Part shown: positions 1-64,000 of the stretch, piece by piece
How positions within the stretch are numbered: the first letter of the stretch is position 1
How the letters are laid out: each line of letters opens with the position of its first letter
Virus record (IMG/VR): IMGVR_UViG_3300032238_000336
Coordinates: 1-64,000 of that record
Strand: one strand, 5' to 3'
From: a virus
DNA length: 64,000 nucleotides
Notes under the pieces: generated by a model
Told to the model about the DNA's origin: nothing
Seen by the model: the letters and a program-made list of their open reading frames with translations, nothing else
Databases searched by the model: none
Program-made: the position numbers and the translations under genes

Positions 1-694
1 CAACATCAACAAGAACACAACTTGCAAATTGACGAAGTGGCGTTCTAACTCCTGCCATGATGGGAGTTGGAATGTTGATTCTGTGTTTTGAGATTGCGTC
101 GTAGTATCTTTTGACATATGAAATTCTAGTTTCTTTTGGATATCTAGCAAAAATAGTAGCAGCAATCATCATATACATGAACTGGGGAGTTTCATATACT
201 TGACCACTACTACGGTCCTGAACCAAATACTTATCAACTACTTGTCGAAGACCTGCATAAGTGAATAGATAATCTCTACTATGCTTGATATAACTACCAA
301 GTTTATCAAGTTCTTCTTCTGTATAATTGGTTAAAATTTCTGCATCATACACTTTCAAATTCACACAATTTTTAATGTGGTCTATAAAAGCAGGATGGTC
401 TTGAATTTTACCATATAGAGATTTACGAATAGAAAATAAAAGTAATCTTGCCGCAACAAACTGATAATTAGGATGTTCGAGGTCAATCAAATCAGATGCA
501 GAACGAATCAGAATCTCTTGAATTTCTGCCGTTGTAATTCCATCATAAAATTGAATGCCAGACTGCATCTCAACTTGTGATGCAGAAACGCCGGAAAGGT
601 CTCTACAAGATTCTTCAACCATCAAATGAAGTTTATTCAAATCAAGAGGTTCTTTTGAACCATTCCTTTTTATTACCTTAGTCCCGTTGCTCAT
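1..694 (-). CDS. nrdA: Ribonucleoside-diphosphate reductase, large (alpha) subunit, N-terminal part; cut by window edge
   Basis: The frame is open to the left window edge, so only about the first 231 residues are present. The protein begins MSNGTKVIKRNG, and residues about 5-95 look like the ATP-cone that regulates ribonucleotide reductases. This is followed by the start of the R1 alpha domain, with motifs such as YDGITTAEIQE and ETPQFMYMMIA. The class I enzyme reduces ribonucleoside diphosphates to deoxyribonucleotides in the cytoplasm, which supplies phage DNA replication; cyanophages commonly encode nrdA and nrdB. The ATG at 694 overlaps the stop of the primase gene as ATGA, so translation is probably coupled. 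The catalytic cysteines lie beyond the window and cannot be checked. No intein or intron is visible in the part seen. Confidence 0.92.
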   Translation of the reverse strand, partial: MSNGTKVIKRNGSKEPLDLNKLHLMVEESCRDLSGVSASQVEMQSGIQFYDGITTAEIQEILIRSASDLIDLEHPNYQFVAARLLLFSIRKSLYGKIQDHPAFIDHIKNCVNLKVYDAEILTNYTEEELDKLGSYIKHSRDYLFTYAGLRQVVDKYLVQDRSSGQVYETPQFMYMMIAATIFARYPKETRISYVKRYYDAISKHRINIPTPIMAGVRTPLRQFASCVLVDV

Positions 695-1692
695 ACTCGT
701 TTCCATCCAATAAGTTTTGCTTTTGCTTCTAGTCCCATATAAGTATTTTCCTTGATGATTTTTGATGCATCAATTCCTGAAAGGATCATATCATTGATAT
801 CTTTTTGTTTCAAGTCATTTGGCCAAATGACAATTGGAAGTCGCATTTCTATTGCCTTTTCCATTCTATCAACAATCTGTTTATTTCGTTTTTCATTATC
901 ATAAACCATCACAAAGTCTGTTTCAAAGTTAGATAGAAAAAACATTTTGTCGATGTCCGCACCAACCATAGCAATTGAGTTATCTAAAAACATACTATCA
1001 ATTGGTCCTTCAACAACATAAACAGTTTTTTTGTAATCTGGTTTATCCAAATTATAAATTTTTGGCGGTGCATCATCAAGAATAATTGTAATATACTTTA
1101 CTTTTGAGTTTTTATTTAAACTACGACCTTGAAATCCAAATATTTCTCCTTTATTGATTAAAGGAATAATAATTCGTGGTTCGTCATATTCTACTTTATC
1201 AAAGGTATGTTTTTGAGTATTAGTCCATTCTTTAAACTTCTCGCAAAAATATAGTTCGTCCAAATAGTGTTTAGGTATTTTTCGGTTTTCTAAATATTGT
1301 TTTGCAAAGTGTTCTTTATTTAGTTGCGAAATCAAAGGTAGGTCGAAATATTTTTTAATAATTCTAAGTTTCGGAGTTTCATTTTTAGGTTTTATTTCTA
1401 CTTTTTTCAATCGTGGACCAGTTTCTTTATACTTCTCTAGAATGTACTGGTCGTGTAAAGATGGGTCTAAATCTTTTAGAAAGGTTGAAAAACTTACTGA
1501 CTTCCCACAATTGAAACATTTATAGTTATAAGATGTTCCAATTTGATATAAGTTTCCTCGTTTCTTTGATTGGGATTTCTTACTATCCCCACAATACCAA
1601 CAACGAAATTCGTAATTTTTAGAATTTTTTTGGGTAAACTTATCCAATCTAGATGAAATTAATCCAATATACTTAGTATCAATAAAAGACAT
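691..1692 (-). CDS. 61: DNA primase, T4 gp61-like
   Basis: This 333-residue protein (T4 gp61 has 342) makes the RNA primers for lagging-strand synthesis, acting with the gp41 helicase. An N-terminal zinc-binding module is visible as C31-x2-C34 and C59-x2-C62. A Toprim-like motif (YVVEGPIDSMF) follows near residue 227, with an acidic VGADID about 17 residues later. These are the expected parts of a DnaG/gp61-type primase. The start codon has no clear Shine-Dalgarno sequence. The stop overlaps the nrdA start as ATGA. It is separated from the helicase gene by a block of late virion-like genes, so it belongs to a different transcription unit here. Confidence 0.9.
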   Translation of the reverse strand: MSFIDTKYIGLISSRLDKFTQKNSKNYEFRCWYCGDSKKSQSKKRGNLYQIGTSYNYKCFNCGKSVSFSTFLKDLDPSLHDQYILEKYKETGPRLKKVEIKPKNETPKLRIIKKYFDLPLISQLNKEHFAKQYLENRKIPKHYLDELYFCEKFKEWTNTQKHTFDKVEYDEPRIIIPLINKGEIFGFQGRSLNKNSKVKYITIILDDAPPKIYNLDKPDYKKTVYVVEGPIDSMFLDNSIAMVGADIDKMFFLSNFETDFVMVYDNEKRNKQIVDRMEKAIEMRLPIVIWPNDLKQKDINDMILSGIDASKIIKENTYMGLEAKAKLIGWKRV

Positions 1693-1746
1693 TACAAGGT
1701 AAGATTCATCACGTATTACTTTATGGCAAAGTCGATACTAAGTCAA

Positions 1747-2181
1747 TTATTTTGCAATATCAATATGTTTTGGTGGAATGGTATTTGGAGCAGTTAAAAC
1801 CGGCATTTCTAGCTTTGAAACAGCAGTAGCTATTATTGTTACTATTGTCACTACAAATCCCACAACTCCTACTGCAATCCATCTAACTTTAGATAGGTCT
1901 TCTATCTTAGATTCAATTCCTTCTATTTTTTTTATAACTTTATTATATTCTGTATTATTTTTTTCTTCAACTTCTTTCAACTTAACTAAAGTAGAACTAT
2001 CAGACTTATTTGAGACTTCAATTCTTTCTTCGTGAATTGCAAGCATTTTTGAAATGCCTTGACTTGTTTCACTTATTGCTCTAATCGCATCTTCAATCTT
2101 ATTAAGCATTTGTTCATACACCGAAAATTTTTCTTCAAGAATCGCAACTCTAGTATCAACTTTTTCGTTTTTGTTGAACAT
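1747..2181 (-). CDS. Small coiled-coil protein with one C-terminal membrane segment, function unknown
   Basis: The ATG at 2181 is chosen because GGAGAGG lies five bases upstream; the frame stays open further upstream without a site. The product has 144 residues. Residues about 5-100 are charged, with heptad-like spacing suggesting a coiled coil. Then comes one hydrophobic helix (WIAVGVVGFVVTIVTIIATA), and the tail is short and proline-rich. The layout resembles small XhlA-type or holin-associated phage membrane proteins, but only in architecture. The gene overlaps the end of the 75-residue gene upstream. I infer a membrane-anchored late protein; a lysis role is speculative. Confidence 0.7.
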   Translation of the reverse strand: MFNKNEKVDTRVAILEEKFSVYEQMLNKIEDAIRAISETSQGISKMLAIHEERIEVSNKSDSSTLVKLKEVEEKNNTEYNKVIKKIEGIESKIEDLSKVRWIAVGVVGFVVTIVTIIATAVSKLEMPVLTAPNTIPPKHIDIAK

Positions 2182-2383
2182 TTTTTCCTCTCCGGAATAA
2201 AGCTTTATAAGGGTCTGGTAATTTTTTGTATTTGTTTTTTCTAAAGTCAATCGGTGGTTCTGTTAGAGGACCTCCTAGTGTTTCTGGTGAAACGTGGGTC
2301 GTAGGAACTCCCATATTTCCCCCATCTTCATTTATATAAGATTTAATCAAGTTTCGAATATGATTGAAGGTGCGGTCGTTCAT
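2156..2383 (-). CDS. Conserved small phage protein, unknown function
   Basis: The product has 75 residues. The first 20 (MNDRTFNHIRNLI...) are probably helical. A middle part rich in glycine and proline follows (GVPTTHVSPETLGGPLTEPP), and the tail is strongly basic and ends RRGKNVQQKRKS. The ATG overlaps the stop of the preceding gene (TAATG), so the two are translationally coupled. The 3' end overlaps the next gene by 26 bases. I recall similar proteins in T4-like cyanophages without a named role. The company of structural genes suggests a virion or assembly protein, by context only. Confidence 0.65.
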   Translation of the reverse strand: MNDRTFNHIRNLIKSYINEDGGNMGVPTTHVSPETLGGPLTEPPIDFRKNKYKKLPDPYKALFRRGKNVQQKRKS

Positions 2384-2754
2384 TAGATATTATTTAAATA
2401 ATTAAAACAGTTTAAATCTATTTGAATATCGTGAAGTTCAGACTTTGGATATTCAGGAAACCTTCCAAGATATGCAACAATTGTTTTTATGATAGACCAA
2501 TACTCACAATCTATCATATAAAATAACAGAGGGGTTGTTGCATCACCAAATATATTATACAAAATTAAAAAATGATTAATGAGTAAATGAACATTCAAAT
2601 CACCATTTAATTTATATTTTTTAAGCAAACGCTTAATCCACTTAAATCTTTTTAAATCATCATAAAAATCATCTTCAGTAACTGCTTGTGGATTTTCGTA
2701 ATGCTTTATTGCAAATATAATATAATTTTCATCATTCAACTCATCAAATCTCAT
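2383..2754 (-). CDS. Conserved cyanophage-type hypothetical protein
   Basis: A 123-residue soluble, mostly helical protein (MRFDELNDENYIIFAIKHYE...). No catalytic motif, signal peptide or convincing membrane segment is visible; the hydrophobic stretch around LLINHFLILYNIFG is interrupted by polar residues. It begins 7 bases after the Ig-domain gene and is coupled to the next gene through a TAATG overlap, so it belongs to the operon starting from the late promoter at 3654-3661. I recognise the general type from T4-like cyanophages, but no function is known to me. Confidence 0.65.
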   Translation of the reverse strand: MRFDELNDENYIIFAIKHYENPQAVTEDDFYDDLKRFKWIKRLLKKYKLNGDLNVHLLINHFLILYNIFGDATTPLLFYMIDCEYWSIIKTIVAYLGRFPEYPKSELHDIQIDLNCFNYLNNI

Positions 2755-2761
2755 ATTAATA

Positions 2762-3625
2762 TCAAGCAGTTACAGTAAGTTTTGCAGATGATGAAGTTGC
2801 AGTTGCTCCACCAGTAGATGTAATAACAACTTTATATAGGTTATTATTTGCACTTAGTGGAGGATTAGTAAGAGTTAATGTAGCAGTTGTTCCATTGGAG
2901 TAAATTCCACCAGATGCATTACTGTAAGAAGTTCCACCATTAGTAGAAACTTGCCACTGATAAGTAAGTGCTGCTGCAGGGGTTACAGATGCAGTTACAC
3001 TGAATGTTCCGGTGCCAGTTGTAGCAATTCCAACTGAGGTAGGTTGTGAACTAATGGTAATCAGTCTATCGGGGAACACAGTGTCATCATCAGCATCTCC
3101 TGGTGCAGAATAAGTTGCTGCGGTATTTGAAGTAATTCCAGACATCGCAACAAGAACTTCACTCTTAACTCTTAAATTATTATCAGCATCCATATAAGTA
3201 TGAATACCCACCCATCCTGAGTGGGCTAGTTTATATTTAGTTCCAGAAGTTCCAGCTTGTGTCTGTGCTTCATATTCATCTACACCATAAACTTTAGTAG
3301 ATTGACCAGGTGAAGTGGTTGTAATTCCAGCATAATTGGAATCAAACATAGTAAATTTTGGCTTTTGCGAGATGGCATATGAAGCACCTGCAATAGTAGC
3401 ACCGGAAAGATATCTGGTGGTTGCAATATAAAGTTCAGTATCATTGGTAACTGACTTAATTACACCTTCTCCAAAAGTCCCACCGGCTCCAATAGTAATT
3501 ACTGCACCAGTAGTAATCCCAACTGCAGTAAACGAAGTTCCAGCTCCAGTGATTCTACCATCACTATATCTTACAGTAACTGTTCCTGGTGAGTAAATAC
3601 TATCCGATTTTCCCCAAAGAGCCAT
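2762..3625 (-). CDS. Virion protein with C-terminal Ig-like domain
   Basis: The start at 3625 (MALWGKSDSIYSPG) is chosen because GGGGAAAA precedes it; an in-frame extension to 3688 would run through a terminator hairpin. The product has 287 residues. The N-terminal half is glycine/threonine-rich beta structure with motifs seen in cyanophage structural proteins (TVTVRYSDGRITGAGTSFTA). Residues about 205-287 form an Ig-like fold (QPTSVGIATTGTGTF, YQWQVSTNGG, LYKVVITSTGG). Ig-like domains in phages usually decorate capsids or tails and bind weakly to carbohydrates on the host surface. A head- or tail-decorating role is inferred. A perfect late promoter box lies 29 bases upstream. Confidence 0.75.
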   Translation of the reverse strand: MALWGKSDSIYSPGTVTVRYSDGRITGAGTSFTAVGITTGAVITIGAGGTFGEGVIKSVTNDTELYIATTRYLSGATIAGASYAISQKPKFTMFDSNYAGITTTSPGQSTKVYGVDEYEAQTQAGTSGTKYKLAHSGWVGIHTYMDADNNLRVKSEVLVAMSGITSNTAATYSAPGDADDDTVFPDRLITISSQPTSVGIATTGTGTFSVTASVTPAAALTYQWQVSTNGGTSYSNASGGIYSNGTTATLTLTNPPLSANNNLYKVVITSTGGATATSSSAKLTVTA

Positions 3626-3653
3626 TTTATTTTCCCCGTATGTTTTATAAGAG

Positions 3654-3661
3654 TATTTATA
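3654..3661 (-). promoter_or_regulatory. Late promoter box TATAAATA
   Basis: On the minus strand this is a perfect match to the T4 late promoter box used by gp55-RNA polymerase. It lies 29 bases upstream of the Ig-domain gene start and directly abuts the U-run of a terminator, so termination and re-initiation are fused. Confidence 0.75.
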
Positions 3662-3688
3662 AAAAATGGAGAGCATAAAACTCTCCAT
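3661..3688 (-). terminator. Rho-independent terminator after the 61-residue membrane protein gene
   Basis: On the minus strand there is an 8-bp perfect stem (ATGGAGAG / CTCTCCAT) with a 7-base loop, followed by six T. It lies 23 bases past the stop at 3711. The T-run continues straight into the TATAAATA box of the next gene. Confidence 0.85.
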
Positions 3689-3710
3689 CTATATTGTTTA
3701 TTTTTGTAAT

Positions 3711-3896
3711 TTAAGGAGTTGGGTCTGTTGCTCCACCCTTAATTGCTTTTTGACGAATTTGCAAAAGAACAAATGAAACAAGTCCATTTGCTTTTATTTT
3801 TGGATTTGCACCAAGAAACTCAGAAAGAATCAAAAGAATTGTCATAATTGCGGCTTGATTTGCATTATAAAATGCTAAAAGTGCTGCGATTGACAT
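3711..3896 (-). CDS. Small hydrophobic protein, possible membrane or holin-like protein
   Basis: The product has 61 residues, with a hydrophobic helix at about 4-27 (AALLAFYNANQAAIMTILLI) and a second, weaker one around NGLVSFVLLQI. The C terminus is short and polar. AGGTC precedes the ATG. It is a single-gene unit with its own late promoter box at 3920-3927 and a strong terminator at 3661-3688. Size and topology fit a small phage membrane protein such as a holin, but nothing is diagnostic, and the same layout occurs in minor virion proteins. Confidence 0.65.
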   Translation of the reverse strand: MSIAALLAFYNANQAAIMTILLILSEFLGANPKIKANGLVSFVLLQIRQKAIKGGATDPTP

Positions 3897-3919
3897 AATG
3901 ACCTCGTATGAACTATAAG

Positions 3920-3927
3920 TATTTATA
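3920..3927 (-). promoter_or_regulatory. Late promoter box TATAAATA
   Basis: A perfect late box lies 24 bases upstream of the 61-residue membrane protein gene and just past the stop codon of the basic 461-residue protein. Confidence 0.75.
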
Positions 3928-3929
3928 AA

Positions 3930-5315
3930 TTAGCACTTCCATCTTCGTCTTGCGGCTAGTCCTCTTTCACCGTGCCATTTTCTACTACGAGCACAAAAAC
4001 TCTTACGACGTTTTGCTGCCTTAGACCCAGGTTTTACATCACCAGTAACAGGTGCTTGAAGATGCGAACCAGTTGCAAGATTGTATTTGTCCCTACCTTT
4101 TTGAGTAAGTCCACCACCTCTTTCAACTGAAAGTTTCTCACCCCTGCCTACAGATAGAACAGGTCCTTCCTCTTTAATCACTCGTTTTTTTTTACTCTTT
4201 TTCTTTGGTGGGACTCGTATACCCGATTCTTTCATTTTTGCAAGAAGACCTGAAGTTCTCGGTCTTCTAGTATTATCAAAACTTACTGAAGTAGTATCAA
4301 GAGTTCCTTTTGAATGTTGCCTAAAAGTCTCATTGTCTTGACTTTCATTAACAGGTTCAGTTTCCCCCATCATATAATCCGCAACAGTATCAATATGGTC
4401 TACTGCTTTTGTGATTTTAGATTGAACCCACGCAGGCAGTTGTTGATTATTTGATTTTATTTTTTTACGAAGTGATTTAACTGCTCTTTCAATTGTAGAA
4501 AGTTCATTACGAGCCATTCCTCCTTCACTATCAACTTCTTCAATAATAGTTGGAAATAAAGTAATTTTATTTATTCCTGTAAATACATTTACAATTCTAC
4601 CATTATCGTCCTTTTTCTTCTTTCTTCTTATATCTCCTAGTTCGCAGAGAAACTCTTCCCTCCAACAAGAGTATTCTTCATTAGTAGACTTATCAAATTC
4701 AGATTGCTTAAAATCATATTTTTTCTTTGGCATTCTGTTTAATATTTCTCTCTGCCTAATACTTTTATTTGCTCGTGCCATTTGCCCCAAAGTCCTACCC
4801 GCTGGAGGTAGCCTTGGTTGTGTCATCGAAGTTTTTATTTCTGCAGATTTCTCTTGTGCCTTTTTAGTTCCCGCTTCAATTTGAGCTTTTCTTTTCGCCT
4901 TTTGTCTTTTTTTTATATTGTGAAAAAGTGCAGATGCACCAGCTTTAGCAACTCCACCTACAAGAGACGCAGCGTTCCCTACTAACTTTGCGCCAGCAGT
5001 AGTGTCAGAGTCTTTATGAGATATCCTCTGAATTTTGATGTTTTTAAGTGGTTCGGTTATTCTACCCTTCTGTTCATTTGTTCTTCGTCTTCTATCTTTT
5101 TCCAAAGATTGGGCCTGCTGCCATCTTAATCTTTCTTTTTTATATGCTAAAGTATCTTGTTGATATTTACGATATTTTTTAGCATTCTTAGATCTTTCCT
5201 CTGCTTTTGCTTCTCTTTCATCTTTTCTTGCAGCGGCATCTCGCTCTCTCTTCAACACTGAATCTGGCTTATCAAAAGGACCTTCGAATAGTAATTCTTC
5301 TCTCCAGTTTGCCAT
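3930..5315 (-). CDS. Highly basic virion-associated protein with repeated WREE motifs and a conserved basic C-terminal domain
   Basis: The ATG at 5315 lies two bases after the stop of the preceding gene, so it is probably coupled. The product has 461 residues and is very rich in Lys and Arg throughout. It begins MANWREELLFEG, and a similar segment (CWREEFLCELGD) recurs near residue 218. Both place a Leu-x-Glu where T4-type prohead protease gp21 could cut. The last ~60 residues (GGLTQKGRDKYNLATGSHLQ ... RRKSFCARSRKWHG) form a conserved basic module that I recall from many marine phage proteins, probably DUF6321. A DNA-binding internal head protein is plausible; this is inference. Confidence 0.6.
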   Translation of the reverse strand: MANWREELLFEGPFDKPDSVLKRERDAAARKDEREAKAEERSKNAKKYRKYQQDTLAYKKERLRWQQAQSLEKDRRRRTNEQKGRITEPLKNIKIQRISHKDSDTTAGAKLVGNAASLVGGVAKAGASALFHNIKKRQKAKRKAQIEAGTKKAQEKSAEIKTSMTQPRLPPAGRTLGQMARANKSIRQREILNRMPKKKYDFKQSEFDKSTNEEYSCWREEFLCELGDIRRKKKKDDNGRIVNVFTGINKITLFPTIIEEVDSEGGMARNELSTIERAVKSLRKKIKSNNQQLPAWVQSKITKAVDHIDTVADYMMGETEPVNESQDNETFRQHSKGTLDTTSVSFDNTRRPRTSGLLAKMKESGIRVPPKKKSKKKRVIKEEGPVLSVGRGEKLSVERGGGLTQKGRDKYNLATGSHLQAPVTGDVKPGSKAAKRRKSFCARSRKWHGERGLAARRRWKC

Positions 5316-5317
5316 TT

Positions 5318-6517
5318 TTATTTTGTAGAACATTTACTATTCATATTTAGTTTTTTCTTAGGCATAGTTTCTTTAATTTTAACTCCAGTATAAGAAACTA
5401 CAGGTTGACCTGGAGTCATACTTTGTAATTTTTCACGATACTTATCAGTTCCAACTTCATAAACTGCTTCTCTTATATTTTGCAACCAAGATTTAAACAT
5501 CACTCCTTCATTAGTTACACAGATAAGATAGTTAGTCCCACGACGAAGAACTCTTCCTTGAAGTCCTGTATTTAAGTTTTCTATAATACTACCGATAGGA
5601 TATAAGTTATTTATTTTATAGTTCATCCTCAACCCTTCCATATCAAGTTCAGGGGCAATTCTCCATAAATCATAACTTTCTCCAAGTTGCATAGCATTTG
5701 CAACTGAATTGAAAAGTTCTTCTTTATCAACTCTTTTCATACGGGTAGGAAGATTGGCAGAGAACGATTCAAAGTTTCCTTCTGCTACTGCTGCTCTTAG
5801 TTGTGCAGAAGAACCAGCACCACCAACATCACTGTCAGGGTCTTTCACTCCCGCAGGAATAACTTCAATTGTATTAAATTGATAGGTTTCTCCTTCTCCC
5901 CTATGAGCTAAACTTTGAAACTCTCCAACTCTATCTGAACCTACAACTACTTTTACATCGGTAAATCCGTCATTTGATAAACTTGTAAGAACATCAAACA
6001 AAGTAGTTGTATCACTATTGTCTATAATATAATCTGCATACTCGGGATACATTGTCCTCATATACTTTATCTTGAGTGTGGGATTGAGAGGATTGGTCTC
6101 TTTATCCTCAATACGACTTGGGTAGATGCGATATTCTGACCCATTATTTTTTGCTTGATTAAATCCAAATTTTAAAAGTTGTTCGTGAGCCTTTCCTGGA
6201 GGATTAAATTTACCAAGAACTACTACTATACCTTTACCTTGCTCTTGTACCTCTGGTTGTTGTTGAACTTGAGGTTGTTGAGATGTAAGTGCTGGTTGGG
6301 GTTGTTTTTTAGTATCTTTTTTAATAGATTTATCTTCAGCACCTTTATTGTCTCTTCCTTTAAATACTTGAAGTTTACTACCTATAGTTTTGGCTACTAA
6401 CTTACCTTGATTGTCATACCAATCTCCGTGCCCATCCCCTCGCAATCCCATTTGTTTTGCTTGGGACGATGCGATTGTCTCTAATGCTTCGGATATAAAT
6501 TGACGAAACGACTTCAT
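5318..6517 (-). CDS. Nucleotidyltransferase-like protein (NMN adenylyltransferase/cytidylyltransferase superfamily) with candidate capsid-targeting N terminus
   Basis: The product has 399 residues. It starts MKSFRQFISEA, closely resembling the capsid-targeting peptide of T4 internal proteins (MKTYQEFIAEA), with a gp21-type cleavage site Ile-x-Glu. A Gln/Lys-rich linker (residues about 60-95) leads to a nucleotidyltransferase domain at about 95-275. That domain has GKFNPPGKAHEQLL in place of the usual FNPPTxGH motif, then RIYPSR, KVVVGSDRVGEF and the SSxxLR-type motif SSAQLR. Such enzymes join a nucleotide to NMN or a related phosphate. The TxGH motif is degenerate (GKAH), so activity is uncertain. 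About 110 C-terminal residues are unassigned. Perfect and near-perfect late boxes lie just upstream. Confidence 0.72.
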   Translation of the reverse strand: MKSFRQFISEALETIASSQAKQMGLRGDGHGDWYDNQGKLVAKTIGSKLQVFKGRDNKGAEDKSIKKDTKKQPQPALTSQQPQVQQQPEVQEQGKGIVVVLGKFNPPGKAHEQLLKFGFNQAKNNGSEYRIYPSRIEDKETNPLNPTLKIKYMRTMYPEYADYIIDNSDTTTLFDVLTSLSNDGFTDVKVVVGSDRVGEFQSLAHRGEGETYQFNTIEVIPAGVKDPDSDVGGAGSSAQLRAAVAEGNFESFSANLPTRMKRVDKEELFNSVANAMQLGESYDLWRIAPELDMEGLRMNYKINNLYPIGSIIENLNTGLQGRVLRRGTNYLICVTNEGVMFKSWLQNIREAVYEVGTDKYREKLQSMTPGQPVVSYTGVKIKETMPKKKLNMNSKCSTK

Positions 6518-6534
6518 ATTATTGAGTTTTTAAA

Positions 6535-6542
6535 TATTTATA
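6535..6542 (-). promoter_or_regulatory. Late promoter box TATAAATA
   Basis: A perfect late box lies 18 bases upstream of the nucleotidyltransferase-like gene, so the late message would have a very short leader. The 122-base gap 6518-6639 holds this box, a second variant and no gene. Confidence 0.75.
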
Positions 6543-6564
6543 AATTTTATCTAAAGCATTTATA

Positions 6565-6572
6565 TATTTATG
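6565..6572 (-). promoter_or_regulatory. Second late promoter-like box CATAAATA
   Basis: A one-base variant of the late box lies 23 bases upstream of the perfect copy in the same gap. It may be a tandem late promoter or a chance match in AT-rich DNA. Confidence 0.4.
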
Positions 6573-6639
6573 CCTAATAATAAATGTGTGAGTTTTATTT
6601 ACAAAATCAATAGTAAATCATAAAGTCTATTATATTACA

Positions 6640-7050
6640 TCAAATATCTCCTTCGTCCCTATGTTCGGAGTAATATGCATCAAAATTTCCTCCAGGATAT
6701 CTTTTATACAACTTGTCAATATTGGTTTGAATGACTTCATCAAATGAAACTTCAAGAGCAATGCAGGCTTGTGCCACATACCACATTGTATCACCCAATT
6801 CTTTAATAAGATGAGTTCGAGTTTCTTTATCCCACGGCTTTCCTTGAAAAATCATTTTTTTTACAATTTCAAGAAATTCTCCACCTTCTGCGTTGATACC
6901 AACTCCTGAAGTTAGAAGTCGTTCAATATTTGCTCCCTTTTCATCTAACTCAACCATACGGTCAGAAAGAGCAAGAAAATCTTTAGATGCATCAGAGGTT
7001 ACTGCATCTACGAATTCTTGGTATTTAATGAAATCAATACGTTTTGTCAT
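6640..7050 (-). CDS. mazG: MazG-like nucleoside triphosphate pyrophosphohydrolase
   Basis: The product has 136 residues. The C-terminal half carries the MazG-type metal-binding pattern: GGEFLEIVKKM (E-x2-E-like), then HLIKELGDTMWYVAQ (E-x2-D), ending with KLYKRYPGGNFDAYYS. MazG proteins hydrolyse non-canonical or surplus nucleoside triphosphates to monophosphates; cyanophage versions are thought to act on nucleotide pools during host takeover. The ATG lies one base after the stop of the gp41 helicase gene, so the two are co-translated. No late promoter box precedes it, which fits early or middle expression. Confidence 0.88.
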   Translation of the reverse strand: MTKRIDFIKYQEFVDAVTSDASKDFLALSDRMVELDEKGANIERLLTSGVGINAEGGEFLEIVKKMIFQGKPWDKETRTHLIKELGDTMWYVAQACIALEVSFDEVIQTNIDKLYKRYPGGNFDAYYSEHRDEGDI

Positions 7051-7051
7051 A

Positions 7052-8425
7052 TCAGAATTTAATATCTTTGAATTTTGTTGTTTTGTCTTCTTTAAAAGAA
7101 TACTCGGGTTCTAATACTTCGTCAAGTGCTTCCATCTGTGCATTTTGTTCCACATCATATAGTCGCATCTTATTCCTATCTAAACCTACTACAAATCTTT
7201 TATACTTAGAAACATCATTATCTCTATTTTTAATTTGCTTAAACATAATTTGTCCTAGTTTATCAAGTTCTTCGGTTTTAATCATCGCAACAATCAAATC
7301 CACAGTTGCAACTGTTCCGAAACTTTCTGATGTATCAGTCATATCTGGGTCACTTGTAGTTGCTCCACTACGGGTCATCTGTGTAGAACTAAACACAGGG
7401 ACCTTATATTCGACAGCAAGTGCTCTGAGTTCCTCAGAGATACTTTTCACATAGGTGTATGAGTTAACTCCGGCATTATTTTTATATCGACTAGAAGCAC
7501 AAATATTCATATAGTCAATAAAAATAATATCAGGATGGAAATGCTTCTTCAAAGATAGTTCATTAAGAAGTGCTTTGAAGTGACCTACGTGTGCAGAAGA
7601 AGGAGCATATTCTTTGATAATCAGTTTACCGTGAGTTTTCTTTGCCATCTTTACAACTTTACTTTCAAAAGAACTCTTGGAAAGTTTATCAATCTCCGAA
7701 ATATTCACATTCAATAGATTTGCGTCAATACGTTGTGCGATTTTTTCTTCTGACATTTCAAGAGTGATGTAAAGCACATTCTTACCTTGAGCTAAGAATG
7801 CTGAAGCAAAAGAGCACATCGCAAGTGATTTACCTACATTAGGACCTGCTAGAATAAGAGATAATGTTTTTTTACATAGTCCTCCACCAGTGATTTTATT
7901 GAAATACTCAAGGTCAAAAGGAAGTCTTTCTTCACTTCGGGTATAATACTCATAACGTCTTTCATAATCATCAATATAATCGTGACCAATATGGTCATCA
8001 AATGATATTGACAATGCCTCCTGAAGAATACCAGGAATTGCATCTCTACCTTTCTTATCGTCCCCACCATCTGCAATCTTAATACTTTCCATTAATGCAA
8101 GATAGATTGCTCTATCTCTGCACCACTTCTCAGTAGTGTCCATCAACCACTCTAAATCTACGTGACTATCATCAAGAATTGAAACATAATCACAAATAGT
8201 CTTATATGTGTCTTCTGTAATATCCGTTCTTTTTTCTGCTTCAATTAAGACTACTTCTTTAGTTGCAAGGTCTTCATAAGCTACAATAAACTTACTAATT
8301 TCTTCAAATACTACTCGTTCGTGCCGATTATCAAAATAATCAGGATTGATAAAAGGCAATACTTTTCTACAAAAATCATTATTGAATAACAGATTTCTAA
8401 GAATAGTTGTTTCAATTTTTTCCAT
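7052..8425 (-). CDS. 41: Replicative DNA helicase, T4 gp41-like (DnaB family)
   Basis: The product has 457 residues (T4 gp41 has 475). The RecA-like motor carries Walker A GPNVGKS near residue 195, an H1a-type LEMSEEKIAQRIDANL, Walker B FIDYMN and a sensor region STQMTRSG. This hexameric 5'-3' helicase opens the phage replication fork and carries the gp61 primase. The gene is uninterrupted; this locus is worth noting because gp41 is a frequent site of split inteins in environmental phages. It starts 11 bases after the hydroxylase stop and is followed almost without gap by mazG. Confidence 0.95.
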   Translation of the reverse strand: MEKIETTILRNLLFNNDFCRKVLPFINPDYFDNRHERVVFEEISKFIVAYEDLATKEVVLIEAEKRTDITEDTYKTICDYVSILDDSHVDLEWLMDTTEKWCRDRAIYLALMESIKIADGGDDKKGRDAIPGILQEALSISFDDHIGHDYIDDYERRYEYYTRSEERLPFDLEYFNKITGGGLCKKTLSLILAGPNVGKSLAMCSFASAFLAQGKNVLYITLEMSEEKIAQRIDANLLNVNISEIDKLSKSSFESKVVKMAKKTHGKLIIKEYAPSSAHVGHFKALLNELSLKKHFHPDIIFIDYMNICASSRYKNNAGVNSYTYVKSISEELRALAVEYKVPVFSSTQMTRSGATTSDPDMTDTSESFGTVATVDLIVAMIKTEELDKLGQIMFKQIKNRDNDVSKYKRFVVGLDRNKMRLYDVEQNAQMEALDEVLEPEYSFKEDKTTKFKDIKF

Positions 8426-8436
8426 TATTTAATAAG

Positions 8437-8988
8437 TTAAGGATTACGTTTGTGTTCAGGAACATCAAATACGAAAGTAATTCGTATATTTTCCCCTATA
8501 TTTTTTGCACTATGTGGCATTTTATTGTTAAACCAAAAAAGAGTTCCTGGATTTACAACAATCATTTCATCTCCCACAGTATACTCATACACTCCTTGAA
8601 TGGAAAGATGGTATCTGTCTTTTGTAAGATAATAAGTTCCTTCATCAATGTGAGTTCCAACAATTTCACCAACAGGCAAAGCAAGAAAAGCACAACGACG
8701 TATTTTTTTAAAATAAGTTTTTAAAAATTTAAAAACCTCTGTATGTTTCTCATATGCCGGGGTTTGAATACAAATTTCAGTATCACCAACATACTGTCCT
8801 TCTTTTTCTATTCCACCCATTATCAGTTGAAGAACATCAACCGTAACAGTATATTTTGTTGGGTCAAGTTGTTCTATTTTTTTATCTTTAATATTCTTTT
8901 GCGAACCCCAATCTTCTGGATATTGTTTTATTTGTTCTAAAATTTTAGATACATCAATTCCAGTTTTTATAACTCGAATATTTTTCAT
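8437..8988 (-). CDS. Aspartyl/asparaginyl beta-hydroxylase-like 2-oxoglutarate/Fe(II) oxygenase
   Basis: The product has 183 residues. The iron-binding triad is visible: HID in VGTHIDEGTYYL near residue 110 and the distal His in MPHSAKN near 159. Arg in ENIRITFVFDV follows and would bind 2-oxoglutarate. The order and spacing match the Asp/Asn beta-hydroxylase family, where GTLFWFNN lines the double-stranded beta helix. The substrate is unknown; a host or phage protein side chain is the family precedent. The ATG overlaps the stop of the prolyl-hydroxylase-like gene (ATGA), so two different oxygenases are translationally coupled between UvsX and gp41. Confidence 0.85.
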   Translation of the reverse strand: MKNIRVIKTGIDVSKILEQIKQYPEDWGSQKNIKDKKIEQLDPTKYTVTVDVLQLIMGGIEKEGQYVGDTEICIQTPAYEKHTEVFKFLKTYFKKIRRCAFLALPVGEIVGTHIDEGTYYLTKDRYHLSIQGVYEYTVGDEMIVVNPGTLFWFNNKMPHSAKNIGENIRITFVFDVPEHKRNP

Positions 8989-9542
8989 TTATAATGAAGA
9001 TAAGTATGAAGTAAATATTTTGCGTTACTTACAGGGGGTTCTGCTTTATGTGGAAACATCCAAAATGGAGGAAACATCACAAGTGTTCCTTTCTTTGGAG
9101 TGACTGAAAAATCTTTAAATCTTGTCTCTCCACCTGTTTCCACGTCATTCAAATACCAAAAGAAAGAAAGAAATCTTCTCGCAGTTGCGTGATTAACTAC
9201 ATCAACGTGTGTATCAAACTTATCTATACCATCGTTATTATATCTTTTAATTCTAAACTGCTCGAATGCGTGAGTTTCAGGAAAGACACGAGCATCAGCA
9301 AATTCATAATACTTATTTTTATACTCAAAAGTTTTATGAATTAGATAATTATGAACGTTATTTACTTCTTCATTTAACTTACAATTTTCTGTAAGATTGA
9401 ATTGAGTAAATTTTTGCTTTCCATCATTATCAATTTCTTCATATTTATCTGGAACTTGGTCAAATAAACTAATAAGAAACTCACAAATATTAGGTTCTAT
9501 TGCGTTCTCATAAACGTGAATAAAATCATTTAGTTCATCCAT
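8985..9542 (-). CDS. Prolyl 4-hydroxylase-like 2-oxoglutarate/Fe(II) oxygenase
   Basis: The ATG at 9542 (MDELNDFIHVYENA) is chosen over an in-frame TTG 21 bases upstream because AAAGGTG precedes it by nine bases. The product has 185 residues. HxD is seen in DTHVDV near residue 111, the distal His in MFPHKAEPP near 165, and a basic residue in AKYLLHTY. The motif FWYLNDVETGGETRF is characteristic of P4H-type oxygenases. Such phage enzymes may hydroxylate proline in virion or host proteins; the substrate is unknown. The start overlaps the end of uvsX by eight bases. Confidence 0.87.
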   Translation of the reverse strand: MDELNDFIHVYENAIEPNICEFLISLFDQVPDKYEEIDNDGKQKFTQFNLTENCKLNEEVNNVHNYLIHKTFEYKNKYYEFADARVFPETHAFEQFRIKRYNNDGIDKFDTHVDVVNHATARRFLSFFWYLNDVETGGETRFKDFSVTPKKGTLVMFPPFWMFPHKAEPPVSNAKYLLHTYLHYK

Positions 9543-10536
9543 AAGAAAATGCACCTTTAGCAATCACATCAAGTTTTTCCATTACCTCTTCGGTAAAATA
9601 TTTTTCTGGATTTTTTAGAATTTCTTTAGCATAAATCTTCTTACCATCCATTTCATAACGTCCTGCGATGTTCTTCCACATACCACCTAATTCGCCAAGT
9701 TCAAGCAAACCATAATATCTATCAAGACCACGCTCATCATAATAAAGACGTACTTCAACTTCCTGATTCTCCTTACTTAAACGCGACTTAGCAGTCTTTG
9801 CCTTGATAATGTTTCCAATGACTTCTGTTCCATCTTTCTCCTTTTTCTTCGAGAGATGAATAATGGTAGAAGCAGCGTACTTAAGACCACTGCCACCTCC
9901 CATCTCTTTAGTAGGAACATAAGCACCGATAACATCGTAGGTATGATTTGTAACGATCATTGGAATGTTTGCTTGACCAAGTTTTAAAGTGAGCATACGG
10001 AATGCACCTTTAATCAGTTGAGATTTGGTCATATCTCTAACTTCTTTATCATTCAGAGCATCATTAATCTCCTTACTGGTAGAAAGCATACCCAAGGAGT
10101 CTAACACAAACATACAAGGACTGCGTTCTCCTTCAGGTTTTTTCATATACAAATCAACTGCCTTTAGTGCCTTACCACGAAACTCTTCAACTGTAACCAC
10201 ATTGACCACAACCAATCGAGTTGTGTCAATGCCTCTGCTCTCCAGTAAGGATCGTGTGATTGCAGCTTCAGTATCAAAGTACAAGCAGTATCCAGTAGGA
10301 TTATTATCAAGGAAATTCTTGACCACAGCCAAACTAAAGAAAGTTTTTCCTGTAGAACTTTCCCCTGCGATTGCAGTAATCTTGTTACCAGATACACCAC
10401 CAAAGATGCTACCACTAACAAGAGCATTAAATATGTACGAACCTGTGTCCACAAAAGTTTCAGTTTCATCAATATCTGCTGCCAGTTGTGTGTATTCTCC
10501 ACCAATTTCTTTTACAATGTCTTTAAGAAAGTCCAT
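9535..10536 (-). CDS. uvsX: RecA-like recombinase UvsX
   Basis: The ATG at 10536 (MDFLKDIVKE) is chosen because AGGAGA lies seven bases upstream; the nearer ATG at 10542 sits too close to that site. The product has 333 residues. Walker A is GESSTGKT near residue 60 and Walker B is MFVLDSLGM near 144. TNHTYDVIGAYVPTKEMGGG corresponds to the L2 and surrounding region. UvsX forms presynaptic filaments on ssDNA and drives recombination-dependent replication and repair with UvsY, gp46/47 and UvsW, all encoded here. It is uninterrupted. The upstream end overlaps a 46-residue frame. Confidence 0.95.
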   Translation of the reverse strand: MDFLKDIVKEIGGEYTQLAADIDETETFVDTGSYIFNALVSGSIFGGVSGNKITAIAGESSTGKTFFSLAVVKNFLDNNPTGYCLYFDTEAAITRSLLESRGIDTTRLVVVNVVTVEEFRGKALKAVDLYMKKPEGERSPCMFVLDSLGMLSTSKEINDALNDKEVRDMTKSQLIKGAFRMLTLKLGQANIPMIVTNHTYDVIGAYVPTKEMGGGSGLKYAASTIIHLSKKKEKDGTEVIGNIIKAKTAKSRLSKENQEVEVRLYYDERGLDRYYGLLELGELGGMWKNIAGRYEMDGKKIYAKEILKNPEKYFTEEVMEKLDVIAKGAFSYG

Positions 10537-10663
10537 TAACATTCTCCTGTTGATATTTTAATTTAAAATGATATGCCCATAACTTATTATAAAGTTCAGG
10601 ATGCTTGTATTTCAAAGACTCTATAATAAATTTAAGTTCTTTTTCTATGATTGGTAACTCCAT
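10523..10663 (-). CDS. Small 46-residue protein between DNA polymerase and UvsX genes
   Basis: An ATG frame (MELPIIEKELKFIIESLKYK...) encodes 46 residues and ends inside the first codons of uvsX, with a 14-base overlap. It starts seven bases after the polymerase stop and fills an otherwise empty gap. Acidic and basic residues alternate as in a two-helix protein (...KHPELYNKLWAYHFKLKY). I recall similar short frames at this position in T4-like cyanophages. The uvsX ribosome-binding site lies inside it, so translation of this frame may influence uvsX expression. No strong site precedes its own ATG. Confidence 0.55.
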   Translation of the reverse strand: MELPIIEKELKFIIESLKYKHPELYNKLWAYHFKLKYQQENVNGLS

Positions 10664-10669
10664 ATGAGT

Positions 10670-13162
10670 TTATGCATAAAAGCTTGATAAGTTTACAGTT
10701 TTTTCCGTCTTCCATCCAATTGCATCCAAAATAATCTTCAAAGGTTCTAAGAAAGATTTATTAAACTGAGTAGTATAATCTACATATTTTTCCAGTCCAA
10801 GTTCCTTTGGAAAGTTTTGAATGAAGCAGATTACATCTTGATGAATAGGATTTGGAAGTTTAAGAGCACAGTATTTAATCTTCTCTCCATTATTGATGAT
10901 TGGGTACTTATTGTCAAGTTTATTCTTTTTTATATAATAGTTATAAAGTAAAGTTCCTCGAACGTGCATAGGTGTTCCTTTTGTGTAAATAGTCACATTT
11001 GAACTATAAGTTTCAAGATTGTTTACTGAACGAGGGAATGATATTTGCTCAATTGAAAAATTCATAAATTTTTCTTTACATTCTTGGATATACTGTATCA
11101 TATCCTTCTCAGTCTGGTTCATCATAATAGGTACAGCCTCTTTAATCATTGTTCTACAAACCGCAGGAGTAGATGACTTGATTGCCTCAAGACCTTTAAT
11201 TTTTACCTTTGGAGTTTCATATCGAACTCCTTCATTATCCCAAACATTTAGAATGTACCTTTTCTTTTTAGTCCAAATTGCTCTATCACAAATTGCCTCT
11301 CTTTTCATATAGAGAGAATTATTATATGCATTAGTATAATCAGAAAGTTCCTGAAAACATTTATTAATGAAATCTTGAAATGTGGTTCCACAAATTTTAT
11401 CTAAAAAATCTACAATCTTTTCCTTTGTGGGATTTTTATCTTTAAAAACTTTATCTACCAAAGGTCCAAAATTTAAGTAATTACTATCAGTATCAAGTGC
11501 AATAATAAAATCTTGATTTTTAGTTCCTACAATTTTATTTAAATAAGCATTCAATCTACTCTCAATCCATTTAATAGTAGTTTGTCCAGAAAAAGTAATT
11601 GCTTTTGCATTCTCTAATTTATAATACCTAAAATATTGATTTCCCAAAGCACCATAGAGACTGTTTAAACAAATTTTTAAGTTTTGCTGAAGATTATGAT
11701 ATTTTGAAATTGTATTCCGAAGTTCTATTGAAGGATTATTTTCATATTCTTGCTCTGCCTCAAGCATCTTTTTCTTATAGAGTTTCCTCTCATTGAACAT
11801 CTTTTCAGTCAGTTCAGGGAAGAACCCACGAATGTCTTTACGATACATCGCACCATTTGGGCACACTGTATAATCAGAATATGATTGCGTATCTACAGTT
11901 TGGTCTAGAACTCCCTGAATGGTGATATTAGGATGACGTTTTTCCATATAAGTCTCTGGACTGATGTTATACATCATCAATAAAGAAGGATATAGTGATG
12001 CTAAGTCAAAACTTACAACCCAATCATACATTCCTGGTTTGGGTTCTTTTACATAAGCACCTGGAAACTTTTCCGTTTTACTTGTGATTTCCTTTGGAGG
12101 AACTGCGATATTTCTCTCTCTTAAGTAGTTATAAGTAATCGCATCCCACATTCGGACTTGATAGAATACATCAGTATAGTTCGTCTTTGCGTTATATGCC
12201 ATCATAATACAAAGCTCAATCAACTTAAGCTTTTGTTCTAATCTGTCAACAAGCTCAACGTCAATTATATTATAACGAACAAACTTATCCCAATCTTTAG
12301 TATAAAAGTCTTTGAAAGTATCAAACTCAGAGTGGTCTAACTTTTCCATACCGAGTTCTACTTCTGCAATATGGTTCAAAGCATAACTCTCTCTATTTAC
12401 ATAAGTAAATTTTTTGTAAAGATTGAGATAATCAATGATAGAAATACCAGCAATTTCACACTGAAGTTGAACTCTTCCTGAGATTTCAATCTCTTTTGTT
12501 TTTACCACTCCCCACGGGGATAGTCTACGGACTTCTTTATCTCCAAAAATTCTTGTTATTCTACCTACAAGATAGGGAATATCATACAACTCTAGGTTCC
12601 ATCCAGTAATAAGGTCAGGACTTTCTTCCTCCCAAAATGCTAGGAACTTATCAAAAAGTTCTACCTCATCACTACATTCAATATAAGTTACATCATCTCT
12701 TTTATTATCATATGGTTTAACTCCAAAAGTGGTAATATGCTTAGTATTGTAATCTTGAATAGAAATCAAGAGCATTTCTTCAGCACAATCAAATACATTA
12801 GGAAATCCCTGTTCAGAGCAAACTTCAATATCAAGAGAAAATAATTTTATCTTTGTTAAATCATACTCAATTTGTTCAGAATAATTGTCTGAGATATATT
12901 GGAAGGTATAGTTATCCATTCCATAAATTTTAAATCCTTGAACTTGAGAGTATTTTCTATAAAATTCTCTACAATCGGAAATGGACCCAGGTTGAACTGG
13001 TTCAACGCAAATATTATCAAGTGTTTTATAATTACTTTGTTTTTTACTTGGAACGTATAGAGTTGGATAAAAATCTACCTCTTCTTTGAATTTTTCTCCA
13101 TTTTCATATCCTCTTACTAAAATCTTATCGTATTTTTGATAAGCATTTGTGTAAAATCTCAA
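10670..13162 (-). CDS. 43: DNA polymerase, family B, T4 gp43-like
   Basis: The product has 830 residues (T4 has 898). Exonuclease motifs are FSLDIEV near residue 110, TGWNLELYDIPYL and RYNIIDVELVDRL. Polymerase motifs are DLASLYPSLL near 389, KICLNSLYGALGN and ALDTDSNYL near 557. This is the replicative polymerase with proofreading, working with the gp45 clamp and gp44/62 loader. The N-terminal residues (RFYTNAYQKYDKILVRGYE) align with the family start, but the only start there is TTG at 13162. That TTG overlaps the previous stop as TTGA and is preceded by AGGAG. The next ATG is about 80 residues in. The gene is intact, with no intein or split. Confidence 0.95.
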   Translation of the reverse strand: MRFYTNAYQKYDKILVRGYENGEKFKEEVDFYPTLYVPSKKQSNYKTLDNICVEPVQPGSISDCREFYRKYSQVQGFKIYGMDNYTFQYISDNYSEQIEYDLTKIKLFSLDIEVCSEQGFPNVFDCAEEMLLISIQDYNTKHITTFGVKPYDNKRDDVTYIECSDEVELFDKFLAFWEEESPDLITGWNLELYDIPYLVGRITRIFGDKEVRRLSPWGVVKTKEIEISGRVQLQCEIAGISIIDYLNLYKKFTYVNRESYALNHIAEVELGMEKLDHSEFDTFKDFYTKDWDKFVRYNIIDVELVDRLEQKLKLIELCIMMAYNAKTNYTDVFYQVRMWDAITYNYLRERNIAVPPKEITSKTEKFPGAYVKEPKPGMYDWVVSFDLASLYPSLLMMYNISPETYMEKRHPNITIQGVLDQTVDTQSYSDYTVCPNGAMYRKDIRGFFPELTEKMFNERKLYKKKMLEAEQEYENNPSIELRNTISKYHNLQQNLKICLNSLYGALGNQYFRYYKLENAKAITFSGQTTIKWIESRLNAYLNKIVGTKNQDFIIALDTDSNYLNFGPLVDKVFKDKNPTKEKIVDFLDKICGTTFQDFINKCFQELSDYTNAYNNSLYMKREAICDRAIWTKKKRYILNVWDNEGVRYETPKVKIKGLEAIKSSTPAVCRTMIKEAVPIMMNQTEKDMIQYIQECKEKFMNFSIEQISFPRSVNNLETYSSNVTIYTKGTPMHVRGTLLYNYYIKKNKLDNKYPIINNGEKIKYCALKLPNPIHQDVICFIQNFPKELGLEKYVDYTTQFNKSFLEPLKIILDAIGWKTEKTVNLSSFYA

Positions 13163-13485
13163 ACTTCTTCTCCTTCATAAAGTTCTTCAATCTCTTCGTC
13201 TGTTTCAACTTCAACTGGAGCAACAGGCTCTACATATCCAGTAAGTTTAATATAGTCTATTTTTAATTCAGTATTAGGAACAAACATCGTAAATATTTTA
13301 TCCGAATTTATTAAAAATTCAGTCTGTTCGGTATAAGCAACCAAAAGTTTAACTAGTTTATTGTTTAATATTATACAAGGATTGATTAATTTACAATCTA
13401 CAACACCCACTACATCTGGGTCGATTTCTACTGGAACTATTTCAGATACCAAAATTCTGCCGTCCGTCAACACAATTCCTTCCAT
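13159..13485 (-). CDS. Small protein, possibly Sm-like fold, upstream of DNA polymerase
   Basis: The product has 108 residues, with GAGGTAA before the ATG. The pattern (LTDGRILVSEI, CKLINPCII, TEFLINSDKIFTMFVP) recurs in the 141-residue protein at 20620-21045 (LVSGEEIFAKV, VLDNPITIE, MFIINLDKIITMTEV). The two look like distant paralogues with a small beta-barrel, perhaps Sm/LSm-like. The C terminus is a very acidic tail (EVETDEEIEELYEGEEV). Its stop overlaps the TTG start of gp43, so its translation probably sets that of the polymerase. Function unknown. Confidence 0.7.
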   Translation of the reverse strand: MEGIVLTDGRILVSEIVPVEIDPDVVGVVDCKLINPCIILNNKLVKLLVAYTEQTEFLINSDKIFTMFVPNTELKIDYIKLTGYVEPVAPVEVETDEEIEELYEGEEV

Positions 13486-13517
13486 ATTTACCTCATAATT
13501 TCATAATATGCTATCAC

Positions 13518-13568
13518 AAAAAAAAGAGACTGTCAATTCTGGTCTTAGTCAGAATTAGTCTCTTTTTT
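13518..13568 (-). terminator. Rho-independent terminator after hsp20, symmetrical
   Basis: The minus strand has a long inverted repeat (GAGACTAATTCTG / CAGAATTgacAGTCTC, three-base bulge) followed by eight T. The plus strand also has a T-run after the stem, so it could work in both directions. It ends the hsp20 transcript. Confidence 0.85.
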
Positions 13569-13599
13569 GCGACAACAATAAATGGGTGTAGCCCCAAAT

Positions 13600-13607
13600 T
13601 ATTTATT
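13600..13607 (-). promoter_or_regulatory. Late promoter-like box AATAAATA between hsp20 and its terminator
   Basis: A one-base variant of the late box lies just past the hsp20 stop and only about 30 bases before the terminator. Any transcript from it would be very short unless it reads through. Confidence 0.3.
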
Positions 13608-13611
13608 CGTG

Positions 13612-14061
13612 TTATAAAATTTCATAAACCTTTCTCTTCTGATGTTCTGGAATAACTCTATTTAATTTAATAGTGAGTAATCCATCCTCAAAAGAAACAT
13701 CTTTAACTTCCACATCATCCGATAAAGTCCAAGTTCTTTTCAATCTTCTTTTTGCTATGCCATTATGAAGATATTCAACAGTATCTTTAGATTTTTTATC
13801 TTCTGCTACATCAACAATAAGTATATTTTCTTCTGTAGCTACCCTAATATCATCTTTTTTGTATCCAGCAAGTGCAATTTCTAATCTGAAATCAACACTA
13901 CTTTCTTTGACCAGATTGTATGGCGGATAGTTAGTATGCGATTCAAACGCAGTATCAAACCTCTTAAACCACTCATCCAATCCAATACTATTTCTTTGAA
14001 TATCAGCCAGATACTTTGCTGTTTCTGGTACTGAAAGTGTAAGCGAACTTGTTCCAAACAT
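13612..14061 (-). CDS. hsp20: Small heat-shock protein, Hsp20/alpha-crystallin family
   Basis: The start at 14061 (MFGTSSLTLSVPE) has a perfect AAGGAGG seven bases upstream; longer in-frame extensions cross a terminator. The product has 149 residues. The N-terminal arm has FKRFDTAFESHTNYPPYN. The alpha-crystallin domain at about 50-145 has ALAGYKKDDIRVATEENILI and the closing motif DGLLTIKL. Hsp20 holds unfolding proteins for refolding, and cyanophages commonly carry it, perhaps to protect host proteins or aid virion assembly. The gene forms a single-gene unit with terminators on both sides and a possible sigma70-type promoter. Confidence 0.93.
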   Translation of the reverse strand: MFGTSSLTLSVPETAKYLADIQRNSIGLDEWFKRFDTAFESHTNYPPYNLVKESSVDFRLEIALAGYKKDDIRVATEENILIVDVAEDKKSKDTVEYLHNGIAKRRLKRTWTLSDDVEVKDVSFEDGLLTIKLNRVIPEHQKRKVYEIL

Positions 14062-14116
14062 AATAGACCTCCTTAAGCGTCTTTTAGTGATTAATGTCCC
14101 CGAAGGCAACATTACT

Positions 14117-14122
14117 ATTATA
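14117..14122 (-). promoter_or_regulatory. Possible -10 box TATAAT for hsp20
   Basis: A perfect TATAAT on the minus strand lies between the regA terminator and hsp20, 56 bases before the start codon. The -35 region is only T-rich, with no TTGACA. The position, straight after a terminator, makes a host-polymerase promoter likely. Confidence 0.45.
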
Positions 14123-14136
14123 TAACATAAAACCAT

Positions 14137-14162
14137 AAAAAAGAGGGGTGATGAAACCCCCC
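14137..14162 (-). terminator. Rho-independent terminator after regA
   Basis: On the minus strand a GGGG stem pairs with CCCC around an 8-base loop (TTTCATCA), followed by TC and six T. It closes the clamp-loader/RegA operon 25 bases past the regA stop. Confidence 0.75.
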
Positions 14163-14186
14163 ATTCTATATTCGGATTAGTGCCCT

Positions 14187-14624
14187 TTATTCTTCGGTCT
14201 CAGGTTTTAACTTTTTACCAATAGAATATTTACTTTCAAGCACCCAATCATTTTTATCTTTAAAAGAAAGAACTTTAATTTGATTTAGTGGAGCAATATC
14301 TGAAACTGAATCTAGATTTACAATCGTCACAAGACCCCAATCAGCAACTAACTGCACTATACGATTGCGTCTTTGCATATCATTAACTGTAATATTTGCA
14401 TACTTACCATCAAGAGCAAATAGTTCTTTAAAGTGAGTAAGATAATACTTACCTTGTTTATGAAGAATGTGAACGGACTGGTACAGTTTTTTTTCTTTTC
14501 GTGAAGCTACCCCAATACGAGTTAAAGTCTCACGAACTTTAAGAAAATCATCAGGTTCATTTAACAAAACTTCTACCATCATACTAGGAGTCCAGTTCAC
14601 TTTGGGCTCATTAGAGTTATTCAT
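14187..14624 (-). CDS. regA: Translational repressor RegA
   Basis: The product has 145 residues (T4 has 122). Motifs match RegA throughout: EPDDFLKVRETLTRIG, LYQSVHILHKQGKYYL, HFKELFALDG, VADWGLVTIV and WVLESKYSIGK. RegA binds the initiation regions of early phage mRNAs, including those of gp44 and gp45, and blocks ribosomes. The gene follows gp62 with an ATGA overlap, in the classical T4 order 45-44-62-regA. There are 14 residues before the family start (MMVEVLLNE). I keep the upstream ATG at 14624 because AGGTGG precedes it and because of the overlap; the ATG at 14582 is possible. Confidence 0.93.
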   Translation of the reverse strand: MNNSNEPKVNWTPSMMVEVLLNEPDDFLKVRETLTRIGVASRKEKKLYQSVHILHKQGKYYLTHFKELFALDGKYANITVNDMQRRNRIVQLVADWGLVTIVNLDSVSDIAPLNQIKVLSFKDKNDWVLESKYSIGKKLKPETEE

Positions 14625-15010
14625 CGAGTTATTCCACCTATATCAAGTTGTTTCTTTATAAAATTAATTTGGACTTCAGAAAGGAGTTTTAATGCTTGGA
14701 GAGCTTTTTCGTTACTATAGTTATAATAAGATTTGATGCATTCCAAATCATCTACTTTTTCTTTTTTAATCCAGGAAGAAAATCTCTTCCTTTTTCTTAG
14801 AATATTTATATAAAAATTATATTGCATATCCTTATCAATAAAAAAGTTCTTATTCATCTCATTTGCATACATTAATGTATCATTATGATATGACAAAGAT
14901 TTATTTACTAGATAAGGTTCATAGGATTTTATATGTTCTAAATCTTCTTCCAATAAATTTTTCTTAGTATCGCTGACAGAGTTCACCATATCCCATACAT
15001 TATATGTCAT
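14621..15010 (-). CDS. 62: Clamp-loader small subunit, T4 gp62-like
   Basis: The product has 129 residues, shorter than T4 gp62 (187) but typical for this phage group as I recall. Recognisable parts are LVNKSLSYHNDTLMYANEMN and DMQYNFYINILRKRKRFSSW. One gp62 joins four gp44 subunits to load the gp45 clamp onto DNA. The gene overlaps both gp44 (ATGA at its start) and regA (ATGA at its end), consistent with strict co-translation to hold the 4:1 ratio. Confidence 0.88.
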   Translation of the reverse strand: MTYNVWDMVNSVSDTKKNLLEEDLEHIKSYEPYLVNKSLSYHNDTLMYANEMNKNFFIDKDMQYNFYINILRKRKRFSSWIKKEKVDDLECIKSYYNYSNEKALQALKLLSEVQINFIKKQLDIGGITR

Positions 15011-15951
15011 AGGAACTCACACTCTCTTACAATTTCAATTAGACAAGCCATAAGATTAATTTCTTGGTCCATACAAAAAGCAGACTGATATTGGTATTTT
15101 GCAATCACAAGAATTGCAAATGGTATTGTAGATGGAACAAGTTCAATATAAAGTTCATCATAAATCTGACGAAGGATTTTATTTACTTCGTTATCAAGAT
15201 TTTCAACTACCCACTTACGAACTCCACCAAAATTATTCTCTTTCATAAGAGAAACTAATTCTTTAATATTTGCATTTGAGGTGGATGCGATTGCACCAAT
15301 ATCTAAATTTCCAGAAGCACTAAACCTTTGCAGTTCGTGTAAAGTTCTACGAAAATCTGGAAAATATTTTTGGACTAGTTGCACTAGAACTTTTTTATCA
15401 TAGTCAATACTTTCAGTTTCAAGAATATTAATAATTCTTTCAAAGAATGATTTTGCAAGTTTTGGTTTTTCTTTTGATGGAATTGTGAAGTCCAACAAAG
15501 AACAACGAGAATGTAGAGCAGGTAAAATTTTATTTTTATAGTTGCAGGTAAAAATAAAAGTGCAGTTATTTTGCAACTTCTCTATAACACCCAGAAGCGC
15601 CTTTTGTGCATCGTGAGTTAGATTGTCTGCCTCATCTATCAATAGAATTTTCTTACCATTACTATTAGATAGAGATACAGTAGATGCATAAGTCTGTACT
15701 TTATTTCGAATGGTATCAATATACCTTCCTTCTTCCGACCCATTTATCATCATAAAGTCCATTCCCAACTCATTTGCAAGTGCTTTAATGGTTGAGGTCT
15801 TACCGATACCCGAAGGACCAGAAAGAATAAGGTTAGGAACCTGTTTAGAGTTCCCAACCTCAACGAAGAAATCTTTTAATCCTTTAGGTAAAATACATTC
15901 ATTAACGCTTTTTGGAGCGTATTTTTCAACAAATAAGAATTCTTCACGCAT
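15007..15951 (-). CDS. 44: Clamp-loader large subunit, T4 gp44-like AAA+ ATPase
   Basis: The product has 314 residues (T4 has 319). The N terminus has FVEKYAPKSVNECILP, typical of clamp loaders. Walker A is GPSGIGKTST near residue 48, the DEAD-type Walker B is LLIDEADNL near 104, and the arginine-finger SRC motif is in LHSRCSLLDF near 150. It uses ATP to open the gp45 sliding clamp and place it at primer-template junctions. It lies 16 bases after gp45 and overlaps gp62. Confidence 0.95.
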   Translation of the reverse strand: MREEFLFVEKYAPKSVNECILPKGLKDFFVEVGNSKQVPNLILSGPSGIGKTSTIKALANELGMDFMMINGSEEGRYIDTIRNKVQTYASTVSLSNSNGKKILLIDEADNLTHDAQKALLGVIEKLQNNCTFIFTCNYKNKILPALHSRCSLLDFTIPSKEKPKLAKSFFERIINILETESIDYDKKVLVQLVQKYFPDFRRTLHELQRFSASGNLDIGAIASTSNANIKELVSLMKENNFGGVRKWVVENLDNEVNKILRQIYDELYIELVPSTIPFAILVIAKYQYQSAFCMDQEINLMACLIEIVRECEFL

Positions 15952-15967
15952 AATAAAAATTTATAAA

Positions 15968-16657
15968 TTAAGAATCAAATGAACTGTCACTTTCCAACCC
16001 GACAAAATAAGTCAAATCGAAATTCTGATTGATAAACTGAGATACTAGTTGTTCAGAAATAACTACATCATAGGAACCTGGAATAATTTTCAAGTTTTCA
16101 ATCTTAAAATTCAAACAAAACTCCTTATCAGTTTTACCCACATCAATGGATACTACATTAGTAGTTACATTCTCTTTCTGATGGACTTCAAGTTTAATCT
16201 CACCATCTTCTCCAACAACTGACAAATCAGGAAGACCAAACACCGAACTTGCTTTTACTAACTTTTCAAACTGTGCTTCATCAATTTGAAAACACACATC
16301 CTGAGACGGTAGTTTCATATCACGGTTCTCTGGTGCGTGAATAAGCATAGATTCAGTCAATCGGTATTTAATCTTATGCTTACCTTGTCGGATATAAACA
16401 AATCCTTCAGAAGAAAAGTCTAGTTCAGGACTATCATATAGTTTCAGTCCATTCAGAAACTGGTTCAAATCATAAATTCCAAACTCAGTGTCAAATTCTT
16501 CAGTAACAACAGCACTTGCAGCAATATTTCCTGAAAGTGCAATAGTTCGAATTACATTACCTTCTCGAATAAGAATGCTGGGATTAATGGTGGCAAAGTT
16601 TTTTAAAATGTTAATCGTATTATCAGAAAGTTTCATAATTTGAGAGTTTAGTTTCAT
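15968..16657 (-). CDS. 45: Sliding clamp, T4 gp45-like
   Basis: The product has 229 residues (T4 has 228). The clamp motif near the start (MKLSDNTINILKNFATIN) and the overall length match the gp45 family. The trimeric ring gives processivity to gp43 and, in T4, also activates late transcription through contacts with gp55 and gp33. The ATG at 16657 overlaps the previous stop as ATGA. A second ATG at 16636 matches the usual family N terminus and is a real alternative; neither has a clear ribosome-binding site. The acidic C-terminal half has DLTYFVGLESDSSFDS. Confidence 0.92.
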   Translation of the reverse strand: MKLNSQIMKLSDNTINILKNFATINPSILIREGNVIRTIALSGNIAASAVVTEEFDTEFGIYDLNQFLNGLKLYDSPELDFSSEGFVYIRQGKHKIKYRLTESMLIHAPENRDMKLPSQDVCFQIDEAQFEKLVKASSVFGLPDLSVVGEDGEIKLEVHQKENVTTNVVSIDVGKTDKEFCLNFKIENLKIIPGSYDVVISEQLVSQFINQNFDLTYFVGLESDSSFDS

Positions 16658-16953
16658 TTGTTTTCAACAAGATTAAGATGATTAATCAAAAGAATAGTAT
16701 AGTGCAAAACTTTAAACAGGTCTGCTCGTGGAGTTCCTTTGGTATCATATCGGTCAATATACTTGGTTACATTACCAGCACAAAATCCTTCACGACGATT
16801 GTGTTTGATTTTATCCAGGGTCTGTTCCGTTCCACCACCAGTCCTATCAACATAATGTTGACTGTAAGTGCCAGAAATATATTCTTCAAGTTGTTTCAGG
16901 ATTTTGTCTTCGTTGTATTTCCAGAAACCATTAGTATTTGTATTTTCGTTCAT
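16654..16953 (-). CDS. DUF3310-like small protein
   Basis: The ATG at 16953 (MNENTNTNGFWKYN) is chosen with AGGTGA about ten bases upstream; the frame extends further but without a better site. The product has 99 residues. The C-terminal half has the DUF3310-type pattern GFCAGNVTKYIDRYDTKG followed by a helix LFKVLHYTILLINHL. The family is widespread in phages and often called a nucleotide kinase-like protein without firm proof. It is coupled to gp45 by an ATGA overlap, so an accessory role in replication or nucleotide metabolism is plausible. Confidence 0.72.
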   Translation of the reverse strand: MNENTNTNGFWKYNEDKILKQLEEYISGTYSQHYVDRTGGGTEQTLDKIKHNRREGFCAGNVTKYIDRYDTKGTPRADLFKVLHYTILLINHLNLVENK

Positions 16954-17000
16954 AATAATGTTAATCACCTGATGTAGTTTACCAATCAATTGAAAAAAAG

Positions 17001-18716
17001 TCAAATCAAAACTTTAGAGAACCCATTAATCTTTTTGACTTCCAGCACTCGGTCAAATTTATCAATCAACTCATCTATTCTATGAGAAATCACAAATATA
17101 TTAGTGTCTTTAATCACATAGTTTAATATTTTTAAAAGATTTCCCGAACCTTCTGTATCTAAAGAACTATCAAAAGTTTCGTCAAGTATCATCAGATTGC
17201 AGTTGATTGAGTTTTTCATTTTTGCAATATCTCTCCAAGCAAAAAGAATTGCAAGATTAATCTTTTGTTTCTCCCCTTCACTAAAAGAACCATAAGAAAA
17301 ATCTTCGTGAATTGGAGTTTTTACATTTTCATTAAACTCTTCGTCAAGAGTAAAATTAATATAAAAGTCCATCATTTGCAAATACTTATTGATTTGTAAA
17401 TTAAGAAGAGGAAGATATTTCTGCATAATTTTTGTTTTAATTCCTCCATCTTTCATAAGAAGATGTGCAAATTCAAAATAATGCATTATTTCATTACACT
17501 TTGAACTATCTCTATCTAAAGCATCTTCATCCTTTATCAAAGAACGAAGAACTTTTGCTTCTTCACTTTGATTTTTTAATTTGTTTGAAGTTTCTTCAAT
17601 TTCAATTTCAAGTTCTTTTATCTGTTTACTATTACGAAGTATTTGAAATTGTTGATTAGAAATTTCATTATTTAAAGACGTTATATTTCTAGAGAGTTTA
17701 GTGAATTCATTTTCTTTAGTTTCCTCTTCTTCTATAACTTGTTCTAGTTCAACGAACCCTCTGGAAATTCCGGATAGTTCATCTTTCAGTTTCAATATCA
17801 TTTCATCTTTGAACTCAACCTGTAAGTCCTGCTTACAAGTTGGACATACATCGTTATTTTGAAAAAATATCTTATCATCTTCAAGAATAGAAGATTTCTG
17901 TTGCATTTTACCCTTAATACCTATAAGTTGTTTAAGTTTTTTAGAAGAAAAAGAAATACTTTCCAGTTCTTGCTGCTTAACTTCTATATCTTTTAATATA
18001 GTTGAAATTTTACTATTGATATTCTCACTTTCATTTTGTATTTCAGCAATCTTGTCTTTCTTTTTTGAAATAATCACCTCCCCCTCTTCTTTAAGGGTTT
18101 TGATGAAATTTTTTTGCATTTTAATTTTATCAACTACAGTAGATTTGTTGTAAATGATTTCTTGTCTTTTTCTTTCTAAATCTTTAATCTTATCTTTTAA
18201 AATCGAATTCATAGATGAGAATATTTTAATATCCAATAGTTCTTCAACTAAGTCTCTACGGTCAGAAGAAGATAACTGCATAAATGGAACAAAGTTATTA
18301 CTTCCAAGCACAACAACCTGAATGAAGGTCTTATAACTCATCCGAAGTATCGACTGTTCCAAATATTTCTGTTGGTCTTTTACAGATGCAAGTTGGTTCT
18401 GAACTATACCATCTACCCATATTTCAAATATATTTGGAGATATACCTCTTATAACTTTATATTGTTTTGACTTTATTGAGAATTCCAGTTCAACAACACA
18501 ATCTTTTTTATTTGTGCTATTGACTAATTGACTTTTAGTGGTTCCCCGATTGGACCTACCATATAAAGCAAAAATAAGAGCAGTAATAATCAGACTTTTA
18601 CCATTTCCATTTGCTCCAACAATTAAAGTAGTTTTAGTATCGATAAATCCAACTTCTGTGAATTGATTTCCTGCTGATAATATATTTTTATATCTTATTC
18701 TTTGAATATTCAACAT
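17001..18716 (-). CDS. 46: Recombination endonuclease subunit, T4 gp46-like (Rad50/SbcC family)
   Basis: The product has 571 residues (T4 has 560). Walker A is VGANGNGKS near residue 34, and long coiled coils flank a zinc hook CPTC near 292. The ABC signature is GSFSEGEKQKINLAI near 480, with Walker B LMILDETFDSSLD near 512 and a His-switch region VISHR. With gp47 it processes DNA ends for recombination-dependent replication and contributes to host DNA breakdown. Its 5' end overlaps the preceding DUF3110-like gene by 29 bases, with no obvious ribosome-binding site. Confidence 0.94.
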   Translation of the reverse strand: MLNIQRIRYKNILSAGNQFTEVGFIDTKTTLIVGANGNGKSLIITALIFALYGRSNRGTTKSQLVNSTNKKDCVVELEFSIKSKQYKVIRGISPNIFEIWVDGIVQNQLASVKDQQKYLEQSILRMSYKTFIQVVVLGSNNFVPFMQLSSSDRRDLVEELLDIKIFSSMNSILKDKIKDLERKRQEIIYNKSTVVDKIKMQKNFIKTLKEEGEVIISKKKDKIAEIQNESENINSKISTILKDIEVKQQELESISFSSKKLKQLIGIKGKMQQKSSILEDDKIFFQNNDVCPTCKQDLQVEFKDEMILKLKDELSGISRGFVELEQVIEEEETKENEFTKLSRNITSLNNEISNQQFQILRNSKQIKELEIEIEETSNKLKNQSEEAKVLRSLIKDEDALDRDSSKCNEIMHYFEFAHLLMKDGGIKTKIMQKYLPLLNLQINKYLQMMDFYINFTLDEEFNENVKTPIHEDFSYGSFSEGEKQKINLAILFAWRDIAKMKNSINCNLMILDETFDSSLDTEGSGNLLKILNYVIKDTNIFVISHRIDELIDKFDRVLEVKKINGFSKVLI

Positions 18717-18972
18717 TTTGTTTTGGGGGGATTACAAATTCATTAGGATTCACTATCACATAGTGATAATTATATTTTTCGCAAGTTTGAATTGCTATTT
18801 CATCTTCAACTTCCACTACTTGCATTTCAGGAAAGTCATCTGCCTCTAAAAGTCCAGCATATCTAATTGCATCATCTTCAGATTCAAAAAAGCATAATGC
18901 CTTTTCACCACATTCGTCTACTACTCCATATGCACCTTCATTTACACAGTCAGCAATAGCGATTATATACAT
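18688..18972 (-). CDS. DUF3110-like protein between the gp46 and gp47 genes
   Basis: The product has 94 residues. The pattern MYIIAIADCVNEGAYGVVDE, then FFESEDDAIRYAGLLEADDF and a central VVEVED, matches my memory of DUF3110, a family found almost only in cyanobacteria and their phages. Its function is unknown. The gene is coupled to gp47 by a TAATG overlap and overlaps gp46 by 29 bases, so it lies inside the recombination nuclease operon. This is the gene in the window that argues most for a cyanobacterial host. Confidence 0.72.
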   Translation of the reverse strand: MYIIAIADCVNEGAYGVVDECGEKALCFFESEDDAIRYAGLLEADDFPEMQVVEVEDEIAIQTCEKYNYHYVIVNPNEFVIPPKQNVEYSKNKI

Positions 18973-20021
18973 TACACTGCCTCCAGTTCTAATGCCTCTT
19001 TATAAGTATTATGAAGAATATTTTTTATCATATCTTTATCTAAAGAAAAATCTGCTTCTTCTACGTATTTAGATAAAACTGCAAATGTATCTTCAGGTTC
19101 AATATCATCAAAATTGACATCAGTATCATTAAGGTCAACTAATTCAACTATGTTCAAATCAACAATATTAGTTTCAAGAATTTTAGATATGAACTTATCA
19201 TAATCACTTTGACTATTTCTTTCTTTAACTATTATTTTTACATTTTTGTTTTCAAAAATTGAATAATCAAAAGTCTTCCAATCAGTATCTTCGTAGTAAA
19301 ATCTTTCATATAGATTATAAGGATTTGAAATAAACTCTAATTCATAAGTTTCAGTATCAAAAATATGAAATCCTCTTTTATCATCTACATCATTCCAAAA
19401 CATTTGATATGGATTTCCAATATAAAATATTTTACCATTATTGCTACGAGTATGATAGTGACCAGTAAACACTCGATCAAACTTTTCAAACTTCTCAGTT
19501 GTTAATCCGTGAGTATTGGTTTTTCCTGGAAATAAACTAAATCCCTGAAGTTCCAAATGACCGAATAAAACTTTTGCTTTGGTTTTTTCCATCAAAGAAA
19601 AAGTTTTTTCTTGATTTTCGGCACATATCCAAGGAACTATTAAACATTTCAAATTTCCTATTTCAATTTCCCCAGGTGATGAGAATGAGTTTATATTTTT
19701 ATAACTTCTTAAAAGAGTATCAATTGCATTAATTTTATTTGAATTTTTATAAAAACTATCGTGATTTCCACAAATTTGAATAAGATTAATGTTTAAATCG
19801 TTTAGTCTGTCATAAAACACTCTCTGTGCCCAGTCTAATGCCCAGTAGTCCACTCCTTTACGATTATCAAAAGCATCCCCCAAATGAATGGCAGTATCAA
19901 TTCTACGGTCTTCTAGAGTAGGGAAAAAAACATCTGTGTAAAATCTTTCAAAATAATCGTGATAAATTTGGTTTGATTTTTTAAAATTGAAGTGGGTGTC
20001 ACTAACTAAAGCAATTTTCAT
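18972..20021 (-). CDS. 47: Recombination endonuclease subunit, T4 gp47-like (Mre11/SbcD family)
   Basis: The ATG at 20021 lies two bases after the gp55 stop; a TTG upstream is in frame but less likely. The product has 349 residues (T4 has 339). Metallophosphoesterase motifs are in order: VSDTHFN, HLGDAFDNRKG, ICGNHDSFYK, LFGHLELQG and FTGHYHTRS. These residues bind two Mn ions at the nuclease site. It pairs with gp46 to resect DNA ends. The position between gp55 and the DUF3110-like gene is the usual cyanophage arrangement as I recall it. Confidence 0.94.
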   Translation of the reverse strand: MKIALVSDTHFNFKKSNQIYHDYFERFYTDVFFPTLEDRRIDTAIHLGDAFDNRKGVDYWALDWAQRVFYDRLNDLNINLIQICGNHDSFYKNSNKINAIDTLLRSYKNINSFSSPGEIEIGNLKCLIVPWICAENQEKTFSLMEKTKAKVLFGHLELQGFSLFPGKTNTHGLTTEKFEKFDRVFTGHYHTRSNNGKIFYIGNPYQMFWNDVDDKRGFHIFDTETYELEFISNPYNLYERFYYEDTDWKTFDYSIFENKNVKIIVKERNSQSDYDKFISKILETNIVDLNIVELVDLNDTDVNFDDIEPEDTFAVLSKYVEEADFSLDKDMIKNILHNTYKEALELEAV

Positions 20022-20023
20022 AA

Positions 20024-20488
20024 TCAACAATATTTGGTATAAATCGCATCTTTAATTGAGTTGTAATCTGAGCTATTAAAATATTCGTCGGCAGTAAAGA
20101 CTTCATCAAATGAGGTTCTCTCTAGAATTTTCTCTTTAATCTCTACTTGTTTTTTTTCTTTACCTATGCGGCGTAAAAATGCGTAGTATACAATTTGAGT
20201 AAAGTAAGCAAATGGATTTGTCCTTTCTACATCAAAGTTATGAATATACTGTAAACAATTTTCAACACCATCACTTATCATATCATCACGGAACATATAG
20301 TTCACAAAATTAGGACGGTATGATAAATGAGTAGCAATCTTTAGAAAACAATCTCCAAGATAAGCCGAAACTTGTGGTCTTGGTTCTCCTTTTTCTTTTG
20401 CTATATTACATTTATTTTTATAAACAATAAGTGCTTCGTGAAATTCTTTATTGTTTACATAATGAATGTTCTTCTGTTTTTTATTCAT
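20024..20488 (-). CDS. 55: Late-transcription sigma factor, T4 gp55-like
   Basis: The product has 154 residues (T4 has 185). YRPNFVNYMFRDDMISDGVE and FDVERTNPFAYFTQIVYYAF match the sigma region 2-like core of gp55. The core binds RNA polymerase and recognises TATAAATA late promoters, of which many copies are found in this window. The 131-base gap upstream contains both a sigma70-type promoter and a perfect late box, so the gene may be switched on early and then reinforced by its own product. The start lacks a strong ribosome-binding site. Confidence 0.92.
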   Translation of the reverse strand: MNKKQKNIHYVNNKEFHEALIVYKNKCNIAKEKGEPRPQVSAYLGDCFLKIATHLSYRPNFVNYMFRDDMISDGVENCLQYIHNFDVERTNPFAYFTQIVYYAFLRRIGKEKKQVEIKEKILERTSFDEVFTADEYFNSSDYNSIKDAIYTKYC

Positions 20489-20510
20489 TTTATATACTTT
20501 ATTTGGGGAT

Positions 20511-20540
20511 ATCTTAACAAGACCTTATCACATAAGTCAA
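20511..20540 (-). promoter_or_regulatory. Sigma70-type promoter for gp55
   Basis: On the minus strand TTGACT (20540-20535) and TAAGAT (20516-20511) are separated by 18 bases, giving five of six and four of six matches to consensus. The predicted start is about 15-20 bases before the gp55 ATG. Confidence 0.55.
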
Positions 20541-20554
20541 TTCTAAAAGATGAG

Positions 20555-20562
20555 TATTTATA
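20555..20562 (-). promoter_or_regulatory. Late promoter box TATAAATA upstream of gp55
   Basis: A perfect late box lies 67 bases before the gp55 start. It is the only perfect copy in the replication region. Confidence 0.6.
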
Positions 20563-20619
20563 CCTATTGACGATATACTCTAAAGTAAGTATAATAACTT
20601 CTGTGAGTTGAAAATAACT

Positions 20620-21045
20620 TTATTCCTTTATATTATCTAAATTACTTTTGGAAGCATTTAGGTTGTAAAGTTTCTCTAGAGACTGACGGGCATCACTAAT
20701 AGATGAAACATATCCCATATTAGGAGTAATTTCAGATTTATTAGAACGTTTAAATCTTTCTCTACTATATTTTTTATGCATCTTAATAAGAGAACTTTCA
20801 AACACTTCTGTCATAGTAATAATCTTATCTAAATTGATAATAAACATAGTATCATCACTTAATTTAATCCAAGGATGTACTTTTGCAATAGAACCTTCAA
20901 ATCTAGGAACGTATATTGTTTCTATTGTAATTGGATTATCTAAAACTAAAATAGTTTTATCTTTTTCATCAAAAGGACAAACCTTTGCAAAGATTTCTTC
21001 TCCAGAAACTAGTTTAATTGTTGCATAGAATTCTTCTTCATTCAT
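20620..21045 (-). CDS. Conserved protein, possibly Sm-like fold, between uvsW and gp55
   Basis: The product has 141 residues. The N-terminal ~80 residues are probably beta-rich (YATIKLVSGEEIFAKV, HPWIKLSDDTMFIINLDKII) and share a pattern with the protein at 13159-13485. The C-terminal ~60 residues are basic and then polar (MHKKYSRERFKRSNKSEI). The start overlaps the uvsW stop (TGAATG), so the genes are coupled. An Sm-like barrel could bind RNA or assemble into rings, but no function is known to me. Confidence 0.7.
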   Translation of the reverse strand: MNEEEFYATIKLVSGEEIFAKVCPFDEKDKTILVLDNPITIETIYVPRFEGSIAKVHPWIKLSDDTMFIINLDKIITMTEVFESSLIKMHKKYSRERFKRSNKSEITPNMGYVSSISDARQSLEKLYNLNASKSNLDNIKE

Positions 21046-22514
21046 TTTTCTTTAAAGTTAATTTTGTGTAGTTGATAATTAAATTGTTCTTCAGAATAAA
21101 TTTTTATTCTTTCAATAAGGTGGTTTAGTGTATAATTTTTTCTTGAATTATAAGTACAATCATCAGCAATATCATAAAGAACGGCTTTATTTTTAGTATT
21201 TGACTTTCTAAGTATTCTACCAATACTCTGAAGATTTCTTATTCTTGATTTAGAAGGACTTGCAAAAATAAGATTGTGAAGATTTTTTATGGATATACCA
21301 GTACTGAAAACACCATAAGAAGCAACAATAACTGCATTAGTTTCAGTTTCAGTAATTTCCCTTATTTTCTCTCTTTCTTCAGTATCAACACCACCAAAAA
21401 CAAAAAATACTTTTCGTTCATCGGGCACTGAACTATTTATTAAATCATATAAGATTGCCCCGTGAGTTTCTACACGACTATAAAGAATTAAAGTATTGCC
21501 TTTTAAATCTAAAGTAAGATTTTTGATGAAGTTATTTCTTTTTTCGTGAGTAATTAAATATTGAATTTCATCTTCATAAGTTTCAAACTTTTGTCCTTTA
21601 TGTTGAAGAACCAAAACTTGAATTTGAAGTTGAGCAATATTTCCTTTATCCATTAACTCTTTGGTTTGAGTTACTTTATAAGTAGGGCCAAACATTCCTT
21701 CTAAACACCATTTATGAGTAGTGCTTCCATCTAAAGTTCCAGTAAATCCAAAACGATATTTTGTATTATGCATTTTATTCATAATACCTGTAATTGATTT
21801 TGATTTTGCAGTATGTGCTTCGTCAACAATCACGACATCAAACTCATTAAAATATTTTTTATCTAAGTCATAAATGCTTTGATAAGTAGATATCATAATT
21901 TGTTTATCTGATTGCTTAGCACGACCTGAATACACCCTGTGTATGAACTCCTCACAGTCCCAACCATAATCGTGGAAGTCTTTATACATTTGTCCTACAA
22001 GAGATGTTGTAGGGGTAATCAGAAGTGTCTTGAGACCTTTCTGAGTGTAATAACGGATAAGTGTATAAATCATCATTGATTTACCACTACTCGTAGGAGA
22101 AAGAAGAAGTTTACGATTATATCTAAGGGCATCAGTTACTGCATCAATCTGATAATCTCTTGCTTCATATTTTGAAGAAAGAATTGACCTCATATAGGAT
22201 TTAACTCCTTCAAAAGAAATCATTTCATTTTCTTCAAAAGGAAGACCGTAGAATTTACTATCTTCAAATTCATAAGTATATTCGTGAGACTTTATTTTTT
22301 CGATTAACTTATCAAGAAGACCAACATAAAGTTCTCCAGTATGAGTACTAAGTAGATGAATAACTCCATCCCAATTCCTTCTTCTAGTCTGGGGCATAAA
22401 TTTGGCATTCTCAACTTCAAATGTAAAATATGGTGCCAACTCATAAAGAATATGCGGTTCACATTTAAGTTTGAGATATACTTCATTCTTTTTTGAAATA
22501 ATAATATCTGACAT
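21042..22514 (-). CDS. uvsW: UvsW-like RNA-DNA and branch-specific helicase
   Basis: The product has 490 residues. An N-terminal DNA-binding domain (MPQTRRRNWDGVIHLL) precedes a superfamily 2 core. Motif I is SPTSSGKS near residue 140, motif II is VDEAH, motif III is FTGTL, and motif VI is QSIGRILRKS. UvsW unwinds R-loops at replication origins and processes branched DNA, switching T4 from origin- to recombination-dependent replication. It lies two bases after uvsY and is coupled to the Sm-like gene. Confidence 0.93.
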   Translation of the reverse strand: MSDIIISKKNEVYLKLKCEPHILYELAPYFTFEVENAKFMPQTRRRNWDGVIHLLSTHTGELYVGLLDKLIEKIKSHEYTYEFEDSKFYGLPFEENEMISFEGVKSYMRSILSSKYEARDYQIDAVTDALRYNRKLLLSPTSSGKSMMIYTLIRYYTQKGLKTLLITPTTSLVGQMYKDFHDYGWDCEEFIHRVYSGRAKQSDKQIMISTYQSIYDLDKKYFNEFDVVIVDEAHTAKSKSITGIMNKMHNTKYRFGFTGTLDGSTTHKWCLEGMFGPTYKVTQTKELMDKGNIAQLQIQVLVLQHKGQKFETYEDEIQYLITHEKRNNFIKNLTLDLKGNTLILYSRVETHGAILYDLINSSVPDERKVFFVFGGVDTEEREKIREITETETNAVIVASYGVFSTGISIKNLHNLIFASPSKSRIRNLQSIGRILRKSNTKNKAVLYDIADDCTYNSRKNYTLNHLIERIKIYSEEQFNYQLHKINFKEK

Positions 22515-22516
22515 AA

Positions 22517-22945
22517 TTACGCATATCCTGCAGTAAATTTCATAAATTCAATAGCATTTTTAATTACAAAAGTTCTATTATGTAAAGTCTTGAGAATACT
22601 TTCAAGATAATCCAACATTAATTGGAAATATTGAATTTTAGTTATAAGTTTGACAATATCTTCATCTGATCGTAAATACTTATCCAAATCCTGTTTTATT
22701 ACTCTGTGGTCAAAAGGTTTTTCTTTATAAACTTCTGGACTTGCTTTCCCTGAATAATATAACCATTTTTCTTTTTCAACAGTTGCTAATTTATTTTCCT
22801 CTAATTTTTTAAGTAATGCTATATTATTGTGAATTTGATGATACTTAGAGTGTAAAGAAGGAATTTTAATGCTTTCAAGATGTAGATTATCCGGGTCTAT
22901 TTTGCTATCTTCTTCCCAGAGATTTTCAATTTCATTAATGTTCAT
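22517..22945 (-). CDS. uvsY: Recombination mediator UvsY
   Basis: The product has 142 residues (T4 has 137). LWEEDSKIDPDNLHLESIKI and LHSKYHQIHNNIALL match the UvsY N-terminal region, and helical segments follow to IEFMKFTAGYA. UvsY loads UvsX onto ssDNA covered with gp32 protein. The order gp23, gp3, uvsY, uvsW is the standard cyanophage order and supports the call. Confidence 0.9.
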   Translation of the reverse strand: MNINEIENLWEEDSKIDPDNLHLESIKIPSLHSKYHQIHNNIALLKKLEENKLATVEKEKWLYYSGKASPEVYKEKPFDHRVIKQDLDKYLRSDEDIVKLITKIQYFQLMLDYLESILKTLHNRTFVIKNAIEFMKFTAGYA

Positions 22946-22948
22946 AAA

Positions 22949-23491
22949 TTATAGTTTAATAATATCAAATATAGTATACTTGAAGGTAACTTGTGCTGTC
23001 ACATAATTTACATCATTTGAAGTGCTATCAAATGAAATACCACTCAGAGAAACTGGAAATAAATCTTTAAAAAAAACTTTTAAATTTGGATTGAAGGTAT
23101 TGTTATAAACAAAAAGAGTGCCATCAGACATACCTGAAATTGCATTTTGCTTTCCCTTACTATTTTCATCTTCATTCAATAGTTGCTGGTATTGACCGAA
23201 GTTATCTGGAAATCCAAATTGAACTAACCAGTTATAAACTTCTAGGTAATTCACCATATCTTCGTCTACCATAAAACGAAGAGTTAAATCATCATAAGAT
23301 AAAGTTTCTCCTGGAATAGGAATTGGTTTAAGTGGATTGGATTGAATTGCAACTCCTAAATTTAAACCTGGTAGATTTGCAGCATTACAAAAAAAATCTA
23401 TTTTTGGTTTTTTTACCAAAGAAAATTTAAATCCTATTGGAGATAAAAAGTTTCTATTTGTAATTTGACTAGGCCAAAGACTTCCCGACAT
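22949..23491 (-). CDS. 3: Tail completion and sheath stabiliser protein, gp3-like (tail-tube fold)
   Basis: The product has 180 residues (T4 gp3 has 176). Motifs such as SQITNRNFLSPIGFKFSL, ANLPGLNLG and RFMVDEDMVNYLEVYNWL are those of the protein found between gp23 and uvsY in T4-like cyanophages. There it is called gp3, the terminator at the head-proximal end of the tail tube. The sequence also has tail-tube character (a LTLRF strand and an NWL helix). A late box lies 25 bases upstream, directly after the gp23 terminator. Confidence 0.72.
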   Translation of the reverse strand: MSGSLWPSQITNRNFLSPIGFKFSLVKKPKIDFFCNAANLPGLNLGVAIQSNPLKPIPIPGETLSYDDLTLRFMVDEDMVNYLEVYNWLVQFGFPDNFGQYQQLLNEDENSKGKQNAISGMSDGTLFVYNNTFNPNLKVFFKDLFPVSLSGISFDSTSNDVNYVTAQVTFKYTIFDIIKL

Positions 23492-23515
23492 TTTATCAAT
23501 TTATTCAATCACACC

Positions 23516-23523
23516 TATTTATT
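23516..23523 (-). promoter_or_regulatory. Late promoter box AATAAATA for gp3
   Basis: A one-base variant of the late box lies 25 bases before the gp3 start and five bases after the T-run of the gp23 terminator. Confidence 0.6.
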
Positions 23524-23528
23524 CCAAT

Positions 23529-23556
23529 AAAAAAGGACCCCCTTTTGGGAGGTCCT
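23529..23556 (-). terminator. Strong rho-independent terminator after the major capsid gene
   Basis: On the minus strand AGGACCTCCC pairs with GGGGGTCCT (one imperfect position) around AAAA, followed by a T-run. It lies 22 bases past the gp23 stop. Confidence 0.9.
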
Positions 23557-23577
23557 GAAGTTGAATGTAGCAGATTT

Positions 23578-24972
23578 CTACATCAGATTTTTTACTGTAA
23601 CTCTACGGTAGTAGTTATTGCTGTTTCTCTTAATAACTCCCAGGTCTGCATCAAGACCGCCTGCAAATGGGTTAGCAACCATACCATAACGGGTCTTAAA
23701 TCCGATTTTTGGTTGGAAGCTTCTCTCACCAACGGCACGAACCATTTGGAGGGGAACATAAGGGCAATAGAACAATCCAGCATCATAAGGTGAAGAACCC
23801 TTGTATCCTGCAACATAGTACTGAGTACCAGAGTTGTTAGCAGCATATGGGTCAATATAAACTTTGAACTTACCTTGAAGAACTCCAGCAAAAGTATTGC
23901 CGGTGTCATCAACATTCAAGTTTGCATTAAGTGCTGGGGTGTAATCAAGAATACCAGCGTGTGCAAGAGCAGAAGCGATGTCTGCAGAGCACATAATGAT
24001 ATTACCCTTTCCTCTACGAGTTGTTTGTGCGATGAGGTTAGCATCACGCTCGATTTGGAAGATAAGACCTTTGAACTTCTCAACTGACCAACGACCGTTG
24101 CTGTCAACGTCAAGGTCAAAAATACCTTTAGTTGCAACGTTGTTCTGAGCACCAGGTTTAGCAATGCTATAGATGGTACGGATAACTTCTCTGTTGATTT
24201 CGGCAAGGATTTCAGTTGAGAGAATGTTAGCCAACTCAGCTTCTGCATTCAGACCGTGGATAGCTTTGAGGTCTTGTGCAAGTTCTAAACTGTACTCAGC
24301 TTTCAGAGCACGGGACTTCGCAGTAACCGATACTCTCTCAATGCTGAGAGACATTTCGTTGAACTGATTATTGCTATCATAAGTGCTACCGAGACTTTCT
24401 GCCTCAGCAGTGCTCATTCCTTGACCTACGTTATAAGCACCACTACCATCAGGGTTCAGAAGACCGGGGTTTCCACCTGATTGTGCAGTAGTACCAAGTC
24501 CAACAGCACCATCAACCCAACCCTGGTCATTATCAAAGGTAGAGTTTTGTCCTGAGAATGCGGTATCTACTTCATTGTAGAATGTTTCAGCACCAGACTG
24601 GTTCTTATACTTAGAACGCATTGCGAAGATCAAGCTTACAGGTCCACTCATTGGTTGAACACCAGCTAAGTCATATGCGACCAAGTTGGGCATTGAACGA
24701 CGAATGAGGCTGATAAGAACAGGGTCGAAACCAGCTACAGGTCCGGTTGCATCAGCACCGTAACTAAAACCAGCAGCATTAGGTGCTCCTTGAGTATTAG
24801 TAGTAGGTGATTCTGAGAGGAATTCTCTTTCTTCTCTAAGTGCTCTTTCTTGGTTCTCTAGCAAGATAGCAGTCACAGCTCTACGATGTGAATCTCCAAT
24901 AGATTCTACTCCATCGAAATCAAGGAGCGGTGCCCACTTTTCTTGCAATTGTTCTGCATTGAACATTTGCAT
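23578..24972 (-). CDS. 23: Major capsid protein, T4 gp23-like
   Basis: The product has 464 residues. The N terminus is MQMFNAEQLQEKWAPLLDFD, with GAGGTAAATCAA before the ATG at 24972. A possible gp21 cleavage site (FLSE/S after residue 54) fits the removal of an N-terminal peptide in T4-type head maturation. The capsid-fold region includes RRSMPNLVAYDLAGVQPMSG and, near the C terminus, GFKTRYGMVANPFAGG. Base composition is less AT-rich than that of its neighbours, as is common for this highly expressed gene. No late box lies in the 55 bases upstream, so transcription probably comes from the gp22 promoter. Confidence 0.96.
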   Translation of the reverse strand: MQMFNAEQLQEKWAPLLDFDGVESIGDSHRRAVTAILLENQERALREEREFLSESPTTNTQGAPNAAGFSYGADATGPVAGFDPVLISLIRRSMPNLVAYDLAGVQPMSGPVSLIFAMRSKYKNQSGAETFYNEVDTAFSGQNSTFDNDQGWVDGAVGLGTTAQSGGNPGLLNPDGSGAYNVGQGMSTAEAESLGSTYDSNNQFNEMSLSIERVSVTAKSRALKAEYSLELAQDLKAIHGLNAEAELANILSTEILAEINREVIRTIYSIAKPGAQNNVATKGIFDLDVDSNGRWSVEKFKGLIFQIERDANLIAQTTRRGKGNIIMCSADIASALAHAGILDYTPALNANLNVDDTGNTFAGVLQGKFKVYIDPYAANNSGTQYYVAGYKGSSPYDAGLFYCPYVPLQMVRAVGERSFQPKIGFKTRYGMVANPFAGGLDADLGVIKRNSNNYYRRVTVKNLM

Positions 24973-25027
24973 TTGATTTACCTCTTTTAAAAAATAGTTT
25001 GTTGTTTGATTTGTTATTATCTAAAAA

Positions 25028-26275
25028 TCACTTTTTAGAAACTTTTGCGAAGGCATTGACATAAGCTTCCATAACTCCAGTTGGAGCAGAATATGGAACC
25101 GAATCAGTAGTCTCTTCAACAAGATAATCTTGTCTGTTTCTGGTTGGAGCACTAGTATAAGTAGGGAAATAAGATTCCCTTAGAGTTACTAGTTTCTCAC
25201 GATATTCTCCTTCACCATCAAACTCAACATTTTCAGCAAGAGAGGCAAGCTTATCTTTTTGGGAAATTGCAAGACCTTCAGCTACTTCTGCAAAAATTAC
25301 ATCAGTTGCTGACTCTGCTAATCTTTGGTTTAGAGCAACATTTTTTTCAATTTGCTCGTTGAGTTTTGTCTCCATATCATCTAGTTTTTCTACCATACTC
25401 TCAAGTACATCATATCTTTCTTCAGGGATTGAAACATAATGATCTTCAAAAAGTTCTTTCATTCCATTTAGGAATGATTCAGTCATTTCAGATTTGATTC
25501 CGGTTTCGATTGCGAGTGCATTTTCTTTAATCCACTCGTCGGCAACATATTCAAGATAAGAATCTACACGCTCAGTAAGTGCCTCAGTGATTTCTTGAAT
25601 TTCTTCAGAAAGTTGATCTTCATACTGACGAATGATTGCCTCTTCGATTTGTTCAGTTCTGGCATTAAGAGCTGCTTCAAAAACAGTTCTTGCCTTGAAC
25701 TTAAACTCTTCAGAAAGGTCTTCACCAGAAAGAAGAGCAGCCACATCTTCTTCAATCTGGTCTTCAATCATTTGTAGTTCTTCTTTTACATCTTCATCAT
25801 CTTCATCATCTTTAGATTCTCCACAACTCCCTTCATCATAGTCATCATTTTTTTCATTTTTTCCTTTCTTATCTTTCATCATTTTTCTTTTTTTTGATTT
25901 AGGAGTCTCATCCACCATATCTTCATCATCTTCTTTAGCCTCTAAGATTTCATCTTCATCATCATATTCGGATTCTTCATCTACTGGATTCTTCATAGTA
26001 GGCATAGGATCTGCAGCTTTTGCTTTAGCATTAACTACATTTCTTACCTGTTGTAGGACTGCGGCAGCATCTTTAAGTTTTGCTGGACCTTCAGGATCGT
26101 TTGTATAATTTTCTGGAGTTGGACCACCTAGGTCTTCCCAGCTACCAGTTTGACCATCAGGGATACCTGTAGTCAACTTAGGCATCGGGTCTCCCGACTT
26201 TGAACCTGCATTTACTGCAGTGTTAGATTGTTTAGTGCCTATTTCCATTTCTTGTAAATTTTTACCACGAGACAT
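25028..26275 (-). CDS. 22: Prohead core scaffold protein, T4 gp22-like
   Basis: The product has 415 residues, longer than T4 gp22 (269). An N-terminal Gly/Pro/Asn-rich part is followed by an acidic and lysine-rich stretch at about 95-160 (DDEDEILEAKEDDEDM). A long helical scaffold at about 160-370 follows (LSEEFKFKARTVFEAALNA, IREYEDQL-like coils). It forms the core around which gp23 assembles and is degraded by gp21 during maturation. GGAGAG precedes the ATG and a perfect late box lies 36 bases upstream. The neighbours gp21 and gp23 confirm the call. Confidence 0.92.
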   Translation of the reverse strand: MSRGKNLQEMEIGTKQSNTAVNAGSKSGDPMPKLTTGIPDGQTGSWEDLGGPTPENYTNDPEGPAKLKDAAAVLQQVRNVVNAKAKAADPMPTMKNPVDEESEYDDEDEILEAKEDDEDMVDETPKSKKRKMMKDKKGKNEKNDDYDEGSCGESKDDEDDEDVKEELQMIEDQIEEDVAALLSGEDLSEEFKFKARTVFEAALNARTEQIEEAIIRQYEDQLSEEIQEITEALTERVDSYLEYVADEWIKENALAIETGIKSEMTESFLNGMKELFEDHYVSIPEERYDVLESMVEKLDDMETKLNEQIEKNVALNQRLAESATDVIFAEVAEGLAISQKDKLASLAENVEFDGEGEYREKLVTLRESYFPTYTSAPTRNRQDYLVEETTDSVPYSAPTGVMEAYVNAFAKVSKK

Positions 26276-26310
26276 TTGAACTCTCCGAATAACCTTGTAT
26301 ATTCTGTATT

Positions 26311-26318
26311 TATTTATA
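26311..26318 (-). promoter_or_regulatory. Late promoter box TATAAATA for gp22-gp23
   Basis: A perfect late box lies 36 bases before gp22. An overlapping variant (AATAAATA) lies four bases to the left at 26307-26314. Confidence 0.75.
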
Positions 26319-26341
26319 AATTTTATATTTTATATTATCAA

Positions 26342-26995
26342 TCAAAGTAATTTTAAATAATTTTCAAAATGCTGAAGTTTTCTTTCTTCAGTTAATCGTT
26401 TAGATAATGTATCACTTTCAATTTTATTTTTAATATTTTCAGAAATCCAAATTTGTTGCTTGCTATCGTACAACCAACTAACACCTTCCATAATACCATT
26501 TACAAACGCATCTGGTGCAGATGGGTCGTGTACAATATCTGCAGCAGTTGAAATCATAAAATCTTTTCCAACTACGCTATATCCCTTTGATGTTGGAACT
26601 AATGAACCAACTCCACGAGAAGATACTCCAAGCTTCACTCCTTCTTGATAAAGGCCAGCAGCAATTTTACCCATAGGTAAAGATGTTAAAATCTTGGCTT
26701 TGCCAATAAAGTTTGTTCCACATTCTTTTAATGATATAATATTATGAGAAACTCTATCTAGATTGATAGTAGGTCCTTGAGGATGTCCCAATTCACCAAC
26801 TGCTCTGCCTTTACTGAGGTATCTTTCAGTATAGGTTTTTACCCCCTCTCTTAAAGTATCCATTTCGTATAATCGTTTGTTTCGATTACACATATCACCT
26901 TGAAGGAAAATACCTTCAATATAAAGAGATTTTTTACCGTTGACTTCTTCAACGATAACTTCTACCTGGTCGATTTCTTCGGTGATTAGTTTCAT
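26342..26995 (-). CDS. 21: Prohead core serine protease, T4 gp21-like
   Basis: The start at 26995 (MKLITEEIDQVEVIV) matches the family N terminus; a longer in-frame reading would run back through the preceding gene. The product has 217 residues (T4 has 212). The catalytic His is probable in GELGHPQGP and the Ser in LGVSSRGVG, as in the herpes-like protease family S77. It cuts scaffold, capsid and internal proteins after Leu/Ile-x-Glu during head maturation. The ATG lies four bases past the preceding stop. Confidence 0.93.
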   Translation of the reverse strand: MKLITEEIDQVEVIVEEVNGKKSLYIEGIFLQGDMCNRNKRLYEMDTLREGVKTYTERYLSKGRAVGELGHPQGPTINLDRVSHNIISLKECGTNFIGKAKILTSLPMGKIAAGLYQEGVKLGVSSRGVGSLVPTSKGYSVVGKDFMISTAADIVHDPSAPDAFVNGIMEGVSWLYDSKQQIWISENIKNKIESDTLSKRLTEERKLQHFENYLKLL

Positions 26996-26999
26996 TAGT

Positions 27000-27557
27000 T
27001 TATGCGTATGCGTTTGCTTGGATTTCAGTAATATGAATTTTATTCGCACCACTTCCTGCATTATATGCAGCAACTTTTGTAACTTTACGAATTTCACCAA
27101 CTGGACTAGTAACTGTAGTAATTCCAGAAGTATTCCAATTCACAGTCATTCTTGTATTATGGTAACTATCATAAGATGTGCTAGTTTCAATACTATCTAC
27201 TGTAGTAAAAATAGTATTTACACCAACTGGGGATGCTCCACTAATTGATACCACATCACCAACCGCAAATCCTGCAGCAGTTCCAGGTTCAAAAATAATT
27301 GTTGTAGATGATCCGGTTTGAATTCCAATAAAAGATCTAGACCCCCACTCCTGTTTAATAACTACAGTATCTCCTCCGGCAACCCAAATACTCGATACAT
27401 TATCTACTTGTGGATTTGGGTTGATTTCAATGTAAGCACTATCTTCTGGAGTAATACGAAGATATCCTGTTTTCATTGCAATCGGAATGGAAGTTGAAAT
27501 TCCACCGGAAGACGCAATAGAAATAGTGGGTATTTTTTGAACGATTTTGAAAGACAT
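27000..27557 (-). CDS. Conserved virion-type protein between the gp21 and gp67-like genes
   Basis: The product has 185 residues and is rich in beta-forming, Ser, Thr and Gly residues. Visible stretches include PTISIASSGGISTSIPIAM, YIEINPNPQVDNVSSIWVAG and KVAAYNAGSGANKIHITEIQ. No enzyme motif is seen. Cyanophages carry a similar gene at this place in the head cluster, and I recall it as a virion structural protein of undefined position. It is preceded by a perfect late box at 27579-27586 and runs almost directly into gp21. Confidence 0.65.
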   Translation of the reverse strand: MSFKIVQKIPTISIASSGGISTSIPIAMKTGYLRITPEDSAYIEINPNPQVDNVSSIWVAGGDTVVIKQEWGSRSFIGIQTGSSTTIIFEPGTAAGFAVGDVVSISGASPVGVNTIFTTVDSIETSTSYDSYHNTRMTVNWNTSGITTVTSPVGEIRKVTKVAAYNAGSGANKIHITEIQANAYA

Positions 27558-27578
27558 TATAATATACTAGTTATTAGT

Positions 27579-27586
27579 TATTTATA
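27579..27586 (-). promoter_or_regulatory. Late promoter box TATAAATA
   Basis: A perfect late box lies 22 bases before the 185-residue virion-type gene and serves it and gp21. Confidence 0.7.
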
Positions 27587-27604
27587 AATGGAGATAAATA
27601 TCAA

Positions 27605-27829
27605 CTATTCTTCATCCTCATCTTCTTCATCCTCATCTTCATACTCGTCATTTTCATAATCATCATCATAATCTTCTTCATCTACTTCTTGACCAAACAT
27701 AGAAGCAGATACTTGAGGAACTACCTCATTGATTTTTTCTGCTGATTTAGTATAAAGAATTTCTTTAATCTTATCTGAAATATCAGAAGGAGATTGATTA
27801 GTTGCAATTAAATTCACTAAGTCTTCCAT
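27605..27829 (-). CDS. 67: Prohead core protein, gp67-like, with poly-acidic tail
   Basis: The product has 74 residues. Residues 1-47 are helical (MEDLVNLIATNQSPSDISDK). The last ~25 residues are almost only Asp, Glu and Tyr (DEEDYDDDYENDEYEDED). T4 gp67 has the same size, the same acidic tail and the same position beside gp20 and gp21; it is a precursor of internal acidic peptides. The assignment rests on composition and order, since sequence similarity is low in this family. Confidence 0.82.
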   Translation of the reverse strand: MEDLVNLIATNQSPSDISDKIKEILYTKSAEKINEVVPQVSASMFGQEVDEEDYDDDYENDEYEDEDEEDEDEE

Positions 27830-27852
27830 TTGTTGTAATTAAATATCAGTTC

Positions 27853-27860
27853 TATTTATC
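27853..27860 (-). promoter_or_regulatory. Late promoter-like box GATAAATA
   Basis: A one-base variant of the late box lies 24 bases before the gp67-like gene and overlaps the last codon of gp20. Confidence 0.45.
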
Positions 27861-29544
27861 AAATTTGACCTATATCTTTACCTGCACTCATTCCTCCATT
27901 ACCAACTTCTGGTTCTTGGATTGGAGCACCCATTGCAGGAGGTTGTCCTTCTGCAGGAGGTTGTGCTCCCATATCAGGTGGCATCATCATTGCCTTAGGG
28001 TCTGCAATTACTCCTTCTTCAATTTCTTTTTTAATTTGTTTATCAATATCTAAAATTTCACTATCAGATTGACCTAATATATTTTTTCTTATATATTCTG
28101 CTGAAAAATAACGACCAACATAAGGTTCCATTGCTGCAACGACACCTAGTTTGTCATTCATTATTTCATTTTTTTTCAAATCAGCAAAGTGATTATCATA
28201 TAAAAAATCAAATTGAATATGGTCCGAAAGAAATTCCCAATCTTCAGGAGTAACAATATTTTTAAGAATAAGTTGCGTCTTTAGTAAATCTATAAAAATT
28301 TGAGAGAACCTTTTTCGTAATCTTCCCACAAATCTAGTGAACTTAAGTTCATCTCTGAGAATTTCAGAAGAACGACCAAGATTAAATCCTCCTCCTGCAT
28401 CTAGACGAGTTGATGGTACCCCCAAAGCTTTAAAAAGTTTTCTTTGGAAATACTCAATATCAGCCAGTTCCCCTAAATTCTGTCCTGCTGGAAGAGTAGT
28501 AACTTCTGTTCCTCTACCTCCATCTTTACGGGGCAACCAGTAATCTTCAAGCATAGCCATATATTTTCTATCATCACGAATTTCACCAGTATCTGCATTA
28601 TACACTAGTTTATTTCGATATCTATTCATCACATCTCTCATATATTGCTCTGCCTTAATCTTTGGAAGATTGCCGACATCAATATAAAAAATTCTTTTTT
28701 CTGAACTTCTAGATAGTCTGTAAATAACAATACTATCTTCAATCATTCTTAACTGATTAAGTGCTTTAATTGCTTTATGTAAATAAGACAATACAGTTTG
28801 ACGATTTCTGTCTACTAATCCCGATGTAACGTATACAACAGAATCGGCAGATAACTTAATTGCTTGAGATTGACTAAAACTACTTTGAATATTAGTTTGA
28901 GTTGACCCCTTACCTATATTTGGATCATACAAATAATATTCTTCTATTTCAGGAGAAATATAATTCTGGTCTGTATTTTGTTTAAGAAGAGTACTTACTT
29001 GCTTACTTAGTGTATTTTGTTGTCCTGGTTTTTTAAGTTTTCTAACTAATTTAATTTTAAGAGCATCAATATATCTAATTTCTTTTATTCCATCAGAAGG
29101 TCTTTTTATATCAATTACTTTATGATAAAAAAGTCTTCCATCCACATACCAATTTCTAAAAATTTCGTGTGCTTTTTTATCAAAATCCATAGCCTCTTTG
29201 AGGTATCTGAATTCTTTTCGAATAATTTCTTTTAATTTATCAGATGCTGGTAAATTTGATAGTTCAATCTCTATTGGACTATCATTTAAATCTGATACAA
29301 TTGCTTCATTAATTACATCTTCAATAGCACTATCACATTCTGGGTGTAGAGCCATCTCTCTATATCTTCTCACCAAGTCTGCTTCGTTTTTAAAAACTCC
29401 TTCTATATCTACATATTGCCCGTAAAATCCACTTTGAATATAATAATCGGATTTATCTTCATCATTACGAGGAACTGGAGAAAGAATTTGTTTAGATTTA
29501 TCTTCCCCAGTTCCTTCAATTTTAAAACCAAATATTTTAGACAT
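27859..29544 (-). CDS. 20: Portal vertex protein, T4 gp20-like
   Basis: The product has 561 residues (T4 has 524). Portal motifs include YREMALHPECDSAIEDVINE, WYVDGRLFYHKVID, IEYFQRKLFKALGVP and LDAGGGFNLGRSSEI. The C terminus is rich in Pro, Met and Gln (PPDMGAQPPAEGQPPAMG). Twelve copies form the ring at one head vertex through which gp17 pumps DNA. It lies between gp19 and gp67, as in T4. Confidence 0.95.
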   Translation of the reverse strand: MSKIFGFKIEGTGEDKSKQILSPVPRNDEDKSDYYIQSGFYGQYVDIEGVFKNEADLVRRYREMALHPECDSAIEDVINEAIVSDLNDSPIEIELSNLPASDKLKEIIRKEFRYLKEAMDFDKKAHEIFRNWYVDGRLFYHKVIDIKRPSDGIKEIRYIDALKIKLVRKLKKPGQQNTLSKQVSTLLKQNTDQNYISPEIEEYYLYDPNIGKGSTQTNIQSSFSQSQAIKLSADSVVYVTSGLVDRNRQTVLSYLHKAIKALNQLRMIEDSIVIYRLSRSSEKRIFYIDVGNLPKIKAEQYMRDVMNRYRNKLVYNADTGEIRDDRKYMAMLEDYWLPRKDGGRGTEVTTLPAGQNLGELADIEYFQRKLFKALGVPSTRLDAGGGFNLGRSSEILRDELKFTRFVGRLRKRFSQIFIDLLKTQLILKNIVTPEDWEFLSDHIQFDFLYDNHFADLKKNEIMNDKLGVVAAMEPYVGRYFSAEYIRKNILGQSDSEILDIDKQIKKEIEEGVIADPKAMMMPPDMGAQPPAEGQPPAMGAPIQEPEVGNGGMSAGKDIGQI

Positions 29545-29572
29545 TAGTTATAATAAAATTCAAATATAATAT

Positions 29573-29580
29573 TATTTATG
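29573..29580 (-). promoter_or_regulatory. Late promoter-like box CATAAATA for gp20
   Basis: A one-base variant of the late box lies 29 bases before gp20 and overlaps the gp19 stop codon. Confidence 0.45.
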
Positions 29581-30214
29581 CAGTCTCGCCAGTACCAAGC
29601 ATACTTGCATCAGAGTTTGCTTCATAAGTATCCCACCATTGATATTCAAATGTCACTGAAAACTCTTCAATTGCATCTGTAGTATCATAAGATAATCCAA
29701 TAGCACTAATATCTGTAGGAAATGCTCCATAAAATTTATAACTCTTATGGATAGGAATTTCATCTCCAGTTCCAGGAAGAGTACTGGAATATTCAAGCCC
29801 TCTACCTAACTGATGAACTAACATATTTGTTTGATATTCACTAGGAGTAATAACACCTGCATTATCATCATTACGGTTCATAAAATTCATCCACTTTTCA
29901 AATGAATTTCTTAATATAAAATTAGTATCGTTGATAACCGTAATAGTCCAGGGAGCAAAAGTTCTATCTCCAGAAACTTTCAACTGCCTTCCTCTAAATG
30001 GAACGCTAATAGCACTTACGGTTGATCCTGGAAGTTCTGCGCCTTTAACCATAAATCTATATAAGTCACCATTAGGTCCCGTTGAATTGACATCAGTTAA
30101 TCCAGTAGGAAAGTTTAAAACTACTTCAAAAAGGTTAGGTCTTGCGCCTCCTCCGACTAATCTAGATTTGAAATCAGTAATAGTTCTTGTATTGTATCCA
30201 CCTATTGAAGCCAT
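29576..30214 (-). CDS. 19: Tail tube protein, T4 gp19-like
   Basis: The product has 212 residues (T4 has 163; cyanophage versions are longer). The N terminus is MASIGGYNTRTITDFKSRL, and the tube fold is recognisable in RFMVKGAELPGST, VPFRGRQLKVSGDRTFAPW and FEYQWWDTYE. It polymerises into the inner tube through which DNA passes. A perfect AAGGAGG ribosome-binding site precedes the ATG. A pentanucleotide repeat lies just upstream, between it and the gp18 stop. Confidence 0.94.
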   Translation of the reverse strand: MASIGGYNTRTITDFKSRLVGGGARPNLFEVVLNFPTGLTDVNSTGPNGDLYRFMVKGAELPGSTVSAISVPFRGRQLKVSGDRTFAPWTITVINDTNFILRNSFEKWMNFMNRNDDNAGVITPSEYQTNMLVHQLGRGLEYSSTLPGTGDEIPIHKSYKFYGAFPTDISAIGLSYDTTDAIEEFSVTFEYQWWDTYEANSDASMLGTGETA

Positions 30215-30232
30215 TTTGAATCCTCCTTTTAA

Positions 30233-30256
30233 ATTAGATTAGATTAGATTAGATTA
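30233..30256. repeat. Pentanucleotide tandem repeat (ATTAG)n at the gp18/gp19 junction
   Basis: Four full and one partial copy of ATTAG (AATCT-type on the minus strand) run from just before the gp19 ribosome-binding site into the gp18 stop codon. A change in copy number would alter gp18-gp19 spacing without affecting either protein. Confidence 0.85.
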
Positions 30257-32377
30257 AACCGTACCTACAATCTCAGAGAATGATACTCCGGTTCTTGTAG
30301 CAACAAATGTAAGATTGACAAAGTTAATAGACCTAGCAGGTTTAATATAAATATCTGCTTTAAATTGATTTGAATCAATAACATCTGGAGTATTATTACT
30401 TTCATCACAAACGATTTGGAAATCAGTAATACCTCTTTTTGCTTTAATATCACGGAGATATGGCTCAACGATATTTACAAAATTATTTCTTGTAATTGTA
30501 TCGTTGAATTCAAATAACTGACTTCTTGCTACTCTTCCAATTTGATTTTCAATAGTAAGGAATAGTCTACGAACGTTAATTCTATCAAATGCAGATACAA
30601 CATTAGAAGCTGTTTTATCCCCAAATAAAATAATTCCTTGACCTGGAGAAGCAATAACTGGATTTATTGCATTAGAGTAAAGCAAATCTCTTTGACTTTG
30701 AGATGGGTTATATGCAAGTTTAATTGCATTATTAATTACACCTCTGTTTGCTCCTGCGGGAGAATACCAAGGATACTGGACAATCGAAGTTCTAGCCATT
30801 AATCCTGCAACATCAGAATTGCAAGGAAGGTATAAAAATTGACTATTAAATCTATCGTAAGTATACTTGTGTCCACTATCAAATACAGCATAATTACTTG
30901 GAGTAATACCGGAAAAGAAATTTATAATATTTGCCGTTTGTACATTACTATCTGCAGTATTCAATACAGCTTCTTTTGGTGCAGATATAACTGCAATACA
31001 ATCTTTTCTAGTAGTTGCTATGTTGATTAATTCATTTGCCTTAGATTGACACTCTACTGAAGTAATTCCACCAGAAGGACCTGCAAGTAAGAAATCAATT
31101 TTATATTCTGCAGGATTTGAAAATACTCTATATCCAGTAACAATATCATTTAAAGTTACTCCATAGTTTCCTATTCCATTTGTATAATCAGTTCCACCTG
31201 TTAGAGAATATGATTTATTTCCAACACCAGAGAATGTAGTTCCTTGAGTTAAAGTTCCCCAATTTCCAGTATTTCCTGCCACATTAGAATATAATGTATC
31301 AAATCCAGTAGCAACTCCGTCTTCATTCTCTCCTACAAAAAGATAAGCAGAGTTTTCTGCAATATAGTTTTTATAGTAGATTTGTTGAGCAGGAGATAAC
31401 TTACCATCAATTGCTTTAGATAAATTTGGAAACTTTTCTACAATATTTCCAGCGGTTCCAGTAATTGCCCCATCATCATCAACTACTACGATATGAATTT
31501 CATCATTAGTAGAACTTCTTGCACGACCATATTCTGAAGTTCTTGGTTTTTGTGCAATAGATTTCCAATAAATTTTAGAGTTAGATAATCCTAAAGTTTG
31601 ATTATTATACCAATCAGAAGTGGTATATGAAGAAGTAGTTAATACTCCGACTCCGGAGTCATTGTTAATAGTTATACTACCGGAGTTTATAGATGTGATA
31701 GTATTTTCAGAATAATCAACAGTAACATACTCACCAGTAGAATTGCTATATTTTGAAACTATTTTTACATCAATAGAAGAAGTGCCAACTCCGGTAACGA
31801 TACCTTTCAAGAACCCGGTGTCAGTAACAACAGTTCCAACTCCAGCATATGTTGTATTAATTCCTACAGTAACTCCATACCCAACAACTATTGAACTGGT
31901 ATCAATACCACTTACAATTTGGTCTGCATATGCGTCAATAGTGCAAACTTTAAGTCCATTTGCCCAAGAACCTGGATTTCTTGAAGCATAATACCAACCA
32001 GAATAACCATCTGAATGTAAGTTATAATCAACTGCAGAGTTAATTTGTATATCAGTAGACCCACCGCCCACTGCGACATTAGAGTTAGTCAATGCTCCAG
32101 TAGAAGAACTATCGCATCTTACAACTACTAACTCCCCACCATAGCTAAGATAATTAATAGCAGATAGCCAATATTCATTTTGATTATTAGTCAAAATAGG
32201 CTTTCCAAAAATATTCAATAACTCTTGTTCAGTTCTAATACTAACAGGAGTATTTACTGGACCTTTTTGGAATGGACCACAAAGTGCCGCAACCTGAGTA
32301 TTGCCTACTGTTGTTCCCCCTACAGTTAAGTCAACTTCTCTTATATTAACTCCAGGGGACACTAAATTTACTGCCAT
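30254..32377 (-). CDS. 18: Tail sheath protein, T4 gp18-like
   Basis: The product has 707 residues (T4 has 659). The N terminus MAVNLVSPGVNIREVDLT and motifs ALCGPFQKGPVN, INYLSYGGELVVVR, DRINVRRLFLTIENQIGR and RFNSQFLYLPCNSDVAGLMA are those of contractile sheath proteins. Subunits surround the gp19 tube and contract on infection. The middle 250 residues are rich in Thr, Ser and Gly and form the variable outer domains. AGAGGTAA precedes the ATG and a perfect late box lies 37 bases upstream. Confidence 0.95.
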   Translation of the reverse strand: MAVNLVSPGVNIREVDLTVGGTTVGNTQVAALCGPFQKGPVNTPVSIRTEQELLNIFGKPILTNNQNEYWLSAINYLSYGGELVVVRCDSSSTGALTNSNVAVGGGSTDIQINSAVDYNLHSDGYSGWYYASRNPGSWANGLKVCTIDAYADQIVSGIDTSSIVVGYGVTVGINTTYAGVGTVVTDTGFLKGIVTGVGTSSIDVKIVSKYSNSTGEYVTVDYSENTITSINSGSITINNDSGVGVLTTSSYTTSDWYNNQTLGLSNSKIYWKSIAQKPRTSEYGRARSSTNDEIHIVVVDDDGAITGTAGNIVEKFPNLSKAIDGKLSPAQQIYYKNYIAENSAYLFVGENEDGVATGFDTLYSNVAGNTGNWGTLTQGTTFSGVGNKSYSLTGGTDYTNGIGNYGVTLNDIVTGYRVFSNPAEYKIDFLLAGPSGGITSVECQSKANELINIATTRKDCIAVISAPKEAVLNTADSNVQTANIINFFSGITPSNYAVFDSGHKYTYDRFNSQFLYLPCNSDVAGLMARTSIVQYPWYSPAGANRGVINNAIKLAYNPSQSQRDLLYSNAINPVIASPGQGIILFGDKTASNVVSAFDRINVRRLFLTIENQIGRVARSQLFEFNDTITRNNFVNIVEPYLRDIKAKRGITDFQIVCDESNNTPDVIDSNQFKADIYIKPARSINFVNLTFVATRTGVSFSEIVGTV

Positions 32378-32413
32378 TTGATTACCTCTTGAAGAAGTCT
32401 ATTTATCTATTGG

Positions 32414-32421
32414 TATTTATA
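32414..32421 (-). promoter_or_regulatory. Late promoter box TATAAATA for gp18-gp19
   Basis: A perfect late box lies 37 bases before gp18. A second variant (GATAAATA) lies at 32400-32407, closer to the gene. Confidence 0.72.
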
Positions 32422-32438
32422 AAAAAATAAACTTTCCT

Positions 32439-33611
32439 TTACATATAGTTCCACATATAAGAAGTGTCTTCCTTGCTATCAGCAGTAATCCAAGTATCTC
32501 CATCAGTATCGACAAAAATTTTTTCTTCTTCATTTAGTCCGTCTATTATAAAACCAAACGGTGTCATATCTTGTTCAATTTGGTCTTTCTGTTCTTCATA
32601 TATTCTTTTACGAACATCATTGTTCGTCATTTCTTTAAAATATTCTTGAACTATTAACCAAGAAAAAATTACCAAACACATTGCAAGGTCATCATTATAT
32701 CCATCATCTGCTTCAAAAGAATTATTTTTGCTGATAAATGTGGTAAGTTCACTTATAATATCATAATCTCGTATTAAGAGTTTGTCATCTTCTATAATAG
32801 TTTTAAGATTAGAACAACCTACCCGTTTTACTTGTTTAGACATTTTTATACCAAATTGTGATTTTCTTCCAGAAAACCCTTGACCCACTACTTGGCCTGC
32901 ACGACCTCTCATAGAGCACATCAGAACATTATCATACTCTAAATCCATATGAAGTTCTTTTGCTACTTGCTCTCCAATATCATTTACCTCAATTAAACAA
33001 TATGCGTTGTTATATGACTTTGCAACTTTTTCAATAACTGTTGAATATACAAACGGTTTAATTTCATTATTTCTATATTTTCCCACTACTTTATACGGAA
33101 TATTAGTTATATCAAATATTATAAATGCGTGATAATCATTTTCAGTTCCTCTAGATACATCAACAGTCATTAAATAGTTATGGTCTTCTTTAGGAGTTTC
33201 GTATACATCTAATCCTGCATTTTTAGTAATAGGTTCATCGAATATTAAAGTTTTAAGTTTTGCTGCAGTAACTAAAGTATCAATAGAACCTAAAAAGTTA
33301 CAGTTATGTGATACAATACTATTAGCATAATAGAGATTATTATTCCCTACATCTATGGGGTCATAAAGCCATATACCTTCCTCTACTATTTCATTATACA
33401 CAATTTCTTTACCATCTAATATATCACCAATTTGTAATTGTTCAGCTGTGACTTTAGATTTCCCGAAGGGGTGAGTATTTGAACACTTTATTTCTGTATT
33501 GTCATTAAATATTATCTGATGATAAAAAGGTTTATATACTTTCTGAATTCCTTTAAAATCTACAAACCCAGTTGGAGATAATATTTTATATCCAGAATTT
33601 GATTTAAACAT
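32439..33611 (-). CDS. 17b: Terminase large subunit (gp17), C-terminal half: split-intein IntC plus nuclease domain
   Basis: The product has 390 residues. Residues 1-103 are the C-terminal part of a split intein (see 33303-33611), ending SIVSHN. The C-extein starts at Cys104 (CNFLGSIDTLV) and runs 287 residues. The terminase nuclease is complete: first Asp in LMTVDVSRGTENDYHAF, Glu in CLIEVNDIG, last Asp in GYNDDLAMCL. T4 gp17 cuts the concatemer and fills the head; this half supplies the cutting activity. It must be joined to the half encoded at 34183-36054 by trans-splicing to give a continuous QEFE-CNFLG sequence. Its ATG lies inside the last codons of the endonuclease gene, so translation is coupled. 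Confidence 0.93.
   Translation of the reverse strand: MFKSNSGYKILSPTGFVDFKGIQKVYKPFYHQIIFNDNTEIKCSNTHPFGKSKVTAEQLQIGDILDGKEIVYNEIVEEGIWLYDPIDVGNNNLYYANSIVSHNCNFLGSIDTLVTAAKLKTLIFDEPITKNAGLDVYETPKEDHNYLMTVDVSRGTENDYHAFIIFDITNIPYKVVGKYRNNEIKPFVYSTVIEKVAKSYNNAYCLIEVNDIGEQVAKELHMDLEYDNVLMCSMRGRAGQVVGQGFSGRKSQFGIKMSKQVKRVGCSNLKTIIEDDKLLIRDYDIISELTTFISKNNSFEADDGYNDDLAMCLVIFSWLIVQEYFKEMTNNDVRKRIYEEQKDQIEQDMTPFGFIIDGLNEEEKIFVDTDGDTWITADSKEDTSYMWNYM
33303..33611 (-). mobile_element. IntC: 103-residue C-terminal fragment of an atypically split TerL intein
   Basis: Residues 1-103 of the downstream frame (MFKSNSGYKILSPTGFVDFK ... NTHPFG ... LYDPIDVGN ... SIVSHN) are intein blocks B to G. The block B His is in NTHPFG, and the end is the canonical His-Asn followed by Cys+1. 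The start MFKSN and the order of motifs match my memory of the IntC of the Ace Lake AceL-TerL intein, which is also about 104 residues with an N-fragment of about 25. Most split inteins divide instead near the C-terminal end, so this early break is the rare class. Confidence 0.9.
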
Positions 33612-34173
33612 GGTTCCAAGTCTTCCTCTCTATAACTTGTCTGATATTTTGAGGTGTTACTCCATATACTTCAGAATATTTAATAGAAAATAATTGTTCG
33701 TATGACATAATTTTTCCATTTTTCATCTTTTTTCCTACCCCATTTATTTTAATTTTCTGGTCATATAACTGCCTAAGACATATTACGATGGAAGCATCTA
33801 ATTTGGTCGGTCTCCAAACTTTACCTTTCCTAATATTACTAAAATGAGTAATAGTCTCTTCATTAAAGCACCCAGATTTATCTTTATTCCATGGAGTATA
33901 TCCTTTTTTTACTCCACCAATACCCTTCCTACTATATGATTCAAATCCCTCTCCACCTGGAGACCTATTCCATCCATCAGAATATGTATTATATTCTGAA
34001 ATAAATTCTATTTCTTTTAATTTAGCAATATTTTTATCTTCTGTTGAAAATATAATTTTAAATTCATGTAAATCTTTAGTATTTTTATGAGCACATCTTC
34101 TCTTATTTGGATTAATTGTTTGTCCAATATATTTAATTATATTATCTTGTTTCAAAGCGTAAATATAGTACAT
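33604..34173 (-). CDS. Free-standing GIY-YIG homing endonuclease within the split terminase gene
   Basis: The product has 189 residues. The GIY-YIG module has YYIYALKQDN and KYIGQT (residues 2-19), Arg25/26 in NPNKRRCAHK and a candidate catalytic Glu at 54 or 56 in LKEIEFISEYN. The C-terminal part (WNRSPGGEGFES, KKGYTPWNKDKSG, NIRKGKVWRP) looks like NUMOD3-type DNA-binding repeats. It lies exactly between IntN and IntC, starts 9 bases after the IntN stop and overlaps the IntC start by 8 bases. Homing would copy the endonuclease, and perhaps the split itself, into uninterrupted terminase genes. All catalytic residues appear present, so it is probably active. Confidence 0.9.
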   Translation of the reverse strand: MYYIYALKQDNIIKYIGQTINPNKRRCAHKNTKDLHEFKIIFSTEDKNIAKLKEIEFISEYNTYSDGWNRSPGGEGFESYSRKGIGGVKKGYTPWNKDKSGCFNEETITHFSNIRKGKVWRPTKLDASIVICLRQLYDQKIKINGVGKKMKNGKIMSYEQLFSIKYSEVYGVTPQNIRQVIERKTWNHV

Positions 34174-34182
34174 AGTTTTATT

Positions 34183-36054
34183 TTATATAGAACTGTATAG
34201 TTCTTCAAGTGTAATATTTTTTTCAATTCCATCCTTTAATATAGTAACCAAAGTATCTCCACCCAAACATTCAAATTCCTGTTCAAACTGTTCTTTTGAT
34301 GTGTTTGCAATCGTCTGTTCTTTCCACTTTGCATCCCTTCCTGGAACTTCAGACCAATGCACCTCAGTGGGAACGTATTCATTTTTACCTCGTTCTGCAT
34401 TTACCCACATCTTATAAAACATATTCATACCCTTGGGGGTAGAAATGATTATAACTTTTGTATTCTTACCTGAAGTAATTGTAGGATATACAGAACTAAA
34501 GAAGTCCTCTGCAATATTATTTTGAATGAACGCAAATTCGTCCAATACTAGAATATTGTATGCACCACCACGAACAGCAGAAGCAGATGTAGATGCCGCA
34601 ATTATCTTTGAACCATTATCTAGTTCTAATGATGCTTTGTTCCATATTTTAACCCCGTGCTGCATCCATTTAGGAAGGTTTTCATAAGCAAGTTGAAGCT
34701 TACCTAAAATTTCTTTAGCAGTTTGAGCTTTGTTTGCAAGAATAGCAATATTTACGTTATCGTTGAATAGAATATAATGTAAAATATATGAAGTAACAGT
34801 TGTAGTATTATGAGTAGGTATAAAAGTATTTCCACACAAGAATAAATGGTCTTCTGAATCTACTTTAATACAAGCAACAGGAACACTTTCTACTTTTTCT
34901 ATTTTTTGTATGTAATGCCGTTGTTCTTGTGGTCTGGTAGATTTAGTATTATTAATAGCATTTATTTTTCGGGGCAGATTAAATACACATTTTTCAGTAG
35001 TAAAAGATACCGTATGGTAATAACACTCTTTTATTTTTTTGCATCTTACTTTAGATTTTATTCCTAACGAAGATAGTAACTCAACAAATTGTAAAATAAA
35101 CTCATAATTTTTTTGATAGAACTCAAAGGACTTTGTATGGAGTTTTACTGAACCATCAGTATCCATCAATCCACGAAGAAGTTCTAGTCTATCTTCATAG
35201 GAAGACCTTAAATAATCTAATGGTATGTGTTTATTTTGCAATAAATTATAAGATTTTAATTTTGATTGCAATTCTTTTATTTTAAACCGAATACAATTAT
35301 TATCTTTTCTCTCATACTCCACATTCATTTTAGTTTTATAATACTCATAATCTTCTTTATGAGATATAATTCTCCCATCACGAGAGTATCCATCCCCTAA
35401 CCAAACACCTAGAAGATATGGGTCAATATTTAAATTCTTTTTAGTAAAATTGCAAGGATTTGATTTATTGATATATAATGTTCCTTGAACTCCTTTACCC
35501 CTAATATTGTTGGTTTTATTTTGATATCTATCAAAAATTTCACCTGAAGTTATTACTTTTTTACCAGTTCTCCAATATGAACTATTCACTTCCCATAAAT
35601 GGTCAGAATCTGCAATAATTTCTTCTCCATTATCAAAATATAATTTATAACAATCGTGGTTATACATAGTTTCAGTTTTCAGAATTACTGAAACTGGATT
35701 TCCAGAAGGAGACATAATTTTATCCCCTTCCTTAAGGTCTCCCATAGTAGTCCACCCATCAGGAGTAGGTATCGGAGTATCTAATGCTAATGCTTTCCCA
35801 CACTGCCTAGGCATTTTACAGATATTAAATCTGTTCTTATGAAATCTTTGAACTAGTTTCTCTTGAAACTTCCTCATTTTAAAAGGAACTACACCTTCGT
35901 CAACACTTACAATCTTTACATAATTTTTACAAAAATATAAAGGGTCTTTATTGCACTTTATATACTCAGCAATTTGTTCTTTAGTAAACTCCTGCTTTGT
36001 ATTTGCTTTTTTTAGATGAGGATTACCAAGATACTGTTCAGAAGGAGGGCTCAT
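34183..36054 (-). CDS. 17a: Terminase large subunit (gp17), N-terminal half: ATPase domain with P-loop intein and terminal IntN
   Basis: The product has 623 residues in five parts. Residues 1-87 are extein up to MPRQCGK, the first half of Walker A. Residues 88-416 are an intein with endonuclease. Residues 417-595 are extein beginning TTTVTSYILHYI, with Walker B NILVLDEFAFI and the coupling motif IIISTPKG. Residues 596-623 are IntN of a second, split intein, followed by a stop. Joined to the 287-residue C-extein at 32439-33302, the mature terminase would be 87+179+287 = 553 residues, a normal length for this phage group (T4 has 610). gp17 is the motor that packages DNA through gp20. The start overlaps the upstream gene as ATGA. 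Confidence 0.93.
   Translation of the reverse strand: MSPPSEQYLGNPHLKKANTKQEFTKEQIAEYIKCNKDPLYFCKNYVKIVSVDEGVVPFKMRKFQEKLVQRFHKNRFNICKMPRQCGKALALDTPIPTPDGWTTMGDLKEGDKIMSPSGNPVSVILKTETMYNHDCYKLYFDNGEEIIADSDHLWEVNSSYWRTGKKVITSGEIFDRYQNKTNNIRGKGVQGTLYINKSNPCNFTKKNLNIDPYLLGVWLGDGYSRDGRIISHKEDYEYYKTKMNVEYERKDNNCIRFKIKELQSKLKSYNLLQNKHIPLDYLRSSYEDRLELLRGLMDTDGSVKLHTKSFEFYQKNYEFILQFVELLSSLGIKSKVRCKKIKECYYHTVSFTTEKCVFNLPRKINAINNTKSTRPQEQRHYIQKIEKVESVPVACIKVDSEDHLFLCGNTFIPTHNTTTVTSYILHYILFNDNVNIAILANKAQTAKEILGKLQLAYENLPKWMQHGVKIWNKASLELDNGSKIIAASTSASAVRGGAYNILVLDEFAFIQNNIAEDFFSSVYPTITSGKNTKVIIISTPKGMNMFYKMWVNAERGKNEYVPTEVHWSEVPGRDAKWKEQTIANTSKEQFEQEFECLGGDTLVTILKDGIEKNITLEELYSSI
34186..34269 (-). mobile_element. 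IntN: 28-residue N-terminal fragment of the split TerL intein
   Basis: After extein residues EQEFE the frame reads CLGGDTLVTILKDG and ends after 28 residues. Cys1 and the xGDTxV pattern are intein block A. The fragment is very short, like the 25-residue IntN of AceL-TerL. The extein joint E-C is restored if this IntN pairs with the IntC that ends SHN-C at 33303. Confidence 0.88.
34807..35793 (-). mobile_element. Contiguous class 3-type intein with LAGLIDADG endonuclease, inserted in the terminase P-loop
   Basis: The 329-residue intein starts ALALDTPIPTPDGW (Ala1, not Cys) and ends FIPTHN before Thr+1. It carries the WCT triplet that defines class 3 inteins: Trp154 in DHLWEV (block B), Cys395 in VACIKV (block F) and Thr414 in PTHN (block G). 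Class 3 inteins start splicing with the block F Cys rather than residue 1. Two LAGLIDADG-type motifs are visible, YLLGVWLGDGY and LLRGLMDTDGS, so a homing endonuclease is built in. Splicing restores GK-TTT in Walker A. Confidence 0.9.
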
Positions 36055-37028
36055 ATACCTGTAAATAATAATGGTTTAGTTGGGTCTTTAATTGATGGTG
36101 CATAAGAAAAGACCGTTGCATTTGGATATATTTTTCTTATCTCAAATACAACTTCATCTTTGGTAGGTCTCGATGATTTAGGGAAAAATATTTGAACTGA
36201 AAGATGTTGACCTTTCCAACTCAATAAAACAGTATAAGTTAAACCACGAGATTGTATTCTTGTATATTCTTCATCTACGTTAGTTTTTTCTGTTTTATTT
36301 CCCCAGTTTGATGCACCAACTTTACGGCATTTGACAAGTGCTCCAGATGCATATGCAGAAGGCCAAATTTTATATCTACTTTTTACTTTATGGTAACAGG
36401 CATCCTTTTCACCTTTTTTTTCTTGAATGCATTCTTCTTGTGTCACAATCTTTGCATCTCCTGACCTATTTGGATTCGGGTCTTCTCTACGTTTTTTAGC
36501 AGCTCTCTCATCTCTTTCTTCTTTACTCATAGAGGCTCGAACATCAGCATCTCTGCAATATGGTTTAGTTGTTTGTCCAGGTTGACGGGCACAAGGTTTA
36601 CCATCATATTTTCCTCCAGTTTGAACCCATCCCTTAAACCAATCTCTCAAAGAATAATCAAGATCTCTCGGAGTTTTTCCATCCAATTCTTCCTTTACAT
36701 CTTTAAACTTTTTATGTTCTTTTTTGGCAGATGCTTCCATTTTTTTCAAACGAGTATAATAATCTGGAATTTCATCAAGATGCTGTAAAGCAATATCTGT
36801 TGCTAAAACTTTATCTTTGGTATGTTCGTGCTCAATGGGAATTCCCATTTCAAGTTGATGCTTTATAAAAGAAACATCAAGACGATGTTTTTTTGCAATT
36901 TCATTAACTGTTTTATATGATTTTAATTTTGAACAATTTTTAGTTCCGTGTGATGGGCAATATTTTCCCTCACCCGATTGATTACATATTGAAGTAGCTT
37001 CCAAAATAAACGCAGTAAAACTTTTCAT
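36051..37028 (-). CDS. Candidate internal head protein with capsid-targeting-like N terminus, between gp16 and gp17
   Basis: The product has 325 residues. It starts MKSFTAFILEA, like the T4 capsid-targeting peptide MKTYQEFIAEA, with a gp21-type site (ILE/A). Then come a Cys/His-rich piece (CNQSGEGKYCPSHGTKNC), a DUF5661-like part (MGIPIEHEHTKDK ... LQHLDEIPDYYTRL) and a part with the motif SLRDWFKGWVQTGGKYDGKP. CYHKVKSRYKIWPSAYASGA follows, and a C-terminal beta-rich domain (TYTVLLSWKGQHLSVQIFFP) resembles modules found in cyanobacterial and cyanophage proteins. It overlaps the gp17 start by ATGA. A protein packaged with the DNA and injected into the host is plausible. Molecular function unknown. 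Confidence 0.7.
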   Translation of the reverse strand: MKSFTAFILEATSICNQSGEGKYCPSHGTKNCSKLKSYKTVNEIAKKHRLDVSFIKHQLEMGIPIEHEHTKDKVLATDIALQHLDEIPDYYTRLKKMEASAKKEHKKFKDVKEELDGKTPRDLDYSLRDWFKGWVQTGGKYDGKPCARQPGQTTKPYCRDADVRASMSKEERDERAAKKRREDPNPNRSGDAKIVTQEECIQEKKGEKDACYHKVKSRYKIWPSAYASGALVKCRKVGASNWGNKTEKTNVDEEYTRIQSRGLTYTVLLSWKGQHLSVQIFFPKSSRPTKDEVVFEIRKIYPNATVFSYAPSIKDPTKPLLFTGI

Positions 37029-37039
37029 TGCATTTTTGA

Positions 37040-37462
37040 CTATTTATCTTTCATACTATTTTTTAAAAATTTTTGAAGGTCAGCAGTGGAACCAACAAAT
37101 AGTGCATTTGTAGTATTATTGGTAATATTTGTTTTATTCTCCTCTTCTTTCAACTTTTTCATTTTTTGTTGATTATCTAATAATTTATCGGAAATATCTC
37201 CAACTGTCTTTAATAGTTGACCAACAACTTCAAAATCTCTTGCTTTTTGAGTTTCTTTTGCTATTTCAAACATTTCATATGCAGCGTGCTGTCCCATCTC
37301 CATCAACTCATATAAATTATCACGAGTATACTTTTCATCATCATCAATAGTTCCTTCTATTGGTTTTGCTAATTCTACTTTTGCTTTTTTAACTATTTTT
37401 TTAGACATTTCTTTTACATCAATATCTAAAACTTCATCTATTTTATCGAAATTGTTATTCAT
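37040..37462 (-). CDS. 16: Terminase small subunit, T4 gp16-like
   Basis: The product has 140 residues (T4 has 164). TRDNLYELMEMGQHAAYEMF and DFEVVGQLLKTVGDISDKLL form the central coiled-coil region of gp16. The C-terminal NNTTNALFVGSTADLQKFL is the conserved tail that contacts the large subunit. gp16 rings recognise DNA and stimulate the gp17 ATPase. Unlike T4, where genes 16 and 17 adjoin, the candidate internal head protein gene lies between them. The ATG overlaps the gp15 stop. Confidence 0.9.
   Translation of the reverse strand: MNNNFDKIDEVLDIDVKEMSKKIVKKAKVELAKPIEGTIDDDEKYTRDNLYELMEMGQHAAYEMFEIAKETQKARDFEVVGQLLKTVGDISDKLLDNQQKMKKLKEEENKTNITNNTTNALFVGSTADLQKFLKNSMKDK
37041..37048 (-). 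promoter_or_regulatory. Late promoter-like box GATAAATA
   Basis: A one-base variant of the late box overlaps the gp16 stop and lies 13 bases before the candidate internal head protein gene. The leader would be very short, so its use is uncertain. Confidence 0.35.
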
Positions 37463-38511
37463 ACGTCTATACCTTTTCTAGGACTATAGATTTTTCCATC
37501 TCCAAAATCAAAAGTTTCTTCATTAAATTCATAATCATCTGTAAGTGGGATTAAATCATCATCTGCTGTAGTTATAGCATTAACTGCAGTACCTTCTTCG
37601 TGAGTGCTGCGAGGAGTGCCATCTGCTCCTCTGACCACTACAAGAGTATTACCTGAGATGGACTTAATCAACATTTCCTCATTGCCTATTGAAATATAAG
37701 TATCAGGAACTAATGAAGTAGCATCCGAAACATTAAATGTTATTTTACTTTCATCTATATCTTGTGCTAATGTTGTAGTTTGGTCATTATTATAATCTTT
37801 GATTGCTCTAGGAGTAGCAACATATCTCAACTGTCTGGATGAATTTTTAACATTTGTTCCAGTATGATAATCTACCTGAACTTTTTTGATTATATTTCCA
37901 TTATTATCGGATGGAATAGGTCCAAATAGATATATTTTAGCAGTAAAACTTAGTGTGCATATTAAATTCCTACGAGTTTGATAATTTCCTTCATAATCAT
38001 CTTTAAGTGCAGAGACATCATTTAATACAATCGGAATATCTCTTTTTTCTCCAATTTCTTTAATTAAATCTATAGTAACATTTAGTTCTGGAGTAAAATA
38101 AGGTAATATTTGTTCTATAATTTCAAACATATCATCATTGAACTTTGTAATGATAGATAGTTCAATTGGTAAATTATATGGAACAGGCATATACAGCTTA
38201 GCTGGAGTTCCTCCAGTGGTAACTGCATTAAATGTTTGCATTTTTGAAGTTTTACGAGAACTATCATAAGATAATTTTCCAACTTCATAAGACATTCTAG
38301 GCAAGGTTATTGACTGCCTTTTTCTTAAATCTGGTTTTTCTTCTAATCTTGCCAGAAATTTTTGAATTGGGCCATATCTAATAGGAACTTTAATTACACT
38401 AACATCTTGAGTATTATCATCCCTATGGTGAATATAAATGTTATTAAAAAGTGTTCCGAAAGAAATTATCGTCTTTCGGATAATTTGATGATATGGGGAG
38501 TTTTCAAACAT
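37459..38511 (-). CDS. 15: Tail sheath stabiliser and completion protein, T4 gp15-like
   Basis: The product has 350 residues (T4 has 272). The N terminus (FENSPYHQIIRKTIISFGTL, NNIYIHHRD, VPIRYGPIQKFLARL) is clearly gp15, which caps the tail and binds the neck. About 80 extra C-terminal residues include FNVSDATSLVPDTYISIGNE and RGADGTPRSTHEEGTAV, a module also seen in gp7 and in the 2426-residue baseplate protein. It is coupled to gp16 through overlapping stop and start. Confidence 0.92.
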   Translation of the reverse strand: MFENSPYHQIIRKTIISFGTLFNNIYIHHRDDNTQDVSVIKVPIRYGPIQKFLARLEEKPDLRKRQSITLPRMSYEVGKLSYDSSRKTSKMQTFNAVTTGGTPAKLYMPVPYNLPIELSIITKFNDDMFEIIEQILPYFTPELNVTIDLIKEIGEKRDIPIVLNDVSALKDDYEGNYQTRRNLICTLSFTAKIYLFGPIPSDNNGNIIKKVQVDYHTGTNVKNSSRQLRYVATPRAIKDYNNDQTTTLAQDIDESKITFNVSDATSLVPDTYISIGNEEMLIKSISGNTLVVVRGADGTPRSTHEEGTAVNAITTADDDLIPLTDDYEFNEETFDFGDGKIYSPRKGIDV

Positions 38512-38528
38512 TTTTAGTTACAGTTCTA

Positions 38529-38536
38529 TATTTATT
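38529..38536 (-). promoter_or_regulatory. Late promoter box AATAAATA for gp15-gp16
   Basis: A one-base variant of the late box lies 18 bases before gp15, in the short gap after gp14. Confidence 0.55.
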
Positions 38537-38540
38537 TAGA

Positions 38541-39902
38541 TTAAAAATCTCCAAAGGGATTTTTCTCATCAAAATCTAATATCATATCTGCTTGTTCTTG
38601 TATAGTATCATTATCTGCATATGGATTATTTAAATCATCATTATTCATAGAGAATATCCTGTAGCTTGCACCAGCTCCAACTATTATCTCACCTAATTCA
38701 TAATTGCCATTGATTGTAGATACTTTTAATATTCTAGTATCATAATTCCAATCTTTAACATATGCACTAGTTCCTGTAGATACTCCTCTTACTATTTCAT
38801 CATAAAGATAATTTCCAGTATAAATTCCAACTGGACTATCTATTTGTATTGCTGGTGGTTGAGTATATCCAGCTCCAGCATTTGTAAATCTAATCGAAGT
38901 TACTATTCCTAAAGTATTTAATACAGCAATAGCTTGTGCATTTTGATTTGTAGGTGATGTAGAAATTGATATATTCGGAGGTGTGGGATAATTATATCCA
39001 CCATTAATTATTTGGATAGGACCTAATACTCCACTAGAAATTATTGAAGTTCCTATAAAACCTGAACCAGATAATGAGACTATACTTACATCTGGAGGAA
39101 CAGTATATCCTGCTCCTGGATTTGTGATTAATATATTATCGATAGTAGAGTTATTTCCTTGATTTTTTAATATTGCAACAGCAGTTGCAGTTACTCCTCC
39201 CGAAGGAGCTTTAGTAAATTTAACAGAAGGAGTTGATTTATATCCATATCCACCATTAATAATATCTACATATTGCACTGATTTATTTTGAGTTAATCCA
39301 ATTCCCAAAACTGCACTAGATGCGGAATTATTTACCATAGTTATTGTAGTTACATATTTAAAATCTTGAATATTTTTGTCAACCATATCTATTCCAGTAC
39401 TAATAATTTCATCTTCATATTCATAAAGTTCGCATCTAAGTTCATAGATATAAAGATCATTAAGTTGATAGAATGGTCTTTTTCCTTCTACATATTTAAT
39501 TTCAAACAAAGCATTATCTAAAGGTAAGAAAATTAAATCTCCTTCTTGAGGACGCTCTACTACTTTTACCTTGGGGTCATCTGTTATGAATGGAGTTATA
39601 AGACTTTGATACCTTTCTTTTGATATAATAAAAGTTATCTCATCTGTGCTTCTAACGCCAAACTTGCTTAAAATATCTCCTTGTCCTCCAAATCCATCTA
39701 CAGTGGAAATGTAAGCTTCTATTATAAAACTTTCATCAAATTTTGATAAAATTACTTCTCTTACAATTTTATTTTCTTTTATAAATTTTCTGGGCAGATA
39801 ATATACATCTTGCCCATACATTCTTATCTGTTCATTTATTAAATCTTGAACTAACTTTTGTTCTGAATAAGAACCATTTAAAAAATAAGGATTAAGTGTC
39901 AT
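38541..39902 (-). CDS. 14: Neck protein, T4 gp14-like, with inserted GxGY repeats
   Basis: The product has 453 residues, much longer than T4 gp14 (256). The first ~190 residues (NPYFLNGSYSEQKLVQDLIN, YGQDVYYLPRKF) and the C-terminal NPYADNDTIQEQADMIL belong to gp14. Between about 200 and 370 are at least four repeats of the type INGGYGYKSTPSVKF, ITNPGAGYTVPPDVSI, IINGGYNYPTPPNISI and FTNAGAGYTQPPAIQI. The same unit occurs in gp7, gp8 and the 2426-residue protein. gp14 joins the portal to the tail and anchors fibres. Confidence 0.92.
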   Translation of the reverse strand: MTLNPYFLNGSYSEQKLVQDLINEQIRMYGQDVYYLPRKFIKENKIVREVILSKFDESFIIEAYISTVDGFGGQGDILSKFGVRSTDEITFIISKERYQSLITPFITDDPKVKVVERPQEGDLIFLPLDNALFEIKYVEGKRPFYQLNDLYIYELRCELYEYEDEIISTGIDMVDKNIQDFKYVTTITMVNNSASSAVLGIGLTQNKSVQYVDIINGGYGYKSTPSVKFTKAPSGGVTATAVAILKNQGNNSTIDNILITNPGAGYTVPPDVSIVSLSGSGFIGTSIISSGVLGPIQIINGGYNYPTPPNISISTSPTNQNAQAIAVLNTLGIVTSIRFTNAGAGYTQPPAIQIDSPVGIYTGNYLYDEIVRGVSTGTSAYVKDWNYDTRILKVSTINGNYELGEIIVGAGASYRIFSMNNDDLNNPYADNDTIQEQADMILDFDEKNPFGDF

Positions 39903-39911
39903 ATGATATTT

Positions 39912-40727
39912 CTATCCAAGTAATCCTAGTGGTGGTAACTCATATTCATCTTTCAACTGCTTCTCAATTTCTTCAATTTCTCTTACCGCATCATCAAAGA
40001 TTTGTCTTCCATTAAATGTAATTCCACCAGGTAGTTGAACTCCATTGAATTTAATTAAGTTTTGTCCCCACTGTTTTTTAATGGTAGCAGTTAAATATTT
40101 TTTGAGCCAATAATCATTGTATATTGATGTAAATTGTTGCGGGTCTACAATTCGATAGCAATCTATAATAATATATGAATTGCCATCTACCATTTGCCAA
40201 TCAATATCTAAATATAATCTATGTTGCTTTTTATTAAATCTCAACTGAACGTCTGGAGTAATGATACGACTAATATCTTCTAGATATGTTTTAGTCATAG
40301 CATAATTTAATAGATCTAATGCTCCATAATTATATAAATCATTTAAAAATATTTGATATTTAATATTAAACATTCCACTAGTAATAGTGTTTGAATCAGA
40401 TTTAAAAACACTATTAACTCCAATAACAGTATCTGGAAGTGGAATAAAGTTTTGGGCCTCTTCAATTATTGCGGAAGTTATTCCCTCACTTGCCGTTGCT
40501 GTAGTATATTTTGGAGTTTTTGTAATTATTTCTCTTTCCGCAGGCAATAGTTTATGCTTTAAAAAACATCTTTCAATTCCATCAAAATGTCTTTCTTGAA
40601 AATATTGTAAAGCATCATCCAATCTATCATTTAATTGGTCATCCTCCACATTAATCTCAAGGACTGGATATCCTAACTGCCTGAGACAGTATTCAATTAA
40701 CTCTGTTCTTGAACTTGGTTTAGACAT
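39912..40727 (-). CDS. 13: Neck protein, T4 gp13-like
   Basis: The product has 271 residues (T4 has 309). The family is recognised from SRTELIEYCLRQLGYPVLEI, LDDALQYFQERHFDGIERCF, PLPDTVIGVNSVF and DYWLKKYLTATIKKQWGQNL. gp13 and gp14 form the neck that seals the filled head before tail joining. A late-type box lies 24 bases before the ATG. Confidence 0.93.
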   Translation of the reverse strand: MSKPSSRTELIEYCLRQLGYPVLEINVEDDQLNDRLDDALQYFQERHFDGIERCFLKHKLLPAEREIITKTPKYTTATASEGITSAIIEEAQNFIPLPDTVIGVNSVFKSDSNTITSGMFNIKYQIFLNDLYNYGALDLLNYAMTKTYLEDISRIITPDVQLRFNKKQHRLYLDIDWQMVDGNSYIIIDCYRIVDPQQFTSIYNDYWLKKYLTATIKKQWGQNLIKFNGVQLPGGITFNGRQIFDDAVREIEEIEKQLKDEYELPPLGLLG

Positions 40728-40750
40728 TGTTGTTAATTGAAATCCTTTAG

Positions 40751-40758
40751 TATTTATG
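40751..40758 (-). promoter_or_regulatory. Late promoter-like box CATAAATA for gp13-gp14
   Basis: A one-base variant of the late box lies 24 bases before gp13 in the short gap after the coiled-coil gene. Confidence 0.5.
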
Positions 40759-40761
40759 TTG

Positions 40762-40974
40762 TTATGTAAAATCTTCTTTAATTTTAGGTTTTCTTACTTT
40801 TGGAGCACTTAATATTTTATTTTCTTCTTTTAATTCATTTACTTTATTAGTAAGTAATTCAATGAGTTGATTCGAATTCATAAGTTTAGCTTCTAATGCT
40901 ACACACTGTGACATTAAATCTGTAGTTTTTTGTTGATAAATCGCAATCAAACTTTTAAGTTCTTGGTCTGTCAT
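40762..40974 (-). CDS. Small coiled-coil protein upstream of gp13
   Basis: The product has 70 residues. Residues 1-55 have strong heptad character (MTDQELKSLIAIYQQKTTDL ... LIELLTNKVNELKEENKIL) and the tail is basic (KVRKPKIKEDF). No enzyme motif is seen. The ATG directly follows the T-run of a terminator, and a late-type box overlaps that hairpin, so its own message would begin within the hairpin. It could be a chaperone or minor structural protein of the fibre or neck; this is context only. Confidence 0.6.
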   Translation of the reverse strand: MTDQELKSLIAIYQQKTTDLMSQCVALEAKLMNSNQLIELLTNKVNELKEENKILSAPKVRKPKIKEDFT

Positions 40975-40997
40975 AAAAAAAGGGAGATTTCTCTCCC
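40975..40997 (-). terminator. Rho-independent terminator after the 492-residue fibre-like gene
   Basis: On the minus strand GGGAGA pairs with TCTCCC around GAAA, followed by seven T. The ATG of the coiled-coil gene follows the T-run directly. Confidence 0.88.
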
Positions 40998-40998
40998 T

Positions 40999-41006
40999 TA
41001 TTTATT
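40999..41006 (-). promoter_or_regulatory. Late promoter box AATAAATA overlapping a terminator
   Basis: A one-base variant of the late box lies just before the terminator stem. A start site six or seven bases downstream would fall inside the first arm of the hairpin, so transcripts from here would not form the terminator. Confidence 0.5.
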
Positions 41007-41026
41007 AAGTTAACTTCGAGGTATTA

Positions 41027-42505
41027 TCAGAAAACACCACCATCAACAACAATATTCTGTAGGTTCAGTTCGCTACCGATACATCCGATAACTTCCTGTA
41101 CTCCTCCGGTGCAAGCATTGTTGATATAAAGTGAACCAACTTCAAGTGCAGCGTATGCATTAGCAGTTAAAACACTTGATGCTTCAGAGACATCTGATGC
41201 AAGAGCAATTCTGGATACACTATCATCCCAATAGACTGCTGCCTTCTTAGCAGACCCAGAGTAATAGTTAAGAAGTAATCCAAGGTCTTTATTTAAATCG
41301 GATGCTGGTGGATTGCCATCAACCATACCGAGGTCAACCAGGGTGTCTTCAACTGTTAATGAAGTGGTATTTACTTGAGTCGTGGTTCCGTTTACATAAA
41401 GATTACCAGAAATGGTAAGGTCACTAGAAACTCCAACTGCACCAGTAACATCAGTAATAGTAATAGCTGAAGCACCATCATTTGCTTTAACTGTTCCAGT
41501 TGAAACTGAATTGAAAGTTACGTCAGCAGTAGTTGCAACATCTTGACCAATGCTAAATTCACCACTAGAGTAAGAAACACCAGTACCAGCAGAGAACTGG
41601 TCTCTAATCTGGCTAGTAGTAACTCCAGTATATGCAAATACTCCAGTAGCAGCAGTATAGACTAAAGAACCTAAGTCTGAACTGGTAGCAGAAACTTCAT
41701 TACGAACAGCAGTAGAAACTCCTGTGATATTGCTATATGTAAGATTAGTTACACTAGCACCATCTCCAACGAAGCTGCTTGCAGTAACAATGCCAGTAGC
41801 ATTAATATCTCCTGCATTTACTAGGCCAGTGAAGGTTGAAACTCCAGTGACGCTTAAGTCAGTGAAGGTATTAGGAGCATTAGCAACTGCAGATTCAATT
41901 GTTGCAATAGTTGTTGCATCAAGTGAAAGGATATTTTGAAGTTGGAAAGCACTGCTGATAACTTGAGTCGAACCAATGCTAAGTGAACCAACAGTAGCAA
42001 TACCGCTGACATTCAGTGAATCTGCACCAAGTGTGGTGAACTGACCAGCAGCTGCGGTTGTTAACCCAATGGTTGTTCCATTGATTGAACCACCTTGAAT
42101 CACAGCATTCGTGATGGTGGTAACACCAGTCAGAGATGCATTTTCAAAAGTTGCACTTGCACTTACACTAGCCCAAGAAAGGGTACCATTTGCATTTGTC
42201 TTCAGGAAATATCCATCAGTTGGAGTTTCAGGAAGAGTATAGGTTGTAATGCCGGAAACAGTGTCAGGAGCCGCTAATCTTACTCCATTATTACCAGTCT
42301 TATCTACAAGGTTTAACTTGAGTGAGTTAGTTCCGTCTTCTCTAATCCAATATCTACTTGAACCAAAAAACTTATTTCCTTGAGTGGTGCTATTAAAACC
42401 TACATAAAAGTCTGATCTGTCGGTCGCAAATCCAGGTTCTCCTGCACGAAGGCCAGGAAGATTCTGAACTAGGCCTCTCTTAAATTGAATTGTTGGGGAT
42501 GCCAT
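41027..42505 (-). CDS. Fibre-like virion structural protein
   Basis: The product has 492 residues and is rich in Thr, Ser, Gly, Val and Ala. The N terminus (QFKRGLVQNLPGLRAGEPGF ATDRSD-type, then DFYVGFN) resembles the collar or shaft start of phage tail fibres and tropism determinants. The body is repetitive beta structure (TGVSTFTG, NATGIVTASSFVGDG, LTISGNLYVNGTT). The C-terminal part (LGLLLNYYSGSAKKAAVYW) suggests a terminal trimerising domain. Base composition is less AT-rich than in nearby genes, as for abundant proteins. A role in adsorption or as a whisker is inferred. Confidence 0.75.
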   Translation of the reverse strand: MASPTIQFKRGLVQNLPGLRAGEPGFATDRSDFYVGFNSTTQGNKFFGSSRYWIREDGTNSLKLNLVDKTGNNGVRLAAPDTVSGITTYTLPETPTDGYFLKTNANGTLSWASVSASATFENASLTGVTTITNAVIQGGSINGTTIGLTTAAAGQFTTLGADSLNVSGIATVGSLSIGSTQVISSAFQLQNILSLDATTIATIESAVANAPNTFTDLSVTGVSTFTGLVNAGDINATGIVTASSFVGDGASVTNLTYSNITGVSTAVRNEVSATSSDLGSLVYTAATGVFAYTGVTTSQIRDQFSAGTGVSYSSGEFSIGQDVATTADVTFNSVSTGTVKANDGASAITITDVTGAVGVSSDLTISGNLYVNGTTTQVNTTSLTVEDTLVDLGMVDGNPPASDLNKDLGLLLNYYSGSAKKAAVYWDDSVSRIALASDVSEASSVLTANAYAALEVGSLYINNACTGGVQEVIGCIGSELNLQNIVVDGGVF

Positions 42506-42589
42506 ATTTTTTAAAAAATGTAAAGTACTAGTAAATTACAAAAAATCAAACACACACTACAATATTATTATAGTTTATTCAGTTAATAA

Positions 42590-42597
42590 TATTTATG
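42590..42597 (-). promoter_or_regulatory. Late promoter-like box CATAAATA for the fibre-like gene
   Basis: A one-base variant of the late box lies 85 bases before the start at 42505. The 94-base gap is otherwise AT-rich with no gene. Confidence 0.45.
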
Positions 42598-42599
42598 TT

Positions 42600-43166
42600 T
42601 TAAAATTGTCCAGCATCTATATCAATTCTATTATCTAAATCAACATCTAATTCATTTAAGAATGCTGTTGTAAATCCAACTAAACCTGGTTGAGTAGTTT
42701 CGGTTTCTGCTGCCGCATTCAAGACTTCATCTGGGTTAACAAATTTAATTTTTTTAATAGTAGCATCATACATTAATACATACTTATCTTTCATATCAGT
42801 AGCGTCAATATCTGGAGGTGGTAATGGGGGAGCGGGACTATTAGTTACCGAACCACTTACTATCGCACTTCCTTCAAAAATTCTATTTGTAGTAGTACCA
42901 TCGCTTATTACAATATCATATGAATATCTTCCGTCTTTAAGTCTAGATGTAACATTTGAAGGTAACGCCAAAGTAATCTCAGTATTATCAATTGTTACTT
43001 CAAATTCTGCTGAAACTGTTAAAGAATATGGGCTTTTTTTTAATATGGACCTAGCATAATATCCTGAAAAATTAACAGGAGATTTACTAATTGGATCTAT
43101 ATAAACAAATATAGAACTATAGTCATCTCCAGCAGGAATTGTTATATTGGATACGTATATGAGCAT
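42600..43166 (-). CDS. Virion structural protein with baseplate/fibre-type N-terminal domain
   Basis: The product has 188 residues. The first ~110 residues resemble the beta-sandwich found at the start of phage baseplate-upper and fibre proteins: ITIPAGDDYSSIFVYID, PVNFSGYYARSILKK, LKDGRYSYDIVISDG and GSAIVSGSVT. A proline-rich hinge (SPAPPLPPPDIDA) and a polar C-terminal region (YVLMYDATIKKIKFVN) follow. It probably connects fibres to the baseplate or caps the fibre-like protein encoded next. A perfect late box lies upstream. Confidence 0.68.
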   Translation of the reverse strand: MLIYVSNITIPAGDDYSSIFVYIDPISKSPVNFSGYYARSILKKSPYSLTVSAEFEVTIDNTEITLALPSNVTSRLKDGRYSYDIVISDGTTTNRIFEGSAIVSGSVTNSPAPPLPPPDIDATDMKDKYVLMYDATIKKIKFVNPDEVLNAAAETETTQPGLVGFTTAFLNELDVDLDNRIDIDAGQF

Positions 43167-43196
43167 AGTATTTCCGATTTAAAATCCCCTTCTTTG

Positions 43197-43204
43197 TATT
43201 TATA
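43197..43204 (-). promoter_or_regulatory. Late promoter box TATAAATA
   Basis: A perfect late box lies 31 bases before the 188-residue structural gene, in the 44-base gap after the 63-residue gene. Confidence 0.72.
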
Positions 43205-43210
43205 AGTATA

Positions 43211-43402
43211 TCATTTAACTAAAGAACGTAAAAGTAATTTAATTTCATCAATATCATTTTTGATAGTATCAATTTCAGTTTTTTGATTTATAATAATATT
43301 TTTAACTTTTAAGTATTCATTATATTCTGCATCACTGCAATTTAAAATCGCATTACTAGTTTCATCCCGGTAAAGTTCACTATGTCCTTTTACTGGTATC
43401 AT
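43211..43402 (-). CDS. Conserved small coiled-coil protein
   Basis: The product has 63 residues. The first half has MIPVKGHSELYRDETSNAIL with a possible Cys (NCSD). The second half is a coiled coil (VKNIIINQKTEIDTIKNDID) ending LLLRSLVK. I recall almost the same short protein next to the DUF4815 gene in T4-like cyanophages; its function is not known to me. The ATG overlaps the stop of the 2426-residue gene (TTATGA), so it may be made in fixed ratio to it. Confidence 0.7.
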   Translation of the reverse strand: MIPVKGHSELYRDETSNAILNCSDAEYNEYLKVKNIIINQKTEIDTIKNDIDEIKLLLRSLVK

Positions 43403-46400
43403 AATGTTGCTATTGCCCTCAGATTTTTAATTCTAGGAACAAATGATTGATTTGTTCCAGTCATTATAATTTTAATTTGGAATCCATTAAATACCGGCAA
43501 GTTTGAATCTGTATACTCATAACTTCTAAAATCATTAGAACTGATTGAGGGTGATACAAAAGTATCAGAATTTCCAGTATTTTTAGAATAGTTTATAATA
43601 TTTCCATTTTCATCTAGGTTATTATACCCTGGGAATAACTCATAGTTTTGTTTTTGATTTGGACTATCATTTCTGAATAATCTATACATAACTTTAATTT
43701 CATTAGTAGAATGTCTATATGCATCTAATAAAACCTTTAGACTATCTGCGGATTTTGCAAGATTTATTTGCTTAGAAATATAAATCGCAGAGTTGGGATC
43801 CGTATCAATTCCATTTACTCTTGGGTCAAGTGTAAAATCTAATACTGGACTATCGATACGGTTCATTACTGTAATCAAACTAACTCGGTCTAAGTCAATG
43901 ATTGGTGATACTTTGGAATCATTAGTTGATAACACCATTTCTAAAGTAAAAGATTTTTTACCTGGGAAATCTCCAAGTCTATCTTCTTCATTCACTTTGG
44001 AGCAAATAATTCTAGTACTAGAAAGATAGTTGTTAGAATTTAAAGAAATATTTTCATAACCATTATCGATATATGGAACTTCATTGCCACTTACACTAGT
44101 TCCAGTAAAGGTTCTAATTCTACTTTCAATAGTAGTAGAGTTCGGTAGTAATGTTTGAACATTTGGTTTTACTAAATTGAAAGCAATATTTTGAGTTGCC
44201 TTTGGTCCAACCATCGAATCAGTTTGTGGAGTTGTATAAAGATAAGAACCACCTGACTTTGTAGAATTGAAAAATAATTTGGGACCTGTAATATTATTAT
44301 CCAATGTTCTATTAATTCCACCAGAAGACATATTGAGATGGATATAATAACTATCAATTTCAATAGGAGATTTTATATTATGAGTTTTATTAATTCTTCT
44401 TAATGATATTCCATTAAATTCATATTTAAATACCAAATCATTTTGTTTATGTAAATTTAATTTAGTTGTATCGATTGCTCTAAGTATTCCTCCTAGGGTA
44501 TTGGTATTAGTATTAACACTAGTGTATTGAATAATCTCATCATTTATCAAAATATAACCAGGATTTCCAGGTCCAACTGGAATATTTTCAAAAGTAGTAA
44601 AGATATTGACGTTAGATAATTTAATATCTGAAGTTGATGTTGAAGGATATTCGGAAGAAAGAGTAACTGGAGAGACATCAGATTCTATTCCACTTAGAGA
44701 AACAATAGAATTTTCAAAATACATTCCGTGATTTGAATGGGATACTTTTAAATATGTTCCAGTATTGATTGAAGAATATGAACTTACATATGCATTTGTA
44801 ATTGATATTCCATTAGAAACAATATAATCTATGGATGTATTAGTATTATTATCGACAGTTCCTTGGATATTATCAATTTTAATTGAATTAAATGCAGAGA
44901 TGATTCCCACATTATTTGGTATACTAAGAACTAGGTTCTTGCCGAAATTATCAGTATTACTATAGTTTATAGTTAATGTATCTCCAACTGCATATCCAGA
45001 ACCACCCGAACTTACTGTCGCAGAACTTACTTTACCAAAAGCATCAGTAACAATGTTTGCGGTTGCTCCACTTCCATAACCTGTGATATTTACTATATTT
45101 ACATTTGAATAAGTTGTGGATGGAATAAATCCAGTGCCAGAATCATTTATTGATAACGTAGTCCCTATTCCGATAGATCCTAATATGGAAACTAATCTTC
45201 CTGAGAAGTAAGGATTATTTAATTGAGTAATTCCAGCACCAACTTTTAAATTTGAAATATCAGTTGGAGTTAAACTCTTGCCCAACCCTACAATAGCAGA
45301 TTGGGAATAAGCAGAAATTGGGTTAGGGGACAATGATACTATTTGATGATTTCCAATATTTAACTCTGGATTATAGAATCTTACAGAACCTGAAGTGTCA
45401 AAGTCAGCTCTATATAATACAAATTTTAAGTCTTCTAACTGACTTGGTTCCCAAGTGGAACCATTCTGAGACTTAAATAAAGACCCAAGGGTTGGTTGTT
45501 GAGAGATTATAATTTTTTCAGAATCTGGTTTGTTAATAGTAGAAACATCAGTTTCTCCCATTCTAGAAATCCAAACAGTATAAGAATCAGATGCTGATAC
45601 TAATACTAATGCATATCCACTACCCGTTTGTTCTAAATATACTGGAGATGGGAATACAAAAGTAGTAGGAACTGTTCCATCTTCCGAGATATTTACATCT
45701 TTTGCTTCCATAACAGTTTCTGCAAATGGTAAAACCTGTTGAGTAGGAGTTCCATTTTGCATAGTTCTAATCTGCAAGGTAACTGGAATATTATTAGTAT
45801 CTTTTGAACGGAAGAATATATCACATTTTGTAATGAATACTCCATTAGTATCTGCTACCTCAAATGATTGTGCTAAAGGGTCTACCCACCTATTTGTAGT
45901 TCTAGTATTAGAATCAAAAATTGTATTTGTTGTGGTTGTTGCGTTTCTAATTCTAAGAGTGGTTTCTTGAGTATTATTTAAAGTTCCACTTGAAGTAAAT
46001 ACTGCATCCGCTGAACTATCAGAAATACCAGTAATTTGAGAATTTGATGAACTACTAGTTAGGGTTAGTGTCTTACTTCCAGTAAGGAAAGTTGGAGTAG
46101 ATGGCAGATTAGAATCCGGAATAAAAAGAGATGCAATTAAAGTACCACTAGAGTCTGAAATTAATCTTAAATCTGAAATGGTAGCTATAGCACCACTTGT
46201 GTCTCCTATCAGTTGCATACCAATCGAAACGCAACCATAAAACTGTGAAGTAGATTTCAGTTGTAAACTAAATGTATCCACATTCAATAATGTAGAAGTA
46301 GGTGAATAAACACTAGGTAATCCTAATGAAATTTGATATGGATTTACATCATAGATTTCCGTAGGTGCATTGTACGGACCATATTTGTGATTTTGAGAAG

Positions 46401-49400
46401 CAAGTCTAAATGAAATATTTTTAGTACCTAATACTCCAGTTACAGTTTCTCCTGCTTGGAAAGTTCCACTTACCATCTTCACTTCCAAAAGTTTTGGAAT
46501 GAAGTATTGATTCATATCTTTACTATCAAAAAATCCATAGAATCTAGTATTTGGTTTTAGTCTTTTTGCAACAACTTCAATATTTCTAGACCTCATTTCG
46601 AGAATAATACTTTGAGAAACTATATTAGAAGAAGTAGTTGCATCAAACTTCTCATTCACTTGAACTTGAGTTCCAGTCCTGTTAACTGTTGTTACATCTG
46701 TAACTAATCTTCTTCCGCTTCCTCTTGGGTCTATTGTAATATTTGATTCATTCCAAGAATTCCATTGTGCTGGAGCAAATCCAGTGTTACTATCTGCACC
46801 CAATGAAGATATAGTTGAATTATAATTCCCTTCCACATTTACAGTATTACTACCGATGACTTTAGATTCAAACCAACTATCACTAGATGGGTGCAATGCT
46901 ATAGATCCTAACCAGTTAATAACATTAAATGGATTTACATTTTCAACTCTAGATGAGAATCTATTTTTAACATATTCTACATCTCTGTAGTTTAAACAAA
47001 CTATATCACCTACTTTTTTAATATTTGGAGATCCTAAATCGTTAACGTATCTGGGGTCTGCATCTGGGTTATATACTATACCAGTGCCACTTACTAACTC
47101 AGACCCAAGTAACAAATCAATAGAAGTGGTATAATGTTGGGGTCTTAAAGTCTCATTCTCTAAATCAATACTTGATTTAAAACTAAGATTCTGAGAATCT
47201 CCCCCATCTAAGCTCTTAAAATTATCTACAAAAAATCCACACTTAAATTTATTTAAATTAGTCTGAGAATCTCTAATAGTTAAATTTTTAGTATCGGTCT
47301 CTAATAAAGATAACGAAGTGTAATATTCTACATTTGATACTCTATCATCTATATTAGAAATATCTTTCATAGTATATCTCTTATGTGGAGATAGAACAAT
47401 ATTGCAATCATCTACATTATACAAATATGCAGGTAAATAAATTGTAGCAACTTCTAATGCTGAATCTAAAGTATTAGGCAATGTTGGAGTTATTGAAGGA
47501 ACTCCGGTATTAATAACAAAATTTCCATCTTTAGTTAAAAATAATTTATCAATTCTTGGTAAATAATATGAATATGATAGATTTATTGTTTTATCCTTAG
47601 CAAAAATATATGGAGATGACCCATACTCTGAAGAAAATACTCTTGAACTAAATTCAAATGGAGACGCATTTCCCGAGTATGTGGAAACTCTTGGCCTTAA
47701 ATCAATAATATCAGTAGATCTTATTCCATTAAATACTGGTATATTAAATGAATACCTATCTTTGTCGTATGAGTTTACTCCAACGAAATCACCATCATCA
47801 TCGGGTTTAATAGTATAGTTATTGTAGATTATTTTAAGTTTTTTTGTTGGACTCTCAGCATTCGACTTTCGTATAATTCTTGAAAAATCTAAAAACTCTT
47901 TTCTGTATCCATTATCAAAAATATAAGAATTTCTAATATTTTTATCCCCTACTGAAACTGAAAATACGGTTCCCTTTACATTAGATACTTCAAATGTAAC
48001 TTCTTCATTGATAATAAATCTATTCTCATTTAAATATACTAAATTTACTTTATTATTAATAGTTGAAACTAACGTAGCAACTGCATTACTTTTAGTTCCA
48101 ATAATCTTTTCACCAATACTAGAATTTAAAATATTAGAATTTAAATTAGTTAGAGTAATTGATGGTAGTTGCGGTTCATTAGTAGTTGAAGATTCATATA
48201 CCGCTAAAACAGATTCAACATCTGGAATATTTAAAGATATTTCTTTATCTTCTACCCTTAAACCGTATACATTGCTGAGAGTTAGACCACTTGTAGAAGT
48301 AGATACTCCAGAAATAGTTTTATCTATAACTAATGTAGAGCAAGGATTATATATTTTTTTACGAGTCTTAGTATTAACTTTTTTAAATGTTACTGTAAGT
48401 ATAGCACCATTTGAATTTGGAGGAATGCCTTGTATTGTTATAGTTTTATTGTTAGTTATTACTTTCTGATTATCTAATGAAACTATAACTCCATCTGAAA
48501 ATGCTAAAGTATAATCTTCCTCATCAAATGGTTCTAAAGTTAAATCTTGATTGCCAGACTCTAATGTTACAGTATATGAACCTGTAGTAAAATTACCAGG
48601 AGCAATATTATATGACTTTTTGATGATTACGTCAGAACTTTCAAGATTTAAATTTGAAATGTTTTTATTATGCAATTCAGAATACAAATAAGCATTGGAT
48701 GTATTCAATAGTTCTAATGTAATTTTTTTAAAATCATTTACTGTAGATACTGCAGTTGGTAAACTACCTAAACATACATTAGGGACATCTACAGTAGGAA
48801 TGATTGTTATTGATTTTAGTGTTGGACTAATATTAGATACTTTACTGTATGTTGGTAGTTTGGAACTTCCAATAGTGTACGATACAATATCTCCTACATT
48901 TATTCCAGAATAGAAATTTTGATTTGAACTAGTTACTGTACTTATTCCAGAAGTACCATCCGAGATTGAGAATGAACTAGAAGAACCTAGTATTACTTCT
49001 TTAGACAACAATACGTCAGCAGTAAACCCATTTTGATATAATTGATGAATATCAGAAATTCCATAATCTCTAACGGATCTAATAGTTCTAGTATCATCTA
49101 TGCCATTAATTTTGATTTGTTCTCCTATTAGGAAAGTTCCGGAAACTTGATATAATGATACTTCATTTGAGTTTGTTACATTAGACACTAAATATCCAGA
49201 AGCTCCACCATTTTTACCTTCAATAAAAGCAGGAACAGGTATAGTAGAAATATCTGAGTTTAAAGTGAGTTCAGTATATGTTTGAATATCATATAAAGAA
49301 CATTCAAATTTTGTAGATGAATCTACATATTCAGAATTTTTAAGTTTAAAGTCGTATACTCTTGCTACACCAATTTCAGTTCCGGATGGAAAACCAGTAC

Positions 49401-50679
49401 TTAACGTTCTATCACTGTATAATTTTACAATAGAAGTTGTATTAATTCCAACGGGAATGCTTCTACATACATTATTCAATATTATTTGCTTACCTATACT
49501 GAATGGTATAGACTCATTAATTACGGTAGTAGTCTGTCTGGGTTTACTAATATCAATTTGAGAAGTGGTAATAGTTTCTACTTCATATCCTTTAACATAG
49601 GCCTTACCTACATCTATACTAAGACAAGCTAAATCATTAGAAGGATTATTTCCCTCTGCAGTTTGTTGCCCTAGATTATAAATGCCATTATTTCCAATTT
49701 TATTATTCAATGATTCATTTAATGTAACTTTAAATGGTTTTACATAATAGTTTCCAGACTCATCATAAGTTCTTCTTGCAAGTTCATCAGTTAATAAACT
49801 ATTAGTTGTAGTTTTTGTAATTTTTTCTACAATACCATTTTTTACTCTTAATAATTCAATAAAATTTTCATCATTGAAGTCATCTAATGATTTTTTAATT
49901 AAAGTAGTATTAATAACTAATCTATCTGCACCAGATGATGTATAATTTGAAAATCCCTGAGCATTATCAAACAAATCATTATATTCATTAGATGCTACAG
50001 CAAAGTCTTCTTGAATTAATAGACCAATTCTATATGATGGAGTATTTGTGTATTGGTCTAAAATGACTGTTTGTGGTGAAACTTCTACAAAATATCCTCT
50101 AATAAAATATACACCTGCTGCTATTTTTGCAGCAGTTCCTACAGAAGTAGATTCTGAAGAAATTGTAGTTGCAAAAGTAGAATTTGCTCGTAATGAAGAT
50201 ACTGAATAGTCAACATCTTCAAGAATAATCAAGTTTTCAGAATCATTAAATTTACTTAATCCAAAATTATTAGTATCAGAGCTTTGATACTTTATATAAA
50301 GTGTATAATTTGATCTATCAGAATCTACATTAGTAATATAATTGTCTATTTTTGCTTTAACTCCACTAGTTTCACCTTGAATCAGTTTTCCTACAAGATT
50401 ATCAATATATGCAGATACGGGAATACCTAAATGAGAATCGTTAATTTCAACACAAGTATAATTAAAATCATAAGCAATTTGTCCAGGTATAACTACTGAC
50501 CCTTCTTTGAAAAAATGATTACCAAATTTTTCAATTTGATTTTGTAAGATGGATTGTAATGTAGTAATTTCCCTTGCTTGAATGGAAGTCCCTGGTTTAA
50601 AAAGTACCTTATAATAATTTTTTAAAGGATCAAAATCATCGTAATATGGAAAAATGTTGAGATTTGTATTTTGAGCCAT
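43399..50679 (-). CDS. Very large baseplate/fibre protein with N-terminal DUF4815-type domain
   Basis: The product has 2426 residues. The N terminus (FPYYDDFDPLKNYYKVLFKP, QAREITTLQSILQNQIEKFG) matches DUF4815, a domain found at the start of large cyanophage baseplate proteins, sometimes annotated gp10-like. The remainder is repetitive beta structure. It includes a GxGY unit (VSSGGSGYAVGDTLTIN), a reading LINDEIIQYTSVN, and jelly-roll-like stretches such as DPLAQSFEVADTNGVFITKC typical of wedge and fibre proteins. It lies seven bases after gp8. Its place in the baseplate is inferred from gene order. Confidence 0.78.
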   Translation of the reverse strand: MAQNTNLNIFPYYDDFDPLKNYYKVLFKPGTSIQAREITTLQSILQNQIEKFGNHFFKEGSVVIPGQIAYDFNYTCVEINDSHLGIPVSAYIDNLVGKLIQGETSGVKAKIDNYITNVDSDRSNYTLYIKYQSSDTNNFGLSKFNDSENLIILEDVDYSVSSLRANSTFATTISSESTSVGTAAKIAAGVYFIRGYFVEVSPQTVILDQYTNTPSYRIGLLIQEDFAVASNEYNDLFDNAQGFSNYTSSGADRLVINTTLIKKSLDDFNDENFIELLRVKNGIVEKITKTTTNSLLTDELARRTYDESGNYYVKPFKVTLNESLNNKIGNNGIYNLGQQTAEGNNPSNDLACLSIDVGKAYVKGYEVETITTSQIDISKPRQTTTVINESIPFSIGKQIILNNVCRSIPVGINTTSIVKLYSDRTLSTGFPSGTEIGVARVYDFKLKNSEYVDSSTKFECSLYDIQTYTELTLNSDISTIPVPAFIEGKNGGASGYLVSNVTNSNEVSLYQVSGTFLIGEQIKINGIDDTRTIRSVRDYGISDIHQLYQNGFTADVLLSKEVILGSSSSFSISDGTSGISTVTSSNQNFYSGINVGDIVSYTIGSSKLPTYSKVSNISPTLKSITIIPTVDVPNVCLGSLPTAVSTVNDFKKITLELLNTSNAYLYSELHNKNISNLNLESSDVIIKKSYNIAPGNFTTGSYTVTLESGNQDLTLEPFDEEDYTLAFSDGVIVSLDNQKVITNNKTITIQGIPPNSNGAILTVTFKKVNTKTRKKIYNPCSTLVIDKTISGVSTSTSGLTLSNVYGLRVEDKEISLNIPDVESVLAVYESSTTNEPQLPSITLTNLNSNILNSSIGEKIIGTKSNAVATLVSTINNKVNLVYLNENRFIINEEVTFEVSNVKGTVFSVSVGDKNIRNSYIFDNGYRKEFLDFSRIIRKSNAESPTKKLKIIYNNYTIKPDDDGDFVGVNSYDKDRYSFNIPVFNGIRSTDIIDLRPRVSTYSGNASPFEFSSRVFSSEYGSSPYIFAKDKTINLSYSYYLPRIDKLFLTKDGNFVINTGVPSITPTLPNTLDSALEVATIYLPAYLYNVDDCNIVLSPHKRYTMKDISNIDDRVSNVEYYTSLSLLETDTKNLTIRDSQTNLNKFKCGFFVDNFKSLDGGDSQNLSFKSSIDLENETLRPQHYTTSIDLLLGSELVSGTGIVYNPDADPRYVNDLGSPNIKKVGDIVCLNYRDVEYVKNRFSSRVENVNPFNVINWLGSIALHPSSDSWFESKVIGSNTVNVEGNYNSTISSLGADSNTGFAPAQWNSWNESNITIDPRGSGRRLVTDVTTVNRTGTQVQVNEKFDATTSSNIVSQSIILEMRSRNIEVVAKRLKPNTRFYGFFDSKDMNQYFIPKLLEVKMVSGTFQAGETVTGVLGTKNISFRLASQNHKYGPYNAPTEIYDVNPYQISLGLPSVYSPTSTLLNVDTFSLQLKSTSQFYGCVSIGMQLIGDTSGAIATISDLRLISDSSGTLIASLFIPDSNLPSTPTFLTGSKTLTLTSSSSNSQITGISDSSADAVFTSSGTLNNTQETTLRIRNATTTTNTIFDSNTRTTNRWVDPLAQSFEVADTNGVFITKCDIFFRSKDTNNIPVTLQIRTMQNGTPTQQVLPFAETVMEAKDVNISEDGTVPTTFVFPSPVYLEQTGSGYALVLVSASDSYTVWISRMGETDVSTINKPDSEKIIISQQPTLGSLFKSQNGSTWEPSQLEDLKFVLYRADFDTSGSVRFYNPELNIGNHQIVSLSPNPISAYSQSAIVGLGKSLTPTDISNLKVGAGITQLNNPYFSGRLVSILGSIGIGTTLSINDSGTGFIPSTTYSNVNIVNITGYGSGATANIVTDAFGKVSSATVSSGGSGYAVGDTLTINYSNTDNFGKNLVLSIPNNVGIISAFNSIKIDNIQGTVDNNTNTSIDYIVSNGISITNAYVSSYSSINTGTYLKVSHSNHGMYFENSIVSLSGIESDVSPVTLSSEYPSTSTSDIKLSNVNIFTTFENIPVGPGNPGYILINDEIIQYTSVNTNTNTLGGILRAIDTTKLNLHKQNDLVFKYEFNGISLRRINKTHNIKSPIEIDSYYIHLNMSSGGINRTLDNNITGPKLFFNSTKSGGSYLYTTPQTDSMVGPKATQNIAFNLVKPNVQTLLPNSTTIESRIRTFTGTSVSGNEVPYIDNGYENISLNSNNYLSSTRIICSKVNEEDRLGDFPGKKSFTLEMVLSTNDSKVSPIIDLDRVSLITVMNRIDSPVLDFTLDPRVNGIDTDPNSAIYISKQINLAKSADSLKVLLDAYRHSTNEIKVMYRLFRNDSPNQKQNYELFPGYNNLDENGNIINYSKNTGNSDTFVSPSISSNDFRSYEYTDSNLPVFNGFQIKIIMTGTNQSFVPRIKNLRAIATL

Positions 50680-50686
50680 TTTTTTA

Positions 50687-52237
50687 TCAGAACTCCAGTA
50701 TTATTTTGATATCTTCTTTTTGACTTACAGACCTTGGAATTGCTTGCCTGGTATCTATGTAAAGTAGTTCACCGGAACCTTTTACATATTCTGAGGAAGA
50801 AATACCTGATGTGAAAGTAGTTCCTAGACGATAGATTTTATTATTTATAGTGGTAGAAATTCCACTAAATGAGGTATCAATTAATAATGGAGAAGGAGTG
50901 AATTCGCAATTAATAATAGTAGACCCACCTACCCCAACATTTGAACTAAATTCGTTTATACCATAACTAACTTCACTTTTAGCTAGTCCTACGGGTTGAT
51001 AATACTTCAATACTCCAGTAGTATTATCCCAAGATGCCACAAATCCAATAGCTGTAGTCCCAGTACTTATAGTTTGAGTAATTACATTATCTATTGGATA
51101 AACTGTATTAGTTGAAGTAGTTTTTAATTTTAAAGATTTTAATCCACTTACATAAGTATTATCAGTATTAACTGTTGGATTTTTTATAATACCAACAGTA
51201 GCAAAATCATTTCCAACAATTGCATCTGGGTTATCTTGGTCAGTTTCATATCGAGAATATACTAAAACTCGATATGCTCCAAGTTCTCTATACACATCAT
51301 ACCCGTGTCCTCCTTTGGGGGGTATAATGACATCAAATTGAGCAGAATTATTTGTATCTGTTAAACTTAAAGATGAAGGAATTCCCGGAGCCCCCGGTTC
51401 AAATTTAATAATACCTTTAGTATATCCCATACCGCCATCTGTAACAATAATCTCTGAAACTTCACCAAAGGAATTAGTTATAATTGTAACTTTTCCTCCA
51501 GTTCCATCTCCTAATATAGGTATATCATTATAAGTAGTAGATTTTGTATATCCCAATCCTCTACTTCTAATCGATACTACTTCTACTTTTCCATCAGTGG
51601 CATTATTTTTTATTGAAATACTTTCTCCACTAGTTCCCCAGTTTTCGGGAACGGGAATAAAATTTACACTATCAAATTTTACAAATTCAATAGGTTTAAT
51701 TGTATATAAGTATTTCCAAATATATCCATCCCCACTAGTTCCAGCAGGACTTGCTTCTAATCCTACAAATGTCGGTTGGTCTAATGATGGGTTTCCTTTT
51801 GGATTTTCAGGAGTAGCACCATTGTTTAAACAAATATAAACTCTAAAGTCTTCATTTATTACATAATAATTTGCATCATATAAAGAAGTTGAATTTGTTA
51901 TAGGTGAAAGATTATACGCATTATAATCATTTCTATACATTTCATAAGTAGTTCCTGATACCCACTGTTCCTTTCTAATAACTCTAGAAACATCTGAAGT
52001 TAATATTTTTTTTAAAGTTATTATAGTATCTTTTACATTACTTTCATTTGCAAAACTATCTAATGGTGGAGGGGGAGATACTTGCCAAGATGGGGTTCCT
52101 CCTGCTTCTGGATTTAATGAATTTGGTTGACCTATAAAAGTATAATAATTATTTGCAGTACTACCAATAGAAACTAATGATTTAACAAAAGTTTCTGCAT
52201 TCATTATTCTAAACTGATCTGATATAATTGCAGACAT
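50687..52237 (-). CDS. 8: Baseplate wedge protein, T4 gp8-like
   Basis: The product has 516 residues (T4 has 334). The N-terminal half is gp8: ISDQFRIMNAETFVKSL, VIRKEQWVSGTTYEMYRND, YYVINEDFRVYICLNNG and GTSGDGYIWKYLYTIKP. The C-terminal half contains two GxGY units (VSIRSRGLGYTKSTTYN, VTDGGMGYTKGIIKF) and RELGAYRVLVYSRYE. gp8 links gp6 and gp7 in the wedge. A variant late box lies at 52258-52265. Confidence 0.9.
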   Translation of the reverse strand: MSAIISDQFRIMNAETFVKSLVSIGSTANNYYTFIGQPNSLNPEAGGTPSWQVSPPPPLDSFANESNVKDTIITLKKILTSDVSRVIRKEQWVSGTTYEMYRNDYNAYNLSPITNSTSLYDANYYVINEDFRVYICLNNGATPENPKGNPSLDQPTFVGLEASPAGTSGDGYIWKYLYTIKPIEFVKFDSVNFIPVPENWGTSGESISIKNNATDGKVEVVSIRSRGLGYTKSTTYNDIPILGDGTGGKVTIITNSFGEVSEIIVTDGGMGYTKGIIKFEPGAPGIPSSLSLTDTNNSAQFDVIIPPKGGHGYDVYRELGAYRVLVYSRYETDQDNPDAIVGNDFATVGIIKNPTVNTDNTYVSGLKSLKLKTTSTNTVYPIDNVITQTISTGTTAIGFVASWDNTTGVLKYYQPVGLAKSEVSYGINEFSSNVGVGGSTIINCEFTPSPLLIDTSFSGISTTINNKIYRLGTTFTSGISSSEYVKGSGELLYIDTRQAIPRSVSQKEDIKIILEF

Positions 52238-52257
52238 TTTAACTTAATATTTTTATA

Positions 52258-52265
52258 TATTTATC
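52258..52265 (-). promoter_or_regulatory. Late promoter-like box GATAAATA for gp8
   Basis: A one-base variant of the late box lies 21 bases before gp8 and overlaps the stop codon of the giant gp7-like gene. Confidence 0.45.
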
Positions 52266-55200
52266 AAAGTAATAGAGGGACTGTTCTGGAAACTTGAGAT
52301 GAAGTAGATAGACCAATTAATCCGTTATCGGTATTCACATCGAATTGTTTAGGAGTTCCCAATTGTCGATTATCATAATCATAGAATTTACCCCAACTAT
52401 AATTTCCATAAAAACTAGTTTGTGATAATCCTGCAATATTTACAGATAATCCACCATCTACAGCAACAAAATTGCATTTAACGGTAACAATTCCTGCGTT
52501 AGGTAGTGTTACATCTTCTACTCTATACACACCATCTATAAAACTTCTTGCAGTTCCAACTTTTGAATTTGGATAATTGGACATCCCACCTAAACTATCG
52601 GTTATTCCAGTCAATGCGTGTCCGCATATTACATTACTATTAGAAATTACAAAGTAGTCTCCAATTTCTAGTTGACTTGAATTAATTCCAAAAGTATTTA
52701 AAGAACTATATCCAATTCCTAAATTATCATTATCATATGTATTTGATTTTAGTTCAAAGTCTATTCTTCCAGTTTGTATTCCAGGAGAAGATGCAAATGT
52801 GTTAATTCCAACTATAGAACCATAATCTCCTTTAACCTTTACTGAAGTAAGTTTTTCATATTTTATTATGTCTAATGAAGTATAATCTAAAATATTAATA
52901 TTTCTCTTGAATTCTGGTAATCTATTTGGACCGGAATCTAATTCACTGAAATATGGAAATGCATCATTTACATAAACTGCAGTATCATTGATACCTACAG
53001 AATTGATTAAGAATGTGTTAGGAATAATATTAGATTTTAAAGTCGTTCTTGATTTAGAAATCAAAGAACCATTGATAATTCTATCCGCAGTTTGTTTAGT
53101 CCAACTTAGAGGTCTAGCAGTATTTGTGATGCCATATCCAGTATAAACAAAAGTATCTAAAGTATTTGATTGTACTATTCTTTTAACAACTCGTTCTAAT
53201 TGTTCTGTAGTTATTGCAGAGGTTATATTTTGTCTAGATTGTAAAATATCCCCATCTTTTATAGTTTGAACTGGAGTGACCTCCTCCACATCAGAACTAG
53301 ACCCCCTATAGAATAATATAGTGCAAGTTGATCCAGAAGAAGGAGGCTCTGTAAATAATATTCTTCCAGCAAAGTATCTGTATGCTACAGTCGGTACTTG
53401 TAAAATACCATTAATAAGAATAAAGAAATTATTTTCGATAGTTAAATCTGAACCCGAAGGAACTTTAAATGTAATTCTAGTATCAATTCCATTCACGGGA
53501 GTTGTTATATCAAATAATCTTTCAAAACCATTAAATTTATTTGAAATATCATTAAACTGTATGAACTGTCCAGGATAATAACCACTAAAGATATCAGAAA
53601 CAGTTTCAGTTACAGTTAATTTAAATTCATCAAATAAATTCCCCGCAGTTGGGTCTGTAGTTAATCCTACTACTCTTAGAACATCTCCTACTTTATATAA
53701 AGAACCTGGGTCATTTAATAAGAAATTTCCAATACTTGTATCACTTGCAACTAAAATCGATACTTTAGCACCAGTTCCTAATCCAGAATTTTCTGGAGCA
53801 TATTCTACATCTAAGTTATAATATGGCAAAGGAGTATCGATATTTACAATAGGAACCGAAGTTGAAGTGTAACCACTTCCTGGATTCACGATTGTAAATC
53901 CAGTTATAGTTCCAGATGCTCCTACATTAGCAACAATGGACGCCCCGGTTCCAACTATGGAACCTAGGTTAATATATGGAGAGGTTCTATACCCGCTTCC
54001 TGCCCCTGTAAGATACACATTAGAGATAGTGCCTAATCCAGAAACAGAAACTGTTGCAGCAGCACCTACAAGAGGCACATAACCAAAGGCAGTATTGATA
54101 CCAACATTTAAAATCTTACCGGAATTTGGAATTCCTGTTAAATAACTAATCTCATTTGCATTACTATTTTGAATTGTGAAATCAGTTTCAGGAACCTGTA
54201 GTACATTGTTTATGAATACTAATGGGTTATTACTCGCATTAGTTCCATAGTTTCTATTATTATAAATTTGTGTTATATTATTTTGATTTTCTTTTAAAAT
54301 GAATGTAGATAGTCCTGTAAACTGGTCTGAGATATCATCAAAAATAAGATTTTTATCATCTGGATATGCAGGGTCAAATTTTCTACTGAATACTCTACCT
54401 GAGAAAGAAGATGATACTTTTAGTCCTTCTAACCCAGTAGGACCTTGTGGGGGAGATGTAAAGAATATAGTGTCTTCAATGATATTATAATCACCTCTGA
54501 TGATATTAATATCAGACCCAGATGTATGATTATTTTCTTGAGTTCCTAGGAAACCTCGTTCAACATTTATTACATTAGTTGAACCTATACCTACATTAAT
54601 TATTTTTAGGAGTTCATCATTAATTTTAAGAATATCAATAGTTGAAATGGAACTTATTCCCGAGTTCACATAAATTGAATTTATTCCCACATTAGCATCA
54701 TTCACTAATCCTAAAGTGATTGGTCTATTGTAGAGTGGTTTTTGTATAATATTATCAATAGAAATTAAAGCATTAGCATTTGGATTATCTACAGTAAATT
54801 TATGAGTTCCTATTCCTAAACTAGTTAGTTCTAATCTTGTAGATGTAGATAGACCGGATACTTGGAAACTATTGTCATTAATTTTATTAACATATAACGT
54901 TGAAGGTAATATATCTGTAGATATTCCTCCTGAAACTAAGTTAGTAGTAGTAATTCTAATAGGAGTGCCACCTTGATATGAATAGAATATTTTTTGACCA
55001 GTTTGTAAGTTATGATTGGTAATATTAAAACTATAGGTAGTCAAATTTACAATAGAACTATCATTGGAGTTAAAAGTTCTACTGAAGAGAGGGATATTTT
55101 TATTAGTTAATTTGAATGAACTAATTCCAGATACTATATTACCATTTAATCTTCTAGAAAAACTTAATCTTTCAGTTACTATTCCTGAATATGATTTATG

Positions 55201-58200
55201 TGGGTATAATGTAAATACACTTCCAATTCCGATTGAAGTTATACCAGTATTTTCTGGATATGTATGATAAGTAGAGTAACCAACAATATCACCAACTAAT
55301 AACCCAGCAGTAGATACTCCTAAGTTATATGGATAGTCCGGATTAAAAGTTACTGGTATATTTGATTGTATAGTTATTTCAGCATTAGTACCAGTAAACT
55401 GACTACTTATATCATCAATTTGAATTACTTTATTTGTATTATTTAAAATATAAGGAAGTAGGTCAATACCTTTAATCGCAGTTAATCCAACTCCAGCAAC
55501 ATTCCAAGGTTCAATCGCACCAAAACTTATTCTTTCCGCATATGACTGATTAACTTGAGATTCATCGTAAACAATTGCAAAATTATCACGAGTGGATAAT
55601 GATACTTGATTATCTATTTTTATAATTAAAGTTACCTCACTTTTAGGAGGATTCATTCTAACAGTATTACCTGCCTGACTAACAACTTCTAAATCTGAAA
55701 ATTCTCTATATCCTGAGGGGTGAATTACTGAATGTACAGGTTCTTTCCAATCACTGTATGGAACTTCACCTCTTATCGCATACGAAAAATTTTGATAATA
55801 ATTATTATCTGATATTTTTTGTAATGAATTATTTAAATCTCCAATATTATTTTGAGTATAATTTATTTTATCTCTAGCTACTCCTAATGTCGATTTTAGA
55901 TTGAAGTTATTTACATTTGTAATTGCTCCATTAAGATTTGATATCGATCCTTTCAATCGATATCCAATATCCAGTTTTCCTTCAGACTTATTAATTCTTA
56001 TTTGTTTTAGTTTATTATCCCACCCATTTTCCATTACATATCCAATAAAAGTTTGATTTCCTTGTAAATCAACTCCAGTTATTTTTTCACCAGAAATATA
56101 ACTAACATCATCAGATATATTCATTTTAAAGGTAGCCATATCTTTACGATTAACTACTGTTCCATATCCATTTGCTAAAGTGTAAGAACCAAATGTCCCA
56201 GGCAATCCAGTTATATCATATATTATAGTTGAAGTATTGACATCTACTGATACTACTTTAAAAAATACATAATTATAATCTTTAGAGTTATAATTATTTT
56301 GAGCATTTGATGTGATATTACAATTTTCTATAAAAATCTCATCCCCCACACTGAATGGAAATATACCAGATAATAAAGGATACGATGTAGTGTCTATTTG
56401 AATGCTATTTTGTGTAGGTGATATATTTGTTATTTGAATAATATCAAATCCATTAGAATTATTTACAGGTACTATTGGTAATGGTGTATCAAGAGTATTA
56501 TCATTTAATATAATACTTACTTTGGATACACTATTTCCATTAAGTTCTGTAGTTAATTGCAATACATTATTTCCAATTACTTTTAAGTTTGGAGCAGTAT
56601 TGTAATTTTTTCCTCCATAAAGCACATCTACGGATTTGACATTAGAAACTTTATTTAATATTGCAATCGTGGGTATAGATAATTTTGGTAATAGTGTGCT
56701 ATCTGTAGGATAGTCAAATCCATCTTTAACCCTTTCTAATGTGTCAATTTTTCCTATTTTACTAGAAACCGTATTTAATAATTCATTACTTCCGGATGTT
56801 GTAAGTATTGAAGTGATTTTAGGTATTTTATTATGAATTTTTCCTTTTTCATTTACTTTAATAGTTTTTATCGGTCCTTTAGCAGTCTTTGATGTTGTAG
56901 AATATGTTGCATTATTAGCAATAATATTTTCAAAATAATTAGGTTTATTTTTTAAGTTCAATCTGAATGAAGTATCCGAAGTTGGAATTGCTGAATATTT
57001 ACCATCATATAAATTTTCAAGTAGTATAATTTTACCTCCTGATATTACATCAGTATCTATAGATACTTGTTTTTGAGATAAGGGTGAATTAATATTAAAA
57101 TCTAAAGTATAATACAACTCATTCGGGTACTTTTGATTAATAGTATCTAAAGTAGATGAGGTATATCTATATGGTTCTAATTCATATAAAAATTTTGAAT
57201 CTTTGTATAATTTAATATATGAACCAATTCCTACAAATTTAAATATATTTCCCTTATTCAAATAAATTAATGGATTTACTTTTGCAATTGAATGTACACC
57301 AGTACCAGTACTAGTTAACTTGACATAGTTATTTTTAGATATGTCATCATAATATTGAGTTAGTTTAATGGCATTTGGATTTTCTCTTAATACAAAATAT
57401 CTTTCATTATTAACTAATCCACCAATAGAAGGGTTGGTTAAATTCGTATATACAACTTTATCCCCGGTTTGAAGTGAATCATCTGAAATATAAATTGTTG
57501 ATGTTGCAACATCAACTGATGTCGATGCGTTGAAAGTAACAGGTGCAGTAGTTATCTTGCGAATGGTTGAATTGTAATCTAGTTCAACTTCAAATGTATT
57601 AGAAGTTATTACTTTAAGATCAATTTCATCATTGGATGATAATAAATGGGGATACTTTGTATTGGCAATTATAGTGTATCTTTCAGTTTTTCCACTTATT
57701 AAATCATATTGAGTAGTAAATTTATGAGAATTGCCTAAAGAGTTGCTATTATCTCTAAAATATAATGAATTATAACTGACACCTATTCCAGTACTGGTAG
57801 TAAATCCCAATGTAGATAATCCTACAAAATTTGCACCATAATTTACTGCATATACGGTTTGTCCATCGACTAACTGAAACTGTGCCGAAGATGGAAAATT
57901 GGATACTTTTAATCCAACACCTGCAACTCCTACATTATATGTTAGGGGTTGACCTGTATAATATTTGTGATTTTCAATATAGATTGATTTAGGTGGAACA
58001 AAATAAGTAGTATTTCCATAATCAATATAAGTAGTTCCTATAGTTCCCAATCCTATACTATTTGAAGGATTAAAATATACAACAGAATTTTCTTGTAAGT
58101 TGGCATTAAATTTAGGTTCATTAAATGTAAATTTAGTAGGAAGTAGTTTAACTAAAGATATACCAGCACTATGAATGCCAATATTACTAATTCTATCTAC

Positions 58201-61200
58201 GAGCAGTTGAGACTGGTTAAATTTAATGTCTCTAATTTTTAATACTTCAGAATCAATTTGAATATAATCATTAATACTGAATCCAGAAACATCATTGACA
58301 GAAATAGTAGTAGATAAACCAGTGATTCCTGATGATGGGATATCTAATGAAAGTCCAGATGTTTTCTGATTTACTGAAATAATTTTACTTCCTTCTAAAG
58401 ATGAATATTGATTAGAAGAAATCGAAGATATCACAACAATGTCATTTGATACTAAACTATGAGGCATTGTCGTAATGCCTGTAATTATATTATTTTTATT
58501 TTTAAATATTACATCTTTTAAAGTAGAAATTCCTACTGTTATATCAGTTAAGGGAACTCCATTAATACTCGATACAGAACAACTTGGACTAATGGTATTT
58601 GGAGTATTTTCAAATTGAAGTCTATCTCCAACCATAAAATTATCACCTGGAGATACTATATTAACAGAATCTATTCCAGACTTAATAATATTATTTACTA
58701 TAAATTCTTGCTTATATTTTGGGTCAATTTTATTGATTGGTAAATACCCAGAATTTTCAGAATTTAAATAATATGGACCAGTATTTCTAATAAAATTAAT
58801 AGAATCTAAATTTAAATCTTGATTAATATATCCGTTGAAATTTTTAACTATTGGAGTATTTTTAAATTCCGCAGCTATTGTATATGGATATACTGGAATA
58901 TTTAAGTTATTTAATGTTGTAAAATAAGCATAGGTCCCTTCAGGAAACTCATTAGTTTGAATAAACATTCCGTTATGCTCATCCAAATCTCCAAAATTTG
59001 GAATATACCTATAATCTTCTATGAAATCACCATTATTCCATTGAGCAGGCCTTATACCACTTATACTATTGACATCTACATTAGGTAATTGATAACTACT
59101 TTTAACTTTTGATGGAGAAGTTGATGAAGATAAATTTGCATAGGGTCCATAAATTGGATTTCCATCATAAGCCCACCCTAGAATAGGAGAAGCATTTCCC
59201 GAGTTATCTCCAACTTCATCTCTTAATTTTTTTGGTGGATAAAAATTAATATACTGCAAAGTTTTTTTAACATTATTACTTGGTATAAGAATTCCTTCTC
59301 CTGAAAAATTCTTTATTTTATTTGAGTATTTTTTATATTGGTTTAACGTCCATTTTGTTAAATTTGCTATAAATTTAGCAGAGCTTCCTCTCTTTACAAT
59401 TTGAAGACTGGTTTGTTTATTTACATATCCAAGTCCAGGATTTACTATAGACACATCTGTAATTCTACCATTTTCAACTTTAGGAACTAACAACGCATAT
59501 TTTCCAGAACCAGTAATTATAATATCAATATCTTCACCATATCCAGAACCACCAGATAAAATTTGAACTCCGACAATTTTTCCTTCAAATATAACTGGAT
59601 TAAGTAATGCTTCAGTAGATGGAGTTTGAATTTTTACATCTGGTCTTCTATGGAAGTTTATAATATCCGAAGACCCATAGTTAGTGCCATAATTTTCTAT
59701 AAATAGACTTTCAAATTCTCCCAATACAATAGGTACAAACACTGGAGAAATTGCAGTTGAAGATATTCCAGAAGTAGTTTCTACAACTACTTGAATAGGT
59801 GGATATTTAAAAGTATGTGTTCCTGAACCAATAGAATTTAGATTTACAAATTTATTATGTGAGTAATTGTAATAAAAATCTGTAGAAATAGTTTGTGCTA
59901 ATCTGAACTTATTGTTATCAATTACATTTACAATATATTGACTAGTTGTAGATAGTCCTGAAACTCGTGTACCTGTAGTTGAGTATACAACGATATCTTT
60001 TTCTTTTAAATTATGGTTTTTAACAAGTATGTAATTATCAAAAGTATTAATTGAATCTGTAGTATCATCAATATAGTTTAAAGATGAAAGTTTAACAGTT
60101 TTATTTGAATAATTTTCTCCACTCTTTTTCACATATACTTCAGTTATAGTATTTTTAATATCGACTGTCTTTAAATAATAAATTCCAGTATTATTATTTC
60201 CAATAACAATTGCATTATTTTTATTGATAGAATCAGATTTATTTCGGTATAGTTTAATTTGAGTTGAATTTATAACACCAACATAATAAACTGAGTTGTT
60301 AACCAATCCCACTAATTCTGGATTTGAATTATTTTGATAAATTACTTGCTCAGTATTTTGAAAATTATGATTACTTGTAAAAGTAATCACATTTGATGAT
60401 ATTGCAGAACCTAAAAAGTAAGATATGATAGGTGATTGTATTAAATTGCTTTCAAGCACTGCACCATATCCATTTCCACCAGTTATAGAAATCTTGGGTT
60501 TGACTTGATATCCAATACCTGGAGAAATTACCTGAATTGCTCTTACCGTGCCTCTCATATTGGCGTGAACTTGTGCTCCAATTCCTTGCCCCCCCTCATC
60601 ACTAATTTCAATCGTAGGGGCATTTATAACATCATAATCCTTTCCTGAATTTGAAATTGTAATGTCATTAATTTTACCATAATAATAACCTTCATTAAAT
60701 ATAGCAGGTGAATATAACTCAACTCCATTAATAAGTAATCCTAAAGACTTACCAATTGTATTTTTACTTGTGGCAGTATTTTCATTATTTTTATTATTAA
60801 TATTAAATATTTTTAATAATTTTTGATGTTCTAAAACTGAATCATTTTTTCCTTCATATCCTAATTTTACAATAGTTCCAATATTTGATACACTAGTTTG
60901 AATCCCTATGTAATTATTAGCATAAAGATTACTATAACTGTATGATAATGATATTGAAGTTTCGGTGTATCTATTTACAAAATAAGTTCCAGTAGAAAGT
61001 CCAGTAAACTCTAAACTTGGAGTAAAATAAACCTTCTCTCCGGTATAAAAATAGTGTAGATCAGTAGTGGAAAATATAGATGTTTCAACTCCTGCAGATA
61101 TTAAACCTACTTCTCTATTATCTAATATAATATTTTTATAATCAGGAAGTCCTGAAGATAATACAACTACATTATTGGTTGAGGTATCAATATAAGTATT

Positions 61201-62757
61201 TTGAATTCGGGAAGTAATATTAGGGTTTAACTGACTTTTATTGATAACTTTTTGAAATCGATTGTAATTATTAGATAATACTCCTAAAACAGTAAACTTA
61301 TTTTTAGAAATAATAGTATTTACGGAAACTGTTATTGTAGGATTATTTGGAATTGTAGTGTCTGATAGTACTATACTATCTCCCTTATAAAGTAAAACAT
61401 CATCTACCGTGGTAATTATATTACCAGTGATATTTGATATATTATGGTAAGTTGGAAGATTGTACATCCAACTATTATATTCAGGAAAATTTTGATAGTT
61501 TTCACCAAAAGAAGAAAGATTTATTTTATCTCCAACTCTCAAATTAGAAGTTTTTGAATAATCAATAGATTCTATAATATTAAATATTCTAAACTCAAGA
61601 ATATTGCCATTATCTAATGTAGAGTATGCAAAATTATTTTCAATAATATCAGTATTGAAAGGAACTTTAGTATTAACTCCACTTACATTTAGGAACTGGT
61701 TCGCACTTTTATTTTGGTAAGTAACTGGAATAAAGGTGGAACTATTAGATGAATGTATATAAACAGTACCTGAGATTGGGAAATCAACAGTTGAATCGAC
61801 AGAGATAGTATTAGAACCAATACTGATATCTTCTATTGTATTAGTTTTCTTTGTAGGAATGAAGTTATAGATAAAACTTTCTGAATCTAATGAGATTTCA
61901 TATAAGTCTCTGTTATCAGTCCTCCTATATTCTACATTATAAATTGCAGCACTAGCAGTCCTTCCTCCGGGAATAGTTTGAAATATAGTATTTCCAATTA
62001 AATCTATAGGATTTCCAACTCCACTAATCTTTTCAACAACAATATTTTTAGTGACTAGAGATGGATTGTTAGATGGTTTTATTGTAAAGTTTTTAGGATC
62101 AATGATACTTATGTCCTTACCATATAAAACTTTAAATAGCAACTTATATGAAGTATCAGTTCCCTTTGAAGCATAGAAGTCTTTTGCTCGGGTTAGTATA
62201 TTTTGTAAACTTATCTGTGGATAAAAGTTACGTTCTTCAAAACCTAAAAGATATTGGGACTTGAACTTTTTAAATATTTCATTAAAAAATAGTAAATTTA
62301 AATTAAATACCTTACTTCCAGAAGAATGTTCTTCAACTGAAGTTGATTTAAATATTAACTCAGAATGGTCTGAATTGATATCAATACCACTGAATCCACG
62401 AACGCATCCGGTGAAAGATGTTGTAGTAATTCCAGTATAGGTAATAATCTCATTATCTATTTTCAAAAGTCCGTATGAACTAGGAAATCCAAAAGTATTA
62501 TTAACAAAAATTTCATCAGCAAAAGATAATACATTCGAACTTAACTCACAGGAGTTGTAGAACGTCTCTGCATTGAAGTTTTCAATTCCTTTATATTGAT
62601 TTAAATTGATTGCAAGGTCATTTAATCCCGTAGTATATTCCTGAGAAGTATAATATTGTTTTAAAAACTCTTGAAAAAGTGGAGACTCCTCATTTAAAAA
62701 TTCTGGAATTTGGGATTCTATAAAATTTTGAATTTTTACTCTTTTTATTTCTGACAT
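52264..62757 (-). CDS. 7: Giant baseplate wedge initiator, gp7-like, 3497 residues
   Basis: This one gene takes 10.5 kb; T4 gp7 has 1032 residues. The N terminus (VKIQNFIESQIPEFLNEESP, FLKQYYTSQEYTTGL) and the position between gp6 and gp8 identify it. The rest is built of repeated modules: GxGY units (VISPGIGYQVKPKISI, ILSGGSGYGEDIDIII, LTGAGSGYRTSPYINL), units of the type NHNLxTGxxVxY, and RGFxG units. A YHYH-type domain lies at about 1185-1290 (LGWAYDGNPIYGPYA, then DEHNGMF). gp7 starts wedge assembly with gp10 in T4. No frameshift or internal stop is seen. It begins two bases past the gp6 stop. Confidence 0.82.
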   Translation of the reverse strand: MSEIKRVKIQNFIESQIPEFLNEESPLFQEFLKQYYTSQEYTTGLNDLAINLNQYKGIENFNAETFYNSCELSSNVLSFADEIFVNNTFGFPSSYGLLKIDNEIITYTGITTTSFTGCVRGFSGIDINSDHSELIFKSTSVEEHSSGSKVFNLNLLFFNEIFKKFKSQYLLGFEERNFYPQISLQNILTRAKDFYASKGTDTSYKLLFKVLYGKDISIIDPKNFTIKPSNNPSLVTKNIVVEKISGVGNPIDLIGNTIFQTIPGGRTASAAIYNVEYRRTDNRDLYEISLDSESFIYNFIPTKKTNTIEDISIGSNTISVDSTVDFPISGTVYIHSSNSSTFIPVTYQNKSANQFLNVSGVNTKVPFNTDIIENNFAYSTLDNGNILEFRIFNIIESIDYSKTSNLRVGDKINLSSFGENYQNFPEYNSWMYNLPTYHNISNITGNIITTVDDVLLYKGDSIVLSDTTIPNNPTITVSVNTIISKNKFTVLGVLSNNYNRFQKVINKSQLNPNITSRIQNTYIDTSTNNVVVLSSGLPDYKNIILDNREVGLISAGVETSIFSTTDLHYFYTGEKVYFTPSLEFTGLSTGTYFVNRYTETSISLSYSYSNLYANNYIGIQTSVSNIGTIVKLGYEGKNDSVLEHQKLLKIFNINNKNNENTATSKNTIGKSLGLLINGVELYSPAIFNEGYYYGKINDITISNSGKDYDVINAPTIEISDEGGQGIGAQVHANMRGTVRAIQVISPGIGYQVKPKISITGGNGYGAVLESNLIQSPIISYFLGSAISSNVITFTSNHNFQNTEQVIYQNNSNPELVGLVNNSVYYVGVINSTQIKLYRNKSDSINKNNAIVIGNNNTGIYYLKTVDIKNTITEVYVKKSGENYSNKTVKLSSLNYIDDTTDSINTFDNYILVKNHNLKEKDIVVYSTTGTRVSGLSTTSQYIVNVIDNNKFRLAQTISTDFYYNYSHNKFVNLNSIGSGTHTFKYPPIQVVVETTSGISSTAISPVFVPIVLGEFESLFIENYGTNYGSSDIINFHRRPDVKIQTPSTEALLNPVIFEGKIVGVQILSGGSGYGEDIDIIITGSGKYALLVPKVENGRITDVSIVNPGLGYVNKQTSLQIVKRGSSAKFIANLTKWTLNQYKKYSNKIKNFSGEGILIPSNNVKKTLQYINFYPPKKLRDEVGDNSGNASPILGWAYDGNPIYGPYANLSSSTSPSKVKSSYQLPNVDVNSISGIRPAQWNNGDFIEDYRYIPNFGDLDEHNGMFIQTNEFPEGTYAYFTTLNNLNIPVYPYTIAAEFKNTPIVKNFNGYINQDLNLDSINFIRNTGPYYLNSENSGYLPINKIDPKYKQEFIVNNIIKSGIDSVNIVSPGDNFMVGDRLQFENTPNTISPSCSVSSINGVPLTDITVGISTLKDVIFKNKNNIITGITTMPHSLVSNDIVVISSISSNQYSSLEGSKIISVNQKTSGLSLDIPSSGITGLSTTISVNDVSGFSINDYIQIDSEVLKIRDIKFNQSQLLVDRISNIGIHSAGISLVKLLPTKFTFNEPKFNANLQENSVVYFNPSNSIGLGTIGTTYIDYGNTTYFVPPKSIYIENHKYYTGQPLTYNVGVAGVGLKVSNFPSSAQFQLVDGQTVYAVNYGANFVGLSTLGFTTSTGIGVSYNSLYFRDNSNSLGNSHKFTTQYDLISGKTERYTIIANTKYPHLLSSNDEIDLKVITSNTFEVELDYNSTIRKITTAPVTFNASTSVDVATSTIYISDDSLQTGDKVVYTNLTNPSIGGLVNNERYFVLRENPNAIKLTQYYDDISKNNYVKLTSTGTGVHSIAKVNPLIYLNKGNIFKFVGIGSYIKLYKDSKFLYELEPYRYTSSTLDTINQKYPNELYYTLDFNINSPLSQKQVSIDTDVISGGKIILLENLYDGKYSAIPTSDTSFRLNLKNKPNYFENIIANNATYSTTSKTAKGPIKTIKVNEKGKIHNKIPKITSILTTSGSNELLNTVSSKIGKIDTLERVKDGFDYPTDSTLLPKLSIPTIAILNKVSNVKSVDVLYGGKNYNTAPNLKVIGNNVLQLTTELNGNSVSKVSIILNDNTLDTPLPIVPVNNSNGFDIIQITNISPTQNSIQIDTTSYPLLSGIFPFSVGDEIFIENCNITSNAQNNYNSKDYNYVFFKVVSVDVNTSTIIYDITGLPGTFGSYTLANGYGTVVNRKDMATFKMNISDDVSYISGEKITGVDLQGNQTFIGYVMENGWDNKLKQIRINKSEGKLDIGYRLKGSISNLNGAITNVNNFNLKSTLGVARDKINYTQNNIGDLNNSLQKISDNNYYQNFSYAIRGEVPYSDWKEPVHSVIHPSGYREFSDLEVVSQAGNTVRMNPPKSEVTLIIKIDNQVSLSTRDNFAIVYDESQVNQSYAERISFGAIEPWNVAGVGLTAIKGIDLLPYILNNTNKVIQIDDISSQFTGTNAEITIQSNIPVTFNPDYPYNLGVSTAGLLVGDIVGYSTYHTYPENTGITSIGIGSVFTLYPHKSYSGIVTERLSFSRRLNGNIVSGISSFKLTNKNIPLFSRTFNSNDSSIVNLTTYSFNITNHNLQTGQKIFYSYQGGTPIRITTTNLVSGGISTDILPSTLYVNKINDNSFQVSGLSTSTRLELTSLGIGTHKFTVDNPNANALISIDNIIQKPLYNRPITLGLVNDANVGINSIYVNSGISSISTIDILKINDELLKIINVGIGSTNVINVERGFLGTQENNHTSGSDINIIRGDYNIIEDTIFFTSPPQGPTGLEGLKVSSSFSGRVFSRKFDPAYPDDKNLIFDDISDQFTGLSTFILKENQNNITQIYNNRNYGTNASNNPLVFINNVLQVPETDFTIQNSNANEISYLTGIPNSGKILNVGINTAFGYVPLVGAAATVSVSGLGTISNVYLTGAGSGYRTSPYINLGSIVGTGASIVANVGASGTITGFTIVNPGSGYTSTSVPIVNIDTPLPYYNLDVEYAPENSGLGTGAKVSILVASDTSIGNFLLNDPGSLYKVGDVLRVVGLTTDPTAGNLFDEFKLTVTETVSDIFSGYYPGQFIQFNDISNKFNGFERLFDITTPVNGIDTRITFKVPSGSDLTIENNFFILINGILQVPTVAYRYFAGRILFTEPPSSGSTCTILFYRGSSSDVEEVTPVQTIKDGDILQSRQNITSAITTEQLERVVKRIVQSNTLDTFVYTGYGITNTARPLSWTKQTADRIINGSLISKSRTTLKSNIIPNTFLINSVGINDTAVYVNDAFPYFSELDSGPNRLPEFKRNINILDYTSLDIIKYEKLTSVKVKGDYGSIVGINTFASSPGIQTGRIDFELKSNTYDNDNLGIGYSSLNTFGINSSQLEIGDYFVISNSNVICGHALTGITDSLGGMSNYPNSKVGTARSFIDGVYRVEDVTLPNAGIVTVKCNFVAVDGGLSVNIAGLSQTSFYGNYSWGKFYDYDNRQLGTPKQFDVNTDNGLIGLSTSSQVSRTVPLLL

Positions 62758-62759
62758 TT

Positions 62760-64000
62760 TTAACGAATATAATTACCGTTGGAATAGCTTGAAGTTACTG
62801 CATAAGAACTAGCAGAAAGATTTTCACCAGAAGATATAGTATCTTCTATCATATTTACGACTGTATTTTGAATATTAAGGTCTAAATATATATCCCTCAA
62901 AGCAATGACATCATTTGATTCAGGTACTGCCTCAACTTGTATTTCAGAACCAATTATTGTGCTAGTAATATTTACTGGATTTAACTTTATCTCTCCTGTT
63001 TTATAATTAACAATTCCTGCATTATTACTCACAATAAATGGAACTCCAGTATCTAATGTAAAGAAGAATATATTTCCAGTAGTGTCATTTATTGGTGAAT
63101 CACTTAGATATACTGTTGAAGATACATTTTTAATATTAAATCCAGTTGATTTAATATTATATCCTCGGTTATCAGTTAGATTATTTTTTTGAAGATGAAA
63201 TCGATTTCCAAAGCATAACTCATAAGTAGCGAGTGTATTATAAGCTGGAGTTATATTTCTTCTTATTTTTACTTTAGTAATGTTTGAAGTAATTGCATCA
63301 CTTACACTATCAACTAAAGATACAAACTTACTATATTTAAATCTTCCACCAAAACTATTTAAATCAGAAGATTTAGAATAGCTTGTAATTGCATTTTGGA
63401 CATTAGTTTTTAATGTGTTGACATCTGAAGACTTTGATTTGTTATAATAAACATTTGTATTTAACTCTACATAAAGATATTTCAAATCTATCAGTTCTTG
63501 TTTAATTCCGGCTACACTATACAGTTTAAGTTGTTTTAAAATTCTTTCTTTAGTTGCTTGAGATAAAAAAGAACCATTCTTTGGTTTTACTGATAATAAT
63601 ACTTTTCCATATTGAGGTGGGTCTAACTCTTCTCCTCCATATGCAGTTACAGACTCTACATTTGAAAACAGATATGGTATTAACCCAGCATAATCACTTG
63701 CAGTAACTGCACGATACTGTGATGAATAAACTCTAGGTGCAAGATATTTGATTGCATCGACTGGTTCAATCGAATCACCATTTTCTGATGATTGAATTGT
63801 AGTTAACAATGAAATACCCTGAGTAATAGTATTATCTTCGTTATCTTTTAAAATTCCCGAGAATGTAAAGTTAGCCGCACCATTACCAGAAATTCCATTA
63901 GTGATAATATAACTGATTGTAACTGTGCTATTATTTTCCGGTGTCTTTCCTAAAATGCCATCTCCAAATAAAATTTGATATTTTTCATCCAATACTTCTT
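62760..64000 (-). CDS. 6: Baseplate wedge protein, T4 gp6-like, C-terminal part; cut by window edge
   Basis: The frame is open to the right edge and about 413 residues are present (no true start is in the window; a TTG at 63992 is only internal). Visible gp6/baseplate J-type motifs are YQILFGDGILGKTP, YLAPRVYSSQYRAVTASDY, FSNVESVTAYGGEE and YGKVLLSVKPKNG. gp6 forms the inner ring of the baseplate by dimerising around the hub. It leads directly into the giant gp7 gene. Confidence 0.92.
   Translation of the reverse strand, partial: EVLDEKYQILFGDGILGKTPENNSTVTISYIITNGISGNGAANFTFSGILKDNEDNTITQGISLLTTIQSSENGDSIEPVDAIKYLAPRVYSSQYRAVTASDYAGLIPYLFSNVESVTAYGGEELDPPQYGKVLLSVKPKNGSFLSQATKERILKQLKLYSVAGIKQELIDLKYLYVELNTNVYYNKSKSSDVNTLKTNVQNAITSYSKSSDLNSFGGRFKYSKFVSLVDSVSDAITSNITKVKIRRNITPAYNTLATYELCFGNRFHLQKNNLTDNRGYNIKSTGFNIKNVSSTVYLSDSPINDTTGNIFFFTLDTGVPFIVSNNAGIVNYKTGEIKLNPVNITSTIIGSEIQVEAVPESNDVIALRDIYLDLNIQNTVVNMIEDTISSGENLSASSYAVTSSYSNGNYIR

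What the first reader, a model, noticed from the sequence alone, without database searches (positions are those of the whole stretch)
32439..36054. Fractured terminase gene: an atypically split intein whose halves lie in separate genes
The terminase ATPase half ends in a 28-residue intein start (Cys1, xGDTxV). The nuclease half begins with the remaining 103 intein residues ending SHN before Cys. The extein sequences join without gap as QEFE-CNFLG and give a full-length terminase. An early break after ~28 residues is rare among natural split inteins. The known AceL-TerL from an Ace Lake metagenome has a similar 25/104 division and the same host protein; I recognise its IntC motifs here from memory. 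This locus shows the system inside a phage genome, with intact flanking genes.
Basis: partly seen in the sequence, partly recalled or inferred. Interest (0 to 1): 0.92.

Follow-up and report, generated by a model that had tools for sequence, protein, structure and literature searches.

The report
Phage motor gene split by inteins
In this T4-like phage fragment the gene for the DNA-packaging motor is broken into two genes by a split intein (protein pieces that find each other, join the two halves and cut themselves out) with a DNA-cutting gene in the gap; it is a new member of a known kind, and comparison with relatives shows that the whole package has moved between phages.

Summary
TerL (gp17) is encoded as two ORFs ending and starting with a 28-aa IntN and a 103-aa IntC. 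Both match the two chains of the solved atypical split intein Cat (6dsl; E 9.5e-5 and 8.7e-42), the consensus design based on AceL-/GOS-TerL. With both inteins removed, the 553-aa extein aligns without a gap at either insertion site to intein-free cyanophage TerLs.

Terminase would therefore need one cis and one trans splicing event.

Relatives show that IntN-endonuclease-IntC behaves as one mobile unit. The cassette tree groups window, L001, L002 and L003 (100/99), while the extein tree rejects grouping window, L001 and L002 (AU 8.6e-5). The endonuclease is under purifying selection. HNH-headed endonucleases in the same slot share its C-terminal tail. Related loci at this site include contiguous, fused, free-standing and nuclease-free forms; a Campylobacter phage shows unlinked halves at another site.

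The kind is known (AceL-TerL, fractured genes, annotated split gp17 in Aeromonas phage PX29): a new member, not a new system. Splicing and cleavage are untested.

The parts
35794..36054 (-). TerL extein, part 1 (residues 1-87, up to Walker A ...PRQCGK)
   Evidence: Aligns with intein-free cyanophage TerL; PF03237 Terminase_6N over the ORF; T4 gp17 structures 3cpe/3ezk/2o0h
34807..35793 (-). Contiguous class 3 intein (329 aa) with LAGLIDADG endonuclease domain, inserted in Walker A between GK and T; Ala1, W67/C308/T327 triplet, ends THN|T
   Evidence: Starts and ends exactly at the ends of solved class 3 DnaB intein 6bs8 (E 2.3e-26); LAGLIDADG_3 3e-10; gap-free extein on removal
34270..34806 (-). 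TerL extein, part 2 (rest of the ATPase domain, ends QEFE)
   Evidence: Terminase_6N 7.5e-17; gp17 structures
34183..34269 (-). IntN, 28 aa (CLGGDTLV...LYSSI) plus stop codon
   Evidence: 6dsl_A CatN, E 9.5e-5
33604..34173 (-). GIY-YIG-type homing endonuclease, 189 aa, with a C-terminal tail of about 105 aa shared with HNH-headed endonucleases of the same slot
   Evidence: phrog_314 homing endonuclease 8.5e-11; Pfam GIY-YIG 18 bits, below the cut-off 22.6; conserved Y/YIG/H/E/N positions; dN/dS 0.1-0.2; tail
33604..33611 (-). 8-nt overlap ATGTTTAA: IntC start codon and endonuclease stop codon, conserved in the cassette relatives
33303..33611 (-). IntC, 103 aa (MFKSNSGYKILSP...IVSHN)
   Evidence: 6dsl_B CatC E 8.7e-42; AF2 model and Foldseek
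32439..33302 (-). TerL C-extein (nuclease half, CNFLGSIDT...), 287 aa
   Evidence: Terminase_6C 1.2e-14; 69% identical to TerL of Synechococcus phage DSL-LC02

Best explanation
The phage makes its packaging motor from two genes. Shown by sequence: the ATPase half ends in an S2-type IntN, the nuclease half starts with the matching IntC, the exteins are complete and join without a gap, and an endonuclease gene lies between them. Inferred: the ATPase-half precursor removes its class 3 intein from the Walker A loop in cis; IntN then docks on IntC, and Cys1, Cys+1 and Asn103 carry out class 1 trans-splicing that yields the 553-aa TerL. Inferred with comparative support: the endonuclease cuts intein-free TerL alleles near the EFE|C site during co-infection, and repair copies IntN, endonuclease and IntC together, so the cassette spreads as one unit while protein splicing hides it from selection. 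Its C-terminal tail probably carries the DNA recognition, and the nuclease head is replaceable.
For: Both intein halves match the two chains of Cat; fold; catalytic positions present (Cys1, block-B His47, Asp84, His102-Asn103, Cys+1) and His47, His102 and Asn103 invariant over 20 IntCs, Asp84 nearly so; gap-free 553-aa extein. Mobility: the cassette tree joins window+L001+L002+L003 (100/99) but the extein tree rejects window+L001+L002 (lnL difference 115, AU 8.6e-5) and puts L002 beside intein-free Prochlorococcus phage Syn1. Third-codon-position identity of L001 and L003 is 67-77% in IntN, endonuclease and IntC against 42-46% in the exteins. Endonuclease and IntC are under purifying selection (dN/dS about 0.03-0.2). 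All seven distinct full-length relatives of the endonuclease found in IMG/VR lie between IntN and IntC of TerL. HNH-headed nucleases in the same slot share the tail (7.7e-21 to 2.1e-30).
Against: No splicing, cleavage or proteomic data. Few loci, all from metagenome assemblies, so chimeric contigs cannot be fully excluded. Pfam GIY-YIG for the window protein is below its curated cut-off (18 against 22.6 bits). The DNA target of the endonuclease is unknown.
Confidence: 0.88

Rival explanations
1. The two halves work as a non-covalent two-subunit terminase and the intein pieces are dead remnants, as in phage Aeh1, where an endonuclease splits nrdA and the pieces function unspliced (from published work, cited in PMC3322345).
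For: Genes in pieces that function without splicing exist in T4-like phages.
Against: All splicing positions are intact and IntC evolves under strong purifying selection (dN/dS 0.03-0.13); the junction has no gap or overhang against intein-free TerL; the close homologue Cat splices fast (PMC11766414).
Confidence: 0.05
2. The split intein is inherited vertically and the endonuclease is an unrelated free-standing gene that happens to sit in the gap.
For: The cassettes have diverged (43-89% endonuclease identity); some relatives keep the split with no endonuclease in the gap (L076 gap 24 nt, L049 gap 116 nt).
Against: The extein tree rejects the cassette clade; IntN, endonuclease and IntC share raised third-position identity; the ATGTTTAA-type overlap of stop and start is conserved in all distinct cassettes tested; all full-length relatives of this endonuclease found in IMG/VR are in TerL split inteins.
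Confidence: 0.1
3. Assembly or sequencing artefact: one contiguous intein-endonuclease gene broken by errors.
For: Contiguous and fused forms exist in relatives.
Against: The same stop and start arrangement occurs in independent contigs from different samples with 43-80% identity, and PX29 and VP-1 are sequenced isolates with halves in separate ORFs.
Confidence: 0.01
4. Splicing is used as a switch: trans-splicing (and the class 3 intein in Walker A) delays terminase activity until late in infection.
For: Both inteins must leave before TerL can work; mycobacterial class 3 and class 1 DnaB inteins respond differently to stress (PMC6195587, abstract).
Against: Both inteins are absent from the closest isolated relatives and vary independently among environmental relatives (class 3 present in L001 and L113, absent in L002, L003, L007), which fits a parasite better than a required control device.
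Confidence: 0.08

Closest known systems
Cat-TerL (PDB 6dsl) and its natural models AceL-TerL and GOS-TerL
   Same: Same host protein, same N-extein residues EFE, same early split after the first helix (S2 site; IntN 25, 37 and 30 aa, IntC about 104 aa), Cys1/Cys+1 as in AceL; clear homology of both halves.
   Different: Natural sequence of its own (CatC 62% identical over the structural alignment); here the full gene, the endonuclease and the flanking genes are seen. AceL and GOS sequences were not held for direct alignment.
Aeromonas phage PX29 gp17A/gp17B (GU396103)
   Same: Isolated T4-like phage with gp17 split by an N-intein and a C-intein and a GIY-YIG endonuclease (record annotation).
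   Different: Endonuclease is fused in frame to the front of IntC instead of being a separate ORF; IntC only 33.9% identical.
AceL NrdHF split class 3 intein (PMC7891396) and the fractured genes of Dassa et al. 2009
   Same: Fractured-gene layout in a probable phage contig with an intervening GIY-YIG gene.
   Different: Other host gene (nrdHF), class 3 chemistry and canonical 98/48 split. Dassa et al. could not be read here.
Vibrio phage VP-1 and Vibrio phage 1.244 TerL inteins
   Same: Same insertion site; the GIY-YIG protein of VP-1 is homologous to the window's along its length, including the tail (32%).
   Different: Endonuclease fused in frame behind IntN.
Class 3 DnaB inteins of mycobacteria (6bs8, 6rix)
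   Same: The Walker A intein of the window matches them from first to last residue and has the WCT triplet; GK|T is the classic P-loop insertion site (PMC5050341).
   Different: Sits in TerL and keeps a LAGLIDADG domain; a separate element from the split intein.

Membership tests
Atypically split TerL intein (AceL/GOS/Cat kind) | Short IntN (15-37 aa), split after first helix | tested here: met
   28 aa; in the AF2 model of contiguous homologue L045 the helix is 23-32 followed by a less certain loop, and strands resume at 37
Atypically split TerL intein (AceL/GOS/Cat kind) | Homology of both halves to a member | tested here: met
   6dsl_B 8.7e-42, 6dsl_A 9.5e-5
Atypically split TerL intein (AceL/GOS/Cat kind) | Catalytic residues: nucleophile 1, block-B His, Asp, His-Asn, Cys+1 | tested here: met
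Atypically split TerL intein (AceL/GOS/Cat kind) | Direct alignment with AceL-TerL or GOS-TerL | not tested
   Sequences not held; only Cat, their consensus, was available
Atypically split TerL intein (AceL/GOS/Cat kind) | Trans-splicing activity | not testable with these tools
   needs co-expression
Fractured gene with intervening homing endonuclease | Host gene in two ORFs, each with one intein half, endonuclease ORF between | tested here: met
Fractured gene with intervening homing endonuclease | Element mobile: phylogeny differs from host gene, intein-free alleles exist | tested here: met
   intein-free cyanophage alleles
Fractured gene with intervening homing endonuclease | Endonuclease cuts the intein-free allele | not testable with these tools
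   needs a cleavage assay
GIY-YIG homing endonuclease | GIY-YIG domain with conserved positions | tested here: met
   phrog_314 8.5e-11 and conserved residues; Pfam 18 bits is below the cut-off 22.6, GIY-YIG-headed nucleases in the same slot reach 31 bits
Class 3 intein (Walker A element) | No nucleophile at position 1 and WCT triplet | tested here: met
   Ala1, W67, C308, T327 aligned with 6bs8

The most novel reading that the evidence does not exclude
The early (S2) split of TerL inteins marks a second endonuclease insertion point of the intein fold. Nucleases with one constant target-recognition tail and interchangeable heads (GIY-YIG or HNH) invade a contiguous mini-intein there, fracture the gene, carry the three-part cassette between phages, and can be lost again while the split stays, after which the gene halves can drift apart in the genome. 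The atypical split inteins used in protein chemistry would be products of this cycle.
Probability: 0.55. Interest if true: 0.62.

Novelty: new member of a known kind. Interest (0 to 1): 0.45.

Why it matters
Inteins with a very short IntN are prized for protein labelling, yet the characterised ones come from metagenome data with little said about context. Here the full arrangement is visible, with a dedicated endonuclease whose relatives sit only in this slot, an intein-free sister allele (phage Syn1 beside L002) for a homing test, and a series of intermediate forms that makes the origin of early-split inteins testable. The same gene carries a second intein of a different class in its ATP-binding loop, so an essential motor depends on two splicing reactions.

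Tried and rejected
tRNA and Rfam scans of the window gave nothing, so no intron explains the gap. PDB search with the endonuclease: no match. The endonuclease in 50,697 phage records: only VP-1 along most of its length, plus weak partial matches; in GTDB genomes only two weak partial matches. Direct reading of Dassa 2009, Bachmann 2015 and Stevens 2018 failed (not held). An artefact and a non-spliced two-subunit terminase were considered and set aside (see rivals). Whether L001 alone groups with the window in the extein tree is only weakly rejected (AU 0.023), so the mobility claim rests on the three-member clade and on third-position identity.

Full report
What is there. On the minus strand three ORFs lie head to tail between a tail sheath gene and the genes upstream of TerL: 34183-36054 (623 aa), 33604-34173 (189 aa) and 32439-33611 (390 aa). 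The first carries Terminase_6N and a LAGLIDADG domain, the third Terminase_6C, the middle one a GIY-YIG-like domain. The neighbourhood (major head protein 23578-24972, scaffold 25028-26275, DNA polymerase, helicases) is that of a T4-like phage; the record is a virus contig of 73,399 bases.

The split intein. The last 28 residues of ORF 1 and the first 103 of ORF 3 match the two chains of PDB 6dsl, the consensus atypical intein Cat. The model of IntC has 6dsl as best fold match. Removing both inteins gives a 553-aa protein that aligns without gap at both insertion sites with TerL of Synechococcus phages DSL-LC02, S-SKS1 and S-SRM01. Published IntN lengths are 25 (AceL-TerL), 37 (GOS-TerL) and 30 (Cat), split after the first helix (PMC11766414, PMC13014065). 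In a naturally contiguous relative (L045) the model shows that helix at 23-32 and strands again from 37, so the window's break falls in the same place.

The second intein. Residues 88-416 of ORF 1 match the solved class 3 DnaB inteins exactly from their first to their last residue, with Ala1 and the W-C-T triplet. It interrupts Walker A between GK and T, the classic P-loop site (PMC5050341). It comes and goes independently of the split intein in relatives (present in L001 and L113, absent in L002, L003, L007).

The gene in the gap. The 189-aa protein belongs with phage homing endonucleases (phrog_314). All full-length relatives found in IMG/VR (13 contigs, seven distinct sequences, 43-76% identical) lie between IntN and IntC of TerL. 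The stop codon of the endonuclease overlaps the start of IntC by 8 nt (ATGTTTAA; ATGTCTAA in L110) in the window, L001-L007, L110 and L113. dN/dS of the endonuclease is 0.09-0.20: it is kept as a working protein.

Mobility. For the pair window/L001 the cassette is more alike (endonuclease 76%, IntC 80%) than the C-extein (59%), while for window/L113 it is the other way round (47% and 60% against 64% and 75%). The cassette tree unites window, L001, L002 and L003 (100/99); the extein tree rejects window+L001+L002 as a clade (AU 8.6e-5) and places L002 beside intein-free phage Syn1. For L001/L003, third-position identity is 67-77% across IntN, endonuclease and IntC and 42-46% in the exteins. The three parts therefore travelled together into different TerL genes.

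A series of forms. At this insertion site there are contiguous mini-inteins (L045, L046, L068, L079, L095, L101), an endonuclease fused behind IntN (Vibrio phages VP-1 and 1.244), free-standing endonucleases (window and relatives), an endonuclease fused before IntC (Aeromonas phage PX29), and splits with almost nothing in the gap (L076, L049). The slot holds GIY-YIG, HNH_3 (L034, L056, L082, L092) and other restriction-fold nucleases (L047, L073). The HNH proteins share the C-terminal tail of about 105 residues with the GIY-YIG ones (7.7e-21 to 2.1e-30 against no significant control ORF), which points to the tail as the target-recognition part. In Campylobacter phage CPX a related intein at the Walker B site joins halves that lie 22 kb apart on opposite strands.

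Mechanism, shown and inferred. Shown: intact halves, intact catalytic positions, seamless exteins, conserved gene order, transfer of the cassette as a unit. Inferred: cis-splicing of the class 3 intein, trans-splicing of the split intein, cleavage of intein-free alleles by the endonuclease, tail-directed targeting.

Novelty. The kind is known: AceL-TerL, GOS-TerL and Cat; fractured genes with an intervening GIY-YIG gene (AceL NrdHF, PMC7891396); gp17A/B of PX29 in GenBank; intein-interrupted terminases in Campylobacter phage IBB_35 and Salmonella phage Maynard. The papers that could be read do not describe the head exchange on a shared tail, the unit transfer of this cassette or the unlinked halves in CPX, but key papers were not held, so no claim of priority is made. 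As a finding the locus is a new member of a known kind, worth more for what it makes testable than for surprise.

Noticed in passing
L131 (JN132397.1, 2602-3318 minus) and L014 (25271-26599 plus): Campylobacter phage CPX: the two TerL halves lie 22 kb apart on opposite strands; the first ends FIDE|CVAGDTKITV...NRIG (30-aa IntN), the second starts with IntC ending SHN|CAFI. Related IntCs occur in 42 Campylobacter phage records.
   Followed up: partly
L021 (HM246721.1), 3502-8778: Campylobacter phage IBB_35 TerL appears to hold three inteins, two of them split with nucleases between; the paper described an intein and an intron.
   Followed up: partly
L034, L056, L082, L092, ORFs between IntN and IntC: HNH_3 endonucleases share the C-terminal tail of the window's GIY-YIG endonuclease: head exchange on one tail.
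   Followed up: yes
L076 (4477-4492), L049 (4385-4501): Split inteins whose gap is nearly empty: the nuclease seems lost while the split stays.
   Followed up: partly
L121, 1648-5317: A ribonucleotide reductase gene broken by a canonically split intein with a GIY-YIG ORF between the halves.
   Followed up: no
L019 about 4890-5330 and L020 about 1760-2160: Contiguous relatives of this intein at the Walker B site (DE|CAF) in Nitratidesulfovibrio phage SRB7757 and Vibrio phage vB_VmeM-32; the latter and VP-1 also carry a P-loop intein.
   Followed up: partly
window 32414-32421, minus strand: TATAAATA, like a T4 late promoter, between the TerL C-half and the tail sheath gene; seen by eye in the sequence, not tested against chance.
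   Followed up: no

What the first reader, a model, noticed from the sequence alone, without database searches (positions are those of the whole stretch)
33604..34173. Free-standing GIY-YIG endonuclease occupying the split point of the intein
Published fractured intein genes usually hold a different endonuclease family (Vsr-like EDxHD) as far as I know. Here it is a GIY-YIG enzyme with NUMOD3-like repeats and apparently intact catalytic residues. Its 5' end is 9 bases from the IntN stop and its 3' end overlaps the IntC start, so an insertion seems to have created the split while keeping expression of both halves through translational coupling.
Basis: partly seen in the sequence, partly recalled or inferred. 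Interest (0 to 1): 0.72.

Follow-up and report, generated by a model that had tools for sequence, protein, structure and literature searches.

The report
Nuclease gene splitting a phage intein
In a T4-like phage, a selfish DNA-cutting-enzyme gene sits exactly where an intein in the DNA-packaging motor gene is broken in two; comparison with relatives shows the three-part unit jumps between phages as one piece and how its arrival and loss can split, and apparently re-join, the intein.

Summary
In detail: on the minus strand TerL-N+IntN (stop at 34183), 9 nt, a 189-aa GIY-YIG gene (34173-33604), then IntC+TerL-C starting at 33611 with an 8-nt overlap. The intein belongs to the known atypically split AceL-TerL/Cat class (CatC, E=7e-41). 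A GIY-YIG gene inside a fractured intein is already in print (AceL NrdHF) and in a GenBank note (Aeromonas phage PX29), so the arrangement is not unique.

What is added: two relatives about 91% identical in DNA have an empty site, an exact 967-bp presence/absence. Cassettes about 91% identical sit in terL exteins about 70% identical, with sharp edges. The nuclease is under purifying selection. Its leader in most relatives (77 of 86 regions) holds a copy of the terL insertion site, usually abutting a T4-type late promoter, the layout of the I-TevI autorepression operator; the IntN stop codon lies within that copy in 65 of 76. Relatives show a broken nuclease, nuclease-less split inteins with nuclease fossils, and contiguous inteins nested among nuclease-bearing ones.

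The window's own copy has lost the site copy and the exact promoter. Cleavage, repression and splicing are untested.

The parts
34186..34269 (-). IntN, 28 aa, Cys1 (stop codon 34183-34185)
   Evidence: cassette edge fixed by the empty sites of L155/L156
34174..34182 (-). 9-nt gap before the nuclease gene; with the IntN end it reads CAGTTCTATATAAAATAAAACT-ATG, where relatives have homing-site copy + TATAAATA (lost or degenerate here)
33604..34173 (-). GIY-YIG homing endonuclease gene, 189 aa
33604..33611 (-). 8-nt overlap ATGTTTAA of nuclease 3' end and IntC start
33303..33611 (-). IntC, 103 aa, ends SHN, followed by Cys+1
   Evidence: (PDB 6dsl CatC, E=7e-41)
33303..34269 (-). whole mobile cassette IntN + nuclease + IntC, 967 bp; absent as one block in L155 and L156
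34183..36054 (-). TerL N-terminal half with LAGLIDADG intein 1 and IntN at its end
32439..33302 (-). TerL C-terminal (nuclease-domain) extein
   Evidence: Terminase_6C

Best explanation
The window holds a composite mobile element at the terL site EFE|C-N-F-L-G: an atypically split AceL-TerL/Cat-type intein with an I-TevI-like GIY-YIG homing endonuclease gene at its split point. Shown here by comparison: the 967-bp IntN-nuclease-IntC block is a discrete presence/absence unit, such blocks have been exchanged among divergent terL genes as one piece with sharp edges, and the nuclease is under purifying selection. Inferred: the nuclease cuts intein-less terL at the insertion site and repair copies in the whole block; the two TerL halves are joined by protein trans-splicing. 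Origin of the split (inferred from fossils): a nuclease gene entered the short loop after the first strands of a TerL intein together with a leader that contains a copy of its own homing site; that copy supplies the IntN stop codon, and the nuclease 3' end supplies the ribosome entry and 8-nt overlap for IntC. In most relatives the site copy abuts a T4 late promoter, so the nuclease probably represses itself by binding it, as I-TevI does. The nuclease later decays; the split stays, or is undone by a deletion. The window copy is a variant that has lost the site copy and exact promoter.
For: Empty site: L155 and L156 (about 91% nt identity around) lack exactly 967 bp, window 34269-33303; 78 of 80 nearest TerL-C relatives are empty, one carries the cassette, one undetermined. 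Transfer: Spearman over 3141 pairs 0.88 IntC-nuclease against 0.52 and 0.55 with TerL-C; L022/L027 98% and 94% against 67%; cassette 91% nt, adjoining 60-nt exon windows mostly 63-83%; TerL-C alignment rejects the cassette tree (delta lnL 1247) and the nuclease alignment rejects the TerL-C tree (1911). Selection: median dN/dS 0.136, 150 of 694 eligible pairs sampled. Leader: TATAAATA within 60 nt in 80 of 83; motif TGYRARTTYYTNGG found 93 times at exon junctions, 78 in nuclease leaders, once elsewhere in 1.38 Mb counted on both strands; junction ranks first of about 3484 19-mers in 56 of 67; IntN stop overlaps the copy in 65 of 76; leader conserved about 90% where nuclease third positions are 54%. 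Decay series: broken nuclease L029, six split loci without nuclease, three contiguous, nested among nuclease-bearing rows, at least 9 changes.
Against: The window copy lacks both the site copy and an exact TATAAATA, so autorepression is not supported for this locus. The IntC alignment also rejects the nuclease-only tree (delta lnL 47, p-AU 7e-5), so parts sometimes recombine. No extended co-conversion of flanks is seen, which homing often leaves. No pre-invasion contiguous intein at this site was identified with certainty. No convincing site copy in the other nuclease families of isolated phages: VP-1, 1.255.O, K469, PX29, Providencia. Two of six nuclease-less split loci (L068, L087) keep no clear fossil. 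Nothing enzymatic was tested. Loss and regain cannot be told apart by the tree alone.
Confidence: 0.82

Rival explanations
1. The intein was already split; the nuclease gene later settled in the harmless gap between the two genes.
For: Split inteins without nuclease exist at this site (L021, L056, L068, L087, L091, L259) and in Vibrio phage EniLVp02. At site a, Delftia PhiW-14 has a split intein with no nuclease.
Against: Four of the six carry remnants of the nuclease cassette: L021, L056 and L091 keep its 3' end, L259 keeps the leader copy. All six group within nuclease-bearing sequences (some forks weak). The IntN stop codon lies in the nuclease leader in 65 of 76.
Confidence: 0.15
2. The contiguous inteins L254-L256 are the ancestral, pre-invasion state; the nuclease entered at a homing-site-like sequence already present in the intein (the Loizos-type model for introns, recalled), not the reverse.
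For: L254 carries GAGTGTGAGTT at the split point, as a pre-existing target would; three contiguous alleles exist.
Against: L254 is sister to nuclease-bearing L112 and L255/L256 group with L101; L255 and L256 retain the IntC start Met (MSKTYEVL) inside the fused protein, which only a formerly split intein needs.
Confidence: 0.2
3. The site copy in the leader is only a relic of past insertion, without regulatory function.
For: It could be a scar of invasion; the window copy does without it.
Against: It is about 90% conserved where nuclease third positions are about 54% conserved, sits against TATAAATA in nearly all, and is mostly decayed where the nuclease is gone. PMC2988022 reports the same layout, 15 of 20 nt, for I-TevI with proven repression (passages read).
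Confidence: 0.35
4. The three ORFs are an artefact (frameshift) or hide an RNA intron, so the intein is not really split.
For: Single environmental contig; GIY-YIG genes are often in group I introns.
Against: Same order in 82 distinct junctions; no Rfam match at E<=1 over 31500-37000; gap and overlap leave no room for an intron core outside the ORF.
Confidence: 0.02

Closest known systems
AceL-TerL / GOS-TerL / Cat atypically split inteins
   Same: TerL host gene, IntN 25-37 aa and IntC 104-115 aa in the review table (PMC11766414, passages); here 28 and 103 aa; CatC E=7e-41.
   Different: Here the genomic context is resolved: nuclease at the split, empty sites, fossils. The original AceL-TerL paper (Thiel 2014) was not read, so its account of the locus is unknown to me.
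AceL NrdHF split intein with GIY-YIG gene (PMC7891396, passages)
   Different: Class 3 intein, split at the usual endonuclease position (98 + 48 aa), other host gene.
Aeromonas phage PX29 gene 17A/17B (GenBank note)
   Same: Same terL site, N-intein, GIY-YIG, C-intein already annotated.
   Different: Nuclease fused in frame to IntC, SegE-like GIY-YIG, no convincing homing-site copy.
I-TevI in the T4 td intron (PMC2988022, passages)
   Same: GIY-YIG nuclease; own late promoter; homing-site-like operator upstream of the gene.
   Different: Resides in an RNA intron, not an intein; the operator there is proven; the window copy lacks it.
Dassa 2009 fractured genes with Vsr-like nuclease (recalled; paper not held)
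   Same: Free-standing nuclease gene between split-intein halves.
   Different: Nuclease family differs; split point differs (recalled).

Membership tests
AceL-TerL/Cat atypically split intein | Short IntN and long IntC on separate ORFs | tested here: met
   28 and 103 aa; published 25-37 and 104-115
AceL-TerL/Cat atypically split intein | Sequence similarity to Cat | tested here: met
   6dsl_B E=7.1e-41 over IntC
AceL-TerL/Cat atypically split intein | Cys1, block-B His, His-Asn end, Cys+1 | tested here: met
   C1 in IntN and Cys+1; H47, H102, N103 invariant in 9 of 9. Roles recalled
AceL-TerL/Cat atypically split intein | Trans-splicing activity | not testable with these tools
   needs protein
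GIY-YIG homing endonuclease | GIY-YIG motif and conserved Arg, Glu, Asn | tested here: met
   83 of 83; first motif residue is Tyr, not Gly, in the window
GIY-YIG homing endonuclease | Pfam profile above curated cut-off | tested here: not met
   window protein 18 bits against 22.6; relatives match down to 8.6e-9, so read as divergence, backed by the fold
GIY-YIG homing endonuclease | GIY-YIG fold | tested here: met
   top 11 PDB matches all GIY-YIG domains of I-TevI or UvrC, 1mk0 prob 1.00; E above 0.001
GIY-YIG homing endonuclease | NUMOD3 DNA-binding module | tested here: inconclusive
   2 of 9, best E=0.078
GIY-YIG homing endonuclease | Cleaves the empty allele | not testable with these tools
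   empty alleles exist
Vsr-like/EDxHD fractured-gene nuclease | EDxHD/PD-(D/E)XK catalytic domain | tested here: not met
   no such match for the window protein; a TnsA-like/phage endonuclease I domain does occur at the other terL site
I-TevI-type autoregulated nuclease gene | Homing-site copy at a late promoter upstream of the gene | tested here: not met
   absent in the window; present in 77 of 86 family leaders, so met at family level only
Homing mobile element | Presence/absence at one exact site in close relatives and horizontal transfer | tested here: met

The most novel reading that the evidence does not exclude
The AceL/Cat class of atypically split inteins arose when an I-TevI-like nuclease gene, carrying its own homing-site operator and late promoter, landed in the intein loop: the operator, a copy of the host gene's insertion site, supplies the stop codon that breaks the intein and at the same time represses the nuclease. 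The break is reversible: deletion of the nuclease has re-joined the intein at least twice. Split and contiguous inteins are then stages of one homing cycle.
Probability: 0.5. Interest if true: 0.82.

Novelty: new variant of a known kind. Interest (0 to 1): 0.68.

Why it matters
Where split inteins come from is an open question with practical weight, since this class underlies protein-labelling tools. Here one gene site offers nearly every stage: empty, invaded, nuclease broken, nuclease gone but split, and contiguous again. PMC6801210 (passages) argues that large in-frame insertions near the N-terminal symmetry site would clash with the exteins; a free-standing gene that breaks the intein would be a way round this (my inference). 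The shared operator layout would show that intron-borne and intein-borne nucleases reached the same self-control.

Tried and rejected
Group I intron hidden in the split: no Rfam match. Host genomes: no IntC relative in genome contigs. A search for window-nuclease relatives by single protein in viral contigs found none; the alignment query found 106 (80 kept). First AlphaFold model was poor (pLDDT 69); a deeper alignment gave 81. The homing-site copy was sought in isolated phages with other nucleases: no convincing copy; the match in Serratia lies at the cassette edge, and weak hits in phiR1-RT and HY03 lie within nuclease codons. For L254 the site-copy score alone is not significant (12 of 100 shuffles reach it); its weight comes from position and from L112. 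L021 (94/100), L056 (62/100), L091 (37/100) likewise fail that test for the leader; their fossils are at the nuclease 3' end and were judged by eye. I considered the nuclease a dead passenger: rejected by dN/dS. In one search seven loci began too close to the IntC and three had the nuclease cut by the contig end; two more had no IntC; these are left out of the decay counts. In one search two loci without exact TATAAATA (L149 and the window) were dropped before ranking, and L146 is mis-parsed. Many rows share recent ancestry, so counts are not independent events.

Full report
WHAT IS THERE. The window's terL gene, on the minus strand, is in two coding pieces. The first (34183-36054) holds the N-terminal ATPase half, an in-frame LAGLIDADG intein and, at its end, a 28-residue IntN. 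Nine bases on comes a 189-codon gene (34173-33604). Its last eight bases are the first eight of the next ORF (33611-32439), which holds a 103-residue IntC and the C-terminal half of TerL. The IntC matches the engineered consensus intein CatC at E=7e-41, so the intein is of the atypically split AceL-TerL/Cat class.

THE NUCLEASE. The window protein reaches only E=0.0037 against the Pfam GIY-YIG profile, below its cut-off, but all nine members of its alignment match, best 8.6e-9, and PHROG 314 gives 8.5e-11. The deeper AlphaFold2 model (pLDDT 81) finds the I-TevI catalytic domain first among solved structures (prob 1.00, E=0.026). Seven motif residues are identical in 83 of 83 full-length relatives out of 102 representative loci. 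NUMOD3 repeats, as claimed, are not found in the window protein.

IT IS A MOBILE UNIT. Two contigs about 91% identical to the window around terL, L155 and L156, lack exactly window 34269-33303, 967 bp, that is IntN, nuclease gene and IntC together; L155 has the LAGLIDADG intein and L156 lacks that too. Of the 80 nearest TerL-C relatives kept, 78 have the empty site. On a TerL-C tree of 165 rows the window groups with the two empty alleles at full support, and presence/absence needs at least 7 changes; the two sets were sampled differently, so this is only a lower bound for this sample. Among 3141 pairs of cassette-bearing loci, IntC and nuclease identities go together (Spearman 0.88) and follow TerL-C much less (0.52, 0.55); L022 and L027 share 98% of IntC and 94% of the nuclease but 67% of TerL-C. 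In DNA the cassette of such pairs is about 91% identical while the adjoining exon windows fall mostly to 63-83% at once on both sides. For the window itself the nearest cassettes are 77-79% identical in DNA (L005, L006) with exons mostly 57-77%. Tree tests on 67 loci reject a shared history of cassette and extein. They also show that the IntC alone rejects the nuclease tree, though far less strongly. Median dN/dS is 0.136 for the nuclease, 0.075 for IntC, 0.081 for TerL-C (150 of 694 eligible pairs, 87 for TerL-C).

A HOMING-SITE COPY IN THE LEADER. Between IntN and nuclease gene, most relatives have TGTGAGTTTTTTGGAT or a close variant followed directly by TATAAATA, the T4 late promoter consensus (recalled), 80 of 83 with the exact octamer (48 of 51 distinct; about 0.03 expected per 60-mer). 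The sequence before it reads E-C-E-F-[LF]-G, as does the terL junction into which the intein is inserted. With the 19-mer slid along each locus's own terL exons on both strands, the junction was bettered by no other place in 56 of 67 distinct loci and was in the top three in 65 (12-16 of 19 matches in all but two; ties counted as first). The degenerate motif TGYRARTTYYTNGG occurred 93 times at exon junctions, 78 times in nuclease leaders and once elsewhere in 1.38 million bases counted on both strands. The leader is about 90% conserved in pairs whose nuclease third positions are about 54% identical. PMC2988022 (passages read) describes the same layout upstream of I-TevI, 15 of 20 bases, where the nuclease binds it and represses its late promoter. 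I infer the same control here. The window itself is one of nine of 86 regions without the motif, and one of three of 83 without the octamer.

THE COPY MAKES THE SPLIT. In 65 of 76 loci the IntN stop codon overlaps the site copy. In L259, which has lost the nuclease, the leader copy remains and supplies the IntN stop (TAG) and apparently the IntC start (ATG). L091 joins IntN in frame to the last codons of the nuclease and keeps the 8-nt overlap; L021 and L056 keep the nuclease 3' end before IntC. L029 has a stop inside the nuclease and is sister to L021. Of 97 distinct loci in the last survey, 77 have a full nuclease, 1 a broken one, 6 none but remain split, 3 are contiguous, and 10 cannot be judged. 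The contiguous ones, L254-L256, lie beside nuclease-bearing L112 and L101; L255 and L256 keep the IntC start Met inside the fused intein, L254 keeps part of the site copy. I read them as re-joined; the opposite order is not excluded.

OTHER SITES AND PHAGES. Among isolated phages (81 records match the IntC; I fetched 15 regions from such hits, plus VP-1), the same terL site holds a GIY-YIG nuclease as a separate gene (Providencia PSTRCR_127, Serratia 92A1), fused to IntN (Vibrio VP-1, 1.255.O, K469) or fused to IntC (Aeromonas PX29); Vibrio EniLVp02 is split with none (K469 judged by resemblance to 1.255.O; VP-1 by tblastn and PHROGs). At the Walker B site, E. coli HY03, Yersinia phiR1-RT and E. 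coli kaaroe have a TnsA-like/phage endonuclease I nuclease between the halves, while Vibrio vB_VmeM-32 and Nitratidesulfovibrio SRB7757 have contiguous inteins.

WHAT IS KNOWN. GIY-YIG in a fractured intein gene is in print for AceL NrdHF (PMC7891396, passages) and annotated in PX29. PMC11923092 (passages) describes atypical splits with a short IntN. I found no account of a homing-site copy, late promoter or nuclease-loss series for this intein class in the listings of ten searches of the held library; Dassa 2009 and one of the TerL intein papers are not held and Thiel 2014 was not looked up by id.

VERDICT. The arrangement in the window is real and looks intact, a member of a known kind; at the level of its family it is a new variant, because the split can be traced to the nuclease leader and can be followed through loss. 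Interest 0.68.

Noticed in passing
L235 and L250 (Campylobacter phage CP30A, JX569801: 49486-50202 minus; 74590-75918 plus): TerL-N+IntN and IntC+TerL-C lie about 24 kb apart on opposite strands; the N half is annotated hypothetical. The packaging motor presumably depends on protein trans-splicing between distant genes.
   Followed up: partly
window 34804-35790: LAGLIDADG intein at Walker A begins with Ala and has a Cys near its C-terminal block, possibly class 3 (recalled motif). It is itself present in L155 and absent in L156, so one terL gene carries two separately varying inteins with unrelated nucleases.
   Followed up: partly
L248 (Delftia phage PhiW-14): The Walker A intein is split with a short IntN and no nuclease; the annotated gene 47 starts inside IntC, so the N half is missing from the annotation.
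   Followed up: no
L246 1872-4158 (Vibrio phage EniLVp02): IntN and IntC ORFs overlap by 32 nt in different frames with no nuclease between them.
   Followed up: no
L243, L244, L245: At the Walker B terL site the split intein holds a TnsA-like/phage endonuclease I-type nuclease instead; contiguous inteins occur at the same site in L240 and L241.
   Followed up: partly
window, both strands: TATAAATA occurs 12 times, 10 of them on the minus strand (84 of 100 shuffles had as many in total); one at 32414-32421 lies upstream of the tail sheath gene.
   Followed up: no
family leaders, e.g. L009, L083: TATAAATA ends 9 nt before the nuclease ATG in 45 of 80, which would give a nearly leaderless message if the T4 spacing (recalled) applies.
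   Followed up: no

What the first reader, a model, noticed from the sequence alone, without database searches (positions are those of the whole stretch)
34807..35793. Class 3 intein (WCT triplet, Ala1) exactly within Walker A of a terminase
The intein starts with Ala, lacks a first-residue nucleophile and has Trp154, Cys395 and Thr414 at the places that define class 3 splicing, with Thr at +1. It interrupts PRQCGK-TTT between the Lys and Thr of the P-loop. Class 3 inteins are best known from DnaB helicases and a few phage proteins. The two LAGLIDADG motifs suggest an active homing enzyme.
Basis: partly seen in the sequence, partly recalled or inferred. Interest (0 to 1): 0.7.

Follow-up and report, generated by a model that had tools for sequence, protein, structure and literature searches.

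The report
Twice-interrupted phage packaging motor gene
A marine T4-like phage's DNA-packaging motor gene is interrupted in its ATP-binding loop by a genuine class 3 self-splicing intein, a known kind of element at a known kind of site, and the same gene is also broken further on by a split intein, so the working motor can form only after two separate protein-splicing reactions.

Summary
On the minus strand, a 329-aa in-frame insert (34807-35793) separates the Lys and Thr of PRQCGK^TTT in gp17, the T4-type terminase large subunit. It starts with Ala, ends in THN, and carries W67, C308 and T327 (W154, C395 and T414 of the ORF). These align one-to-one with the WCT triplet of crystallised class 3 inteins. 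The AlphaFold2 model matches Msm DnaBi1 (6BS8) at 1.4 A over 127 residues and PI-SceI over its whole length. C308, T327 and both LAGLIDADG aspartates are invariant in 70 of 70 distinct relatives.

The intein is ordinary as a kind: hundreds of phage records carry a relative, many in terminases, including T4-like coliphages at the same site. The family moves horizontally: one pair shares 96.5% intein DNA in exteins only 72.6% identical.

gp17 stops after the 28-residue N-fragment of an atypically split class 1 intein (AceL-TerL/Cat type); a GIY-YIG endonuclease gene follows, then the 103-residue C-fragment and the rest of gp17. Functional terminase therefore needs one cis and one trans splice. 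Relatives carry up to three inteins. Nothing was tested biochemically.

The parts
35794..36054 (-). gp17 N-extein (87 aa), ends ...KMPRQCGK = first half of Walker A
   Evidence: 94% identical to uninterrupted L085
34807..35793 (-). Class 3 cis-splicing intein, 329 aa, HINT splicing domain with inserted LAGLIDADG homing endonuclease
35593..35595 (-). Trp67 (block B:12, W of WCT)
   Evidence: aligned to Trp67 of 6BS8
35650..35652 (-). Cys48, equivalent of the Msm DnaBi1 Cys48 that forms a redox disulfide with the catalytic Cys; Cys in 65/70 relatives
34870..34872 (-). Cys308 (block F:4, internal branch-point nucleophile, C of WCT)
   Evidence: 70/70 conserved
34813..34815 (-). Thr327 (block G:5, T of WCT)
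   Evidence: 70/70 conserved
35383..35424 (-). LAGLIDADG motif 1 (DPYLLGVWLGDGYS, Asp134)
   Evidence: Asp134 invariant in 70/70
35146..35187 (-). LAGLIDADG motif 2 (LELLRGLMDTDGSV, Asp211)
   Evidence: Asp211 invariant in 70/70; Pfam LAGLIDADG_3 E=6.9e-11
34270..34806 (-). gp17 middle extein (179 aa), Thr+1 to ...EQEFE; most of the ATPase domain
   Evidence: Pfam Terminase_6N E=7.5e-17
34183..34269 (-). N-fragment (28 aa, CLGGDTLVTILKDGIEKNITLEELYSSI*) of an atypically split class 1 intein
33604..34173 (-). Free-standing GIY-YIG homing endonuclease gene (189 aa) between the two halves of the split intein
   Evidence: PHROG homing endonuclease E=8.5e-11; Pfam GIY-YIG E=0.0037, below the curated cut-off; top fold hits UvrC GIY-YIG and I-TevI, weak E
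33303..33611 (-). C-fragment (103 aa incl. Met) of the split intein, ends ...SIVSHN; its ATG overlaps the end of the endonuclease gene by 8 nt
   Evidence: phmmer to Cat atypical split intein C-fragment 6DSL_B E=1.3e-41
32439..33302 (-). gp17 C-extein (Cys+1, CNFLGS...), nuclease domain
   Evidence: Pfam Terminase_6C E=1.2e-14; continuous with the middle extein in L003, L085

Best explanation
The insert is a mobile class 3 intein with a LAGLIDADG homing endonuclease, seated between Walker A Lys(-1) and Thr(+1) of a T4-type terminase gp17. Splicing (inferred from characterised relatives): Cys308 in block F attacks the peptide bond before Ala1, forming a branched thioester; the N-extein passes to Thr+1; Asn329 cyclises, assisted by His328 and Thr327; an O-N shift restores the GKTT P-loop. 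Spread (inferred from comparative data): the endonuclease cuts uninterrupted gp17 genes at the conserved P-loop DNA, and repair copies the intein in. The same gene carries a second, atypically split class 1 intein (28 + 103 aa) with a GIY-YIG endonuclease gene between its halves. One cis splice (restoring the ATP site) and one trans splice (joining ATPase to nuclease) are therefore both needed to make working terminase.
For: Shown by sequence and model: exact position, open frame and terminal residues; residue-for-residue alignment with class 3 structures 6BS8 (E 2.2e-26) and 6RIX, whose WCT roles are published (PMC6195587; PMC7664689); C308, T327, H65, H328, N329 70/70 and W67 69/70; AF2 model pLDDT 92.5 superposes on 6BS8 with Z 21.7, 1.4 A over 127 residues, 41% identity, and on PI-SceI with Z 26.8 over 314 residues. 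Function retained: dN/dS about 0.10 against the closest intein (0.086/0.835); catalytic Asp134 and Asp211 70/70. Mobility: the extein tree needs at least 9 changes of intein presence on strongly supported branches; L033/L035 inteins 96.5% identical in DNA against 72.6% for exteins; L106/L111 contigs, 94-96% identical, differ by exactly the insert; window/L003 intein dS 0.84 (0.64-1.13) against extein 0.38 (0.31-0.49). Second intein.
Against: No splicing or cleavage was measured here. The higher intein dS could partly reflect different rates rather than separate acquisition. The AU test does not reject common vertical descent of the inteins of the window, L003 and L064 (p 0.54), so recent transfer is shown for the family, not for this copy. 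Trans-splicing of the second intein is inferred only from homology.
Confidence: 0.93

Rival explanations
1. A class 2 intein or decayed class 1 intein: Ala1 is just a lost nucleophile, and splicing (if any) goes by direct attack of Thr+1 on the N-junction, with Cys308 a bystander.
For: Ala1 is also the class 2 signature (lack of a nucleophile at position 1; PMC7891396).
Against: All three WCT residues are present and conserved in block positions; the closest structures by sequence and by splicing-domain fold are the class 3 inteins 6BS8 and 6RIX; Cys308 is invariant in 70/70 while position 1 varies (A, S, P, M); dN/dS about 0.10 argues against decay.
Confidence: 0.03
2. The intein splices but its homing endonuclease is dead, and the insert persists by vertical inheritance only.
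For: For the window, L003 and L064 inteins a single vertical clade is not rejected. Cleavage was not measured.
Against: Catalytic Asps 70/70; well-ordered LAGLIDADG domain; sporadic presence and clear transfers within the family.
Confidence: 0.15
3. The second break in gp17 is not a split intein: the GIY-YIG gene simply broke the terminase into two genes, or the gap is a self-splicing RNA intron.
For: A stop codon ends the first ORF, and a homing endonuclease gene lies between the halves, as it would in an intron.
Against: The two gap edges encode intein N- and C-terminal motifs, the C part matching the experimentally studied Cat atypical split intein at E=1.3e-41; the same 28 + 103 aa split recurs in many relatives, and relatives without the endonuclease gene keep the two intein fragments; no Rfam intron at E<=0.1 in 32000-36500; L085 and L003 have a seamless EFE^CNF join.
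Confidence: 0.04
4. The P-loop intein is a kept redox switch: oxidation links Cys48 to Cys308, holding terminase off until reducing conditions return.
For: Cys48 is at the same position as in Msm DnaBi1, where the Cys48-Cys118 disulfide reversibly blocks splicing of a P-loop class 3 intein (PMC6195587); Cys48 is in 65/70 relatives.
Against: Conservation of Cys48 may be structural: every Cys48 mutant of DnaBi1 lost splicing. Close relatives lack the intein altogether (L085, L106), so no regulatory need is evident. The N-extein Cys at -3 also occurs in intein-free L085.
Confidence: 0.12

Closest known systems
Msm DnaBi1 (PDB 6BS8/6OWN) and MchDnaB1 (6RIX/6RIY) class 3 inteins
   Same: Ala1, Asp62, His65, Trp67, Cys of block F, Thr-His-Asn end; Cys48; HINT fold at 1.4-1.9 A; DnaBi1 also sits in a P-loop
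   Different: They are mini-inteins in bacterial DnaB without an endonuclease; this one is full length (329 aa) with LAGLIDADG, in a T4-type phage terminase
Class 3 P-loop inteins of T4-type gp17 in isolated phages: Synechococcus phage B23, Escherichia phages ELT3/kvi/ECD7, Klebsiella phage RaK2
   Same: Same gene, same GK^T site, full-length class 3 with LAGLIDADG; 66%, about 38% and 38% identical
   Different: B23, ELT3 and RaK2 show no split second intein in the stretches fetched; RaK2-like terminases' intein with LAGLIDADG was noted in PMC5259590 without a class
Mycobacteriophage TerL inteins (Kelley et al. 2016, PMC5050341)
   Same: Terminase inteins, some at the same Lys^Thr P-loop position (TerL1-a), some class 3 (TerL1-c, -d, -e); tested ones splice and two cut partner DNA
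   Different: Terminase_1-type proteins rather than T4-type gp17
AceL-TerL / GOS-TerL / Cat-TerL atypically split class 1 inteins (PDB 6DSL)
   Same: Second intein of this gene: terminase host, short N-fragment (28 vs 25-37 aa), about 104-residue C-fragment, Cys1/Cys+1 as in AceL; E=1.3e-41 to CatC
   Different: Here it shares its gene with a class 3 cis intein and encloses a GIY-YIG endonuclease gene
AceL NrdHF, the first split class 3 intein (PMC7891396)
   Same: Class 3 chemistry and an aquatic phage-like source
   Different: Here the class 3 intein is contiguous and it is the class 1 intein of the gene that is split

Membership tests
Class 3 intein | No Cys/Ser nucleophile at intein position 1 | tested here: met
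   Ala1; Ala in 62/70 relatives
Class 3 intein | WCT triplet at B:12 (N3:12), F:4 (C2:4), G:5 (C1:5) | tested here: met
   W67, C308, T327 align with Trp67, Cys118, Thr137 of 6BS8; 69/70, 70/70, 70/70
Class 3 intein | HINT fold with block B His and C-terminal His-Asn, nucleophilic +1 residue | tested here: met
   Model vs 6BS8 Z 21.7, 1.4 A/127 aa; H65, H328, N329 70/70; Thr+1
Class 3 intein | Splicing through a branched thioester on the block F Cys | not testable with these tools
   Needs biochemistry
LAGLIDADG homing intein | Two LAGLIDADG motifs with catalytic acids between blocks B and F | tested here: met
   Asp134, Asp211 70/70; whole-length match to PI-SceI; Pfam PF14528
LAGLIDADG homing intein | Cuts the uninterrupted allele and is copied in | tested here: inconclusive
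   Horizontal spread of the family is shown; cutting not measured
Atypically split TerL intein (AceL/GOS/Cat type) | Split near the N-end (N-fragment 25-37 aa, C-fragment about 104-115 aa) in a terminase gene | tested here: met
   28 + 103 aa; literature sizes
Atypically split TerL intein (AceL/GOS/Cat type) | Sequence homology to the experimentally studied intein | tested here: met
   E=1.3e-41 to 6DSL_B, C-fragment; N-fragment only E=0.26 to 6DSL_A
Atypically split TerL intein (AceL/GOS/Cat type) | Trans-splicing of the two polypeptides | not testable with these tools
   Needs biochemistry
GIY-YIG homing endonuclease | GIY-YIG catalytic domain | tested here: met
   MYYIY/KYIGQT motif and Arg25 invariant in 11 relatives; PHROG homing endonuclease E=8.5e-11; Pfam below cut-off; best fold hits UvrC GIY-YIG and I-TevI but E>0.05

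The most novel reading that the evidence does not exclude
The terminase is under a two-step post-translational gate. The class 3 intein restores the ATP site only in a reducing cell (Cys48-Cys308 switch), and the split intein must then join ATPase to nuclease, so that the order and redox dependence of two unlike splicing reactions time DNA packaging.
Probability: 0.07. Interest if true: 0.65.

Novelty: new member of a known kind. Interest (0 to 1): 0.33.

Why it matters
It adds a well-resolved, almost certainly functional class 3 intein with a natural comparison set (full, empty, and empty at both sites, at 94-99% extein identity). It also shows a phage-essential motor gene carrying inteins of different classes and different modes (cis class 3, trans class 1), with relatives carrying three, so terminase is a place where several homing elements coexist. 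Coliphages grown on E. coli K-12 or B carry the same class 3 insertion at the same site, which makes a laboratory test of its phage fitness cost, redox response and homing practical. A group of Ser1/Cys+1 split TerL inteins also turns up; one 2023 paper calls GOS-TerL the only known case.

Tried and rejected
A link between the extein Cys at -3 (PRQCGK), which could form a redox trap, and the intein: rejected, because intein-free L085 has the same Cys and most intein-bearing relatives have T, V or S there.
Incongruence of the window's own intein with its exteins by AU test (window+L003+L064): not rejected, p 0.54.
RNA intron in the gap: Rfam empty at E<=0.1.
Pfam and NCBIfam intein models give no hit above cut-off to the class 3 splicing domain; class was settled from structures instead.
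NCBI names such as 'replicative DNA helicase' for some ECD7-like hits look like annotation by intein similarity and were not used.
First alignment attempt of the GIY-YIG proteins failed because L026's copy has a stop codon.
Papers: no report of a class 3 intein plus a split intein in one terminase gene was found in 8 searches of an open-access library; that is weak evidence, since subscription papers are not held.

Full report
What is there. The window is a 64-kb part of a 73,399-base IMG/VR virus record with T4-type gene content: scaffold, major head protein, portal, tail tube, sheath, terminase small subunit, gp46-like SbcC subunit and DNA polymerase. Its nearest named DNA is that of Synechococcus and other marine myophages. 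The gene in question, gp17, lies on the minus strand.

Position. The insert splits MPRQCGK^TTTVTS, the Walker A motif, between Lys and Thr. L085, whose three extein parts are 94%, 99% and 95% identical to the window's, has no insert and reads CAGTGTGGCAAA|ACAACTACT through the same codon boundary. This gives the empty site directly.

Class. Position 1 is Ala. phmmer against the PDB finds the class 3 DnaB inteins of M. smegmatis (6BS8, E 2.2e-26) and M. chimaera (6RIX, E 4.7e-25) as best hits. The alignment puts A1, C48, H65 and W67 of the window intein on the same numbers, and C308, T327, H328 and N329 on Cys118, Thr137, His138 and Asn139. Those residues are the published class 3 WCT triplet and active site (PMC6195587; PMC7664689). 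Across 70 distinct relatives Cys308, Thr327, His65, His328 and Asn329 never vary, and Trp67 varies once; position 1 is Ala in 62, with Ser, Met or Pro in the rest. The AlphaFold2 model (34-sequence alignment, mean pLDDT 92.5, pTM 0.91) superposes on 6BS8 with Z 21.7, 1.4 A over 127 residues and 41% identity, and on the complete homing intein PI-SceI with Z 26.8 over 314 residues. The class 3 assignment is therefore as firm as sequence and predicted structure allow. The branched-thioester route itself is inferred.

Endonuclease and mobility. Asp134 and Asp211 of the two LAGLIDADG motifs are invariant in 70/70. Between the window and its closest intein (L003, 84% aa) dN/dS is about 0.10, so the protein is under purifying selection. 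Intein dS (0.84, bootstrap 0.64-1.13) exceeds extein dS (0.38, 0.31-0.49) in that pair, as expected if the two phages acquired the intein separately, although unequal rates could contribute. The family's mobility is clearer elsewhere. L033 and L035 share 96.5% intein DNA in exteins only 72.6% identical. L106 and L111 are 94-96% identical in DNA on both sides and differ by exactly the intein at GK^S. On a tree of 77 extein sequences, intein presence needs at least 9 changes on strongly supported branches. Loci were chosen by similarity to the query, so these are not frequencies. For the window's own intein a single vertical clade with L003 and L064 is not rejected (AU p 0.54).

The second interruption. 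The 623-aa ORF does not end where gp17 should. After ...EQEFE it continues with CLGGDTLVTILKDGIEKNITLEELYSSI and stops at 34183. A 189-aa GIY-YIG-type gene follows (33604-34173; PHROG homing endonuclease E 8.5e-11; best fold hits UvrC GIY-YIG and I-TevI with weak E-values). Then an ORF begins with 103 residues ending in ...YYANSIVSHN and continues as the C-extein CNFLGS... (32439-33611), whose ATG overlaps the endonuclease gene by 8 nt. The C-fragment matches CatC (6DSL), the consensus of AceL-TerL and GOS-TerL, at E=1.3e-41. The fragment sizes (28 + 103) match those atypically split inteins (25-37 + 104-115). Close relatives without this insert join EFE^CNF seamlessly. No Rfam intron matched in the region. 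So gp17 needs a cis splice to rebuild its ATP site and a trans splice to join ATPase to nuclease.

Wider picture. Among IMG/VR loci with both middle and C-terminal extein, 22 have the class 3 intein plus a second insert, 52 the class 3 intein alone, 3 (plus 1 with the first site off the contig) only the second insert, and 62 neither (query-selected). Eleven loci (L007, L014, L016, L020, L026, L027, L031, L032, L041, L060, L068) share the window's arrangement of class 3 intein plus Cys1-type split intein with a related GIY-YIG gene between the halves. Others have a Ser1/Cys+1 split version, some with no endonuclease gene between the halves. Six have a third kind, a class 1-like contiguous intein ending in Gln before TPKG; L077/L078 carry all three.

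Comparison with what is known. Class 3 inteins are numerous (1701 counted in 2020, PMC7891396). Terminase is the commonest intein host in mycobacteriophages, with P-loop insertions and class 3 members described, spliced and in two cases shown to cut DNA (PMC5050341). A class 3 intein in a P-loop is known from DnaB (PMC6195587). The same T4-type gp17 site is occupied in Synechococcus phage B23, the coliphages ELT3/kvi/ECD7 and Klebsiella RaK2. The finding is therefore a new member of a known kind. The combination of a class 3 cis intein and an atypically split class 1 intein in one essential gene was not found described in the open-access papers searched, but multi-intein genes as such are known (for example M. 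smegmatis DnaB with two, PMC6195587; a Campylobacter phage terminase with an intein and an intron, PMC3322345).

Regulation. Cys48, whose disulfide with the catalytic Cys makes Msm DnaBi1 redox-sensitive, is present here and in 65/70 relatives. This makes redox control testable, but the residue may be conserved for folding, and close relatives do without the intein. I rate regulation unlikely and simple selfish persistence most likely.

Noticed in passing
   Followed up: yes
L029, L035, L036, L059, L061, L073, L075, L077, L078, L088: A group of split TerL inteins with Ser at position 1 and Cys at +1 (GOS-TerL-like), a combination a 2023 paper (PMC10189870) describes as known only from GOS-TerL; L036, L061, L075 and L088 have too little DNA between the halves to hold an endonuclease gene.
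   Followed up: partly
L057, L062, L066, L079, L077, L078: A third intein site in the same gene, before TPKG of the ATPase domain: contiguous class 1-like intein starting with Cys where the start was read and ending ...LGHQ (Gln) before Thr+1. L077/L078 carry three inteins in one gp17.
   Followed up: partly
L100, L111 (and L109, partial): A distinct class 3 intein lineage at the same P-loop site, only about 46% identical, starting with Met instead of Ala; L111 and intein-free L106 are otherwise 94-96% identical in DNA.
   Followed up: partly
L026:3999-4565: The GIY-YIG gene between the split-intein halves contains a stop codon, so at least one copy looks degenerate while both intein halves remain.
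   Followed up: no
L171 (Vibrio phage VCO139): Related terminase intein with Asn where class 3 has Trp (NCT instead of WCT in this alignment).
   Followed up: no
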